DNA of 64,000 nucleotides from Fasciola hepatica (Eukaryota; Platyhelminthes; Trematoda; Plagiorchiida; Fasciolidae): assembly GCA_948099385.1 (NCBI GenBank), contig CANUEZ040000167.1, positions 1,384,001 to 1,448,000 on the forward strand, in the 5' to 3' direction. Shown piece by piece: positions 1 through 64,000 of this stretch; positions within the stretch are counted from its first letter, which is position 1; each line of letters begins with the position of its first letter. A program made the translations under genes and the position numbers. The notes under the pieces were generated by a model. It was not told the DNA's origin. It did no database searches and worked only from the letters and a program-made list of their open reading frames with translations.

Positions 1-82
1 AAAACGTCGGTACAACAAAGGAGTGTCGCACCAAGGGACGTTGAAAATCATGGAAAAAGTCGGAAATGTACAGGTACCTACA
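1..82 (-). repeat. LTR, partial (left edge of window)
   Basis: These 82 bases equal the last 82 plus-strand bases of the complete LTRs (for example 4767-4848) and end in the same CTACA. In element orientation this is the start of the 3' LTR of unit 1. The rest lies outside the window, so it is unknown whether the array ends here or continues. Confidence 0.9.
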
Positions 83-166
83 CAACTCCCCCGCCAGAGC
101 GTTTGTTGTACAAAATAAACGCTCGATAGAAAAATAGAAAGAGGAAACGGTTAGCGAAAGAAAACG

Positions 167-1225
167 TCAACTAACAAAGTCTTGAAATCTGACAGGATGT
201 CGAACGTTTTTGCCGGAAAGGCGGGTTACCAGGGAAGGTTGTTGCTGTGGTGGTGCTGACGGGTGTGGTGTAGTGTCTGGTGTGATGATAGAGGGTGGAT
301 CATCAACAGGAATTGTTGGTGATGTGTCTGTGGATGGTGATGGTGTCGGTATTGCTGGTGACGGAGGTGTATCAAAATGAGCGGGTTTTAGTCTGTCAAT
401 GAAAACTCTGCCTAGCTTATCGGCTTTCTGAACCACGAAATATTTGTCTGTGCGACTAAGCACCTTAAATGGACCGTCATACGGTGGTGTAAGTGGTTTC
501 CGAACAGCATCGTTACGAATAAAAACGAAAGGTGACGTATATAGATCATTATGTACAAAAACGTGTGTGGATGACGAGCGAGTGGGTGTTGGACGAAGGT
601 GTGACATACGGTCTTTGAGTTGTTGGACAAATTTGGATGGGTTAGGACTGGCATCGGTGCTGGGTTGAACATACTCACCTGGAAGGCATATGGTGGTACC
701 GAAAACGAGTTCAGCCGACGTGCTGTGGAGGTCGTCTTTGAATGATGACCGCAGACCTAAGAGAACTAGTGGCAGGTTGTCGCTCCAGTTATTGGGGTTT
801 GGCTGTGATATCAGTGCTGCTTTGAGTTGACGGTGTAGGCGCTCTACCATGCCGTTGGACGAAGGATGGTATGCAGTTGTTGTGATGTGTTTACAGCCAA
901 GCAGTTTAGTGAACTCACGGAACAAAGTCGACTGGAATTGGCTGCCACGGTCTGTGGTGACGGTAGACGGTACACCAAATGTAGCAATCCAGTGCTGGAG
1001 TAGTACTTTCGCAATATTTTCTGCCGAGGTGTCGGAAATGGGTACTGCCATCGGCCAGCGTGTGAAACGATCAACAACGGTTAATAAGTGGGTATGTCCA
1101 TTTGATGGTGGTAGTGGACAACAAGACCGACGTGAATATGTGTGAAACGGACGTCGGGAACGGTGAATGTACTGGGAGGAGAAAAAGTGTGGCGGTGGAC
1201 CTTGTTTCTCTGACATTATAAACAC
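167..1225 (-). pseudogene. Integrase core and C-terminal domain, unit 1; N-terminal zinc domain broken
   Basis: Integrase would insert the cDNA into the genome. The open stretch carries the catalytic triad D52, D92 and E128 (D-x35-E), then a GPF-type C-terminal motif at 251-253 and a Pro-rich tail; there is no chromodomain. The first codon of this open stretch is GTG after a stop at 1229-1231, not a credible start. It is the same frame as pol, which stopped at 1253-1255. The zinc-domain residues lie in another frame between about 1270 and 1120. That pattern needs one shift near the seven-base T run (minus strand; 1266-1272), a stop at 1216-1218, and a return shift near 1105-1125. Unit 1 has Asp at residue 239. 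Confidence 0.85.
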
Positions 1226-1252
1226 TGTTTAGTCCATAATGCAATGTCGGAA

Positions 1253-3370
1253 TTAATATTGGGCCAAAAAAATGGCAGAAATGAGTTTGCGAGATGCACG
1301 GATACCAGGATGGGAACGAGAATGAAAATGATCGAAAACGATCTTCCTGTAGCAAGTTGGAACGATAGGACGAGGGTTACCTGTAGACCAGTCACATAGG
1401 ACTGTGCCATCGGCTGAAGGTAGGGGAGAATCCTTGAGCTGGAGTGTGGAGGATGTGCGCAGTTCGAGCAAAGATGGATCATCACGCTGGAGGTTTGCCA
1501 GTTCCGTAAGATCGAATTTAGTCTGCACCGTGTTGATGTCAGGTCTGGATAAAGCATCAGCCACAACATTATCAACTCCACGCACGTAGCGGATGTCTGT
1601 TGTGAACTGAGAAATATAATCCAAATAGCGGATATCTCTGGGTGAATGTCGGTCAGGCTTGGCATGAAGTGCGTGTGTCAGGGGTTTGTGGTCAGTGTGC
1701 ACACGAAATTGCCGTCCTTCCAAAAGATGACGGAAATGACGGATGGACAAGTTAATAGCCAGGAGTTCACGAGAAAACGTGCTGTATCTTGTATGTGCCG
1801 CCTGGAGTTTTTGCGAGAAGAACGCCAAGGGCTGTAATTGGTTGTCCACTATTTGGTGAAGCACTGCACCGACCGCAGTATTTGATGCATCAGTCGTTAG
1901 GATTAACTCAGTATTTGGATCCGAATGAGGGTGGTGCAGCATGGTGGCATCTGCGAGAGCTTTTTTGGCTTCTGTGAAAGCTGTCTCAGCCTCGGGAGTG
2001 AAATCGATCGTCTTGACGTCGGACTTGAGAAGATCGGTCAAAGGTGAAACGATGGTCGCACAATGGGGAATGAAGCGACGGTAGTAGTTCAAAATTCCCA
2101 AGAAACGTCGTAACTGTGTGATCGTTTGAGGTGCAAGAAATGAGGGGATGCTGCGCACCTTATCTGGTAGGGGTGTCAAACCGTTTTGATCGATATGGTG
2201 CCCGAGAAAGTCGAGGAATGGAACGCCGAACACGCATTTACTAGGGTTCAGCTGAAGGCCGTATTGTTGGAAACGTTGGAAGAGTTGACGCAGGTGGCTG
2301 GCATGCTCCGATGGAGAGGCCCTGGCAATTAAGATGTCGTCGATGTAGCCAAACGCGAAGGGTAGACCTCGAAGCACTTCATCGACGAATTGTTGGAACG
2401 TCTGAGCAGCGTTTCTCAATCCAAATGGCACGCGAATGAACTCGAACAGGCCAAAAGGCGTTGTGATAGCTGTCTTGGGAATGTCTTCTTCAGCCACGGG
2501 GATTTGGTGATATGCCTTTACGAGGTCAACCTTGGAAAAGATTGTCTTTCCAGAGAGATTCTGTGCAAAATCGTGAATGTGTGGGATCGGATACCTGTAG
2601 GGGACCTTGACGTTGTTGAAAGCACGGTAGTCTCCACAGGGTCTCCAATCACCAGATGATTTTGGAACCATGTGCAAAGGCGAGGCCCACGGGCTTGAAG
2701 ACGGTCGAATGATGCCAAGATTCATCATATGTTCGAATTCAAGTCGTGCGATACGGAGTTTGTCGGCGTTGAGTCGTCGTGGTTGAAAGTGAACAGGTTG
2801 GTCTTTTGTAGCGATGTGGTGCTGCACAGCATGAGAGACTGGGTCGGTGAACTGACAAGGTTTAGTGAGGGATGGAAACTCCTTCAAAATGTCAGCGAAC
2901 GGCGATTGCGGGATCGCCAGCCGAATACCCAGGGAGTTGGTGCATTTACCAATGCCGACTGCACGGAGCTTGGTTGTGGTGTCTACCAGCTTGCGATTTT
3001 TGAGGTCCGCTGTTAGGCCAAAGTGTGAGAGGAAATCCGCGCCAATAATGGGAGTCTGAACATCCGCCTGGATGAAAACCCGTTGAAAAGAGCCTCTGAG
3101 GCCTAAATCAAGAGTGATGGACCGTTGGCCGAATGTCGCAATAGTTGTTGTGTTTGCTGCTTGCAGTGTAAAGTGATATGGTTTGAGGCTGTGATGTTTG
3201 GGTGGGGGGATTACACTGATCTCGGCGCCGGTATCAATGAGGAATCGAAGACCACTGGATCGGTCAACGATATAAAATGGGCGACTTTCATGTGGAGGGC
3301 CAGCCGTAGTCGTCGCCGTTACTGGCTGGCCTGGTCGTCTGACTGTGGGGTGGAAGTGCGGAATGAACAT
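1253..3370 (-). CDS. pol: pol, unit 1: protease, reverse transcriptase, RNase H
   Basis: An open 705-residue frame. Protease: DTGA at residues 46-49 and IIGADFL at 108-114. RT: the first catalytic Asp is D282 in VDLVKAYHQ, and the YIDD box is at 342-345. RNase H: TTDAS (D494), E535, D560 and D605 form an apparently complete acidic set. The frame ends in the start of an integrase zinc-binding region ([10 protein letters not shown] at 681-690) and then a TAA. It lies -1 relative to gag; the usable overlap is only 3319-3376, because a TGA in the pol frame sits at 3377-3379. I see no classical slippery heptamer, so re-initiation at the ATG at 3370 is an alternative to frameshifting. The RT-RNase H portion looks enzymatically intact. 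Confidence 0.93.
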
Positions 3371-4224
3371 GGAGGATCACAGCGGCGTGCCTTGGAGCCG
3401 AATGTGCGGTGGTACCAACACCAGGTTTGTAATCGGCGATTTCTGGACCGTGATTTAGGTCGACGAGGTGTTTCGGTGGACACAGGTCGATGAGTAGTTA
3501 ATGCGTTGCACATTGCACCGACCTGATTGCACAACATGCGAACGGTTTCTTTTAGGTCCGTAATGTCTTCATCGATATGAGAGTGATGGGATGGGGAATC
3601 AGGACTTCGAGAAACGTCACCACGGCGATCTGGGGCAGGAACTGGTAATGTCGTAGGGGATTCATGCGTCGGAGTGGTTTCGGCGGGTGATGTCATGTGA
3701 ACACAAGGTCTAGCAGCCGGGTAGCATTACGTTATTCTATCGGCGTGTTGGGCAACCTTGTCAAGAGGAGTAGTGGGTTCCAGCATTGACAAGACCTGCT
3801 GCATCGGGAGAGGTAGTTTATCAACCCATATCTCCCTGAAAATGGCGTCGTCCATTTGCCGTCCAGCCAGTAGCGACCGCATGTGGCGCATAGGCTGGGA
3901 CGGAGTTTGGTCTCCGAGCTCCACCGACGTGAACAGCTCCCGGAGCATTTTTCCGGCTGATTTTCCGGTACGCTGAATGACTGCTTCCTTCAGCTTCGTG
4001 TAGGGAGCTTCTGGTGGAATGGGATCGAGGAGATCTTCCACGTCAACGGCGATGTCAAAGGGAAGCGCTTGGACAACGTGAGAGTATTTCACGCGCTCGC
4101 TGGTTATACGTCGAGTGGCAAATACGGCTTCTATTTGTCGAAACCACACTCGAGGGTTGGTCTGGGCAAGAACGGGCAGTTTGAGAGCAACCGCGTGGAT
4201 GTCAATAGATTCGCTGTCAGACAT
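3319..4224 (-). pseudogene. gag: gag, unit 1, interrupted by one in-frame stop
   Basis: Gag forms the retrotransposon capsid and packages its RNA. The frame opens at the ATG at 4224, 78 nt after the LTR, and reads 165 residues to a TAA at 3727-3729. The same frame resumes and runs to 3319. The first part is a capsid-like domain (aromatic WFRQIEAVF near residue 30, YTKLKEAVIQR further on). The second part, about 125 residues after its first Met, is Pro/Ser/Thr-rich, then basic, and ends in the knuckle [18 protein letters not shown], a CX2HX9CX3C pattern typical of the CsRn1 group rather than the common CCHC. The end overlaps pol in the -1 frame. The stop is present in all five units. Confidence 0.85.
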
Positions 4225-4280
4225 GGTGAATGGTGTGGAACTTGGACCAAAAGAATGAAGCTAGTGTCAAATGATGGAAG

Positions 4281-4298
4281 AACAACCTGGGCTCACCA
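4281..4298 (-). promoter_or_regulatory. Primer-binding-like site, unit 1
   Basis: On the minus strand, four bases (AAAT) after the LTR end, the sequence reads TGGTGAGCCCAGG. It starts with the TGG expected of a tRNA-primed site. It resembles but does not exactly match the tRNA-Trp-type site reported for CsRn1 relatives. Equivalent sites recur every 4766 bp up to about 23362. The assignment to a particular tRNA is tentative. Confidence 0.5.
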
Positions 4299-4302
4299 AT
4301 TT

Positions 4303-4848
4303 TGTAGCGTACTACTCTGTCTATGTGGTACACTAAATTATTGTCAACAACATCTAAGACGACACTAGCAAACTAAGATGGGCGGAGGAGCGTGCGGTGA
4401 TAAAAAGGCCAAAAGGGTATGTACATTAAGAATTAAAATGAAACAAAAGGTGTGACTCAAACTCACAGTTGTTCAGTGTTCTTGTAATCAGGAGATGAGC
4501 GTCGAAGAGCCAATATCCGCCAATGTCTTCAGTTCAGTTCAGTCTGACAGCCATCCGTTGAACAGAACAGGATGGTATCGAGCGAAGTGCCAAGAGACGC
4601 CGTGGAAGCTTCTAAAATGTTTTGTTTCACACAGCTAGTTCCGACCGATATAATTCCAAGACACTCCAAACCAGAAGATGAGACCGTGCCAGAATGAAAG
4701 ATTTATTTACAGCCTTTTTTGTATTGCGCGGTGATGACGACCAAAAGGTGTGTGTGTTTTTGCATTAAAACGTCGGTACAACAAAGGAGTGTCGCACCAA
4801 GGGACGTTGAAAATCATGGAAAAAGTCGGAAATGTACAGGTACCTACA
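4303..4848 (-). repeat. LTR shared by units 1 and 2 (546 bp)
   Basis: It begins TGTAG and ends CTACA, a 5-bp inverted terminus of the usual TG...CA form. In element orientation it serves as the 5' LTR of unit 1 and the 3' LTR of unit 2. The boundaries come from the primer-binding-like site on the gag side, the polypurine tract on the integrase side, and the right end of the array at 23912, where similarity stops at the same CA. A C at 4383 differs from the T in the other four complete LTRs. An AATAAA polyadenylation signal lies on the minus strand at 4702-4707. Confidence 0.9.
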
Positions 4849-4862
4849 CAACTCCCCCGCCA
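4849..4862 (-). other. Polypurine tract next to the LTR (first complete copy)
   Basis: Directly outside the LTR on the integrase side the minus strand reads GGCGGGGGAGTTG and then the LTR start TGTAGG. A G-rich purine run here is the usual primer for plus-strand DNA synthesis. The same tract is at 83-96, 9615-9628, 14381-14394 and 19147-19160. It is absent after the right-most LTR. Confidence 0.7.
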
Positions 4863-4932
4863 GAGCGTTTGTTGTACAAAATAAACGCTCGATAGAAAAA
4901 TAGAAAGAGGAAACGGTTAGCGAAAGAAAACG

Positions 4933-5991
4933 TCAACTAACAAAGTCTTGAAATCTGACAGGATGTCGAACGTTTTTGCCGGAAAGGCGGGTTACCAGGG
5001 AAGGTTGTTGCTGTGGTGGTGCTGACGGGTGTGGTGTAGTGTCTGGTGTGATGATAGAGGGTGGATCATCAACAGGAATTGTTGGTGATGTGTCTGTGGA
5101 TGGTGATGGTGTCGGTATTGCTGGTGACGGAGGTGTATCAAAATGAGCGGGTTTTAGTCTGTCAATGAAAACTCTGCCTAGCTTATCGGCTTTCTGAACC
5201 ACGAAATATTTGTCTGTGCGACTAAGCACCTTAAATGGACCGTCATACGGTGGTGTAAGTGGTTTCCGAACAGCATTGTTACGAATAAAAACGAAAGGTG
5301 ACGTATATAGATCATTATGTACAAAAACGTGTGTGGATGACGAGCGAGTGGGTGTTGGACGAAGGTGTGACATACGGTCTTTGAGTTGTTGGACAAATTT
5401 GGATGGGTTAGGACTGGCATCGGTGCTGGGTTGAACATACTCACCTGGAAGGCATATGGTGGTACCGAAAACGAGTTCAGCCGACGTGCTGTGGAGGTCG
5501 TCTTTGAATGATGACCGCAGACCTAAGAGAACTAGTGGCAGGTTGTCGCTCCAGTTATTGGGGTTTGGCTGTGATATCAGTGCTGCTTTGAGTTGACGGT
5601 GTAGGCGCTCTACCATGCCGTTGGACGAAGGATGGTATGCAGTTGTTGTGATGTGTTTACAGCCAAGCAGTTTAGTGAACTCACGGAACAAAGTCGACTG
5701 GAATTGGCTGCCACGGTCTGTGGTGACGGTAGACGGTACACCAAATGTAGCAATCCAGTGCTGGAGTAGTACTTTCGCAATATTTTCTGCCGAGGTGTCG
5801 GAAATGGGTACTGCCATCGGCCAGCGTGTGAAACGATCAACAACGGTTAATAAGTGGGTATGTCCATTTGATGGTGGTAGTGGACAACAAGACCGACGTG
5901 AATATGTGTGAAACGGACGTCGGGAACGGTGAATGTACTGGGAGGAGAAAAAGTGTGGCGGTGGACCTTGTTTCTCTGACATTATAAACAC
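4933..5991 (-). pseudogene. Integrase core, unit 2; N-terminus broken
   Basis: Same catalytic triad and same upstream stops and frame breaks as unit 1. Residue 239 is Asn (T at plus-strand 5277) instead of Asp, a variant shared with units 4 and 5 but not with units 1 and 3. Confidence 0.85.
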
Positions 5992-6018
5992 TGTTTAGTC
6001 CATAATGCAATGTCGGAA

Positions 6019-8136
6019 TTAATATTGGGCCAAAAAAATGGCAGAAATGAGTTTGCGAGATGCACGGATACCAGGATGGGAACGAGAATGAAAATGATCG
6101 AAAACGATCTTCCTGTAGCAAGTTGGAACGATAGGACGAGGGTTACCTGTAGACCAGTCACATAGGACTGTGCCATCGGCTGAAGGTAGGGGAGAATCCT
6201 TGAGCTGGAGTGTGGAGGATGTGCGCAGTTCGAGCAAAGATGGATCATCACGCTGGAGGTTTGCCAGTTCCGTAAGATCGAATTTAGTCTGCACCGTGTT
6301 GATGTCAGGTCTGGATAAAGCATCAGCCACAACATTATCAACTCCACGCACGTAGCGGATGTCTGTTGTGAACTGAGAAATATAATCCAAATAGCGGATA
6401 TCTCTGGGTGAATGTCGGTCAGGCTTGGCATGAAGTGCGTGTGTCAGGGGTTTGTGGTCAGTGTGCACACGAAATTGCCGTCCTTCCAAAAGATGACGGA
6501 AATGACGGATGGACAAGTTAATAGCCAGGAGTTCACGAGAAAACGTGCTGTATCTTGTATGTGCCGCCTGGAGTTTTTGCGAGAAGAACGCCAAGGGCTG
6601 TAATTGGTTGTCCACTATTTGGTGAAGCACTGCACCGACCGCAGTATTTGATGCATCAGTCGTTAGGATTAACTCAGTATTTGGATCCGAATGAGGGTGG
6701 TGCAGCATGGTGGCATCTGCGAGAGCTTTTTTGGCTTCTGTGAAAGCTGTCTCAGCCTCGGGAGTGAAATCGATCGTCTTGACGTCGGACTTGAGAAGAT
6801 CGGTCAAAGGTGAAACGATGGTCGCACAATGGGGAATGAAGCGACGGTAGTAGTTCAAAATTCCCAAGAAACGTCGTAACTGTGTGATCGTTTGAGGTGC
6901 AAGAAATGAGGGGATGCTGCGCACCTTATCTGGTAGGGGTGTCAAACCGTTTTGATCGATATGGTGCCCGAGAAAGTCGAGGAATGGAACGCCGAACACG
7001 CATTTACTAGGGTTCAGCTGAAGGCCGTATTGTTGGAAACGTTGGAAGAGTTGACGCAGGTGGCTGGCATGCTCCGATGGAGAGGCCCTGGCAATTAAGA
7101 TGTCGTCGATGTAGCCAAACGCGAAGGGTAGACCTCGAAGCACTTCATCGACGAATTGTTGGAACGTCTGAGCAGCGTTTCTCAATCCAAATGGCACGCG
7201 AATGAACTCGAACAGGCCAAAAGGCGTTGTGATAGCTGTCTTGGGAATGTCTTCTTCAGCCACGGGGATTTGGTGATATGCCTTTACGAGGTCAACCTTG
7301 GAAAAGATTGTCTTTCCAGAGAGATTCTGTGCAAAATCGTGAATGTGTGGGATCGGATACCTGTAGGGGACCTTGACGTTGTTGAAAGCACGGTAGTCTC
7401 CACAGGGTCTCCAATCACCAGATGATTTTGGAACCATGTGCAAAGGCGAGGCCCACGGGCTTGAAGACGGTCGAATGATGCCAAGATTCATCATATGTTC
7501 GAATTCAAGTCGTGCGATACGGAGTTTGTCGGCGTTGAGTCGTCGTGGTTGAAAGTGAACAGGTTGGTCTTTTGTAGCGATGTGGTGCTGCACAGCATGA
7601 GAGACTGGGTCGGTGAACTGACAAGGTTTAGTGAGGGATGGAAACTCCTTCAAAATGTCAGCGAACGGCGATTGCGGGATCGCCAGCCGAATACCCAGGG
7701 AGTTGGTGCATTTACCAATGCCGACTGCACGGAGCTTGGTTGTGGTGTCTACCAGCTTGCGATTTTTGAGGTCCGCTGTTAGGCCAAAGTGTGAGAGGAA
7801 ATCCGCGCCAATAATGGGAGTCTGAACATCCGCCTGGATGAAAACCCGTTGAAAAGAGCCTCTGAGGCCTAAATCAAGAGTGATGGACCGTTGGCCGAAT
7901 GTCGCAATAGTTGTTGTGTTTGCTGCTTGCAGTGTAAAGTGATATGGTTTGAGGCTGTGATGTTTGGGTGGGGGGATTACACTGATCTCGGCGCCGGTAT
8001 CAATGAGGAATCGAAGACCACTGGATCGGTCAACGATATAAAATGGGCGACTTTCATGTGGAGGGCCAGCCGTAGTCGTCGCCGTTACTGGCTGGCCTGG
8101 TCGTCTGACTGTGGGGTGGAAGTGCGGAATGAACAT
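6019..8136 (-). CDS. pol: pol, unit 2: protease, RT, RNase H
   Basis: A 705-residue frame with the same translation as unit 1, all catalytic residues present and the same terminal stop. No unit-specific amino-acid change is visible. Confidence 0.93.
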
Positions 8137-8990
8137 GGAGGATCACAGCGGCGTGCCTTGGAGCCGAATGTGCGGTGGTACCAACACCAGGTTTGTAATC
8201 GGCGATTTCTGGACCGTGATTTAGGTCGACGAGGTGTTTCGGTGGACACAGGTCGATGAGTAGTTAATGCGTTGCACATTGCACCGACCTGATTGCACAA
8301 CATGCGAACGGTTTCTTTTAGGTCCGTAATGTCTTCATCGATATGAGAGTGATGGGATGGGGAATCAGGACTTCGAGAAACGTCACCACGGCGATCTGGG
8401 GCAGGAACTGGTAATGTCGTAGGGGATTCATGCGTCGGAGTGGTTTCGGCGGGTGATGTCATGTGAACACAAGGTCTAGCAGCCGGGTAGCATTACGTTA
8501 TTCTATCGGCGTGTTGGGCAACCTTGTCAAGAGGAGTAGTGGGTTCCAGCATTGACAAGACCTGCTGCATCGGGAGAGGTAGTTTATCAACCCATATCTC
8601 CCTGAAAATGGCGTCGTCCATTTGCCGTCCAGCCAGTAGCGACCGCATGTGGCGCATAGGCTGGGACGGAGTTTGGTCTCCGAGCTCCACCGACGTGAAC
8701 AGCTCCCGGAGCATTTTTCCGGCTGATTTTCCGGTACGCTGAATGACTGCTTCCTTTAGCTTCGTGTAGGGAGCTTCTGGTGGAATGGGATCGAGGAGAT
8801 CTTCCACGTCAACGGCGATGTCAAAGGGAAGCGCTTGGACAACGTGAGAGTATTTCACGCGCTCGCTGGTTATACGTCGAGTGGCAAATACGGCTTCTAT
8901 TTGTCGAAACCACACTCGAGGGTTGGTCTGGGCAAGAACGGGCAGTTTGAGAGCAACCGCGTGGATGTCAATAGATTCGCTGTCAGACAT
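8085..8990 (-). pseudogene. gag: gag, unit 2, interrupted
   Basis: Same protein sequence and same stop (8493-8495) as unit 1. A silent change at 8757 (T instead of C on the plus strand, in the TKLKEA stretch) marks this unit. Confidence 0.85.
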
Positions 8991-9068
8991 GGTGAATGGT
9001 GTGGAACTTGGACCAAAAGAATGAAGCTAGTGTCAAATGATGGAAGAACAACCTGGGCTCACCAATTT

Positions 9069-9614
9069 TGTAGCGTACTACTCTGTCTATGTGGTACACT
9101 AAATTATTGTCAACAACATCTAAGACGACACTAGCAAACTAAGATGGGTGGAGGAGCGTGCGGTGATAAAAAGGCCAAAAGGGTATGTACATTAAGAATT
9201 AAAATGAAACAAAAGGTGTGACTCAAACTCACAGTTGTTCAGTGTTCTTGTAATCAGGAGATGAGCGTCGAAGAGCCAATATCCGCCAATGTCTTCAGTT
9301 CAGTTCAGTCTGACAGCCATCCGTTGAACAGAACAGGATGGTATCGAGCGAAGTGCCAAGAGACGCCGTGGAAGCTTCTAAAATGTTTTGTTTCACACAG
9401 CTAGTTCCGACCGATATAATTCCAAGACACTCCAAACCAGAAGATGAGACCGTGCCAGAATGAAAGATTTATTTACAGCCTTTTTTGTATTGCGCGGTGA
9501 TGACGACCAAAAGGTGTGTGTGTTTTTGCATTAAAACGTCGGTACAACAAAGGAGTGTCGCACCAAGGGACGTTGAAAATCATGGAAAAAGTCGGAAATG
9601 TACAGGTACCTACA
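9069..9614 (-). repeat. LTR shared by units 2 and 3 (546 bp)
   Basis: It has the same termini as the 4303-4848 copy and sits exactly 4766 bp away. It carries T at 9149 where the first complete LTR has C. There is no second LTR and no flanking host DNA between units 2 and 3, so this one copy is both the 5' LTR of unit 2 and the 3' LTR of unit 3. Confidence 0.9.
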
Positions 9615-9698
9615 CAACTCCCCCGCCAGAGCGTTTGTTGTACAAAATAAACGCTCGATAGAAAAATAGAAAGAGGAAACGGTTAGCGAAAGAAAACG

Positions 9699-10757
9699 TC
9701 AACTAACAAAGTCTTGAAATCTGACAGGATGTCGAACGTTTTTGCCGGAAAGGCGGGTTACCAGGGAAGGTTGTTGCTGTGGTGGTGCTGACGGGTGTGG
9801 TGTAGTGTCTGGTGTGATGATAGAGGGTGGATCATCAACAGGAATTGTTGGTGATGTGTCTGTGGATGGTGATGGTGTCGGTATTGCTGGTGACGGAGGT
9901 GTATCAAAATGAGCGGGTTTTAGTCTGTCAATGAAAACTCTGCCTAGCTTATCGGCTTTCTGAACCACGAAATATTTGTCTGTGCGACTAAGCACCTTAA
10001 ATGGACCGTCATACGGTGGTGTAAGTGGTTTCCGAACAGCATCGTTACGAATAAAAACGAAAGGTGACGTATATAGATCATTATGTACAAAAACGTGTGT
10101 GGATGACGAGCGAGTGGGTGTTGGACGAAGGTGTGACATACGGTCTTTGAGTTGTTGGACAAATTTGGATGGGTTAGGACTGGCATCGGTGCTGGGTTGA
10201 ACATACTCACCTGGAAGGCATATGGTGGTACCGAAAACGAGTTCAGCCGACGTGCTGTGGAGGTCGTCTTTGAATGATGACCGCAGACCTAAGAGAACTA
10301 GTGGCAGGTTGTCGCTCCAGTTATTGGGGTTTGGCTGTGATATCAGTGCTGCTTTGAGTTGACGGTGTAGGCGCTCTACCATGCCGTTGGACGAAGGATG
10401 GTATGCAGTTGTTGTGATGTGTTTACAGCCAAGCAGTTTAGTGAACTCACGGAACAAAGTCGACTGGAATTGGCTGCCACGGTCTGTGGTGACGGTAGAC
10501 GGTACACCAAATGTAGCAATCCAGTGCTGGAGTAGTACTTTCGCAATATTTTCTGCCGAGGTGTCGGAAATGGGTACTGCCATCGGCCAGCGTGTGAAAC
10601 GATCAACAACGGTTAATAAGTGGGTATGTCCATTTGATGGTGGTAGTGGACAACAAGACCGACGTGAATATGTGTGAAACGGACGTCGGGAACGGTGAAT
10701 GTACTGGGAGGAGAAAAAGTGTGGCGGTGGACCTTGTTTCTCTGACATTATAAACAC
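9699..10757 (-). pseudogene. Integrase core, unit 3; N-terminus broken
   Basis: Carries Asp239 (C at 10043), like unit 1 and unlike both of its neighbours, units 2 and 4. The breaks ahead of the core are the same as in the other units. Confidence 0.85.
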
Positions 10758-10784
10758 TGTTTAGTCCATAATGCAATGTCGGAA

Positions 10785-12902
10785 TTAATATTGGGCCAAA
10801 AAAATGGCAGAAATGAGTTTGCGAGATGCACGGATACCAGGATGGGAACGAGAATGAAAATGATCGAAAACGATCTTCCTGTAGCAAGTTGGAACGATAG
10901 GACGAGGGTTACCTGTAGACCAGTCACATAGGACTGTGCCATCGGCTGAAGGTAGGGGAGAATCCTTGAGCTGGAGTGTGGAGGATGTGCGCAGTTCGAG
11001 CAAAGATGGATCATCACGCTGGAGGTTTGCCAGTTCCATAAGATCGAATTTAGTCTGCACCGTGTTGATGTCAGGTCTGGATAAAGCATCAGCCACAACA
11101 TTATCAACTCCACGCACGTAGCGGATGTCTGTTGTGAACTGAGAAATATAATCCAAATAGCGGATATCTCTGGGTGAATGTCGGTCAGGCTTGGCATGAA
11201 GTGCGTGTGTCAGGGGTTTGTGGTCAGTGTGCACACGAAATTGCCGTCCTTCCAAAAGATGACGGAAATGACGGATGGACAAGTTAATAGCCAGGAGTTC
11301 ACGAGAAAACGTGCTGTATCTTGTATGTGCCGCCTGGAGTTTTTGCGAGAAGAACGCCAAGGGCTGTAATTGGTTGTCCACTATTTGGTGAAGCACTGCA
11401 CCGACCGCAGTATTTGATGCATCAGTCGTTAGGATTAACTCAGTATTTGGATCCGAATGAGGGTGGTGCAGCATGGTGGCATCTGCGAGAGCTTTTTTGG
11501 CTTCTGTGAAAGCTGTCTCAGCCTCGGGAGTGAAATCGATCGTCTTGACGTCGGACTTGAGAAGATCGGTCAAAGGTGAAACGATGGTCGCACAATGGGG
11601 AATGAAGCGACGGTAGTAGTTCAAAATTCCCAAGAAACGTCGTAACTGTGTGATCGTTTGAGGTGCAAGAAATGAGGGGATGCTTCGCACCTTATCTGGT
11701 AGGGGTGTCAAACCGTTTTGATCGATATGGTGCCCGAGAAAGTCGAGGAATGGAACGCCGAACACGCATTTACTAGGGTTCAGCTGAAGGCCGTATTGTT
11801 GGAAACGTTGGAAGAGTTGACGCAGGTGGCTGGCATGCTCCGATGGAGAGGCCCTGGCAATTAAGATGTCGTCGATGTAGCCAAACGCGAAGGGTAGACC
11901 TCGAAGCACTTCATCGACGAATTGTTGGAACGTCTGAGCAGCGTTTCTCAATCCAAATGGCACGCGAATGAACTCGAACAGGCCAAAAGGCGTTGTGATA
12001 GCTGTCTTGGGAATGTCTTCTTCAGCCACGGGGATTTGGTGATATGCCTTTACGAGGTCAACCTTGGAAAAGATTGTCTTTCCAGAGAGATTCTGTGCAA
12101 AATCGTGAATGTGTGGGATCGGATACCTGTAGGGGACCTTGACGTTGTTGAAAGCACGGTAGTCTCCACAGGGTCTCCAATCACCAGATGATTTTGGAAC
12201 CATGTGCAAAGGCGAGGCCCACGGGCTTGAAGACGGTCGAATGATGCCAAGATTCATCATATGTTCGAATTCAAGTCGTGCGATACGGAGTTTGTCGGCG
12301 TTGAGTCGTCGTGGTTGAAAGTGAACAGGTTGGTCTTTTGTAGCGATGTGGTGCTGCACAGCATGAGAGACTGGGTCGGTGAACTGACAAGGTTTAGTGA
12401 GGGATGGAAACTCCTTCAAAATGTCAGCGAACGGCGATTGCGGGATCGCCAGCCGAATACCCAGGGAGTTGGTGCATTTACCAATGCCGACTGCACGGAG
12501 CTTGGTTGTGGTGTCTACCAGCTTGCGATTTTTGAGGTCCGCTGTTAGGCCAAAGTGTGAGAGGAAATCCGCGCCAATAATGGGAGTCTGAACATCCGCC
12601 TGGATGAAAACCCGTTGAAAAGAGCCTCTGAGGCCTAAATCAAGAGTGATGGACCGTTGGCCGAATGTCGCAATAGTTGTTGTGTTTGCTGCTTGCAGTG
12701 TAAAGTGATATGGTTTGAGGCTGTGATGTTTGGGTGGGGGGATTACACTGATCTCGGCGCCGGTATCAATGAGGAATCGAAGACCACTGGATCGGTCAAC
12801 GATATAAAATGGGCGACTTTCATGTGGAGGGCCAGCCGTAGTCGTCGCCGTTACTGGCTGGCCTGGTCGTCTGACTGTGGGGTGGAAGTGCGGAATGAAC
12901 AT
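10785..12902 (-). CDS. pol: pol, unit 3: protease, RT, RNase H
   Basis: A 705-residue frame with a private substitution Thr622 to Met in the linker after RNase H (A instead of G near 11039 on the plus strand). There is also a silent change near 11684. Catalytic residues are unchanged. Confidence 0.93.
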
Positions 12903-13756
12903 GGAGGATCACAGCGGCGTGCCTTGGAGCCGAATGTGCGGTGGTACCAACACCAGGTTTGTAATCGGCGATTTCTGGACCGTGATTTAGGTCGACGAGG
13001 TGTTTCGGTGGACACAGGTCGATGAGTAGTTAATGCGTTGCACATTGCACCGACCTGATTGCACAACATGCGAACGGTTTCTTTTAGGTCCGTAATGTCT
13101 TCATCGATATGAGAGTGATGGGATGGGGAATCAGGACTTCGAGAAACGTCACCACGGCGATCTGGGGCAGGAACTGGTAATGTCGTAGGGGATTCATGCG
13201 TCGGAGTGGTTTCGGCGGGTGATGTCATGTGAACACAAGGTCTAGCAGCCGGGTAGCATTACGTTATTCTATCGGCGTGTTGGGCAACCTTGTCAAGAGG
13301 AGTAGTGGGTTCCAGCATTGACAAGACCTGCTGCATCGGGAGAGGTAGTTTATCAACCCATATCTCCCTGAAAATGGCGTCGTCCATTTGCCGTCCAGCC
13401 AGTAGCGACCGCATGTGGCGCATAGGCTGGGACGGAGTTTGGTCTCCGAGCTCCACCGACGTGAACAGCTCCCGGAGCATTTTTCCGGCTGATTTTCCGG
13501 TACGCTGAATGACTGCTTCCTTCAGCTTCGTGTAGGGAGCTTCTGGTGGAATGGGATCGAGGAGATCTTCCACGTCAACGGCGATGTCAAAGGGAAGCGC
13601 TTGGACAACGTGAGAGTATTTCACGCGCTCGCTGGTTATACGTCGAGTGGCAAATACGGCTTCTATTTGTCGAAACCACACTCGAGGGTTGGTCTGGGCA
13701 AGAACGGGCAGTTTGAGAGCAACCGCGTGGATGTCAATAGATTCGCTGTCAGACAT
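12851..13756 (-). pseudogene. gag: gag, unit 3, interrupted
   Basis: Translation and internal stop (13259-13261) as in units 1 and 2. The CX2HX9CX3C knuckle is intact. Confidence 0.85.
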
Positions 13757-13834
13757 GGTGAATGGTGTGGAACTTGGACCAAAAGAATGAAGCTAGTGTC
13801 AAATGATGGAAGAACAACCTGGGCTCACCAATTT

Positions 13835-14380
13835 TGTAGCGTACTACTCTGTCTATGTGGTACACTAAATTATTGTCAACAACATCTAAGACGACACTAG
13901 CAAACTAAGATGGGTGGAGGAGCGTGCGGTGATAAAAAGGCCAAAAGGGTATGTACATTAAGAATTAAAATGAAACAAAAGGTGTGACTCAAACTCACAG
14001 TTGTTCAGTGTTCTTGTAATCAGGAGATGAGCGTCGAAGAGCCAATATCCGCCAATGTCTTCAGTTCAGTTCAGTCTGACAGCCATCCGTTGAACAGAAC
14101 AGGATGGTATCGAGCGAAGTGCCAAGAGACGCCGTGGAAGCTTCTAAAATGTTTTGTTTCACACAGCTAGTTCCGACCGATATAATTCCAAGACACTCCA
14201 AACCAGAAGATGAGACCGTGCCAGAATGAAAGATTTATTTACAGCCTTTTTTGTATTGCGCGGTGATGACGACCAAAAGGTGTGTGTGTTTTTGCATTAA
14301 AACGTCGGTACAACAAAGGAGTGTCGCACCAAGGGACGTTGAAAATCATGGAAAAAGTCGGAAATGTACAGGTACCTACA
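13835..14380 (-). repeat. LTR shared by units 3 and 4 (546 bp)
   Basis: A single LTR between two internal regions. It is identical by eye to the 9069-9614 copy, including the T at 13915. Primer-binding-like sequence abuts its plus-strand left end and the polypurine tract abuts its right end. Confidence 0.9.
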
Positions 14381-14464
14381 CAACTCCCCCGCCAGAGCGT
14401 TTGTTGTACAAAATAAACGCTCGATAGAAAAATAGAAAGAGGAAACGGTTAGCGAAAGAAAACG

Positions 14465-15523
14465 TCAACTAACAAAGTCTTGAAATCTGACAGGATGTCG
14501 AACGTTTTTGCCGGAAAGGCGGGTTACCAGGGAAGGTTGTTGCTGTGGTGGTGCTGACGGGTGTGGTGTAGTGTCTGGTGTGATGATAGAGGGTGGATCA
14601 TCAACAGGAATTGTTGGTGATGTGTCTGCGGATGGTGATGGTGTCGGTATTGCTGGTGACGGAGGTGTATCAAAATGAGCGGGTTTTAGTCTGTCAATGA
14701 AAACTCTGCCTAGCTTATCGGCTTTCTGAACCACGAAATATTTGTCTGTGCGACTAAGCACCTTAAATGGACCGTCATACGGTGGTGTAAGTGGTTTCCG
14801 AACAGCATTGTTACGAATAAAAACGAAAGGTGACGTATATAGATCATTATGTACAAAAACGTGTGTGGATGACGAGCGAGTGGGTGTTGGACGAAGGTGT
14901 GACATACGGTCTTTGAGTTGTTGGACAAATTTGGATGGGTTAGGACTGGCATCGGTGCTGGGTTGAACATACTCACCTGGAAGGCATATGGTGGTACCGA
15001 AAACGAGTTCAGCCGACGTGCTGTGGAGGTCGTCTTTGAATGATGACCGCAGACCTAAGAGAACTAGTGGCAGGTTGTCGCTCCAGTTATTGGGGTTTGG
15101 CTGTGATATCAGTGCTGCTTTGAGTTGACGGTGTAGGCGCTCTACCATGCCGTTGGACGAAGGATGGTATGCAGTTGTTGTGATGTGTTTACAGCCAAGC
15201 AGTTTAGTGAACTCACGGAACAAAGTCGACTGGAATTGGCTGCCACGGTCTGTGGTGACGGTAGACGGTACACCAAATGTAGCAATCCAGTGCTGGAGTA
15301 GTACTTTCGCAATATTTTCTGCCGAGGTGTCGGAAATGGGTACTGCCATCGGCCAGCGTGTGAAACGATCAACAACGGTTAATAAGTGGGTATGTCCATT
15401 TGATGGTGGTAGTGGACAACAAGACCGACGTGAATATGTGTGAAACGGACGTCGGGAACGGTGAATGTACTGGGAGGAGAAAAAGTGTGGCGGTGGACCT
15501 TGTTTCTCTGACATTATAAACAC
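14465..15523 (-). pseudogene. Integrase core, unit 4; N-terminus broken
   Basis: Asn239 (T at 14809) and a private Thr299 to Ala in the Pro-rich tail (C near 14629). Upstream stops and frame breaks match the other units. Confidence 0.85.
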
Positions 15524-15550
15524 TGTTTAGTCCATAATGCAATGTCGGAA

Positions 15551-17668
15551 TTAATATTGGGCCAAAAAAATGGCAGAAATGAGTTTGCGAGATGCACGGA
15601 TACCAGGATGGGAACGAGAATGAAAATGATCGAAAACGATCTTCCTGTAGCAAGTTGGAACGATAGGACGAGGGTTACCTGTAGACCAGTCACATAGGAC
15701 TGTGCCATCGGCTGAAGGTAGGGGAGAATCCTTGAGCTGGAGTGTGGAGGATGTGCGCAGTTCGAGCAAAGATGGATCATCACGCTGGAGGTTTGCCAGT
15801 TCCGTAAGATCGAATTTAGTCTGCACCGTGTTGATGTCAGGTCTGGATAAAGCATCAGCCACAACATTATCAACTCCACGCACGTAGCGGATGTCTGTTG
15901 TGAACTGAGAAATATAATCCAAATAGCGGATATCTCTGGGTGAATGTCGGTCAGGCTTGGCATGAAGTGCGTGTGTCAGGGGTTTGTGGTCAGTGTGCAC
16001 ACGAAATTGCCGTCCTTCCAAAAGATGACGGAAATGACGGATGGACAAGTTAATAGCCAGGAGTTCACGAGAAAACGTGCTGTATCTTGTATGTGCCGCC
16101 TGGAGTTTTTGCGAGAAGAACGCCAAGGGCTGTAATTGGTTGTCCACTATTTGGTGAAGCACTGCACCGACCGCAGTATTTGATGCATCAGTCGTTAGGA
16201 TTAACTCAGTATTTGGATCCGAATGAGGGTGGTGCAGCATGGTGGCACCTGCGAGAGCTTTTTTGGCTTCTGTGAAAGCTGTCTCAGCCTCGGGAGTGAA
16301 ATCGATCGTCTTGACGTCGGACTTGAGAAGATCGGTCAAAGGTGAAACGATGGTCGCACAATGGGGAATGAAGCGACGGTAGTAGTTCAAAATTCCCAAG
16401 AAACGTCGTAACTGTGTGATCGTTTGAGGTGCAAGAAATGAGGGGATGCTGCGCACCTTATCTGGTAGGGGTGTCAAACCGTTTTGATCGATATGGTGCC
16501 CGAGAAAGTCGAGGAATGGAACGCCGAACACGCATTTACTAGGGTTCAGCTGAAGGCCGTATTGTTGGAAACGTTGGAAGAGTTGACGCAGGTGGCTGGC
16601 ATGCTCCGATGGAGAGGCCCTGGCAATTAAGATGTCGTCGATGTAGCCAAACGCGAAGGGTAGACCTCGAAGCACTTCATCGACGAATTGTTGGAACGTC
16701 TGAGCAGCGTTTCTCAATCCAAATGGCACGCGAATGAACTCGAACAGGCCAAAAGGCGTTGTGATAGCTGTCTTGGGAATGTCTTCTTCGGCCACGGGGA
16801 TTTGGTGATATGCCTTTACGAGGTCAACCTTGGAAAAGATTGTCTTTCCAGAGAGATTCTGTGCAAAATCATGAATGTGTGGGATCGGATACCTGTAGGG
16901 GACCTTGACGTTGTTGAAAGCACGGTAGTCTCCACAGGGTCTCCAATCACCAGATGATTTTGGAACCATGTGCAAAGGCGAGGCCCACGGGCTTGAAGAC
17001 GGTCGAATGATGCCAAGATTCATCATATGTTCGAATTCAAGTCGTGCGATACGGAGTTTGTCGGCGTTGAGTCGTCGTGGTTGAAAGTGAACAGGTTGGT
17101 CTTTTGTAGCGATGTGGTGCTGCACAGCATGAGAGACTGGGTCGGTGAACTGACAAGGTTTAGTGAGGGATGGAAACTCCTTCAAAATGTCAGCGAACGG
17201 CGATTGCGGGATCGCCAGCCGAATACCCAGGGAGTTGGTGCATTTACCAATGCCGACTGCACGGAGCTTGGTTGTGGTGTCTACCAGCTTGCGATTTTTG
17301 AGGTCCGCTGTTAGGCCAAAGTGTGAGAGGAAATCCGCGCCAATAATGGGAGTCTGAACATCCGCCTGGATGAAAACCCGTTGAAAAGAGCCTCTGAGGC
17401 CTAAATCAAGAGTGATGGACCGTTGGCCGAATGTCGCAATAGTTGTTGTGTTTGCTGCTTGCAGTGTAAAGTGATATGGTTTGAGGCTGTGATGTTTGGG
17501 TGGGGGGATTACACTGATCTCGGCGCCGGTATCAATGAGGAATCGAAGACCACTGGATCGGTCAACGATATAAAATGGGCGACTTTCATGTGGAGGGCCA
17601 GCCGTAGTCGTCGCCGTTACTGGCTGGCCTGGTCGTCTGACTGTGGGGTGGAAGTGCGGAATGAACAT
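15551..17668 (-). CDS. pol: pol, unit 4: protease, RT, RNase H
   Basis: A 705-residue frame with private Asp474 to Gly just ahead of RNase H (C near 16248), plus silent differences near 16790 and 16871. It is the most divergent of the five units, but all active-site residues remain. Confidence 0.93.
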
Positions 17669-18522
17669 GGAGGATCACAGCGGCGTGCCTTGGAGCCGAA
17701 TGTGCGGTGGTACCAACACCAGGTTTGTAATCGGCGATTTCTGGACCGTGATTTAGGTCGACGAGGTGTTTCGGTGGACACAGGTCGATGAGTAGTTAAT
17801 GCGTTGCACATTGCACCGACCTGATTGCACAACATGCGAACGGTTTCTTTTAGGTCCGTAATGTCTTCATCGATATGAGAGTGATGGGATGGGGAATCAG
17901 GACTTCGAGAAACGTCACCACGGCGATCTGGGGCAGGAACTGGTAATGTCGTAGGGGATTCATGCGTCGGAGTGGTTTCGGCGGGTGATGTCATGTGAAC
18001 ACAAGGTCTAGCAGCCGGGTAGCATTACGTTATTCTATCGGCGTGTTGGGCAACCTTGTCAAGAGGAGTAGTGGGTTCCAGCATTGACAAGACCTGCTGC
18101 ATCGGGAGAGGTAGTTTATCAACCCATATCTCCCTGAAAATGGCGTCGTCCATTTGCCGTCCAGCCAGTAGCGACCGCATGTGGCGCATAGGCTGGGACG
18201 GAGTTTGGTCTCCGAGCTCCACCGACGTGAACAGCTCCCGGAGCATTTTTCCGGCTGATTTTCCGGTACGCTGAATGACTGCTTCCTTCAGCTTCGTGTA
18301 GGGAGCTTCTGGTGGAATGGGATCGAGGAGATCTTCCACGTCAACGGCGATGTCAAAGGGAAGCGCTTGGACAACGTGAGAGTATTTCACGCGCTCGCTG
18401 GTTATACGTCGAGTGGCAAATACGGCTTCTATTTGTCGAAACCACACTCGAGGGTTGGTCTGGGCAAGAACGGGCAGTTTGAGAGCAACCGCGTGGATGT
18501 CAATAGATTCGCTGTCAGACAT
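17617..18522 (-). pseudogene. gag: gag, unit 4, interrupted
   Basis: Translation identical to the other units, with the shared stop at 18025-18027. Confidence 0.85.
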
Positions 18523-18600
18523 GGTGAATGGTGTGGAACTTGGACCAAAAGAATGAAGCTAGTGTCAAATGATGGAAGAACAACCTGGGCTCACCAATTT

Positions 18601-19146
18601 TGTAGCGTACTACTCTGTCTATGTGGTACACTAAATTATTGTCAACAACATCTAAGACGACACTAGCAAACTAAGATGGGTGGAGGAGCGTGCGGTGATA
18701 AAAAGGCCAAAAGGGTATGTACATTAAGAATTAAAATGAAACAAAAGGTGTGACTCAAACTCACAGTTGTTCAGTGTTCTTGTAATCAGGAGATGAGCGT
18801 CGAAGAGCCAATATCCGCCAATGTCTTCAGTTCAGTTCAGTCTGACAGCCATCCGTTGAACAGAACAGGATGGTATCGAGCGAAGTGCCAAGAGACGCCG
18901 TGGAAGCTTCTAAAATGTTTTGTTTCACACAGCTAGTTCCGACCGATATAATTCCAAGACACTCCAAACCAGAAGATGAGACCGTGCCAGAATGAAAGAT
19001 TTATTTACAGCCTTTTTTGTATTGCGCGGTGATGACGACCAAAAGGTGTGTGTGTTTTTGCATTAAAACGTCGGTACAACAAAGGAGTGTCGCACCAAGG
19101 GACGTTGAAAATCATGGAAAAAGTCGGAAATGTACAGGTACCTACA
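18601..19146 (-). repeat. LTR shared by units 4 and 5 (546 bp)
   Basis: A single LTR between units 4 and 5, with T at 18681 like the two copies to its left. The TGTAG and CTACA ends are intact. Confidence 0.9.
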
Positions 19147-19230
19147 CAACTCCCCCGCCAGAGCGTTTGTTGTACAAAATAAACGCTCGATAGAAAAATA
19201 GAAAGAGGAAACGGTTAGCGAAAGAAAACG

Positions 19231-20289
19231 TCAACTAACAAAGTCTTGAAATCTGACAGGATGTCGAACGTTTTTGCCGGAAAGGCGGGTTACCAGGGAA
19301 GGTTGTTGCTGTGGTGGTGCTGACGGGTGTGGTGTAGTGTCTGGTGTGATGATAGAGGGTGGATCATCAACAGGAATTGTTGGTGATGTGTCTGTGGATG
19401 GTGATGGTGTCGGTATTGCTGGTGACGGAGGTGTATCAAAATGAGCGGGTTTTAGTCTGTCAATGAAAACTCTGCCTAGCTTATCGGCTTTCTGAACCAC
19501 GAAATATTTGTCTGTGCGACTAAGCACCTTAAATGGACCGTCATACGGTGGTGTAAGTGGTTTCCGAACAGCATTGTTACGAATAAAAACGAAAGGTGAC
19601 GTATATAGATCATTATGTACAAAAACGTGTGTGGATGACGAGCGAGTGGGTGTTGGACGAAGGTGTGACATACGGTCTTTGAGTTGTTGGACAAATTTGG
19701 ATGGGTTAGGACTGGCATCGGTGCTGGGTTGAACATACTCACCTGGAAGGCATATGGTGGTACCGAAAACGAGTTCAGCCGACGTGCTGTGGAGGTCGTC
19801 TTTGAATGATGACCGCAGACCTAAGAGAACTAGTGGCAGGTTGTCGCTCCAGTTATTGGGGTTTGGCTGTGATATCAGTGCTGCTTTGAGTTGACGGTGT
19901 AGGCGCTCTACCATGCCGTTGGACGAAGGATGGTATGCAGTTGTTGTGATGTGTTTACAGCCAAGCAGTTTAGTGAACTCACGGAACAAAGTCGACTGGA
20001 ATTGGCTGCCACGGTCTGTGGTGACGGTAGACGGTACACCAAATGTAGCAATCCAGTGCTGGAGTAGTACTTTCGCAATATTTTCTGCCGAGGTGTCGGA
20101 AATGGGTACTGCCATCGGCCAGCGTGTGAAACGATCAACAACGGTTAATAAGTGGGTATGTCCATTTGATGGTGGTAGTGGACAACAAGACCGACGTGAA
20201 TATGTGTGAAACGGACGTCGGGAACGGTGAATGTACTGGGAGGAGAAAAAGTGTGGCGGTGGACCTTGTTTCTCTGACATTATAAACAC
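19231..20289 (-). pseudogene. Integrase core, unit 5; N-terminus broken
   Basis: Asn239 (T at 19575), as in units 2 and 4. Same lesions at the zinc-domain boundary. Confidence 0.85.
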
Positions 20290-20316
20290 TGTTTAGTCCA
20301 TAATGCAATGTCGGAA

Positions 20317-22434
20317 TTAATATTGGGCCAAAAAAATGGCAGAAATGAGTTTGCGAGATGCACGGATACCAGGATGGGAACGAGAATGAAAATGATCGAA
20401 AACGATCTTCCTGTAGCAAGTTGGAACGATAGGACGAGGGTTACCTGTAGACCAGTCACATAGGACTGTGCCATCGGCTGAAGGTAGGGGAGAATCCTTG
20501 AGCTGGAGTGTGGAGGATGTGCGCAGTTCGAGCAAAGATGGATCATCACGCTGGAGGTTTGCCAGTTCCGTAAGATCGAATTTAGTCTGCACCGTGTTGA
20601 TGTCAGGTCTGGATAAAGCATCAGCCACAACATTATCAACTCCACGCACGTAGCGGATGTCTGTTGTGAACTGAGAAATATAATCCAAATAGCGGATATC
20701 TCTGGGTGAATGTCGGTCAGGCTTGGCATGAAGTGCGTGTGTCAGGGGTTTGTGGTCAGTGTGCACACGAAATTGCCGTCCTTCCAAAAGATGACGGAAA
20801 TGACGGATGGACAAGTTAATAGCCAGGAGTTCACGAGAAAACGTGCTGTATCTTGTATGTGCCGCCTGGAGTTTTTGCGAGAAGAACGCCAAGGGCTGTA
20901 ATTGGTTGTCCACTATTTGGTGAAGCACTGCACCGACCGCAGTATTTGATGCATCAGTCGTTAGGATTAACTCAGTATTTGGATCCGAATGAGGGTGGTG
21001 CAGCATGGTGGCATCTGCGAGAGCTTTTTTGGCTTCTGTGAAAGCTGTCTCAGCCTCGGGAGTGAAATCGATCGTCTTGACGTCGGACTTGAGAAGATCG
21101 GTCAAAGGTGAAACGATGGTCGCACAATGGGGAATGAAGCGACGGTAGTAGTTCAAAATTCCCAAGAAACGTCGTAACTGTGTGATCGTTTGAGGTGCAA
21201 GAAATGAGGGGATGCTGCGCACCTTATCTGGTAGGGGTGTCAAACCGTTTTGATCGATATGGTGCCCGAGAAAGTCGAGGAATGGAACGCCGAACACGCA
21301 TTTACCAGGGTTCAGCTGAAGGCCGTATTGTTGGAAACGTTGGAAGAGTTGACGCAGGTGGCTGGCATGCTCCGATGGAGAGGCCCTGGCAATTAAGATG
21401 TCGTCGATGTAGCCAAACGCGAAGGGTAGACCTCGAAGCACTTCATCGACGAATTGTTGGAACGTCTGAGCAGCGTTTCTCAATCCAAATGGCACGCGAA
21501 TGAACTCGAACAGGCCAAAAGGCGTTGTGATAGCTGTCTTGGGAATGTCTTCTTCAGCCACGGGGATTTGGTGATATGCCTTTACGAGGTCAACCTTGGA
21601 AAAGATTGTCTTTCCAGAGAGATTCTGTGCAAAATCGTGAATGTGTGGGATCGGATACCTGTAGGGGACCTTGACGTTGTTGAAAGCACGGTAGTCTCCA
21701 CAGGGTCTCCAATCACCAGATGATTTTGGAACCATGTGCAAAGGCGAGGCCCACGGGCTTGAAGACGGTCGAATGATGCCAAGATTCATCATATGTTCGA
21801 ATTCAAGTCGTGCGATACGGAGTTTGTCGGCGTTGAGTCGTCGTGGTTGAAAGTGAACAGGTTGGTCTTTTGTAGCGATGTGGTGCTGCACAGCATGAGA
21901 GACTGGGTCGGTGAACTGACAAGGTTTAGTGAGGGATGGAAACTCCTTCAAAATGTCAGCGAACGGCGATTGCGGGATCGCCAGCCGAATACCCAGGGAG
22001 TTGGTGCATTTACCAATGCCGACTGCACGGAGCTTGGTTGTGGTGTCTACCAGCTTGCGATTTTTGAGGTCCGCTGTTAGGCCAAAGTGTGAGAGGAAAT
22101 CCGCGCCAATAATGGGAGTCTGAACATCCGCCTGGATGAAAACCCGTTGAAAAGAGCCTCTGAGGCCTAAATCAAGAGTGATGGACCGTTGGCCGAATGT
22201 CGCAATAGTTGTTGTGTTTGCTGCTTGCAGTGTAAAGTGATATGGTTTGAGGCTGTGATGTTTGGGTGGGGGGATTACACTGATCTCGGCGCCGGTATCA
22301 ATGAGGAATCGAAGACCACTGGATCGGTCAACGATATAAAATGGGCGACTTTCATGTGGAGGGCCAGCCGTAGTCGTCGCCGTTACTGGCTGGCCTGGTC
22401 GTCTGACTGTGGGGTGGAAGTGCGGAATGAACAT
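20317..22434 (-). CDS. pol: pol, unit 5: protease, RT, RNase H
   Basis: A 705-residue frame with private Ser377 to Gly in the RT thumb region (C near 21305). Otherwise it has the same translation as unit 1. Confidence 0.93.
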
Positions 22435-23288
22435 GGAGGATCACAGCGGCGTGCCTTGGAGCCGAATGTGCGGTGGTACCAACACCAGGTTTGTAATCGG
22501 CGATTTCTGGACCGTGATTTAGGTCGACGAGGTGTTTCGGTGGACACAGGTCGATGAGTAGTTAATGCGTTGCACATTGCACCGACCTGATTGCACAACA
22601 TGCGAACGGTTTCTTTTAGGTCCGTAATGTCTTCATCGATATGAGAGTGATGGGATGGGGAATCAGGACTTCGAGAAACGTCACCACGGCGATCTGGGGC
22701 AGGAACTGGTAATGTCGTAGGGGATTCATGCGTCGGAGTGGTTTCGGCGGGTGATGTCATGTGAACACAAGGTCTAGCAGCCGGGTAGCATTACGTTATT
22801 CTATCGGCGTGTTGGGCAACCTTGTCAAGAGGAGTAGTGGGTTCCAGCATTGACAAGACCTGCTGCATCGGGAGAGGTAGTTTATCAACCCATATCTCCC
22901 TGAAAATGGCGTCGTCCATTTGCCGTCCAGCCAGTAGCGACCGCATGTGGCGCATAGGCTGGGACGGAGTTTGGTCTCCGAGCTCCACCGACGTGAACAG
23001 CTCCCGGAGCATTTTTCCGGCTGATTTTCCGGTACGCTGAATGACTGCTTCCTTCAGCTTCGTGTAGGGAGCTTCTGGTGGAATGGGATCGAGGAGATCT
23101 TCCACGTCAACGGCGATGTCAAAGGGAAGCGCTTGGACAACGTGAGAGTATTTCACGCGCTCGCTGGTTATACGTCGAGTGGCAAATACGGCTTCTATTT
23201 GTCGAAACCACACTCGAGGGTTGGTCTGGGCAAGAACGGGCAGTTTGAGAGCAACCGCGTGGATGTCAATAGATTCGCTGTCAGACAT
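22383..23288 (-). pseudogene. gag: gag, unit 5, interrupted
   Basis: The unit nearest the unique right flank. Same translation and same stop (22791-22793) as the rest. Confidence 0.85.
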
Positions 23289-23366
23289 GGTGAATGGTGT
23301 GGAACTTGGACCAAAAGAATGAAGCTAGTGTCAAATGATGGAAGAACAACCTGGGCTCACCAATTT

Positions 23367-23912
23367 TGTAGCGTACTACTCTGTCTATGTGGTACACTAA
23401 ATTATTGTCAACAACATCTAAGACGACACTAGCAAACTAAGATGGGTGGAGGAGCGTGCGGTGATAAAAAGGCCAAAAGGGTATGTACATTAAGAATTAA
23501 AATGAAACAAAAGGTGTGACTCAAACTCACAGTTGTTCAGTGTTCTTGTAATCAGGAGATGAGCGTCGAAGAGCCAATATCCGCCAATGTCTTCAGTTCA
23601 GTTCAGTCTGACAGCCATCCGTTGAACAGAACAGGATGGTATCGAGCGAAGTGCCAAGAGACGCCGTGGAAGCTTCTAAAATGTTTTGTTTCACACAGCT
23701 AGTTCCGACCGATATAATTCCAAGACACTCCAAACCAGAAGATGAGACCGTGCCAGAATGAAAGATTTATTTACAGCCTTTTTTGTATTGCGCGGTGATG
23801 ACGACCAAAAGGTGTGTGTGTTTTTGCATTAAAACGTCGGTACAACAAAGGAGTGTCGCACCAAGGGACGTTGAAAATCATGGAAAAAGTCGGAAATGTA
23901 CAGGTACCTACA
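23367..23912 (-). repeat. Right-most LTR of the array (5' LTR of unit 5)
   Basis: This LTR has the array on one side and non-array DNA on the other. It ends in CTACA at 23912 and is followed by GTCTCGACC instead of the polypurine tract found at internal junctions. The similarity break coincides with the terminal CA, so this is the true element boundary. Target-site duplication cannot be tested because the left flank is outside the window. Confidence 0.92.
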
Positions 23913-24299
23913 GTCTCGACCAAGGTCGAGGAGTATGCCATCAATATTACCATTGTTATTATTAATATCATGCTATAGGCTCTTTTTCCGTAGCTCTCAA
24001 CACTGTATGATATCCTCTTTTTCTGTAAGTTCGAAATTCTGTACGGTATCATTTCTGACATAGAAAAAAGAAAAACTATGGATGCACGATCTCTGGCCAT
24101 AAGTCGGTCTAACACACTTCGGGGTACCGTGTCTCCAAAGCCGACCGGTTGTTTCCTTAAATGCTTTCACTGTCATTTTATTTATGACATCCTCTGGGTG
24201 CGTATTCGACAGATGCGTCAACCTATTTAAAAACCAGCTTGACTCAAGTAGAAAACTTGGGTGCATTTTTGTTTTCTTGGGCTGTGCTCCTTTGTCTCA
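23913..24299. other. Flank of the array, no gene recognised
   Basis: Begins immediately after the LTR with a short inverted repeat (TCGACC...GGTCGA). Short open frames here have no recognisable domain. Confidence 0.5.
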
Positions 24300-24485
24300 C
24301 TATCTGGGATTGGAGATAACAGCTCGTTTTAGTCTATAACTGAAAACCACTCCAACGCCTAGGAAGTTTCTGCCAAATCGCCGAGCGTGGGCCTCGAACC
24401 CACCGAAAACAGAATTAAAACCCGAAGAATCCTTGCTCAGGTATGCTACCCTTGACCAGTCACCATCTCAGTGACTACTCTCCGA
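24300..24485 (-). repeat. Probable tRNA-derived SINE
   Basis: On the minus strand a tRNA-like head carries a Pol III A-box-like TGGTCAAGGG (about 24449-24458). It also has a B box, GGTTCGAGGCC, inside a perfect five-base-pair T-arm (GTGGG/CCCAC, 24387-24403). The spacing suggests a tRNA with a long variable arm. The head continues into non-tRNA sequence towards 24300. No anticodon arm can be assigned with confidence, so this is a SINE or decayed pseudo-tRNA rather than a functional tRNA. Both ends are approximate. Confidence 0.5.
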
Positions 24486-25250
24486 ACCTTGTAGATTGAA
24501 AGGAAGACTTCGAGCCTCCTAAGTTGCACGGTGGCTGTAAGTTGAAAGAGTTTCCTGTGTTGAGGTTGGCAGTGTCGTTTTGCTGTAGAGTCAATTTGAC
24601 ATCAAAGGTTGTTTGCTACGACACATTCTATCGCTTTGCTCTTTTACGACTGACCGCGGTGTGTCATAATAGACACTGTAAAAAAACACGCTACTGTGAC
24701 AGCCTTTTAGCAGCGTATTTCGCTCGTGTTGTACACATCTTTGGTTTTGTGCACCGATGTTGTTTAGGCCCACTTTTCAGGTTTGCGCTCATGTATTTAT
24801 TACTAATTGGTTTTTAACAGACCACATGAAAGTTGCAAATTCAACGACTTGGTTTTTCCCCTTCTGTCAGACATTTATGCGATTCGTTCATTGATTTCAC
24901 AGGTCGCAGTAGCTTTTACTGGCTTGTAGTGGATTGTTTTGACGCGGCAGAGTTGGTGTTGGTTACACTGAGGTGCAAGTAACTCGTACCCAGACTGTCC
25001 AGAATCAATATCCACGGGACGCATTTGCCGCCAGGAAGTGCTGCTCCAAAAACTTTACCCAGATCCTTTTGCAGCTACTCTGCACTGCTCCCACCGGCCA
25101 ATTATCTGTAGTCAAGCCTTGAAAATGGGTGACGTTAGGAGGTAGGTCCCACCTGTGCGACCAGTTTTGGAGGGATCACGCGTCACACGCTATCTCGATT
25201 CCAACTGTCTCGATGTTGATGACGAACTTTTAAGCACGATTCCTAATTCA
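24486..25250. other. No gene recognised
   Basis: Only short, unrelated open frames are present, and nothing was recognised on either strand. Confidence 0.45.
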
Positions 25251-25254
25251 ACTT

Positions 25255-25478
25255 GCAAGATCCTTTATAACGGTAGGGAAAATCACAGGACTGAGTGCTG
25301 AATCCTGCTGAATCCATCTGGAGACCTCCTGCGACCGAGAGACTTGACCACCCAAATTAGCACTAGATGTTCGCCCTGATAGAATGCCACTTGCCCTCTG
25401 CCTTTTCTTCCCATGGAATTCACTTTGACCTGTTGACGGAATCAAACTCTTTGCTAAAATCCGTGAAACAGACCTCAA
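25255..25478 (-). pseudogene. LINE reverse-transcriptase fragment
   Basis: Minus-strand translation gives FTDFSKEFDSVNR, the RT motif that holds the first catalytic Asp of non-LTR elements. After a frame change it gives WIQQDSALSPVIF, the equivalent of the conserved (R/Q)QG-(C/S)-LSP-LF block. No YADD box was found further on. The fragment is short and carries at least one frame break and several stops. Its family (CR1, Jockey or RTE type) cannot be decided, and the ends are approximate. Confidence 0.6.
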
Positions 25479-26390
25479 TTTGCTTTTATTCACTGAACCT
25501 CCTGGTTACTTCTTCAAGAAAGAACAATGGATTCGTTAGACATGACAGCACTGCCACAAACACAAGCTGCGCACGCAATATGAGGTTATTCTGGATCAGG
25601 TGCCTAGAAACCTATTCCCACTTATTCCTCCCAAGTAACCACAAGGTACTGAATTCAGAATTATTGGTCTGTAGTTTTTGTCCTTTTGACACAGTTCGAT
25701 TGTGTACACTGTCACCACATTAGCCTTCCTTCGGTATCCCGACACCTTTTCTCTTATTTGCTTTTTATACAGCCGCTCGAGGGGAGCCCTTAGGACCTAA
25801 GTCAGATGATTGTTAGTGGTAGAATGAATCGAATCTGGTCTTGCGGCTTTGTCCATTTCCAGAATTCATAGTTCGGCTCACATCTCTACTTCACCTACCT
25901 CGGGCTCTGGTACTTGATATCTTGGTTTTCTCCATCCTTTCTTCTACATTATCTACTGGTCGGCATATGCTCTTAAAAGTGCCAAAAGAGTGTCAGCCGC
26001 GTCCTCCTCGCTTAACGATGAATAATCCTGTTCTTCCCGCAAAGTTGCCATACTTACTGATATGCTTCTGGAATCAAGGGCCCAAAGCCTTAAAGTATTA
26101 CACGAGTTTGGGCTTTGATCCAAATTACCCCGGTCGTTGATAAAATTTTGGTCGGCTTTCGGAGTCACCGGACTGGAACCAAAGTACAAGTAAGGGGGGG
26201 GGGGGGGGGGTGACGACCGGACAACCAAAAACAAAATATGTGACATCAAGCCATTTCGAACTATGGAAAATATCATAACAAGAATGGTGTGTGACAATCA
26301 TAAGAATACAGTGGAAAGTGGGTACAGAACACGTTTAATCAAACCTTCTCTTGTTTTTGTTTTCTAACAAGAAAATACTCAGAGCGACTA
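25479..26390. other. No gene recognised; contains a G homopolymer
   Basis: A run of 17 G at 26194-26210 is the only striking element. A 114-residue minus-strand frame across it (25953-26297) translates the run as a Pro string and looks fortuitous. Confidence 0.45.
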
Positions 26391-26399
26391 AGGTAGAGG

Positions 26400-27246
26400 T
26401 GTAACGTTTTAATGAACATTGTTTTGCTCAGTGAAGCAGTATCATATTCCGCTAGGGGTTCCACAGACTAACTACCCTGTAGCTAAAATGTTAGTTATGA
26501 AGTGGTTGCAAGGTCCCAGCTTAAAAACCTCTCTTTTGTGAACTCGGAGAGGACAGGATCGGCGGATGGAGAAGATGAAATTGTTCTGACTTGATTCTAA
26601 CCGGTGGAACAACATGACAGGCCTCCTACTTTGCGCTCCAAGTCAAAGTAAAGGGGGTTGAGGAATGAGGCGGACGGGATGGAATAGGTGGAACTGACCC
26701 TACACTACTTCAATGGAAGCTCTCTGCATCACTTCTAAAATCTTGCGATTTCGGACAAGATCAGAGTACGTTTTCTGGCTATTGTACTCCAGCAAAGGAC
26801 AGATGTGCGTGCCTAGAAATATGGGAAAATCATTCCACGAGATGCTCGAGAAAGATCTGTGAATCGCATTTGGCACTAAATCGGCAGACTTGTCCTAATG
26901 TTGGTGATGACGGGAGAGGGATAGGTTACAGTCCAGCCAGAAATCGGGGACATTGTATTGGTCAACCCTTGACAGTGTAGCTGGACCGTTAACGGGGAAT
27001 GTTTGACCGGTATATCTGCCGAATGATATGTTTAAACGTTTATCGTCACTATCCGGGAGGTTCCAATCCTGTGACCTGCGGTTTATTTTATCAAGTGAGA
27101 TAAGAAGGTGCTCAACTCCAGAGAGGTACATCCTCCGCATATAATGTTAAAAGATCATCTGTTTAAATCTAGAAAAGAAGGGGGCGTAAGACCAATCCCA
27201 GTACGACACCAGTTGTTACTGGGGGAGATTGGAAAGAAACGGTTCC
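26400..27246 (-). pseudogene. CR1-like LINE, 3' half of reverse transcriptase
   Basis: Read on the minus strand from 27246, the translation shows VVLGLVLRPLLF (the GxVLGPLLF block) and YAEDVPLW (degenerate YADD box). It continues with a hydrophilic stretch and FPVNGPATLSRVDQYNVP...LSLSRHH, which fits the ING...DLGV...S.H region after the palm. Further on are HRSFSSIS, LLEYNSQ and ILEVMQRASI, as in the CR1 C-terminus. Frames change and stops occur, so it is dead. It ends abruptly at the left LTR of the Gypsy element; the 5' half of the same RT resumes beyond that element at 31808. Confidence 0.75.
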
Positions 27247-27489
27247 TGTTGTGTGTGCACTATGCGCATGCGTGCGTTCCATCGAGCGCTCCACGTGATC
27301 TGTCTGACTTTTTTCCCCTGAGCTTAAGTACAATGCTATGACTGGCTGTTCACGCCCACTCACAAGGCCACTGTAAATTGATTGGTTGATTTGTTCATAA
27401 TGCTCGCGTAGTCTATGTCTGGCACAGATTACATACATGCATGTTTACATACGCTACGAGAGCTCCGTGTTCTGATTTACAATATAACA
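27247..27489 (+). repeat. Left (5') LTR of second Ty3/Gypsy element
   Basis: 243 bp from TGTTGTGTG to ATATAACA, matched by 31567-31807 (about 85-90 percent by eye, including a long identical block around the TGATTGGTTGATTTGTTC stretch). It starts TG and ends CA. The sequence after it, CTGGCGTCTCACG, is in the primer-binding position, but I cannot assign a tRNA. Confidence 0.85.
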
Positions 27490-27689
27490 CTGGCGTCTCA
27501 CGCAACGTCTACATCATCTAATACACCTACAGGGTTCTGGATAGAAGCTACAGTGTTCCCGACTCCAGATTCGTGGATTTCCTGGAAAATCACATTTTTC
27601 GGATTACTTGGATCTACTCAAACTGCTCAACCCAGGCTTGATTCTGGACGATTCTGCTAAACTGACGTTTTTAAGGAATCATCTGGGTG

Positions 27690-28270
27690 CGAAGGGCTAA
27701 CGGCAATTTGATATTCGTTCTCCACGTCCAAAAACTGCTTTGGGTGAAGTATTTCAAATGATGGATAAAATTCTGGGTGCCACGTCAAACGTTTATGTAT
27801 CAGGGTTTAATTTCTCGAGGATTTCTCACGAAAGCGGGGAGCTTTTGGAAGGCTTCATATCGCGCCTCATTCAAGGAGTTCGCTGTTGTGATTATTCTCG
27901 CATACCTGCCAAGAAATTCGAGGACGTCATTGCTCATTCAACAACTTATCGCTGGCGTGAAGAGCGACAAAATCCGAGAATGTATTTTTACAGAAGATGC
28001 ACCAAAATTAGCGTGGTATAAAGCCTGCGAATTGGCACGAATCAAGCATCAGATCTGTTCGCAATGCGATTCATTTCCAAAATCACCAGACTTTTTCGGG
28101 CAGCCAAAAAGTTAAACCACCAACACATTTTCAACCCACCGGCAAATTTTTCTGTTGTGGCTCAGCGACTCACCGAGCCCTGCTATAGCGGCTAAACGTC
28201 GCACGTGTTCTAAAATTGGACATTTCGCCAAAGTCCGTCGTACGAGGTTATTAAGCGCGGTAGATAATGA
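27690..28270 (+). pseudogene. gag: gag remnant of second Gypsy element
   Basis: The frame at 27777-28115 contains LIAGVKSDKIRECIF and PKLAWYKACELARIKHQ, matching the late capsid region of Gypsy Gag proteins (QLxxGxxxxxIRxxL and the KAxELA motif). Downstream, in different frames, are two zinc-knuckle traces: FCCGSATHRA near 28150-28180 and CSKIGHFAK near 28209-28235. At least two frame changes and stops separate these parts. Confidence 0.65.
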
Positions 28271-28425
28271 AACTGTGGTCGATATGGGGGATCTACCTAT
28301 TACCGAACCTATATATTCTCTGCATTCTAAAAATAACTTGTGTTGCACACACTATTCACCTATTGTCATGCTCTGATATTCGTACTATTCAGTTTTTATC
28401 CTCAAATGGTTAAGTACCTCTGCTA

Positions 28426-28623
28426 ATGGAGCTTGATTCTGCTTCGCCTCTGAATATCATACCTTTTCCATTCTACGAAAGTCACTTTAAACATTTACCT
28501 GTGCACCCGACCTTTCCTAAATGTGACAGTTATTCAAACTCTGCCATAGGAATGAAAGGGTTTATAATGGTGGCTCTATGTGTAGAAACTACACATCTTC
28601 GGCCTGTTGCAGTGTACATTTGA
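28426..28623 (+). pseudogene. Protease remnant of second Gypsy element
   Basis: MELDSASPLNII occupies the position of the aspartic-protease active site, whose usual form is D-T/S-G. Here it reads D-S-A, so the Gly that normally follows the pair is lost. The rest of the fold is not continuous with RT because of a frame change near 28600. Confidence 0.6.
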
Positions 28624-28749
28624 CACCGAAAAGAAGCCGTTACTTGGTGGTAATGCCATGGTTGCTCCGAACCTTGTGCCTTCGATTGACCGAAAGTCTA
28701 TATCCTCCATCGATATGTCTTTACTGCGTCAAAAATATCCCGCACTATT

Positions 28750-29768
28750 TGCCGAGTCAATTAGACGTGCTTCCAACGCCGCACATCAGATTCGCTAGAA
28801 ACCAAATGCAAAGCCAATGTCTATCTCTCAACCTCGACCAATACTATTGGCTGAATGGGAAGCCGTATCGGCTGCCATACAACAAAGCCGACATCATCGA
28901 ACCACTCTCATGCTCACCCTGGGTGAATCCTCTGATTTCGATTTTTAAAAGATATGGTAGCTTCCGACTTTGTACAGATCTTCGAGCATTGAATGGTCAG
29001 ATAGCTGTTGAGAAATTCATGCTTCCAAGTTCTGACGAGCTACTGGTCCGATTTCCAGGTGCTAAATGTTTTTCCAAATTGGATATTAAAAGTTCTTTTT
29101 ATCACATGCCACTTAAGGAAGAATCCGAACCGCTCACTACTTTTCTTTCATCTGAAGGATTGTTTCAGAACGCGGTTTTCTCAATGGGCTTGAGTTCAGC
29201 TCCATCAGTATGGCAGAGATTTATGAATGAGTCTTTATCTGCACACCACGAATGTATAGTTTACCGAGCGATTACGAATAAACACACACAGGCGAAACGA
29301 ATGAAGAAGTCAGAATGGCCGTTAATAGGCTTTAATCCGTTTGGAATCAGATCATACAGCTGAAATGGAATCAGAGAACTATTAGCAAGAATGTGAACGA
29401 AACATGGGATGAGACGAAAGTATTTAGTTCACCACGTTTATATGCACAATATATGTGTTTTTGGAAATTCTAAACAGGAGAATGACGCTGTGTTGGATTG
29501 TCTTTATCGGTTAAACCTGCGTTTGAATATGAACAAATGTGTATTCTGCACAAAAGAAACATCGTTTCTGGAACATTTCATACCCGAGGATAGATTTCGT
29601 CCCAACGCTGAAAATTCGAATACAATGACAAATATATCTGAATCTACTGCATCAACTCAACTCAAACGTTTCCCCGGTCTTTGTTCTTATTGTTTAACGC
29701 ATCTACCGCATTTCGGTGCTATAGTAGAACCACTTCGAGCACTGTTGGGGGCTGACACTCCATTTTAG
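28750..29768 (+). pseudogene. Reverse transcriptase remnant of second Gypsy element, catalytic pair lost
   Basis: Recognisable blocks in order are SPWVNPLISIFK, FRLCTDLRALN, FSKLDIKSSFYHMPL (the first catalytic Asp is kept), then FSMGLSSAPSVWQRFMN. After about 200 bases with no RT similarity, the frame at 29409 gives YMHNICVFG where RT has YxDD. His and Asn therefore replace both Asp residues (29439-29450). The thumb region follows (LRLNMNKCVF, LKRFPGLCSYC). With neither palm Asp of the YxDD box, the enzyme could not polymerise. Confidence 0.75.
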
Positions 29769-29795
29769 CGGATTGATATTCAGCTTGATGTCTTT

Positions 29796-30300
29796 GTGAG
29801 TGTGAAAGAAATGATTGCATCTTTTCCCGTTGACAGCATTTTTGATGAAACATGTGACACATTTGTTTCAACGGATGCATCGGATGTTGGAGTGGGATAT
29901 GTCTTGTCCCAAATTCAACAGGGACAAGGAAAGGTTATAGCGTACGCATCAAGAAGAATTCCGAGCGCCGAAAGTAAGTATTCAGCCAGTGAAGAAGAAA
30001 CCCTTGTCTGTGTTCGGGCTTGTGAAAAATGACATCTGTATCTCATCGGTAGACATTTTACGCTGCGAACCGATCACGCAGCTCTAACTACACTTCTGAG
30101 TGGTGGAAGTAAAGGTCACAGGCCACTTCGTATTAGTCGTTGGTATGCGAGACTACTCTCCTGTGATTTCGCGATACCATGCATATGTGGGTCTGAAAAC
30201 CAGTTTGCGGATGCACTTTCCCATTTCCCGGAAAATGACCAGGAAAGTGCGAATGATACGACTGGAATTGAAATAATTGCTACGCTGAATGACTTCAGAA
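29796..30300 (+). pseudogene. RNase H remnant of second Gypsy element
   Basis: Contains FVSTDASDVGVGYVLSQ (first Asp), the YSASEEETL block (Glu), LRTDHAAL (third Asp) and FADALSHFP (fourth Asp). The acidic residues survive, but a TGA interrupts the frame at 30030-30032 between the second and third blocks. Confidence 0.75.
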
Positions 30301-30387
30301 TTCAAGCTATAACAAGAGAGAGAGCTTGCGTGAGAAAACACTGGATGACAGTGAACTGCAGCAGGTCGAATAATACATTCAGGGTGG

Positions 30388-31545
30388 ATGGCTCCCAAGA
30401 AAGGTATTATTCCAGATGAACTAAAACGTTACTACAATCTACGAGAGGAGCTTTCAGTGACAGATGAATGTATCATGCGTGGATCGAGATTCATTTCATC
30501 ATTTACTCTAAAACACGAAATTAGATTTTGTGCGCACGAGGGACATCCTGGAATTACAAGGACCCACCGGCGGGTTAGTGAATGGTTTTGGTGGCCTTGT
30601 GTGTGTTCTTCCGTTGAGGTCCCTGTTACTAATTATGGACCTTGTCAACATTCCGATAAAACAATCAAACCCATACCGGCACCAATACAACCAGTGGATT
30701 ATCCAACGCTGCCGTGGGCAAGGTTGGCACTTGAAATCACGAGACCATTTTCAACAGCTCCAAGTCACAAACGAAATACGCTTGTCCCTACATGTTTTTA
30801 CAGTGAGTGGCCTGAAGTACACTTATGCGGAGATGTAACCTCTTCTACGATAATTCAGTGGATGATATACATTATTGATCGTTTTGGTATACCAGAAGAG
30901 GTCGTTACAGACAATGGCTCACAGTTCGTCAACATCCAATCAGAGAAATTTCTAAGCCGGCAAGGGATTAAACATTCACGCACCATACAGTACAATCCTT
31001 CATGCAACGGCGTGGTAGAACGCCTCAACCGTTCACTGAAAGAGAGTATTCAGACATCACAAGTACAAGGAGACTCATGAAAAGATTCCGTACTTCAAGC
31101 GCTGTTTACTTATCGAGCCAGTTATCACAGGGCGGCACTTAAGACTCCGGGAGAACTTACGTTCAGGAGGGCTTTACGTTCAACGCTTAAAGCAGCACAT
31201 CAGGTCGGGAACGATAAAACGAGACCTGAGTTGCCCCGGAGACAGAATTATCTAAGTACTTACACGAGAACAACGGAAATTCTGAGTCGTTTGCGGAATC
31301 AGACAGGACGAAAGGGAAAGGCGAGTTTCTCATCGCCAATATTAATCAAGCGTGTTTTTTAGGACCAGACACATATAAACTAGCCAACGGCAGGAAAGTT
31401 AACACTCGTCAGCTCTATACCGGGAAGCACGCTAGAGCGATTTCTCAACCCATCCCTTCCGAACAACGCAGTGCTAATCAACAGACCGTGCGTCATTCGT
31501 CACGAACTCCTAAACCCGTTGAGCGCTACATAAACACATAAAACA
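30388..31545 (+). pseudogene. Integrase remnant of second Gypsy element
   Basis: A 230-residue open stretch includes the zinc domain (HEGHPGITRTH, then a region where the CxxC is degraded to GPCQH) and core motifs. VTDNGSQF holds the second Asp and NGVVERLN the Glu. The first core Asp is not seen, because the expected D-x-F-S segment reads TCFYSEWPEV. A stop at 31078 splits the core from the C-terminal part (TYRASYH, KTPGELTF, then KLANGRKVNTRQLY-like residues), which ends close to the LTR. Confidence 0.75.
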
Positions 31546-31551
31546 TTGATG

Positions 31552-31566
31552 ATGGAGGGGTGGTGA
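31552..31566 (+). other. Polypurine tract of second Gypsy element
   Basis: A purine-rich run, GGAGGGGTGGTGA, abuts the TG start of the right LTR, confirming plus-strand orientation and the LTR boundary. Confidence 0.6.
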
Positions 31567-31807
31567 TGTTGTGTGCATGATGTACATGCATGCGTTCCAT
31601 CGAGCACTCCATGTGACCAATCTAACTGTTATCTCCTAGGCTTACGCACAATGCTATGATTGGTAGTTCACTCCCGCTCACAAGGTCACTGTAAATTGAT
31701 TGGTTGATTTGTTCATAATGCTCGCGTAGTCTATGTCTGGCACGGATTACATACATTCTTGTTTATGTACGCTACGAGAGCTCCGTGTTCTGACTTACAA
31801 TACAACA
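31567..31807 (+). repeat. Right (3') LTR of second Ty3/Gypsy element
   Basis: 241 bp matching 27247-27489, starting TGTTGTGTG and ending ACAACA. The similarity to the left LTR stops at the terminal CA, where LINE sequence resumes. Confidence 0.85.
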
Positions 31808-32170
31808 GTCTCCACCTGAAATACAAAGCTGCGGTCGGTAAGGAAGCTGCGTAAAACGAGGCACGTAATACCGTATGTTCACAGCTTATGAAGTAGGGGG
31901 ACAGGCGGGAGCTTTCAAAGGCCTTAGTTAGATCGACAAAAACAGCCTGTGAAGGTTGGTCATCATAAGCCTTAGGCAGATTATCCGTGACGGCTAGCGT
32001 ATTGACGATGCGAGATCTGGCAGGAAGAAATCACATTGAGACGGAGGAAGGATTCCATTTGTGTGCCGATGGGAGAGAATAGCATTGACTTGACTGCGCC
32101 CAAATATTTTCCTAGTGATGCTAGCCAAACTTATGGGTTCTGAATTGTAAAAAATGTGAGCCGACCATCC
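31808..32170 (-). pseudogene. CR1-like LINE, 5' half of reverse transcriptase
   Basis: The minus-strand translation gives SEPISLASITRKIFG (the YRPISLTS block of non-LTR RT), then NGILPPSQCDFF. After a frame change comes SQAVFVDLTKAFES, the motif with the first catalytic Asp. It stops at the Gypsy LTR, and the next RT blocks continue at 27246. Both halves together give the expected motif order with no obvious missing block except the few codons at the breakpoint. Confidence 0.75.
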
Positions 32171-34555
32171 CAGAGGTGGATACGATAACTGATTTTCAAC
32201 TGCTGTCGGCGTAAAGTTCATTTCCAACAAAACTCCGAAAATTAAATGAATATTTTGCAGAAAATTCGTACGCAATCTCCGTAAAATACAAACGTGGAGT
32301 AAACTGGTCCCACGTAATTGGTCTGGTTGGGCCGACGGAGATGTCAAACATGTTGGGTGTGCGTTGTGATGAGATAATCTCGGAATAGAAATAAAAAGTT
32401 GTACGCGTATGGGAGTCAAAAGCCTCAGTCATCTAGCTGGGAGATGTGATTAAGGAACGGACTCGATGATTGAGAGCTATCGAAGTTGGAGCTGAAAAAG
32501 AGGCATAGTGAGCTGCCAATTCCCACCGTTTCCTTGTGAATGCTTTGGTGGATTAGGCATGATCCCACCGAGCTGTGTTAGTTGAGCCAAAGAAAACCTT
32601 AGGTAGCTGTAAAAATGGAAATTGGGATATTGCCAAGGGTAGAGGCCAAAGTTATCACGTGCACGGTGCGGTAGATGGATATCGGGGTATTAAGCTGAAA
32701 GTCGTACGAGAGTCGCAGCTGAAGACCTCGGCCATCTGACTGGGAGATCTGATATAGGATACGTAAGGATAATTGTGAGCTAATAATGTTGGAGCTGTTT
32801 CCCCCAAACAACGCAAGAAGTGAAAGAAAAAATCCTTGTTGGGCCGTGCCCGACCAAGCACTACTCGTTGGGCTGCCTTCGGTGGGACCCATTCCTGTCT
32901 TCGCAACTGTTCCGGATTACCCTGAATTCTATGCATCACGAGCAAGACCTGTGGCTTTATACCCGGCAAAGAATCCGTCCAATGGGATGGGAGAGGACCC
33001 ATCACTTGTCTGTGGAAGTTGAACTCTGGGGACAAATAGCCTATCTGGTAAGGAAATCAACTGTCTGAGATTGTCCGTCATCCCATCAGAAGAGTTTCTT
33101 GGGTTAGCTGACTTCAACTAACGATGCAGGAGTGCGTTGACTTGATCAAAGTTGGTCTTAGGGAAGATCTCGATATTTTGATTTTTTAGAGAAGAGGAGG
33201 CCAAGTCACGACATAATCTAACCCAATGAGGATGTCTTCACTTTTATTGAGAAATGGTAATTGGTGTATCACATCTATCTGGGACCATTCACTACCGCCT
33301 GCCAAATCTAGTAGGGAGGAGGTATATCCTGTGCGATATATGGTCGCATCTTTTGAGTTCGCAAGCACAAGTTATCGAGAATGAATTCTGAAAGGGGTTT
33401 ACCAAAGGTGACATGATTGGCGTCCGCCTTTTGCCACTAGTTACATGGTGGGTCTAAGTCACCAGTGATTAGCAGGTGGGTGATGTTTGTTTAGTTCATC
33501 AGGTGGCCTAATAAATCCATGAATCCTAGGCTATCGATTGGCTTGTATGCGGGGGACGATGGACTACACCAAGGGGTAAGATGCTTGCCCTGGAGAGTTG
33601 AAAGTAGTCCACGGACTATTAAAACATGAAGATGTGGAGGCTTCAATGGTAGTTCAAGGTATGCTTATCGTGGTTTGCGACGGTTCCCCAGCACGACACT
33701 TGATGTAGCCCTGTCTTACCATGGAATATCTCAGGATGGAGATTTCCGCGTCAAAAATATCAAGTTTTTGTGAGAACTGAGGCGTAAAGTTTCTCACCCA
33801 CTGCTAGCTGCCAAAGCTGAAGAATTTTATGCAGAATACTCAGGCAGTTTCTGTAAAATTGTATTGGCGCTGGCTCAAAAATTGTTGCGCAAAGTGCTAA
33901 CGGCAACTGATTTCGAGGTTTAGGAGGGGAAAAGCAGGTTCAATTGAAAAAGGAAAGCTGATGATCACAGCTGATCGAACGTCTAGAATGCTTTCGGTTC
34001 TTTGCAAACAAGTTAGGCGCCCAATATTGCTCGGTAAATTTCATTGATTCTCCGGTAAAATTGAGAGGGAAATGCAACACCAATCATAGTTGGCCGACCG
34101 TTACACAACTAGAATTCGTGACACGACACCGGTTCAAACGTAAAGGTGGTGGTGGCGTTCTGCAGTCCAACAGCGCGCTGTCTAAAATTTTGCGGTCAGT
34201 TTGAGGGGTTCGCGATAACTGATACGCGTGTTGGTGAATCATGCAGCCCATTGACACGACTTATGCTGAATTATCCTGGAAAGGAACCTTACTTCACGTG
34301 TGCACTAATTACCTTGTATACGTGCATAGATGCATTCATAAAACCACTTTTTTTATTCCAAAGCCATTTTGGGGTAGTGAAGACAACTAACTGCACGGTG
34401 CTTTTCCGTGAGTAAGAAGCATGCAAGATGCAAATATACAAATTTGTGGACTGAAGCCTAAAATGAGACACCTCAGTGGCCATATTTGAATTACTCTTTC
34501 CCGCAAGTTACTACTGATCTCTGTTATCTATGGTTTAAATGCCCGCTGCACGGTA
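32171..34555. other. Noncoding; contains a diverged direct repeat
   Basis: About 110 bases at 32390-32505 resemble 32698-32805: both contain a near-identical CTGGGAGAT...GAT segment and end in a TTGGAGCTG block. Short open frames cross both copies but carry no recognised domain. Nothing was recognised from 33100 to 34555. Confidence 0.45.
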
Positions 34556-34559
34556 CAAC

Positions 34560-34890
34560 ACGTTCTTTACAAAGAAAATCTGGGGGAGACGGCATTGTAG
34601 TGACCTCGAGCGTCCTGAGAAAATGACAGTTTTCTGGACATCATTTTGGATCTATTTTCTCTACGATTTTTTTCTGAATTTTGACGTCGACCTCACTGTT
34701 TTGTTCGGTTGCGTATGTTTTACCGGACTAACTTTTCCGAGGTTTCCGTCGATCTCGTTTTGAATACCCTTTCACTTTTGGTCCTTCACCGATTGTATAC
34801 GCTCGCGGTTCGCTTTCTGCACAGCCGTTGCTTTCATATCCTTAGGGTGTGTCTCTCGTATCGTTACTGTTTCGGTGTCACGATATATGG
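34560..34890 (-). repeat. Dispersed repeat R3, inverted copy
   Basis: The reverse complement resembles 47690-48010 and 62680-63030. Shared blocks include an ACAGTGAGGTCG-like segment, a GAAAATGGT/GTCAGAAAA segment and CTCAG near the end. Copies are moderately diverged. Family nature is unknown; no ORF is conserved among copies. Confidence 0.5.
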
Positions 34891-34894
34891 AATA

Positions 34895-37800
34895 CACCTT
34901 TGCATCTGTAGACCGACCTGCGTCTTCTCTATTCGTCCGATAGAGGGGATAACGTTGGTATTTCGCTGCCAGATGGGATAGAAGACACGTTCACTAGCCG
35001 CCCTTGAACGTCTTCTTTAGCATCTACAACAGAACTTACTTTTCGTAAACTGTACAACCTTCCTGAAACCTGGTTTAGAATTATAGCAACGTGCTCCCGC
35101 GATGAGACACGCCAAACGCTCCACTACCCAGTTATTGTTTGATTTTAAGAACATTAGAGCGGTCATTCTAATCATTTTCCTTGGTCATTGAAGGTTCATT
35201 ATAAATCCCTTCACACTGAACAGTCCATTTCCCTCATTTTGAGCGTAATTCCAGACAGTAACGGAATTCCGCGCCTCTAAATCGTCTGCGAACCACCTAC
35301 CATCCTTAAAAATACCGCCCGCGGAACCAGTCACGTCAGGCAAAGGAAGCAACGTTGGGAAACCTATTTTTACACTGAATATTTGTAAATTGAAACAAAA
35401 ATTCACCACAAAACTGTGGATATCGTTCTTACTTTCCGCACATAAAATTTCATCGTATTCAACCATTTTCTTCTATTTTCACGCTTACCGCCGGTCTGAC
35501 GAACATTCAGGTTGGACCACAAGACACTATCAAAGGTGGTAGTTTTATACATCCTTAACAAATACGGTTGGAAGGCTTGCAAGACACCACAATCAGTGAT
35601 TAATTTGCAGCGGAAGAATAAATGGATGTAACTTGTACAAGGAGCAGAATAAGTCAAAACAGCTGAAGTATCGGCGAGTGCCAGAAATGCAGCAGAGAAA
35701 ATTGGCATAACGCAATTGCAACTGTAGAGGATGGGAAAATGCAGAATAAGACAATCAAGATATATGGCGAACTAACGGTAGAAGCTGTGGAGATGGAAAC
35801 AAAATCCTCATTGATGGTATATATGATGCATATGACGGAACATGTGATGTATAAATATATTATCCTGGTAACCTAGGATATGCCCTCAGTGGTTTGATTG
35901 TAACTTTCCCTGTCTTGGTCTGAGGGGTAATTAATTATCGAGAAAACAGCCTAAGCATATGACGGCCTACTCTGAGGGTGAGAACTGGAGGGGAAATTCA
36001 GATGTGAATGGTTCAGTCAGCAGTTAAGCATGAGGGTGTCGACGTATGATCGGCACTGTAGTGTCAATGGACAGCTGGGTGGCTGGGTGGAAAACCACAA
36101 CTTAGGGCCCTGATATGTGAGAGCAGGTCAGATAGTCGAGCCACGTTGGTAACGGCAGTTGCCCTGCTAGCACAAGTGGCGTGAAATATAGCGAGCTACT
36201 TGCGCATTTACGCACTATTCGCTTCAGCTAACCAATCTGCAATCTGATTGGTTGTTATTGTTACGCAATTACTGGGGCTAGTGTCCCATTCTTATACCGT
36301 CTACCAATGGCGGCAAAATGCATTTGGAAACACGTGTGCACTTGGGTGATGTCATGTTTCAGCTAATCTTCAACCAGTGAATTGGTGATACGCTTCCGCT
36401 ACGCAAAGTCGACGCACTCAAAGGAGGCGGTGAAACTGGATGAATTTTGTCACATGTGAGCACGTGTTACTATTTTAGTAGTATAACAATACTCGGCGAA
36501 ATTGCTGACAAGGAACAAATTCCCCTTGTGTATCAATTGAAATAACCGTCTACGATTGTAGAAAAGAACCTGTATGTACTGCCCACGAAGTTCAGACGTT
36601 TTTCTAATGTACTGTTCAAAATATGCTACCTTAGTAGTATATCAACGGTCAGTTCAAGAGGCATGTCAGGTAGATGTGTTTCAAATGAGGTTCAGTTAAA
36701 TTAATCGTAGCTGAAGAGGATAAATACTGGCTAATGATGTATCGTCATCAAAATGAATAAGCCGATGTCGTAAAATAAACTGTTGTCCAACTGAAACTAA
36801 TGAAATGGTTTATGATATTTGAACAATCTTATTTTTACAGCGACTTTTATTGTTTTTGTTGTACTTCAGGAACTGTAAGATGCTCCAAAACACGATGAAG
36901 GAGGATGAAGATTCGTTGTCACAGTTTATCGTACAAAGTGATAATTATTATCCCAAATATATTAACTTCCTATGAAGTTGGCCTTCGGTGAGCAACGGCG
37001 AACTGACTCCGCTAATTTATGTACGCCCAATTGTGGTTACAGTAATCAACGGTTATCATGTACGATAAAAATTATTGCCGTTTAGTGGTCATAAGTTGTA
37101 CGGGTGTCACGCCAATTGACTATCTGCTGCCTACTCCATTTAGAGCCCCCTGGAATCCATGACACTGAAGAGCTTTCGTAACGAAGTTGTGGAATTGAAA
37201 ATGATATGATGGCGTTGCATGAGTAGACAGCTCAAGTTTATTCGATGACCAATGAATCTATCGTTTCTTTCCCTGTGGATAACGTGTTCATTAGATTTCA
37301 CTAATAGAATTTGCCATTGTATATCATGAAAGAAAGAAAACAAATAAATAAATAAATGGAGTCAGCAAAATCCGCGTCAATATACTGACACTACAAGCAT
37401 AAATCGATTGTTACTTCGCTAGTGATCGGAAGACCAGAGTCAAAAGTTGCCATCGAGATGGATATCATTTCAAGAAATGTGATTTCTTAAGAGCGGATTA
37501 ATTCTGTTAAAATGAAAGAAACGTGACTGAATGTAACTTATTTATCCTGTTCAATCAATGTACATATTTCACTGTTAAGACTGAGACGTGTACCGTCCAT
37601 TACCATGGTTTATCGACAAAGGGACCGAATGGCGAAGTGTAGAAGTGAATCACTTCACAGTTCACCAGCATTAGAATTGCTTTAGGACGAAACTACTTCA
37701 TACTAAATGAAATCTTTTGAACAAATAATCCACAAACGGCTCGCTACGCGTAAAAATTCAGACATCCACACCATCACCACTCTCCTGAAGTTCTTTTAGA

Positions 37801-38030
37801 AATGGAATTATATACCCGGGGTTAAGTTAACGTTAACTTTGTGCAACGAAATACGAATGTCATCTTGCTGAGCAATAGTTGCAGCTTACAAAAATCTTTC
37901 TCCGTGTTTCCCACCACATTCACTGGGTTCCCATGTGTTACCAAAGCAAATGGTAACAGAATTACAGGTATGCGTTATTATGAATTATATATGTTTAAGC
38001 CAATCTTTAATAGCCAGTAAATTTACAGAG
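34895..38030. other. No gene recognised
   Basis: A3.1-kb AT-rich stretch. No domain-bearing frame, RNA gene or obvious repeat was found by eye. Confidence 0.45.
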
Positions 38031-38034
38031 TTGT

Positions 38035-39210
38035 GAATGTAATCTCCGCTATTCGTCAAATCTTCCCTTCTGTTAGGTGACAATATTTCAGTGTGCATTT
38101 GCACAGCCAAACTATGATCAACCGTATTTTCCTAATCTCCGTTAAATGAATGATTGTTCAATTTTCCAACAAATTTCGTTATCACTAACCATAAGGTAGA
38201 ATACCGGTTAGTCAATTGATAACTTACATAAATGGAGTCCTCGAATAATTGCGTTGTCTATGTGTCAACCTAAAGGGTCTAAACATCCCCTCAAAATGAT
38301 ATTCGTATTTAAGTTATACCTTGATCAATCGTGCATGACTCACGCTATTGAGACAATCGTTCAGCGGTGTCACGTGGTCCGGTGGATTACCTCCAAAAAG
38401 CACACCGTGGACTGTGGTTACGAGAACAGACAAAGGTTACATGTGACATCTTTGTAACTACAGCTACAAGGAAGCATAGCTTCTTGTGTTAACACACTGT
38501 CCGATGGTTTCATTTCGGGCATAGAAATTAAATAGATAAGCATTTCTTCGAAAATGAGGGAGGTAGACGGACTATTTTCACTCTAATTAGTTCACGGAAA
38601 GCACTTAAATGTAATTACTAGAATAATACTAGTATTTATGTATTAATTCCTTATAATTACAAGAAAGGTTAAATGTCCATCACTTTCTGGTAATAAAGTT
38701 GAAATGATAATCTTTGTGTCCATGTAAACTTTCATTGTTTCATGATAAATGTGCCACAATTTCAATTTTCCCGTTCATCATGTCTGATATTTGTTATTTG
38801 TTTTAAGCCCAAACAAGTATACTTTCTTAGGAAATGAGTTCTTCTTAAGTTAGTTCTTTCATTTACGCACCTCAAAACCGAACACTTACAGTTAACTGAT
38901 TAGTTTCATTCTGGATTAAACTTTCCTCTGATGACTGTTTTATAAACAAGTAAGAAAACGTAATTAAAAGACGGTGCACGGTTTTTTCAACAGCTCGCTT
39001 TGTTGACCTGGGTCATTCTGACCCACTAACTGACTGTACTGGATTGCAGAGCGTCCTTCCTGAACAGAATTCCAGTTACCCACGGATCAGTTGTGCATGA
39101 CTCATAGCGTTATGACTATCGTTCAACGGTGTCATGTGATGCAATGGACTACCTTCAAAAAGGGCACAACGTAGTCTATGCTTGCGAGAACAGATGAAAG
39201 TCACGTGAGT
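38035..39210 (+). repeat. Dispersed repeat R1, left copy
   Basis: It matches the reverse complement of 56690-58320 over its whole length once the solo LTR at 57800-58241 is removed. The match is strong at 38035-38755 and weaker to 39210. Inside it, about 130 bases at 38325-38455 recur at 39085-39205 in direct orientation: GTGCATGACTCA, the CGTTCA-CGGTGTCA segment, CTTCAAAAAG/CTCCAAAAAG, GAGAACAGA. The element class is not recognised; the direct internal repeats could be relics of terminal repeats. Confidence 0.7.
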
Positions 39211-39214
39211 ACTG

Positions 39215-42200
39215 GTGTTTATGGTGCTGGGGTTCATTTAGCATAGCGTTGATATCGGAACTGTGTTGTTTGAGGAAGTCCTCTGCAATCCTCGGCGGAA
39301 CAAGTGAGACAATAGCGGAACTGCTTATAAGTGAAACCGGGTAGTCAGATTGAATTACTGGTAACCAGCGATTGGCGAGTTTGCAAAACGGGTAGAGAGG
39401 AAATCAGCGAGATAGGCATCCTGCATAATATATTACAGACTAGCGACGCGACGATCAGTCAATTCTGAAATTGAAAACTAAACAAAGGTTAGTAGTCTGG
39501 AAGATGTTTCACCTGGGGGAGGGGGGCTAACGTGAAGATGTCAGAAAGAAATATGGAGGTTGAAAGAGAGGAAGCACAGTGTACATAGCGACATGACAAA
39601 GAGTGGTAATGGTGACCTCCGTGGGAGTGAGGCGATGAGATGTCGCAGGGGTCTATACCAACATACGGGATCAGGGATTGTTGGTAGGGTATGAAACGAA
39701 TACGTTTGCTGTTCAATACACATCGTGTCCGAGATATTTTAAATCGGTGTCAATACAGATTAACTGGGTTTGCATTCTTGGCCGGTTCTTCAGGGTATCA
39801 GTAAAACTTGGTCGTTGGGGTGTACTAAGGCAGTGGCTGTACACTGGGGACGTTGGGGGCTAAGGACTAGACAAGAAAGAAAACTGAATATAATGGGGAC
39901 CCATATGGCAAACTTTTGAAAATATTATAAAGTTGATATGATAGGTACGACCGTGAGATATTTACTGGCCTAAATGTGTTGTTTTTTCTAACTGCGGAAT
40001 CGCTTAGCCCATACAAGAACTTCATATAGATCCAATACTAGACCATGATTTTTCGCATTTATTATTTTCGCAACTGCTGAGGATGACCTGCTTTCCACAC
40101 GTCCTAACTCGTAATGACGCACGCGTTGGCCGTGTTGTTTTAGTATGTAGAGTCATGGAGATGACTGAGTTTGAATGTGTAAATTCATGGCCAAAAATGA
40201 CCGTAGACGAATATAACCAATTAGCACTTAGCTCTAAGCAGTTGTATGTAGTAGTCTGGTGACGCTCCTAGACGCAAACGTGAACGACATTGTTTCAATA
40301 CAAAACGTCCTTCACCCATTCTACCGACTTTTACCGTCTTTTGGCACGCGTCGGAACTTTTGGCCATCCTCGGGAGCTACTTAGTACCTGGTATCCAGAG
40401 TACTTAAGGTATTAAGGAACTTTCCATAGCCCCTTCGCCAGCCGTGTTTCACACGTACAGGCAAATTGCCTGGAGGCGCTAGGAGTGGACTGCTTCCCCT
40501 AAGCCCCCGAGTAATCATTGTCAAATTTTGTTGCTTATTTGAGCAATGAGTGGAAGGTGGGACATAGCAAACAAACAGAAGGGACGCATGCCTGACCATT
40601 TACTTCTGTTAACTGTAACTCCAGATTACTCCTGACATTCACACGAGTCAATATGTCTACCTGGTGAAGTATTTGGGAACGGAATTGACAAGTTTGGTAC
40701 CAGGTGAATAAGTAGTAGAAGTAGAAAGGGGATTCTAAATGGGAATTCGGAATGATTGCAAATAAAACGGAGCACAGTGCGATGCTACTAGCCCTGAATT
40801 TTAGTGACTGCAAAAGAGGTCTGGATTACTGTGAACAACAAGCCCCGTTGCTTGCTTGTATTGTCACCAGTTACCAGTCCGTAGCTGAAGTACGTAAAAG
40901 GTTTCGAGCTGCTGGATAGTGTACTGTTATGATGATAGCGAAGCGAATCACGAGAAATATTAAAACCATCCATATTCGACAGCCTAATGGATCCATAAAC
41001 TGAGTAAAACCCAACAATTCACCGAAATTTTTGCGCATTACATCGTTGGAAGTATGTTGGTAAATTGTCCTCGGCACGCCAACTTTCCACCAACATTTCA
41101 TCGCCCAGTCAGCATGATATGACCTTAACGCATGCGCGTAGGTTAGTGCGCGCATTTTCCACCCCCTTATCCAATGAGCGACGAGAATGCAAATGTCAAC
41201 TTACGATAGTGGAGTAACGGGTGAAGTTACGGCCCGTATATTGAAGCCAATTTTTGATGGCCAAATTTACCTTCGATTTCTTTGTGGTATCGAATGTGGG
41301 CTGTTGAAGAACCCAGTCTGGGATCAATAAGTTAGATATGATGTCCCACATGTACGGACAATGAGGCCATGGAGGGCTGTTTTCAGGAAAGCGTATTCGT
41401 TATATGCTCCGGAATAACTGATGTCCGAGGGACCTCGTTTTTTTATTAACCTCGGCACAAATGATCGGACGTAACGTCCAACGTTATCACCGATAGATGA
41501 TGCCAGCACAGCATCCTATAAAAATGGAGAACTTCGAACAATAAATAACGAACCGATTTCACACGATTTTCTTTTTGTACAAGTTTCTTCCAAAGCCTTT
41601 ACTTTCTTTCAAACTTGTCAGGGGAACACATACTCTGATGGTCCTATGGAAGCATGGTATTCAAGAGCTTGTAGTGGTTGGTCCATTTTTCAACGGCTTC
41701 CAAGATGGCATGAAGGACATTTCTGATGAACCCTTTTGTGACTAGCTCTTCCGAATCTAATGGATCATCAACAAAATAAAAAGCTGCTTACCATCAGCTT
41801 TTCTCAAGTTATTAACCTCGTTAGTGGGTCTCAGGTTTTGCATCACGAAAACGTCCACGGTGATCGGAAGCTTCTGAAATAACAGAAAATAATATTAACA
41901 AGGAAACACGTGCTGTATAGCGAGGCAGAAGGCCTTGGAATGTCCGGATCGGGTGTTATGCACCTCTCGGTGCTCCCTCTTCCCAGAATGTCGGCATATC
42001 TTATAACTATACTGTATTAGCGTTTACTTACATGGACAGGGAAACAGACGGTCCACCGTTGGTGAAGCTGATCGTAGTCCTGCTAATGAATGACAGAAAA
42101 TGGTTACAGAGATGACTCATTCCACGGGGCCTTGGGGACCGTCGTATTCTCTTTTTACAGATAGCGTGTTGCTGTACCTGTTTCTTGAGACAGCTTCAAA

Positions 42201-42690
42201 AAAAACTGGTAATGAAAATTAACTTACTGTGAGTTACCTCTCGTGATGAGTTTGGTGGTGTGTCATCTTGTGAAAAGTGACTTGGTTTTTCCCGCATTTA
42301 CGTATCGGTAGTAGGAATCGAGGAACCCATTTCCAAGGTTCCTTTTCTCCCCTGATTCTATTCCATCGCGTGTTGGAGATAGAGTGAAAAGATTCGAAAT
42401 GGTACATTTGTTTGTCTGTAGGATTGCTTTATAGCTCGATAATCGCCCCCATATTTATAATAGATAAATATGTTCTTCCTTGAGTCGGGAGTGCAAAGCC
42501 GTCGCAGTGGGTTACCCGCCAGTAAGAAAACAGGTCGGGGTTGCCGGAAAACGAGCTAGGCATGCCAAAACATTCACACGCGTACGTACAGTGGGATAAG
42601 AGTGGGCTCTCTTCAACACACACCCATCCCTGTGGCAGATAGCTAGATTGTTGACAGAAGAATCATTCAAACCAACCAAGGGGATGGTCA
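39215..42690. other. No gene recognised
   Basis: Noncoding by inspection. Small open frames are scattered and have no recognised domain. Confidence 0.45.
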
Positions 42691-42743
42691 CCCAAATCTG
42701 TCTGTGCACGTGTGTATGTGCGTGTGTATGCCTGTGAAATTGA

Positions 42744-43193
42744 TCACAGTGAGGAATGTTCGAGTGGTTGCACACTTGTTCGGGAACAAGAAGTGGGCCA
42801 TGGAAGTTTGAGCGCTTGAGAAAATTGTTTCTGAGCACACAGGGGAGGATTGTAGAGTCGAATGCTCACGGCTTCGGCTGTGACTAAGATGCGACACTTG
42901 ACACTTGATTGCTTGCCCCGGACCCTATAAATGGTGAGAAAAGCGTTTATCACCTCTAAGGAATGGTTTGACTGAGCAAGGTGTGAACACACAGCACTCG
43001 TAATTGTCCTAATCGCTCCAGTGTTCAACCAAGCCGGGCGGTGTTCACGAACACTTTCGGATAGGCGCTTGGTCGTGCGGCCAACGTATCTGGTTCCACA
43101 GGAACAGGTGAATGAATACACACAAAAAGATGCTGCAGAATCTGGCACTTTATCCTTCAGTCGAAAACACACGATCGGTTTAGACTCGAACAT
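42744..43193 (-). pseudogene. GIY-YIG endonuclease domain of Penelope-like element
   Basis: A 149-residue frame with CVYSFTCSCGTRYVGRT (residues 24-40: the GIY-YIG equivalent is VY and YVG), then an Arg at 43 and REH at 49-51, as in the RT-linked endonuclease of Penelope-like elements. The domain would nick target DNA. After NPPLCAQKQF (about residue 115) the frame runs into the inverted RT fragment, so the C-terminal 30 or so residues are antisense read-through rather than protein. The open frame suggests younger decay than the RT part. Confidence 0.75.
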
Positions 43194-43399
43194 AATTTGT
43201 AATTGTGCAGCGTAGAATGTTCTACTGACTGCTCCTGTTAGTCATCGTTGAATAACTTCAGTTTCCGTATCTCCTCTGAATGGTAAACGGACAAATACGG
43301 GCTTCTTTTCGACTACTGTCTCTCTTGGCCTATCTTCATGTCTTTGCAGCGTCTTGTCGATGAGCCGTTCAGGATTGCCGTTTTCTAGGAAAACACTCC

Positions 43400-44010
43400 T
43401 CAGAAAACGAAGTTCATTTTCTATTGTCTTCCGTGCAGATTTTCCTTGATCTACTAACCAGGCAAGACACTAGATTTCTCTTCACTTTGAGTGGTACGAA
43501 ACTGTGAAAATGAATGTATTGCTCGTTCCAAGTTGCTTTCCTGTGCACTGACAACTGAACGGAAACATCACTTCGACGGCTTACGCAAACATCTAAGTAA
43601 GGTAGACTGTTTTCCTTTTGAAAAACACAAGTTGGCGAACAAGCTCGTTTTCAGTGATTCTTAATCATGACAATACAACACAATATATAGGACCAGATGC
43701 ATAAGGGATACAGTCAACAAAAATCGTGTCAGGGATCGTCGTTCACACCTAGTGTGGTACAGGATTATCCGGAAACCAGGTGTGAATGGACTAACACGTT
43801 CTCCTTTTCTTGTTCCAAAGTGAATTGAACATTTGGATGGGCTGTGTTAAATCTGTTAAGTAGTACATTTGGATCAACTTGGGTACTACTACGTATACGA
43901 TATCGTCCACGTACCGTTTGTATATGGTGCACCACTTCTTGTTCCCGAACACGTGTGCAACCACTCGAACTGTGATCAATTTCAAAGGCACACACACACG
44001 TGCACAGACA
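43400..44010 (-). pseudogene. Penelope-like reverse transcriptase fragment
   Basis: KKWCTIYKRYVDDIVYVV carries the RT catalytic YVDD. In another frame RFNTAHPNVQFTLEQE follows, which corresponds to the N-(A/S)-HP-NI-(K/Q)-FT block of Penelope-like RTs. The LPYLDV block comes next. At least two frame changes are needed between these motifs and the N-terminal RT half is absent, so the gene is dead. Confidence 0.75.
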
Positions 44011-44012
44011 GA

Positions 44013-44181
44013 GGAATCATTATCTGCAAAAAAACTCAAGGGGTGAGGAACAAAAAACGAAAATGAGTGCATGAGTGATCGTCCTAAGCTGCTCGGCGTG
44101 CACACAAATCTAAAAAGAACCTGTAAAACGGTTGTTTCTTTGTTTTTAGAAGAAAAATACGATGATAACAATAAAACCTTA
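44013..44181. other. Junction between Penelope-like and Gypsy relics
   Basis: It lies directly after the integrase stop of the Gypsy relic. It could hold the polypurine tract and start of a truncated 3' LTR, but no second LTR is present to confirm this. Confidence 0.35.
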
Positions 44182-45108
44182 CTAACAATCAGGTATAACG
44201 AAAACAGTGTCCACGACACGTTCGGATCTTCGCACGACCCGACCACGACGGTCGCGCTGAACCGGCGTTTCGTGGTTTGTGGTATCCGAGCTTGCTGTTG
44301 ATGTGGACTCAGATGAGGGTTTTGCGACAGGTCCTGGACATTTTTGGGCTGCATCCAATGGGGTCTCTGCTTCCATGAAAGCCAGTTGGAAACCGTTTCC
44401 TGTTTGCCCCTAAGTTCGATGATGTAATACTTTTCTTTCCGCTCTAAAACTCGGTGTGAGCCTGAAGCGAGTGCCGTGTACTGTCCGTACGCAAGAAGAC
44501 GTGTGTGCACGTGGACTGCTCCTTAGGCATGTACACTGGTACGCTCTGCTCCCTTGTCGATGCTGCGTGCAGGTCATGCATATGCTGAGTTAGGCGTTGG
44601 GTGTAGTCGGAATAGTTAAAAGGATGCGGAGGCTGTAGTGCAATCGGTTCCTCCCGGCAATCTAAGCGGACACTCAAATAATAACTCGTTCGGCGTTGAA
44701 TGCAGGTCGGCTTCCACTCAACGGCGAATGCCTAACAAGACAAAAGGAACAGTCTCATGCCATACCGGGTTCGCATGAGCTCTTAAAGTTCCTTTGAGTT
44801 GTCCACGAAAACGTTCAATCAAACCGTTAGCAGATTGACGGTACGCCGTAGTTCTCACTTGTTTACATCCTAACGAACCTTGGAAATCGGTTCCCCGATC
44901 GGCGGTTATTATGGCGGTGCATCCGAACGGGGTTACCCATCACTCCAAGAAAGCAAGTGCGATTTTTTCGGATGAGCAGCCGCTTATGGGTATCGCCTCA
45001 GCCCACCTCGAAAAACGGTCGATGCATGTCAACAAGTAGGTGAATACCCTAGATGGAGGCAGAGGACCTACTAGATCCACGTGCACATGGTGAAACAGTG
45101 TATCGGAT
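44182..45108 (-). pseudogene. Integrase of third Gypsy relic, core shortened
   Basis: Blocks in order are CQRSKVHRHT (zinc domain end), HVDLVGPLPPS, DRFSRW (first Asp), ITADRGTDFQ (second Asp), ANGLIERF (Glu), then a GPY/F-type region (VLERKEKYYIIELRG) and a basic C-terminus ending at 44182. Between the second Asp and the Glu there are only 27 residues instead of the 35 in the array element, an eight-codon in-frame loss just after FQGSLGC. Stops and frame changes occur downstream. Confidence 0.75.
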
Positions 45109-46290
45109 TTATTGAACGTACAGAAAGGGCCTTTTGTATGCCTGTGTACTTTGGATCGTTGGCATCCTCGGCAACCATTCGCTCACATTCTTATGTATTT
45201 TCGGTCGTACAAAAAGCTCAGTCATAAGTTTGACCGAGGCTCGTATACTGGGGTGTGACAAACCGTGCAGTGTCCTAAAGACGCCCTTACTAAAGGCAAA
45301 CGGTGTCAGTGAACGAGTAGTATTTTGCAACACATCGCACAAGACCGTGCCCTCCGATGAAGTAAGTGTCACTGGTTCCAGTTGAAGAGAGCTGCTGTGA
45401 CGTAGCTGCTCAACCTCTGGATCATGCATTTGCACTGAGGCAATGGCTGCTAAGTCAAAGCCACTGGTTGGTGTAACGAGATGGATGCGAGAGGGAGCAT
45501 CCGCCACGGGGTTAAGCTCACCTGAGATGTGTCGTATATCCTCGGTGAACTGAATGATATGATCTAAGTGACGGGATTCCCTAGGCGAGTACCGCTCTGT
45601 AATCGACCGCGTAGCTAAGATCATTGGCTTGTGGTTCGTGAAGAAGGTGAACTGCCCGCCTTCCAGCTTGCGCCGAAAATGACAAACAGCCAAGTAAACT
45701 GCGAGAAGTTCCCTGACCAATGTACTATACCTGGATTCGGCCGGCTACAGACATTTGGAGAAGAACTCTATAGGTTGCCACGTGCCTTGTACTTGCTGTT
45801 GTAAAACAGCACGAACAGCCAAGTCTGAAGCATCGGTTGATAGTGCCATGGGAGCTTTTGGTAGGAGATGTGCAACGACGGCCATGTTGGAGATGGCCTC
45901 TTTTTCAGTTCGACAAAAGCAGAACTGGCACTCTCGGGAAATTCAAACGTTTTGGTCTTATCGCGCAGTAAATCTTTCAAAGGTTGCATCATCTGGACAC
46001 ACGAATAAAACGACGGTAGAAGTTGACTAAACCACCGAATCATCAAAGCGTTTTAAAGGATGAAGGTTCCGGATATTCGAGAATCACCATTACCCTATCT
46101 TTCATGGGTGAAGCACCTGCGACTGTTATCTCGTGACGTAGGAAAGTATTGCTTTCCTGATCAAATGAAAACTTCGCCGCGTTGAGACAAACGTTTGAAA
46201 AGTGATTGTAAATGCGCAGTGTGGTCTTCAGGTGTTGCCCTAGTGACTAACATGTCATCTAAGTGGACACAAACCCCCTCTAAACCCTAG
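45109..46290 (-). pseudogene. RT and RNase H part of third Gypsy relic
   Basis: LDDMLVTRATPEDHTAHLQSLF near 46250 contains the YxDD equivalent (first residue no longer Tyr). After frame changes come the thumb region, FLRDKTKTFEFPE-like residues, and the RNase H segments: STDAS near 45835, then a frame from 45720 with VRELLAVYLA, FFTNHKP and NPVADAPSR. In the third segment Asn replaces the catalytic Asp seen in the array element (HTDHKP). The terminal TVLCD block and the HGLSHPSIRAS zinc-domain start follow. Confidence 0.75.
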
Positions 46291-46374
46291 CAATGATTAA
46301 GTTTATTGGTAAAGCATGACACCTAGACCTATGTTCCTCTTTATGGGTCTCATGTCACAACAAACATATGAAAC

Positions 46375-47130
46375 TTGATTATGTCCCTGATGTGCTAATT
46401 TAGATTTGCCATCTTGTAATCAGCAATGCATTATTTCTTCGAAAAATGTTTCATTCTATTATTAGATTTGCGGTCTGCCCTCATTCGTCACAGTGAAAAC
46501 AGTATTTCTTAGGATCAGGTCACGTTCACACATTGTCTGAGGCCGTTAATTCCGGCCACTGCTTACAGAACGCCCATGTTGTGACGACCGCAGTGGTTCC
46601 AAAGCCGTTTTCAGGGTCACGTACAGAAGATGGGGTAATCATGCCGCAAGTATCGCAATGAGTTAGCCAAGCACAGACTGCTATGGTAGCACCAAGGCGC
46701 TGCCTCATATCATGCCAGCCTCACGAACAATTTCAACCGCGGACACCGGTGCCATTGGGCACAATGGAACTAAGGTAATGTCTCATACTGGGTAGGCCCT
46801 GTGACCGCTTTTCATCCTGGTCCCGTACCATCTATGAACACACACAGTGCCTCAAACCGGGGTGCGTTTCTGACATCGTCAACCGTCTACACACACTCAT
46901 AAACACACAAACACGCACATCGAACGCCGATAGCCCTCGCTAGGCATGGAAATGACAGATGTGTCACAGACATCTTGGCCCAAATACGCAGCAGCCCAGT
47001 CTCATCTCAAACCTTGAGAAATTTCACAATCCTCAGCTTTTCGAAGCCTGACATTTAAAGTGTAACGCAATGAATAGTTGCAACGCTCAAACATGCACGT
47101 GATGTCGGGATGGATGATGTGTTCGGACAA
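46375..47130 (+). repeat. Dispersed repeat R2, first copy
   Basis: Direct counterpart of 58550-59370. Shared blocks include TTATTTCTTCGA, CATTCGTCACAG, GAAAACAGTATT, TTAGGATCAG, the AAAGCCGTTTTC...GGGTCAC segment and, about 400 bases later, CAAACATGCACGT. The middle part is more diverged. No conserved open frame; class unknown. Confidence 0.6.
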
Positions 47131-47609
47131 GTCCAGTGACAAAATTCACCGACTAGGACCGACTCAAGTGTATGCTACCATTAAAGGCACGGATTTGGTG
47201 GTCCGCCGTCCACTATGGTGTGTGCGGATGTGTGCACGGTTATGACTGTCACCATGGCATCTGGTATGACCATTACGTGCCATATTGCATACCCACCAAA
47301 AAGGGCGCAAATTTAACTACTTAATCATCACATAAAATCACGTATTGCCCTTTATCTTTCGATAACTGACCTACCATAGTTGCTTCGTTCCACCTATCCA
47401 AGGTGGTAAACCTATTTCTGATTGACCGAGATTCATCGCTACAAGGACGACAATTGAACGCCTTCTTTGTACATTCTCTAAGCTCAGATACATGTTGAAA
47501 AGTGTGCATCAAGCTGAACACATGACACTCTTGATGATGTCAGGCATCAATTCCTAACATACAAACTACGGTTATGGACCACTGACAACCGTATAAAGGA
47601 CGGTTAATG

Positions 47610-48015
47610 AACGTGTTCTCTATCCGGTCTCACAGCGAATTACCAGCGGAATCTCCCCTATCGAACACATTGAGAAGACTGGAGTCGGTGGACGCATGCG
47701 GAAGTGTATTCTACGTATCGTGGTGCGGAAATGGTACCGGTACGAAAAATACACAAAATACAACAAACGCTACGGCAAAGCAGAAAGCAAACCGAGTGCA
47801 TGCACAGTCAGCGAGAAACCGAAAGTGAAAGTGAATCATAAAACAGGTAGGCAGAAACCTCGGAAAAGTCAGTTCAGTTGAACGTACGCAACCGTAAAAA
47901 AACAGTGAGGTCGTAACCAAGCGTTAGAAAAGATCGTACAGAAAAAAGGTTCCGAAATGGTGTCCAGAAAACGGTCAATTTCTCAGTACGATAGGGGTCA
48001 TTATAGTAGACCCCC
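47610..48015 (+). repeat. Dispersed repeat R3, second copy
   Basis: It parallels 62600-63030 in the same orientation: a GGT-TCACAG/CGGTGAA-TACC start, TATCGTGG, GTCAGTTCAGTTGAA and TTTCTCAG-A-GATAGGGGT near the end. An inverted copy is at 34560-34890. Two frames of 60-75 codons cross it but are not conserved between copies. Confidence 0.6.
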
Positions 48016-49591
48016 TTCCTACCTAGAAAGCGTGGAAGGTTTTCAAAAAATGGTAGGGAGGTGAATGCATGAAAACGATATTCGTGCGCGTGAATACGTG
48101 CAAGATACACGAATGCAGCTGGGCAGTAGAATGCAGTAACCGCAGAATGATGGCCGATGTAACGCATTGGCATACACCGCCATTCCTATTCTCTCTAATG
48201 TAATTGTTGGCACCTGCTTATACACTTACTGGGCTTCGGCTCATTGGATTTTCATTCTTTCTTTGCCTTTGCAGATCGTGCATGTATAACCCCACGGAAG
48301 AGTGCTGCATCCAGCACACCCGGCGGCCCTGCTTGCCTGGGTCCGTGTCGAACCGCCATCTTTGTCGTGTTCTGACGTGAGCGCGTTCGTCGCCATGTTA
48401 CAGTCGTTACCAATGACATCGGTGGCGTGTGCCGTCATCTAGGTATGTCACACCAATCACGTCCAGCCCCGGGTAACCGGTAACCAATATGATATTCGGA
48501 AGCGAAATCGGTAGGTTCGTCAGTGACAAGAAACAACAAGGATAGGGCCCAACCATAATGCGAACGTTCGTGCCAAAATTCTCCGCATTTCATGAGACCA
48601 GCCAAGTGTACTATACGGTGACGTTCCATGAAACGAAAATGGATGAAAAACTGGTGTAGCAACCACAATGGATGGGATTAGTATATAATAATAAGGAATG
48701 ATGTATGTTAAATCGTGTCGAAACGATAAACACGAAAGTTAAAACCGCGAAGTGCAATGATTATGATCGTGTTTGACCTAGTCGCGAAAACGTGCTGGGA
48801 AAACGATTTTCCGATGGGAACGTGAACGGAAGCTTCATTCGACGACGTAGCACAGCCAATGGGCTGCTGATTTCGATGTTAGATGATAATGTCATGCCGT
48901 AGCAGAACCAACTGGGTCATGTTTTCACTTGTCGTCTCGGAGAATGACAACGAACATGTCTGTCACAAGCCGATCATGGCCTTCGTGTAGCCAAAAGTTG
49001 GCTATGATTACCAGTGTGACCGGCAAATGGTTCCATCGTACGGTTCAAGCACACCAAAAGCCCAATGAGAACGCCACAATTGTGTCCTCCAGTTAGGGTT
49101 TTGTGTCACACCTGTAACTTAATGATACAATGATAATGAATGGTCTTCAGTGCATTTCTGACACATTTGGGAAATCCAAAGAAGAGAACTGGATAACTAG
49201 TTACTGTCCAGTAACGGGACAGTGCAATGGGATTGCTGAAGCGAAAATCCGAAGACTCCATTGAACTGTTATACATAAGTTTCAGTAAACTGCCAGCCAC
49301 TTGGACATCCTCCGACGAGGAAAATAACTAAGCTACGGTTGTTCAACAGCCAAGGAGTAAAATTAGGTTTCATTAATAATTTCTCAAGGTTCTACGGTAC
49401 TTATTAGTAAACTACCACACAGCTTACTGGTCCAATAGGCTACATGCAAGGTAAATTGTCATTATCGATATCAGTTTCATATTCAAAGTGAATCCACCTG
49501 AGGCAACACCACTAAAGTTGATCCAGTTTCTCCAAAGACCATCGATTTAGTTACTGCATACGAATGAGCACTTCACTACTTCAGCTTCCGC
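48016..49591. other. No gene recognised; left flank of the palindrome
   Basis: Noncoding by inspection. It has no counterpart on the right side of the palindrome. Confidence 0.45.
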
Positions 49592-49716
49592 CCATGTAGC
49601 ACGTTGCCCACCGCAACATTCCGGTAACATGCCGGTAACAAGTGGGCAGAGAAATAGTGGACAATTTATACAAGTAGTCACATAATTATTCTTCAAATGG
49701 CCTTGTGAGTAATAAT

Positions 49717-49890
49717 ATGCAATTTTTACTCGTATTTATGTCCGTGAATTGCGGTGCAATCGTGGGTCTTTGTTTTAGTCAAGTGAAGGCCGAATTCAAA
49801 TCTCGAAGCGGTTCTGCCTTGTCACAAGCGTCACGAGGTTCTGTCCGTGATTGTGAACCGTTTGGGTACATTTTGGAAACTGCTTTATAA
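49717..49890 (+). CDS. Small ORF with signal-peptide-like N-terminus, left arm
   Basis: A 57-residue frame from the ATG at 49717. The first 22 residues are hydrophobic (MQFLLVFMSVNCGAIVGLCFSQ), like a secretion signal, and the remainder is Ser/Arg-rich. It could be a short secreted peptide, a first exon, or chance. The mirrored copy is at 53583-53756 on the minus strand. Confidence 0.2.
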   Translation: MQFLLVFMSVNCGAIVGLCFSQVKAEFKSRSGSALSQASRGSVRDCEPFGYILETAL

Positions 49891-49902
49891 TATTCAGTTG
49901 CA

Positions 49903-50085
49903 ATGGCTGAAATAAATAAGTGGAATAGATATCGTATGAAGAAGAAAGAACTCGGCTCCGTTAAGTGTGCTGTTTGTGGAGAAGCCACACTGTGGGAGCA
50001 CCGCGTGCGTTGCCCAAATTTGGATTTGCCAGGTGAGAGTATTCGCTGTCTTGTTACGACATATGTGAGGCATCGGTTAGTGTGA
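49903..50085 (+). CDS. Small Cys-rich ORF or first exon, left arm
   Basis: The frame starts at ATG 49903 and encodes a basic N-terminus (KWNRYRMKKKE) followed by CAVCGEATLWEHRVRC, a C-x2-C...H...C pattern suggestive of a small zinc-binding site. A GT donor at 50033 and an AG acceptor ending at 50116 would join it to downstream sequence with a stop about 22 codons later. In that arrangement it does not continue in frame into the DUF4806-like gene, so it is either separate or wrongly phased by me. Confidence 0.3.
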   Translation: MAEINKWNRYRMKKKELGSVKCAVCGEATLWEHRVRCPNLDLPGESIRCLVTTYVRHRLV

Positions 50086-50358
50086 GGTATTTTAAAAACC
50101 CGTGTCAATTTTTCAGCAAACCCATGCGGTCTAACCGCCTGTACATTTATTCCGTTGACGGTTTGCACGATGATGTCGTAAAACTTCCGGTTAGTAGCAT
50201 TGTGTGTAAGTGCTTTCCCATTACCGTTGGCATTCTTCGTGTAATCGTACCCATATTACACACTTTTAACTATTGATATTTCACTTTTTGATATGTCTGG
50301 TACTTGAAATTTATAATGAATAATAACTCCGCGTATTGCCAACTGCTAACTTTTTTAG

Positions 50359-51039
50359 ATGTACTTAGTAGTTGTTTTCGTATGTGATAAATCTGTGGCC
50401 ATCGTCCACAGTAACTGGCTGGTTGATGACAAAAGAGTACGTTGGCCCAAGTCGTCAACCTTCCAGGTATATCAGAGATTGCTGTTGGAAGGTTCGAAAT
50501 TGGAGGATAGTGTTCCAAATTACGAATTCCATGAGGGATATCACTCAGGTAAGTTCAGAGTATACTCTTATGCTGTCAGATAACCTGAAGGATGCAATGG
50601 ATTTCGAAAGGAAGTTTATCGGTGAAACCGGCTCAACTGAATAAGTTGGAAAGTGACCTGGAAATCAACAGAAATTTTAACTGCACAGTGAGTTTCATAT
50701 TCCGTTAGGCTTACAAATTAAGGTGAACGCCCTGCAGCGCCACGTTGGCACCGATCTGGGATCAACTGTGCGTAGAATGTTGTCTTCGTTAGTTGGAGAA
50801 GATCTGGCGCTCCGGTGTAATTGGACCGGAACGCCCGGAAATATTCCAATCAGAAATTATCGATTTCCCTACGCTGTGATAGGTAAAGCTGTTTCATCAA
50901 TACCACATTTAATTTCACAGAAGCCGTCAAAACAACTACTCGGTTCCAAGAGGTACCACCTTTGGATGTCGAGCGCATCATGAAAAGGTGGTTTACTGAT
51001 GCCCGGGATCGGGGTTTCGGTCGTCGGATTGCCAGGTGA
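50359..51039 (+). CDS. DUF4806-like protein, left-arm copy, four exons
   Basis: Exons 50359-50548, 50580-50621, 50709-50882 and 50921-51035/51039 all have GT-AG borders. All three joins fall after the first base of a codon, giving one open frame of about 175 residues. Introns are 31, 87 and 38 bp. The N-terminal part (YLVVVFVCDKSVAIVHSNWL...VRWP) resembles the small N-terminal module common in these proteins. The C-terminal part (HVGTDLGSTVRRMLSSLVG, NWTG, FPYAVI, EAVKTT, IMKRWFTDARDRGFGRR) fits the DUF4806 domain, whose function is unknown. The last exon can end at a TGA at 51037-51039 or be spliced onward at the GT there. An additional 5' coding exon at 50124-50189 is possible. It faces its twin. 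Confidence 0.6.
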
Positions 51040-51136
51040 GCTCAAATTCCCCTGTGAAATACACCTGAAAAAGTTATACTTCGTTTGTGTAGCACGATTC
51101 AATAATGTCACGTTTTTCGTTTACGTTGCAAGGTAT

Positions 51137-51334
51137 GTGTTTTCAGTTTTCATCTGGTCCATGGCCTGTGGACGGAGAGTCAGGGAACCATAAGGGCACA
51201 TACAAATTGTTTTTGAACCTTCACAACCCCCCTCTATGTGCTCAAAAACAATTTGTATGTGTCCTTAAGCTTCCTGGCCCTCCGTCCACCCTACAACAGG
51301 CCATAGACCAGATGAAAACTGAAAACACGAGAAA
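51137..51334. repeat. Nested hairpin inside the left palindrome arm
   Basis: 51137-51219 and 51239-51334 are inverted repeats of each other (TTTTCAGTTTTCATCTGGTC against its complement, then the GGCCTG, TGGACGGAG and CACATACAAATTG blocks), with roughly 85-90 percent pairing. A C-rich loop (51220-51238) separates them. The loop and second half translate as NPPLCAQKQF...LKLPGPP, close to the end of the Penelope-like endonuclease at 42.8 kb. The counterpart in the right arm is 52139-52336. Confidence 0.8.
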
Positions 51335-51554
51335 AACAAATACACATCCGGTTTTGATTTATGCCCGGATTAGAATTGTTTTCTTTCCCTCCCACACCCC
51401 TTCCATCATTAATTCTATCACTTCCCATTTATCTAATTAGTTCAAACCTTTGAATTACCGTAATTTATTGTTATGTAATGGCATGATTTGGAATCACTGA
51501 GAACGAGCTTGTTCCCCAAACTGTGTTCTCTAAATATGTTCACTGTGAATATTC

Positions 51555-51556
<2 letters not shown>

Positions 51557-51631
<75 letters not shown>
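51557..51631. repeat. TA microsatellite, left arm (75 bp)
   Basis: An uninterrupted AT/TA dinucleotide run. The mirror run in the other arm is 20 bp shorter. It could itself extrude as a hairpin. Confidence 0.95.
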
Positions 51632-51635
<4 letters not shown>

Positions 51636-51857
51636 TACCATTGTTCACATCGCCAAACCATTGTTTCATTTGCATTTTCCCTTCCAGATCTCGCCGGCAC
51701 ACAACATGACGTTGCGAGAATATGTCCAACCTTCTCTTGTACAGTGATTTTTATAAAAGAAGGTTGGACATATTCTCGCAACGTCATGTTGTGTGCCGGC
51801 GAGATCTGGAAGGGAAAATGCAAATGAAACAATGGTTTGGCGATGTGAACAATGGTA

Positions 51858-51861
<4 letters not shown>

Positions 51862-51916
<55 letters not shown>
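51862..51916. repeat. TA microsatellite, right arm (55 bp)
   Basis: The mirror of the left-arm run, 20 bp shorter. It accounts for the entire length difference between the arms. Confidence 0.95.
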
Positions 51917-51918
<2 letters not shown>

Positions 51919-52138
51919 GAATATTCACAGTGAACATATTTAGAGAACACAGTTTGGGGAACAAGCTCGTTCTCAGTGATTCCAAATCATGCCATTACAT
52001 AACAATAAATTACGGTAATTCAAAGGTTTGAACTAATTAGATAAATGGGAAGTGATAGAATTAATGATGGAAGGGGTGTGGGAGGGGAAGAAAACAATTT
52101 TAATCCGGGCATAAATCAAAACCGGATGTGTATTTGTT

Positions 52139-52336
52139 TTTCTCGTGTTTTCAGTTTTCATCTGGTCTATGGCCTGTTGTAGGGTGGACGGAGGGCCAGG
52201 AAGCTTAAGGACACATACAAATTGTTTTTGAGCACATAGAGGGGGGTTGTGAAGGTTCAAAAACAATTTGTATGTGCCCTTATGGTTCCCTGGCTCTCCG
52301 TCCACAGGCCATGGACCAGATGAAAACTGAAAACAC
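52139..52336. repeat. Nested hairpin inside the right palindrome arm
   Basis: Mirror of 51137-51334. It contains one of the few arm differences (Pro instead of Ser in the reading frame across 51181 and its mirror). Confidence 0.8.
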
Positions 52337-52433
52337 ATACCTTGCAACGTAAACGAAAAACGTGACATTATTGAATCGTGCTACACAAACGAAGTATAAC
52401 TTTTTCAGGTGTATTTCACAGGGGAATTTGAGC

Positions 52434-53114
52434 TCACCTGGCAATCCGACGACCGAAACCCCGATCCCGGGCATCAGTAAACCACCTTTTCATGATGCGC
52501 TCGACATCCAAAGGTGGTACCTCTTGGAACCGAGTAGTTGTTTTGACGGCTTCTGTGAAATTAAATGTGGTATTGATGAAACAGCTTTACCTATCACAGC
52601 GTAGGGAAATCGATAATTTCTGATTGGAATATTTCCGGGCGTTCCGGTCCAATTACACCGGAGCGCCAGATCTTCTCCAACTAACGAAGACAACATTCTA
52701 CGCACAGTTGATCCCAGATCGGTGCCAACGTGGCGCTGCAGGGCGTTCACCTTAATTTGTAAGCCTAACGGAATATGAAACTCACTGTGCAGTTAAAATT
52801 TCTGTTGATTTCCAGGTCACTTTCCAACTTATTCAGTTGAGCCGGTTTCACCGATAAACTTCCTTTCGAAATCCATTGCATCCTTCAGGTTATCTGACAG
52901 CATAAGAGTATACTCTGAACTTACCTGAGTGATATCCCTCATGGAATTCGTAATTTGGAACACTATCCTCCAATTTCGAACCTTCCAACAGCAATCTCTG
53001 ATATACCTGGAAGGTTGACGACTTGGGCCAACGTACTCTTTTGTCATCAACCAGCCAGTTACTGTGGACGATGGCCACAGATTTATCACATACGAAAACA
53101 ACTACTAAGTACAT
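52434..53114 (-). CDS. DUF4806-like protein, right-arm copy, four exons
   Basis: The mirror image of the left-arm gene: exons 52925-53114, 52852-52893, 52591-52764 and 52438-52552 on the minus strand. The coding sequence appears identical to the left copy, so no stop or splice-site loss separates the two. The genes converge, with about 1.4 kb between their ends, so transcripts that read through would be complementary. Identity this complete means either a very recent duplication, ongoing arm-to-arm gene conversion, or an assembly artefact. Confidence 0.6.
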
Positions 53115-53387
53115 CTAAAAAAGTTAGCAGTTGGCAATACGCGGAGTTATTATTCATTATAAATTTCAAGTACCAGACATATCAAAAAGTGAAATATCAA
53201 TAGTTAAAAGTGTGTAATATGGGTACGATTACACGAAGAATGCCAACGGTAATGGGAAAGCACTTACACACAATGCTACTAACCGGAAGTTTTACGACAT
53301 CATCGTGCAAACCGTCAACGGAATAAATGTACAGGCGGTTAGACCGCATGGGTTTGCTGAAAAATTGACACGGGTTTTTAAAATACC

Positions 53388-53570
53388 TCACACTAACCGA
53401 TGCCTCACATATGTCGTAACAAGACAGCGAATACTCTCACCTGGCAAATCCAAATTTGGGCAACGCACGCGGTGCTCCCACAGTGTGGCTTCTCCACAAA
53501 CAGCACACTTAACGGAGCCGAGTTCTTTCTTCTTCATACGATATCTATTCCACTTATTTATTTCAGCCAT
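53388..53570 (-). CDS. Small Cys-rich ORF, right-arm copy
   Basis: Mirror of 49903-50085, with the same CAVCGEATLWEHRVRC stretch and the same possible donor (53440-53441). The translation is identical to the left copy. Confidence 0.3.
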   Translation of the reverse strand: MAEINKWNRYRMKKKELGSVKCAVCGEATLWEHRVRCPNLDLPGESIRCLVTTYVRHRLV

Positions 53571-53881
53571 TGCAACTGAATATTATAAAGCAGTTTCCAA
53601 AATGTACCCAAACGGTTCACAATCACGGACAGAACCTCGTGACGCTTGTGACAAGGCAGAACCGCTTCGAGATTTGAATTCGGCCTTCACTTGACTAAAA
53701 CAAAGACCCACGATTGCACCGCAATTCACGGACATAAATACGAGTAAAAATTGCATATTATTACTCACAAGGCCATTTGAAGAATAATTATGTGACTACT
53801 TGTATAAATTGTCCACTATTTCTCTGCCCACTTGTTACCGGCATGTTACCGGAATGTTGCGGTGGGCAGCGTGCTACATGG

Positions 53882-55985
53882 TTCGTCTACTCTATGGAAA
53901 GTTGTGTCGTCATATCTCTGTCTGACATTCCGAAAACTGAGCGACCAGCATCAGATGAACGAAAAAGTGAGTCATGTAATAATGCATTATTCACAAAAGG
54001 AAAACATACCTTATGTGTCATAACTGTTTTATCCAGAGTGACTTATCGAGTTTCACTTGGGATTGTCCCGCGTGATCACATATGGCGGCATTGATCTCCC
54101 TTCCTGAGTAACCGTCGTTTCAAACAATTAACCGTTGTTGAAGTTTCGTGTCCTTCATTTGTGATCAGGGGTTCCAGAAACTCTGCCACATCCTGCGGTT
54201 ATTTGTCACCGGAATATACACTAATGAGAAATGGGGTTCAGATAAAAAGTGTAACCAATTTCCCCAAAATTGTCCATATCCTCCGTGTTGAAGTGTTCAA
54301 CAGATGCATCGCGTTGTCGTGCAGCTGAATCGACAACGTTCTTTGGTTCACATCTACTGTAGGCGTGTGTATTTAAGGATTGCCCTCTGTAGACCAGCGT
54401 GAATCTACTGTTCGGGTTCGACCCTAAGGAGTTCCGTTATTCGCGGAGTACCCATTAATGTTCGCGTGTCCCTCGGAAGAGTTGGATGAAAAGGTCTGAG
54501 ACTATTCAGTAAATCGTTCATCTTTGCTTCTTCTATACGATTACGGACATACCATCGTCCCAGTGTTTACTCGATTGTTATGAAATTCGTGAAGTATTAC
54601 CGAAAACAAGGGCTCATGTGTTCTGTTCAGACAGATCTCCGGCAAATGGCTGTCAATCGATGGTGCCAATCAATCTGCATCACCAACATTTGACCATTGG
54701 TGATGTCTTGTTCCCGGTCCTCTGTCCCTACTAGGCACCACTGGGAAAGCCGTAAGCAACGTCTAAATTCGCTGCCGCTGACCCCAACATCTTTGATAAG
54801 CAGCACTTATTGTGGGTACATTTCTCGGAAATCGCAATACCTTCTTTGCAACATGACCACAACACGCACTATGAACCACAGGTAAATGTCAAATAAAGCG
54901 GCTTGTTTCTATAGTCTTTTTTCTAGGTTCATTGTCCAATCGTCCCCGTTCTAAGTATACCAGCCAGACGTACGTACATATATCAACCAACCGCTTCGCA
55001 GTTAGTTGGAAATGGTCACATGTAACCTTGACGTAAATTGATTGCGCTTTGCATCACGTATGTGACTCGCGAAAGGACACCACTAGCAGGCTGTAGACAG
55101 GTCAGATTGCTCACACGACTACGTGTTCAACTACAATCGGTATTGACATTCACCTGAGTTACAAATGTGCACTTTGTCCACGGGCCAGATAGGCCTCTAT
55201 GGGGAGTTGATTGAGTGAGTGCACAAACTAGAAACAACAGCGAAATTCCGTGTGGCTGATTATCGACCGTCATCAGGTTGCAGACATTTGTGTGGGGTAA
55301 GATTAAGCAATTCCCAATCGCAGTTGGTTTGTCTCTGCCCATGACAAGAACAATGCGGAAGAAATTCCAAAGATTTACGGTAGCTATGTCCGAAGAAAAG
55401 ATGAGATTTAGTCGACCACGGTTTCATGGTGAGACAAGGCTGGACGGAGGAGTGTCAGATGTTTGACATACGTTATTGAAATTTATTGAAATAGGTAGAA
55501 TTACATGTTGTATGGCTAAGAACGAAATGCCGTATGTACTTTAAGACACAAGCCTTCCGTGGATCATTTCCGGCACAAAGGGCCAACTGAATGAGTAATC
55601 ATGAAAGTGACGGGAAATGGACATGCCGAACGCGGCTCACACGATGTTCTTCATATGAGTAATAGTATAAGACTTATTCCTACTACATTTCGTTACCTGG
55701 GCTAACATAAAACGAGACATAGTGATGTGTTTCTAAGCATCACAGAAGGAAATGGAAGCACGTGTCCGGTATGCAGTCGCTGGAGAGTTTCATGCAATAA
55801 GGGGTTTCTTTCGAAATTAACCCTATTTTGTTAAGACAGATTGTGAAGTGACAAAACTGTTTTATTCATCTGGAATAACTTCCAGTGTGAAGAAATGAAT
55901 GATTTGGAATTGACTCCGGGCATTCATACAATGCCCATTCATTTTTATCCTAATTATCAGACAGAAAAGTTTCTGAACCAGTGCA
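53882..55985. other. Right flank of the palindrome, no gene recognised
   Basis: A 105-residue frame (53777-54094) begins inside the palindrome arm and runs into the flank, so it is not a conserved gene. Other frames are short and featureless. Confidence 0.45.
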
Positions 55986-55988
55986 GTT

Positions 55989-56275
55989 GTGTCCCTCGTT
56001 CTCCACCAATTTCACGGTTCTAAGTATTTCTCTAAAATTGATCTAAAAGATGCATTTTCACAAATTCCACTTGGCAAGCAATCCCGTGAGTTAACTACCA
56101 CTATTGTATATGCACCCACCAAAGAAATGCTTGATGAACATTTGCGTTCTTTGCTGGAAACGTTTCTGAATCATAAAGAAGCCATCAACCCTGATAAGTG
56201 CTTTTTTCTCTCCACTTCTGAGTCTAATTGCTTGGGTTATTCGGCTGTCCAATGCGCCCTCTCTCTCTCGAATCA
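55989..56275 (+). pseudogene. Gypsy-type RT fragment with the catalytic box deleted
   Basis: The frame reads QFHGSKYFSKIDLKDAFSQIPL (first RT Asp) to ELTTT and then passes straight to VYAPTKEMLDEHLRSLLE and NPDKCFF, which normally follow the YxDD box. The intervening TPFG...YxDD segment, roughly 45 codons in relatives, is gone without breaking the frame. Downstream similarity fades after NCLGYS. No flanking protease, RNase H or LTR was found, and the source family is not identifiable. Confidence 0.7.
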
Positions 56276-56689
56276 TTTGTTGAATTACGTTCTTTACTGG
56301 GTTGTCTTCAGTATTAATCTAGACTTATTCCAAATTTTGGCACTAAAACTTCTCTTCTATTCGATTTGTCCCAAGAGACGTGCGGTGGTCTTCCGTACGT
56401 GTACAATGCTTGCGTGGTTCAATAACATTTTTCGTCAACTAATGCTGTACGTCGTACTTTTTCCCATCATACAACTTCGACTGTTATTTCTTTGGTAAAC
56501 CGTGTCTCATTCTTATCAGTAAAATATGTGCATTCACTGAACAGCATAAATAAGTTACACTTCATCCATCGTTAGGCTGCATCTGCCACGGTGGCGTCTC
56601 TTGACTCTGGTCTTCTGGTCACTAGTGTAGAAACAATCAAATTATGCTTGTAGTGACTGCGGCTAGTCCTGTGAACACAATAAGCTAGT

Positions 56690-58320
56690 CACTATGGTAT
56701 CGAATGTCACCTTCATCTGTTCTCGTGACCAAAGCCTACGGAGTGCACTTTTTTGAGGTAGTTGATTGCACCACATGACACCATTTAACGATAGTCACTA
56801 CACTATGAGCCATACCCCATTAATCCGTGTGCAGCGGGACTACGCCCTACAATCTGATACAGTCAGTTAGTGGGCGAGAATAGCCGAGGTCACGTTAGTC
56901 CCCGGTACTCCATCCGGGCGAACTTGAACGACGAGATTTGTTGGCTAAACCATGGACCATTTCTAAAACACGTTTTTTGTTAATGAAACAGTGAATTTTG
57001 TTCCCAGTCAGGAGAGGAAAGTTTAATCCAAAATTGAGCTAATCGGTTAACTGCACGGTTGTCCGACTTCGCGGTTCGCCAATGAAAGAATTAGCTTACG
57101 AAGAACTTATTTCTTAAAATAGAATCGCCGTAGATGGGGAAAATTAAACTGTGATACCCTAATCATTAAACAATGAAATTTTACATGGACACAAAGTTTA
57201 TCGGCTTCAGCTTTATTACCAGAGAGTGACGGACATTTAACCTTGCTTGTAATTATAAGGAATTAATACATAAATACCAGTATTATTCTAGTGATTACAT
57301 TTAAGTGCTTTCCGTGAACTAATTAAAGAGTGAAACTAGTCCGTCTACCTCCCTCATTTTCGAAGAAATGCTTATCTGTTTAATTTCTATGCCCGAAATG
57401 AAACCATCGCAAAGTGTGCTAACACAAGAAGCTATGCTTCCTTGTAGCTGTAGTTACAAAGACGTCACATGTAACCTTTGTCTGTTCTCTTAACCACAGT
57501 CCACGATGTGCTTTTTGGAGGTAATCCACCGGACCACGTGACACCGCTGAACGATTGTCTCAATAGCGTGAGTCATGCACGATTGATCAAGGTATAACTT
57601 AAATACGAATATCATTTTGAGGGGATGTTTAGACCCTTTAGGTTGACAAATAGACAACGCAATTATTCGAGGACTCCATTTATGTAAGTTATCAATTGAC
57701 TAACCGGTATTCTACCTTATGGTTAGTGATAACGAAATTTGTTGGAAAATTGAACAATCATTCATTTAACGGAAATTAGGAAAATACGGCTGATCATAGT
57801 GTAACAAGGACGACAACACACGGCAGGACACTTGTATTCCCACGGTCACACAAGTCAAGTCATGGCACACATACAGTCGCTTATATAGGCTCTTTTCCAG
57901 ACTGCGAGGCACCAAGATTGCTATTGTCGCTGCTTGAGCGCTTCGGCTGTATTCTGTCCATTTGCCTGTGGCCGATGGCTTGCTTCTCTTGACCGTCATT
58001 TCCCTTCGGTTGGCCCGACTGTCTCAGTTGACGGCTCGATCGGCAGCCCTTCACCTGAGCTATCTTGCTGGTTGACGGAGATCCCGCTGCTTCCTCTCTG
58101 GTCATCTGTGTGCTTCTTTTTGCCTGCTTCGGGACGCCTCCGACATATTCGCCACCTGTTCTTTTGTCTGTGGCCCTCGTTTGGTTCGTTCGTTCGCCTT
58201 GATGTTTACGCCGTTCCTTCGCCCCAGCATTCCCTGTTACAATAGTTTGACTGTGCAAATGCACACTGAAATATTGTCACCTATCAGAAGGGAAGATTTG
58301 ACGAATAGCGGCGATTACAT
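56690..58320 (-). repeat. Dispersed repeat R1, inverted right copy
   Basis: The reverse complement of 38035-39210, interrupted by a solo LTR at 57800-58241. The end towards 58320 matches 38035-38110 and the 57171-57799 part matches 38111-38755 closely. The part down to 56690 is more diverged but keeps the second internal direct repeat. Confidence 0.7.
57800..58241. repeat. Solo LTR (442 bp) inserted in R1
   Basis: It begins TGTAACAAGG and ends CCCTGTTACA, an imperfect 10-bp inverted terminus with TG...CA ends. It is bordered by ATAG on both sides (57796-57799 and 58242-58245). The R1 copy at 38.1 kb shows the unoccupied site with a single ATAG (minus strand, 38112-38115). A four-base duplication and TG...CA ends fit an LTR; with no internal region, this is a solo LTR or, less likely, a small inverted-repeat transposon. 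A TATATAGG box lies near 57879. It is not related by eye to the array LTR or the 27-kb LTR. Confidence 0.75.
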
Positions 58321-58549
58321 CTGCATTATATTAAATGTTCACAGGTCATTTGTAATAATGCATCCATGCCCCTAATGCCCATCCTATTCGTCTTATATTT
58401 TCCCAGTTTTGGAATTCGATTGGCATTCAGAACACAAAATTCGAAGGCAAGCACGTTTAATCAACAGTAAAGTTAATAAGGTAATACATAAAGTATGACA
58501 TTTAGAAACAGGTTTTTCTTTAAAATTTTCACGTTGCACGATATATATG

Positions 58550-59370
58550 AGACCGTTGGTTATGTTCTCAACTTGTTACTTTAGATCTGTCATCTTGTAA
58601 TTAACAAGCCGTTATTTCTTCGAGAATAATTGGCCCTAGCAGATTTAACTCGTTCCTTATAGATAAAATGTTTCACTGTATCATCAGATTTCCGGTCAGC
58701 CATCATTCGTCACAGCGGAAACAGTATTCATTAGGATCAGATCTCATTCACACATTCTGTTTGAAGCCGTTAATTCCGTAAAACTTCAATCTGTCTGACA
58801 TCGTTTAGGACTTGTTACGCACCGCTGATTAGTATTATTCGGTCTAACCGTCCACGTTGATGAGATCACTGTTTATTGAATGCCCATGTCACCACGAGCG
58901 CAGGGGATGCAAAGCCGTTTTCTGGGTCACATACCGAAGGCGGGGTAGTAATGACCTAAGGGGGGTGTCGGCTGCTGGCCCGTCACGTGAACAACCACCT
59001 GTTAGCGGGCTCGCCACCAAACAGTTCGCTTGGGAAGAAATGTGAACCTACGAATTGGATCATGCGAACAGACAGCCGTGCCACTCTGATGGTGACCTGA
59101 TCATAATGCACGCATTTTGTGGTACTATCAAGTCATGTGTCTAGTTCCCAAATTGCTTCAGTAAAAGGGCGGTAGCACTGTGAACGATGTGTTAGTGCTA
59201 TCTAGACTGGTACATAGGCGATCCACAGATGAAATTCCACTCCCATCTAAAGCAGTGAAACGTTTAGGAATCATTCAACTGATGAGGCCTGACACTTGAA
59301 GTGGAACCAGGTGACAAATTCCAACACAAACATGCACGTTTCGTTGGGGAGTGAGGGCGGGGTAGATGCG
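58550..59370 (+). repeat. Dispersed repeat R2, second copy
   Basis: Direct counterpart of 46375-47130, with an extra segment near 58630-58670. Blocks shared with the first copy run from the GTTATGT and TTAGAT-TG segment to CAAACATGCACGT. Confidence 0.6.
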
Positions 59371-59374
59371 GCTG

Positions 59375-60485
59375 AACCAACCTACTGAGCAATTTTCACT
59401 CATGGAGAACGAGCTAAATATGTGGGTCATTTAAACGAGGTGTATTTTCCAACGAGAGTGCTAACAAACAAACCCAACCTTATTCACTAACATATAGTTT
59501 TGTATTGATCTTTTGCAAGTATTTTGTAGTTCACGTTTTGGATGCTTCCTCAAGTTACTAATTGAGAAGTCCCTTGTCCCTAAATTACGGATTCAAATTA
59601 AGAACAAATAAGGATGGGAAGGTGATTTTTTCTTACACTGTGTCAAGTGTTTCACAATTCTTCCCGTTCTTTCTATGAACAGTGCATTGTATTGGTGCGC
59701 ATAATAAAGTCATTTGAAAAAGGTATCACATGCTTATTATATTTTGCGAATACGAAGGAACTGACTAAGTAAATAAAATAATCAGCCGTCCATCAACGTG
59801 TTCAACACCCCAAAATCCTTCAGAGCTACTAAGATCAATAAATGTATTATTCAGATCTTAGTTGTTCTTGTGGCATATTCCCTGCAATCAGTAAACAAGA
59901 TTTCAAAGTTGTTACACAGTCAGACAGTAATTAGCCGAGTCTGCTTAATCTCCTTTAAACAGCTGATTTTTGAAATCACTGCAAACCGACGTGAACCTCT
60001 ACGCAGTAGGCCCACAAAACACGTATGGATAATACGCATCCGTAGCACATCCATTTGTCTCAGTAATTATTCCACCCACATACATGTTCAGACTTAAATT
60101 TAACCCCCTGATCATTCGCAGTCCATCCACTTCTCCTTTTCCGAAGTTGTTTCGGACAATGATAAACTGAGAAGGGGTACTAACTGAGTTGCGTGCTCCA
60201 GTACATGTATGAACTTCGGTTTATGTAATGGAAATCCTGTATTCCATGAAACTCGCGTGTTACATTTTCTGCCAATACTGGCGGTGAACTGCGGCTCACT
60301 AGAAACACCGATTTTCGACCAATTTACATTACTTTCGTACCCTGATGCTTGAAAATCACCATTTGCTGTTTCATCACATAATTCTTTTGGCGAAACAGTG
60401 ACTAGGTGCGTTGTGAGTTCAGAGTCGAAGATTGTTCACAAGGTTTTTTATTCGTCCATTTTGCTAGATATTCACTGTGCATTCA
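59375..60485. other. No gene recognised
   Basis: AT-rich noncoding DNA upstream of the BEL/Pao relic. A 99-codon frame at 59798-60097 has no recognised domain. Confidence 0.45.
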
Positions 60486-60489
60486 CTGT

Positions 60490-61345
60490 TGCAGGGAGTC
60501 GAGGCAAATGCAAAGTTCGCGTAAGCAGATGGATATCGAGCACTCCAGGGGGTGTTGGATGCTATCTCAGACAGCGATAAAACAGAAAGCATTCGGGGTT
60601 TGAATGGTTCACCACTTCCAACGGAGAGCACTCTGGGAATACAATGGAACACTGAAACGGATGGATTCGTCTTCCAACTGAACGTTCCTGACCAGCCAAT
60701 TACACGCCGGGGCAGGCTGTCAGTGGTCTCCGGTCCGTGTTGATCCACTGGGTTTCTTTACCCCGTGATTGCTGCCCGGAGAGGCTCTACTGTAGTGGCT
60801 TTGTAGGAAGAAAGTTGACTGGGACCGGTCACTTGACCCGGAAGATAAGCTAGACAGGGAAGAGTTCATAGTCACACTGAAGAAACCAAGGGACATCCGG
60901 ATCCATCGTTGTTTGCCTTTCAAGCATACGAACCAAACGGGAGAGTTGCACGCCTTTTCTGATGCGTCTGAAGGTGGCTAAGGGACCGTAGTGTACGGGC
61001 GTTCGTGTCTGGGTGATGGACGCTACACCCTAACGATCCTGTTTTCCAAGGCCCTCGTCACTTATCTAAAGTCGGTCTGTATCCCGCGCCTCGAACTTAG
61101 TGCAGCTGTGTTGGCTAGTAAGGAGGTACAACCAATAAGGATGTGCTTCAGTTCCAATAGCTGGTCAGCTAGGTTTTGGACAGACTGGACAGTTTTTTGG
61201 TATACAATATCAAGAGCCGCTTTAGCACGTTTGTAGCCAACAGACTCACGACGAAACACGACCAAACCACTGTAGGTCAATGGCAACATGTTAAGTCCGT
61301 CGAAAATTCATCAGAATTATGTTCTCGAGGTGCGACGAATTTCCG
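60490..61345 (+). pseudogene. BEL/Pao RT C-terminus and RNase H
   Basis: Blocks in several frames: SRWISSTPG, then LDAISDSDKTESIRGL, LPTESTLGIQWNTETDGFVF, ITRRGRLSVVSG (the TRR-LS-VSS block), FSDASEGG and VCIPRLELSAAVLASK (the IPRLEL motif), ARFWTDWT, FVANRLTT and TTVGQWQHVKSVENSSEL. A TAA at 60979-60981 interrupts the RNase H start directly after SDASEGG, and several frame changes occur between 60740 and 60940. The motif set is specific to BEL/Pao rather than Gypsy or Copia. Confidence 0.8.
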
Positions 61346-61527
61346 GCTGCTAGACATAGGGACTGGCGGGCCCAAATTCTTGTACATGCTTGAACGGGAC
61401 TGGCCTGTTTACAAATTGACAACACACCTGCATCGGAAAAGGAAATCAAAGGCACTATGACGACGGCGGCCGTCGCCGAACCGACATCTCTTCTGTCACC
61501 GTTGACTAGATTTCCTCTTGCACAAGG

Positions 61528-62360
61528 TTGCTCATCTCGCTAGTATGGCTGACCACGTTTAAGAGGCAGTTACTGATCATGAAAGGTCTTCATCTGTTCA
61601 GTAGAGTACGCGTGGGTTCAATAGCTCCTGACGAGTTGCTCTCCGCAGAATATGGTCTCCTGAGAATGATACAATCTAAGGAGTTTACCCAAGTGGTTCG
61701 GAATTCTGGAGAGCGGGGATCAAGTAATGGAAGTACATTAATCCCAAAGGGTAATTTAAAAACCCTAAATCCGGAACTCACCGACGGATTGCTAAAGGTA
61801 AGTGGTGGACTGAGAAAATTCCACCTAATTTTTGACGAGAAGCACTCCATAATGCCACCTGCTCGACAACCCGTGATAGACCCGCTAATTCAACAAATAC
61901 GAGTTGTAGAGGGACAAGCCGGGGGAAACCACGTGATAAGCGTTATCCGGAAGTGATTTTGGATACTGAGCGGAAAGACGAGTGTGAAACGTGTGATTCA
62001 ACTCTGCGTGCGACGTACGAGAAGTACAACGGTCGCGGGCAAGCAGTATATGGCTCACTACCGAAGTGTAGGACCACCCCAGGATTGTGGCCTTTCAGTG
62101 ATACTGGACTTGACTATTTCGGACCTTGGTGGGTCGGATGCGGGAAAATGATAGAAAAAAGATACGGGTATGTCATGATTTTCATGAATTCTTGAGCAGT
62201 ACACTTAGAGGTCGCCCACTAAATGAAAACTGACTCTTTCCTCCGAGCCGTGCAAAGCTTCACAAACAGAAGGGTGGTGCCGTCGGACATCTAATCAGAC
62301 AACGGGTCAAACTTTGTGGGTGCCCAACGAGAATTGCTGCGGTGGAATCAAAAATTAAAT
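61528..62360 (+). pseudogene. BEL/Pao integrase N-terminal half
   Basis: A 142-residue frame contains LLKVSGGLRKFHLIFDEKHSIMPP and, after it, IQQIRVVEGQAGGNHVISVIRK, the zinc-domain region. The stretch is out of frame with the core, where TGLDYFGPWWVG gives the first catalytic Asp. The second Asp block is recognisable near 62290-62345 as SDNGSNFVGAQREL-like codons with one stop. Similarity ends at about 62360, before the catalytic Glu. Confidence 0.75.
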
Positions 62361-62432
62361 AGAGACAAACTAAAAGATTGAAAGGCGACATGCCGCATCC
62401 GGTGATATTTCAACCCCCCCCCCACAAGCCAG

Positions 62433-62433
<1 letters not shown>

Positions 62434-62486
<53 letters not shown>
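62434..62486. repeat. TA microsatellite
   Basis: A 53-bp AT/TA run, preceded by a run of 10 C at 62414-62423. Confidence 0.95.
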
Positions 62487-62488
<2 letters not shown>

Positions 62489-62599
62489 CCATAAAAGTCA
62501 TGGTAATGGATTATGCAAAAACCGGGATCTATATTGTTGGGTGGTTAGCTCATATCGTAGAAGACGTTCGACCGGCGGCTTACGAAAGTGTCTTCTGTC

Positions 62600-63030
62600 A
62601 GGTCCCACGGTGAACTACCGACGGAACCCCCTTAGCGATCGAACGAAGGGAGGAGACTCAAGTTGTTAGACTGATGTGGTAGTTTATTCTGTGTATCGTG
62701 GCACCGAAACAGTACCGATACGAGAAATACAACGAGCTTGTTCGCTATCGTGCCTTTTTTCTATAATGCAATGGGATTATTCAGTGAAATACACGAAAGA
62801 AAACAAGCGCGACGGCGAGGCAAAAAGAGAACCGTGCGTGTACAGTCGGCGAAACCTGAAAGTGTTTTAAAAGCCAGGTCGACGGGAAACTCGCGAAGGT
62901 CAGTTCAGTTGAATGTATGCGACCGAAGAAAACAGCACAGTCGAAAGCAAGCATCAGAAAACATCACAGATAAAATAAATCCAAAATGGCGTCAGAAAAA
63001 TATTCATTTTCTCAGAAAGATAGGGGTTAA
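62600..63030 (+). repeat. Dispersed repeat R3, third copy
   Basis: Direct counterpart of 47610-48015, with an extra segment of about 60 bases near 62725-62790. A Lys/Arg-rich frame (62738-63043) spans it but is not conserved in the other copies. Confidence 0.55.
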
Positions 63031-63034
63031 TACA

Positions 63035-64000
63035 ATATTGTGAGGCTTATGCAGACTTACACACAAATCAGGCACGGCTTACTTCGTGCAAGACTGATAT
63101 TGATTGTTAGCTTTCATGCGTTTGAAATATTCTTGTTCTGCTGTTCATGCTTGTCGTTCGCTAATACTGGAACACAATATTTCCCGTACCTACGTGTTTA
63201 CGTTATGCCTACCGATAAAGCGATTCAACACATATAAAGAGGGGATGGGCAATATTCGGTAGCTTCCCAATGTTCTAGTTCGCGCGTGGAGGTACACAGT
63301 AGAGGTAACATTGAATGGGATGTGTGTTGGCACAATCTTATCTACTGGGTCATCGTTGGCAGCGCATCTCGAGAGGCAGCGTCATAGACTCCCGCCTTTC
63401 AGGCAAGTGGTAAAAAGTCTTCGAGTAACACAGCCATTTAGCAAATTGATGTAGTTCGATGGAGTCCCGTTGACGGTTTCGATCGGTAGAAATACAAACG
63501 GACAGCGATCAAAGTGATGACATCAAAGGTTTCTCGCGTGCGAGTCTCTGTCTTTTCGCTCCCTCATATCCATTAGGGGAATGTCGTTATTCCCATAAGA
63601 AGCTGCTTAAACTGGATGCATTTATGGGGAAAAAAGTTTACCAGGGCTTTTCCATTGATAAATGTAGGCCCTGTCGGTGGTTGATAACCGTAAGTCGATA
63701 CGCTGTGGCCGAATCGAGATATCGTTGGCCGTTATGAAGGACGTCTGCTCATTCCGTCATCTTGCTTTGCATGCGTATTTCAACTGTATGTGGTTGTGTA
63801 GAGCTGCAGCGAAATACAAGGATTATGATCGGTAGGCACGCTGATCGAACTACTCGTGCCAAACTGGTTCTATGTGGATTATAGAAGCTCGTCAAGATTC
63901 AGTCAGAAATCGACATGGTCCGGGGCCAACACTATGTCACTCATGGACTGAGTAAAACCATCTCGGGAACCAAAATGGATACTCGCCGTATCTTTTCCAC
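63035..64000. other. No gene recognised
   Basis: Noncoding by inspection up to the window edge. Confidence 0.45.

Follow-up and report, generated by a model that had tools for sequence, protein, structure and literature searches.

Galileo belongs to the foldback class of transposons. It has long, variable terminal inverted repeats; D. willistoni is reported to carry 191 copies, whose target duplications measure 7 or 8 bp (PMC4168063). Among animal DNA transposons, the TRC/CACTA (CMC-EnSpm) elements include SmTRC1 of Schistosoma mansoni, and the terminal inverted repeat of a Tribolium element starts CCCTAGTAGCACC (PMC1636069); transcription of CMC-EnSpm elements has been reported in Fasciola hepatica (PMC11270206). 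Through alternative or abortive transposition, Ac/Ds elements give rise to deletions and inversions in which a breakpoint coincides with a transposon end, and target duplications are recorded in the 11 inversions sequenced at both breakpoints (PMC3470690). Inverted duplications at short interrupted inverted repeats are the subject of the ODIRA model (PMC10766183).

Here we describe a palindrome in F. hepatica, contained in a window of 64,000 nt (the whole stretch of DNA analysed, from contig CANUEZ040000167.1 of assembly GCA_948099385.1), and compare it with these systems. Like Galileo, the palindrome has long inverted arms with transposon tips as bounds, but it was found once and without a target duplication. 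It shares with Ac/Ds rearrangements a breakpoint at a transposon end; unlike the Ac/Ds inversions, it shows no target duplication, and the 3′ ends of the transposon, named E here, are missing. The junction is inverted and its centre short, as in ODIRA products, and it may lie at a short inverted repeat, albeit an imperfect one; the palindrome differs in lying inside a transposon, in measuring only 4.3 kb, and in having one limit at a transposon terminus. E itself resembles the TRC/CACTA elements in the terminal CCC core, a TAGCAC motif at both ends, and 2-bp target duplications (ends compared, CCCATGTAGCACG and CCCTAATAGCACA); it differs in that no transposase was recognised in E, which carries a hypothetical DUF4806-like gene.

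The first-pass annotation of this DNA had described a near-perfect 4.3-kb palindrome with a 22-nt spacer, and both features are confirmed, with arms at 49592–51735 and 51758–53881 and the spacer counted from the first mismatch. Two mismatches lie beside the loop (51736/51757 and 51739/51754); when both are taken as stem, the spacer is 10 nt (51742–51751). An inverted-repeat search returned arms at 49592–51617 and 51856–53881 together with an inner 165-nt pair (51577–51741 and 51752–51916), and BLASTN of the window against itself aligned 49592–53881 with its own reverse complement at 98.6% over 4,310 columns with 2 gaps. The arms diverge at 4 of 2,124 aligned positions (0.19%), all four being transitions (49604/53869, 51180/52293, 51373/52100, and 51386/52087), and they also differ by 20 nt in the length of an (AT)n run. 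The tips are as originally claimed, except that TGTAGCACG is not confined to them: both arms contain it internally as well, the left one at 51088 and the right one, in reverse, at 52377.

Table 1. Features of the palindrome and its surroundings (window coordinates)
Feature	Position	Strand	Remarks
Dispersed repeat Y	48404..48917	.	Adjoins inverted R fragment at junction 48917/48918; separate sets of matching places
R fragment	48918..49591	-	Inverted relative to the right-flank R piece
Left arm	49591..51758	+	E 1-2744, numbered as in L014; complete 5′ end CCCATGTAGCACG, no 3′ part
Candidate exon with Cys motif	49903..50032	+	Pfam matches below cut-off
DUF4806-like gene, candidate exons	50359..51039	+	50359-50548, 50580-50621, 50709-50882, 50921-51039
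Site of 629-bp internal deletion	50630..50632	+	In both arms; mirror site near 52841; GC microhomology
Internal hairpin-forming stretch	51137..51328	+	
(AT)n run	51557..51631	+	75 nt in left arm; 55 nt in right arm (51862-51916)
Spacer	51736..51757	+	Forward E sequence of left arm runs to 51758 (TATAAAA), then reversed copy
Right arm	51759..53881	-	Same E part inverted; 5′ end without first base (CATGG for CATGGG)
Right flank, R resumed	53882..56432	+	About 1.67 kb from left junction in R coordinates

Both arms represent the 5′ portion of the same copy of E, a dispersed DNA transposon; they are this single 3′-truncated copy set tail to tail with E 5′ ends outermost. The E 3′ end is absent from the palindrome and has no match elsewhere in the window at an E-value of 0.01. 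Intact E is 3.1 to 3.6 kb long with termini CCCATGTAGCACG and GTGCTATTAGGG, and its inverted terminal repeats have the CCC core by which TRC/CACTA elements are recognised. Judged by sequence, the ends of E match those of animal CACTA-related (TRC) elements (PMC1636069), and E is presumably a non-autonomous CACTA/TRC-type DNA transposon. Target duplications were scored at 17 of 20 loci (L010, L016, and L027 left out): with the outermost 3′ tip, 16 of the 17 copies have 2-bp duplications and the remaining copy has 3 bp, and with the innermost 3′ tip the count is 13 of 17. The assembly holds 113 E 5′ tips and one match to Transposase_21 (C108:9335896-9336252; 29.2 bits versus a cut-off of 28.6). 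No description of the locus was found among the titles and abstract openings listed in the literature searches.

The two arms are each other's closest relatives, at 99.8% versus at most 96.6% (5′ 1,040 positions) to any of 20 other aligned loci, and they pair with a support of 1.000 in FastTree (the only tree method; L016 left out). Among the 40 scored of 881 candidates, matches after the two arms reach at most 97%. Both arms have an expanded (AT)n run and the 629-bp internal deletion; the latter is private to them and removed sequence present in most other aligned E copies. The centre junction occurs a single time in the assembly with up to 3 mismatches allowed, and no other facing 5′-5′ pair of E within 10 kb was found among the 100 listed of 113 tips. 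In the left arm the sequence agrees with the E consensus, in forward orientation, as far as 51758; the right arm starts again 23 to 24 nt before that point, so that the two breakpoints nearly coincide.

The flanks had at first been taken as unrelated, which does not hold for their origin: both come from one old repeat family, R, of which they are oppositely oriented and non-overlapping pieces. The left fragment matches L038 (reverse complement, 2554–1890), L039 (4470–3812), and L040 (in two pieces) at 74 to 81%, and its junction with repeat Y is marked by query positions 13–526 matching one set of places and 527–1200 another, that of R. Elsewhere the R pieces stand in R order at five places (C168, C27 twice, C20, and C182), with gaps of 910 to 1,038 bp. 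A right-flank match lies near only 4 of 11 left-flank R places, among the matches listed (40 scored candidates at most for either flank), and three of seven right-flank relatives (L031, L033, and L037) have no left-flank match within 1.5 kb. A search for the exact empty-site pattern (left flank end, 0 to 6 bases, right flank start) gave zero matches because the flanks are not contiguous in R, and the palindrome has no target duplication (CG on the left, TT on the right). For an open reading frame of R, no Pfam match over the cut-off and no homologue were found.

Since the R flanks are inverted here, the same pieces lie in R order elsewhere, and the centre is unique, an origin in place is most likely. 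Among the three options first put forward (a fold-back-type mobile unit, a recent inverted duplication seeded by Penelope-derived hairpins, or an artefact), the recent inverted duplication fits best, without its proposed seed: the internal hairpin-forming stretch lies about 420 nt from the centre (near 51747) and is kept in 18 of the 20 other loci compared. That stretch is partly similar to another repeat end within the window, which we take to be a Penelope-like 3′ end. On balance, we consider it probable that the palindrome is an inverted duplication of E in place, probably by fold-back priming, combined with a flank deletion; we infer the priming, the sequence in which the steps occurred, the cut by transposase, and an initial duplication of the R flank. 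E would have inserted into the older repeat R and then undergone its internal deletion. A later DNA break or stalled fork inside E, at about element position 2744, would have produced a free 3′ end. Folding back on E within about 24 nt, this end would have primed a copy of E that ran on into the R flank, giving an inverted duplication of E plus flank. The left outer limit would reflect a further junction, at which R stops at 48918 and is joined to another repeat, and the right outer limit a deletion that starts at the E 5′ terminus, costs it one base, and removes about 1.67 kb of R; such a loss would be expected after a transposase cut at the E 5′ end and repair of the chromosome by end joining. 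No stretch of R is retained on both sides of the palindrome, and the flank duplication is therefore not seen.

The supposed 7-nt priming pairing is imperfect (one wobble and one mismatch), the pairing in L014's own sequence is only 4 of 7, and 51725–51758 folded as DNA gives a weak priming stem (−0.1 kcal/mol, z 0.8). Random pairs with at least 5 of 7 positions paired and a terminal match, at offsets of 17 to 60, numbered 1,097 of 105,600, which counts in favour of such priming, but some such template would lie within 60 nt at 847 of 2,400 positions, which counts against it. That the right limit coincides with the E 5′ end needs a separate step in the fold-back account.

Two separate insertions of E into R, one of them inverted, could have lost the 3′ parts that faced each other and then become nearly identical by gene conversion. 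Such a history would also leave E 5′ ends at both outer limits, and the palindrome would end sharply because conversion halts where homology halts. We nonetheless find this history rather unlikely, as it requires two insertions, an inversion, and truncation of both copies at points no more than 24 nt apart, besides full-length conversion that took in the (AT)n expansion as well as the 629-bp deletion; moreover, the right end lacks E's first C, kept by 96 of the 100 listed 5′ tips (113 in total). A fusion of sister chromatids or homologues, both broken in E and one already carrying the flank deletion from the E 5′ end, accounts for the different, non-overlapping parts of R on the two sides and, if the arm differences are allelic, for these as well. 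Breakpoints just 23 to 24 nt apart better fit self-priming, however, no allele is visible in this sequence, and such a fusion appears distinctly unlikely.

All of the evidence comes from assembled sequence, which keeps an assembly or fold-back read artefact under consideration, and amplification reportedly may give chimaeric palindromes in long reads (PMC6218980). A fold-back read would mirror the flank, whereas the right flank is not a mirror of the left; in addition, 4 transitions and a 20-nt difference in microsatellite length separate the arms, the palindrome stops on the right at a transposon terminus, and no separate near-identical half copy appears among the 40 scored of 881 candidates. 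The simple fold-back read artefact was rejected on the arm differences and non-mirror flanks, and we judge an artefact very unlikely overall. A palindromic fold-back transposon moving as a unit with two 5′ ends, close to one of the options that the first-pass annotation had left open, is extremely improbable: a transposase might in principle recognise two identical 5′ ends, but the tips are 5′ ends belonging to a conventional transposon whose two ends differ, the 2-bp target duplication and the right terminal base are missing, and the flanks do not make one target site. The palindromic form was seen once in the centre search, and the search for further copies with the same tips, proposed at the outset, found no other facing 5′-5′ pair within 10 kb among the 100 listed of 113 tips.

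Returning to the inverted duplication in place, the palindrome looks like a transposon in decay after rearrangement and damage, not like a novel type of mobile unit, and a striking gene palindrome can be read as the scar that an insertion, a deletion, an inverted duplication, and the loss of flank left in one transposon copy. It is doubtful, and in our estimate improbable, that the transposon has been caught becoming a long-inverted-repeat (foldback or MITE-like) element, still mobilisable as a unit with two 5′ ends; a transposase cut at the 5′ end plus fold-back repair would then convert an ordinary two-ended CACTA-type element. If confirmed in reads, the 2.1-kb arms and 10- to 22-nt centre would provide a natural setting in which to test how such unstable structures survive in the germ line of an animal, and whether abortive transposition can set ordinary transposons on the way to becoming long-inverted-repeat ones.

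Each arm had been credited with an intact-looking multi-exon gene, but the gene is not intact, the 629-bp deletion having removed sequence that most other copies have. The DUF4806-like gene is a hypothetical model that lacks an internal segment found in full-length copies. No Rfam family matched at gathering scores, and a bacterial-type promoter scan, without meaning for this DNA, was set aside. Relatives of the DUF4806-like gene are P0001 and P0002 of Fasciola gigantica (62 to 65% over 45% of the query), and the signal of selection on the gene is mixed, since across 21 sequences the pN/pS values for the five candidate exons are 0.69, 0.50, 1.03, 0.16, and 1.2.

Self-comparison of the window sequence recovered the palindrome as the first-pass annotation had described it. 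The arms differ by 4 transitions over 2,124 aligned positions, by 20 nt in the length of an (AT)n tract, and at 2 further positions beside the loop. The 22-nt spacer was likewise confirmed, and it shortens to 10 nt when two inner-stem mismatches are allowed.

Used as a query against the assembly (1.5 Gb, 656 contigs; the window is G000:C167:1384001-1448000), an arm gave at least 75 matches (best 40 of 881 candidates scored); among the matches listed, many are split in two pieces with about 0.6 kb between them. From 20 fetched loci of 10 kb each we defined E, the dispersed DNA transposon that supplies both arms, with 5′ end CCCATGTAGCACGTTG and 3′ end GTGCTATTAGGG; its 5′ tip occurs 113 times in the assembly at up to 3 mismatches. 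Scored at the outermost 3′ tip, with loci L010, L016, and L027 left out, the target duplication is 2 bp in 16 of 17 copies and 3 bp in the 17th; at the innermost tip it is found in 13 of 17, because the 3′ end is repeated in four copies. Copies L011, L012, L013, and L019 carry a second 3′ tip, and the duplication sits at the outer one. Locus L027 holds two same-orientation copies 4.9 kb apart; their 5′ flanks agree throughout the 25 nt shown, and a tandem segmental duplication is the probable origin. E is like animal CACTA-related TRC elements in its CCC core and 2-bp duplication, and its ends resemble such TRC ends as that of Tribolium, where the TIR starts CCCTAGTAGCACC (PMC1636069). The genome has a single Transposase_21 match, barely above the cut-off (29.2 versus 28.6 bits), with an open frame of 171 aa. 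E is apparently a non-autonomous CACTA/TRC-like transposon.

Each arm covers E from its 5′ end as far as position 2744, in the numbering of the 3,164-nt reference copy L014, and both arms carry an internal deletion of 629 bp whose breakpoints are unlike those of L009 and L010. Both outer ends of the palindrome are E 5′ ends, and the E 3′ end is gone on either side. The intact-looking gene proposed for each arm was not borne out; the arm gene is internally deleted. A protein search with this candidate gene returned two hypothetical Fasciola gigantica proteins (62 to 65% identity over 45% of the query), which points to a fasciolid-like flatworm as the probable host. The name DUF4806-like is tentative, since Pfam gave 12.3 bits for one exon (cut-off, 25) and no DUF4806-type match for the spliced model. 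Elsewhere in the window are fragments that we take to be Penelope-like, and E itself contains a stretch similar to them.

In the FastTree tree the arms group as sisters with support 1.000 on a private branch of 0.016, and over the 5′ 1,040 positions they share at most 96.6% identity with any of the 20 other loci. At 49604 the right arm is unlike all 19 other copies having a base there, and at 51386 the left arm is unlike all 18 copies compared, 17 of which match the right arm; the comparison is less clear at 51180 and 51373. Together these relationships imply that this copy had separated from the others long before its arms were duplicated or last fully converted.

Coordinates of features in the window and elsewhere in the assembly
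Feature	Sequence	Coordinates	Strand
Palindrome	window	49592-53881	
Left arm	window	49592-51735	
Right arm	window	51758-53881	
Internal deletion in arms	window	50630-50632	
Left flank matching R	window	48918/48920-49591	
Penelope-like fragments	window	42744-44522	minus
Head-to-tail units	window	1-23912	
Transposase_21 match	G000:C108	9335896-9336252	
R in the same order	C27	7755179/7756872	
R in the same order	C20	3257515/3259090	
R-related tandem array	G000:C124	778812-818858	
Open frame within R	L038	3863-4639	

Pieces of an older repeat, R, flank the palindrome on both sides. The right flank matches many old R copies at 68 to 79%, and the left flank matches R copies L038, L039, and L040 too, in the opposite orientation to the right flank. 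In these three the left-flank match runs up to the edge of the palindrome, and some 1.0 kb separates it from where the right-flank match begins; the left piece of L040 is further interrupted by about 1.1 kb. Coordinates of listed matches give the same order on C27 and C20, and it is seen at no fewer than 5 places in all, with gaps of 910 to 1,038 bp. The left piece is absent within 1.5 kb in 3 of 7 right-flank relatives (L031, L033, and L037; L031, L033, and L032 are one tandem set on C168), and 4 of 11 left-flank R places have a right-flank match nearby, among the matches listed and with the C124 array counted as one. That array is a repeat fragment turned tandem, with an R-related stretch at least 14 times (among matches listed) at a spacing of 3,029 bp. 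Left of 48918 lies a different repeat. In L038 coordinates the left arm joins R at ∼1890 and the right arm at ∼3564, and the 1.67 kb of R between the joins (1.69 kb in L039) is absent on the right side. Insertion of the whole palindrome at a single R target site was rejected, the left R piece being inverted relative to the right. R in L038 also contains a 259-aa open frame that may be akin to animal CACTA transposases, with no Pfam match above the cut-off and no homologue found; the reverse complement of L038 also has a tip-like GTGCTAGTGGG, at position 6125.

At the centre, the left arm keeps the forward E consensus up to 51758, and the reversed copy begins 23 to 24 nt earlier in E. The final 7 bases pair with the presumed copy-resumption site at 5 of 7 positions plus one wobble. 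Pairing of at least 5/7 with a terminal match arises in 1,097 of 105,600 random pairs (offsets 17 to 60), 847 of 2,400 positions have one or more such partners, and L014's own sequence reaches 4/7. The centre stem was not stable in DNA folding. Self-priming is argued better by the near-coincident breakpoints than by base pairing.

An inverted duplication, a right deletion, and a left limit explain the junctions. E would have resided within R, its 5′ end meeting the repeat at R 1890 to form the left junction, where CCC is intact; the inverted duplication would have run through E into R; and a right-side deletion, perhaps later, would have removed the sequence between the E 5′ end, which lost one base, and R 3564, with the left limit set at R 2554. 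A deletion beginning at a transposon end suggests that a transposase cut may have occurred there, for which Ac/Ds rearrangements (PMC3470690) offer an analogy. A closely related alternative is fusion between sister chromatids or between homologues.

A read artefact could also yield a palindrome, but several features speak against one: the arms differ from each other, the flanks are not mirrored, the boundary falls at a transposon end, and the matches listed (best 40 of 881 candidates) include no half copy elsewhere with comparable identity. The search for further copies that had been proposed found the centre once in the assembly (up to 3 mismatches). Among 100 tips listed of the 113, read by eye, only this palindrome pairs a plus tip with a following minus tip no more than 10 kb away; the next such pairs span 22 kb (C103) and 37 kb (C22). 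The palindrome is truly present in the assembly and is best interpreted as having arisen in place, by fold-back, from a CACTA/TRC-like transposon; it represents a neat case of a mechanism already known in kind rather than a new system.

The window also begins with five head-to-tail units of 4,766 bp (99.9% identity) whose open frames we take to be Ty3/gypsy-like; they may be retroelements arrayed in tandem or may result from assembly.
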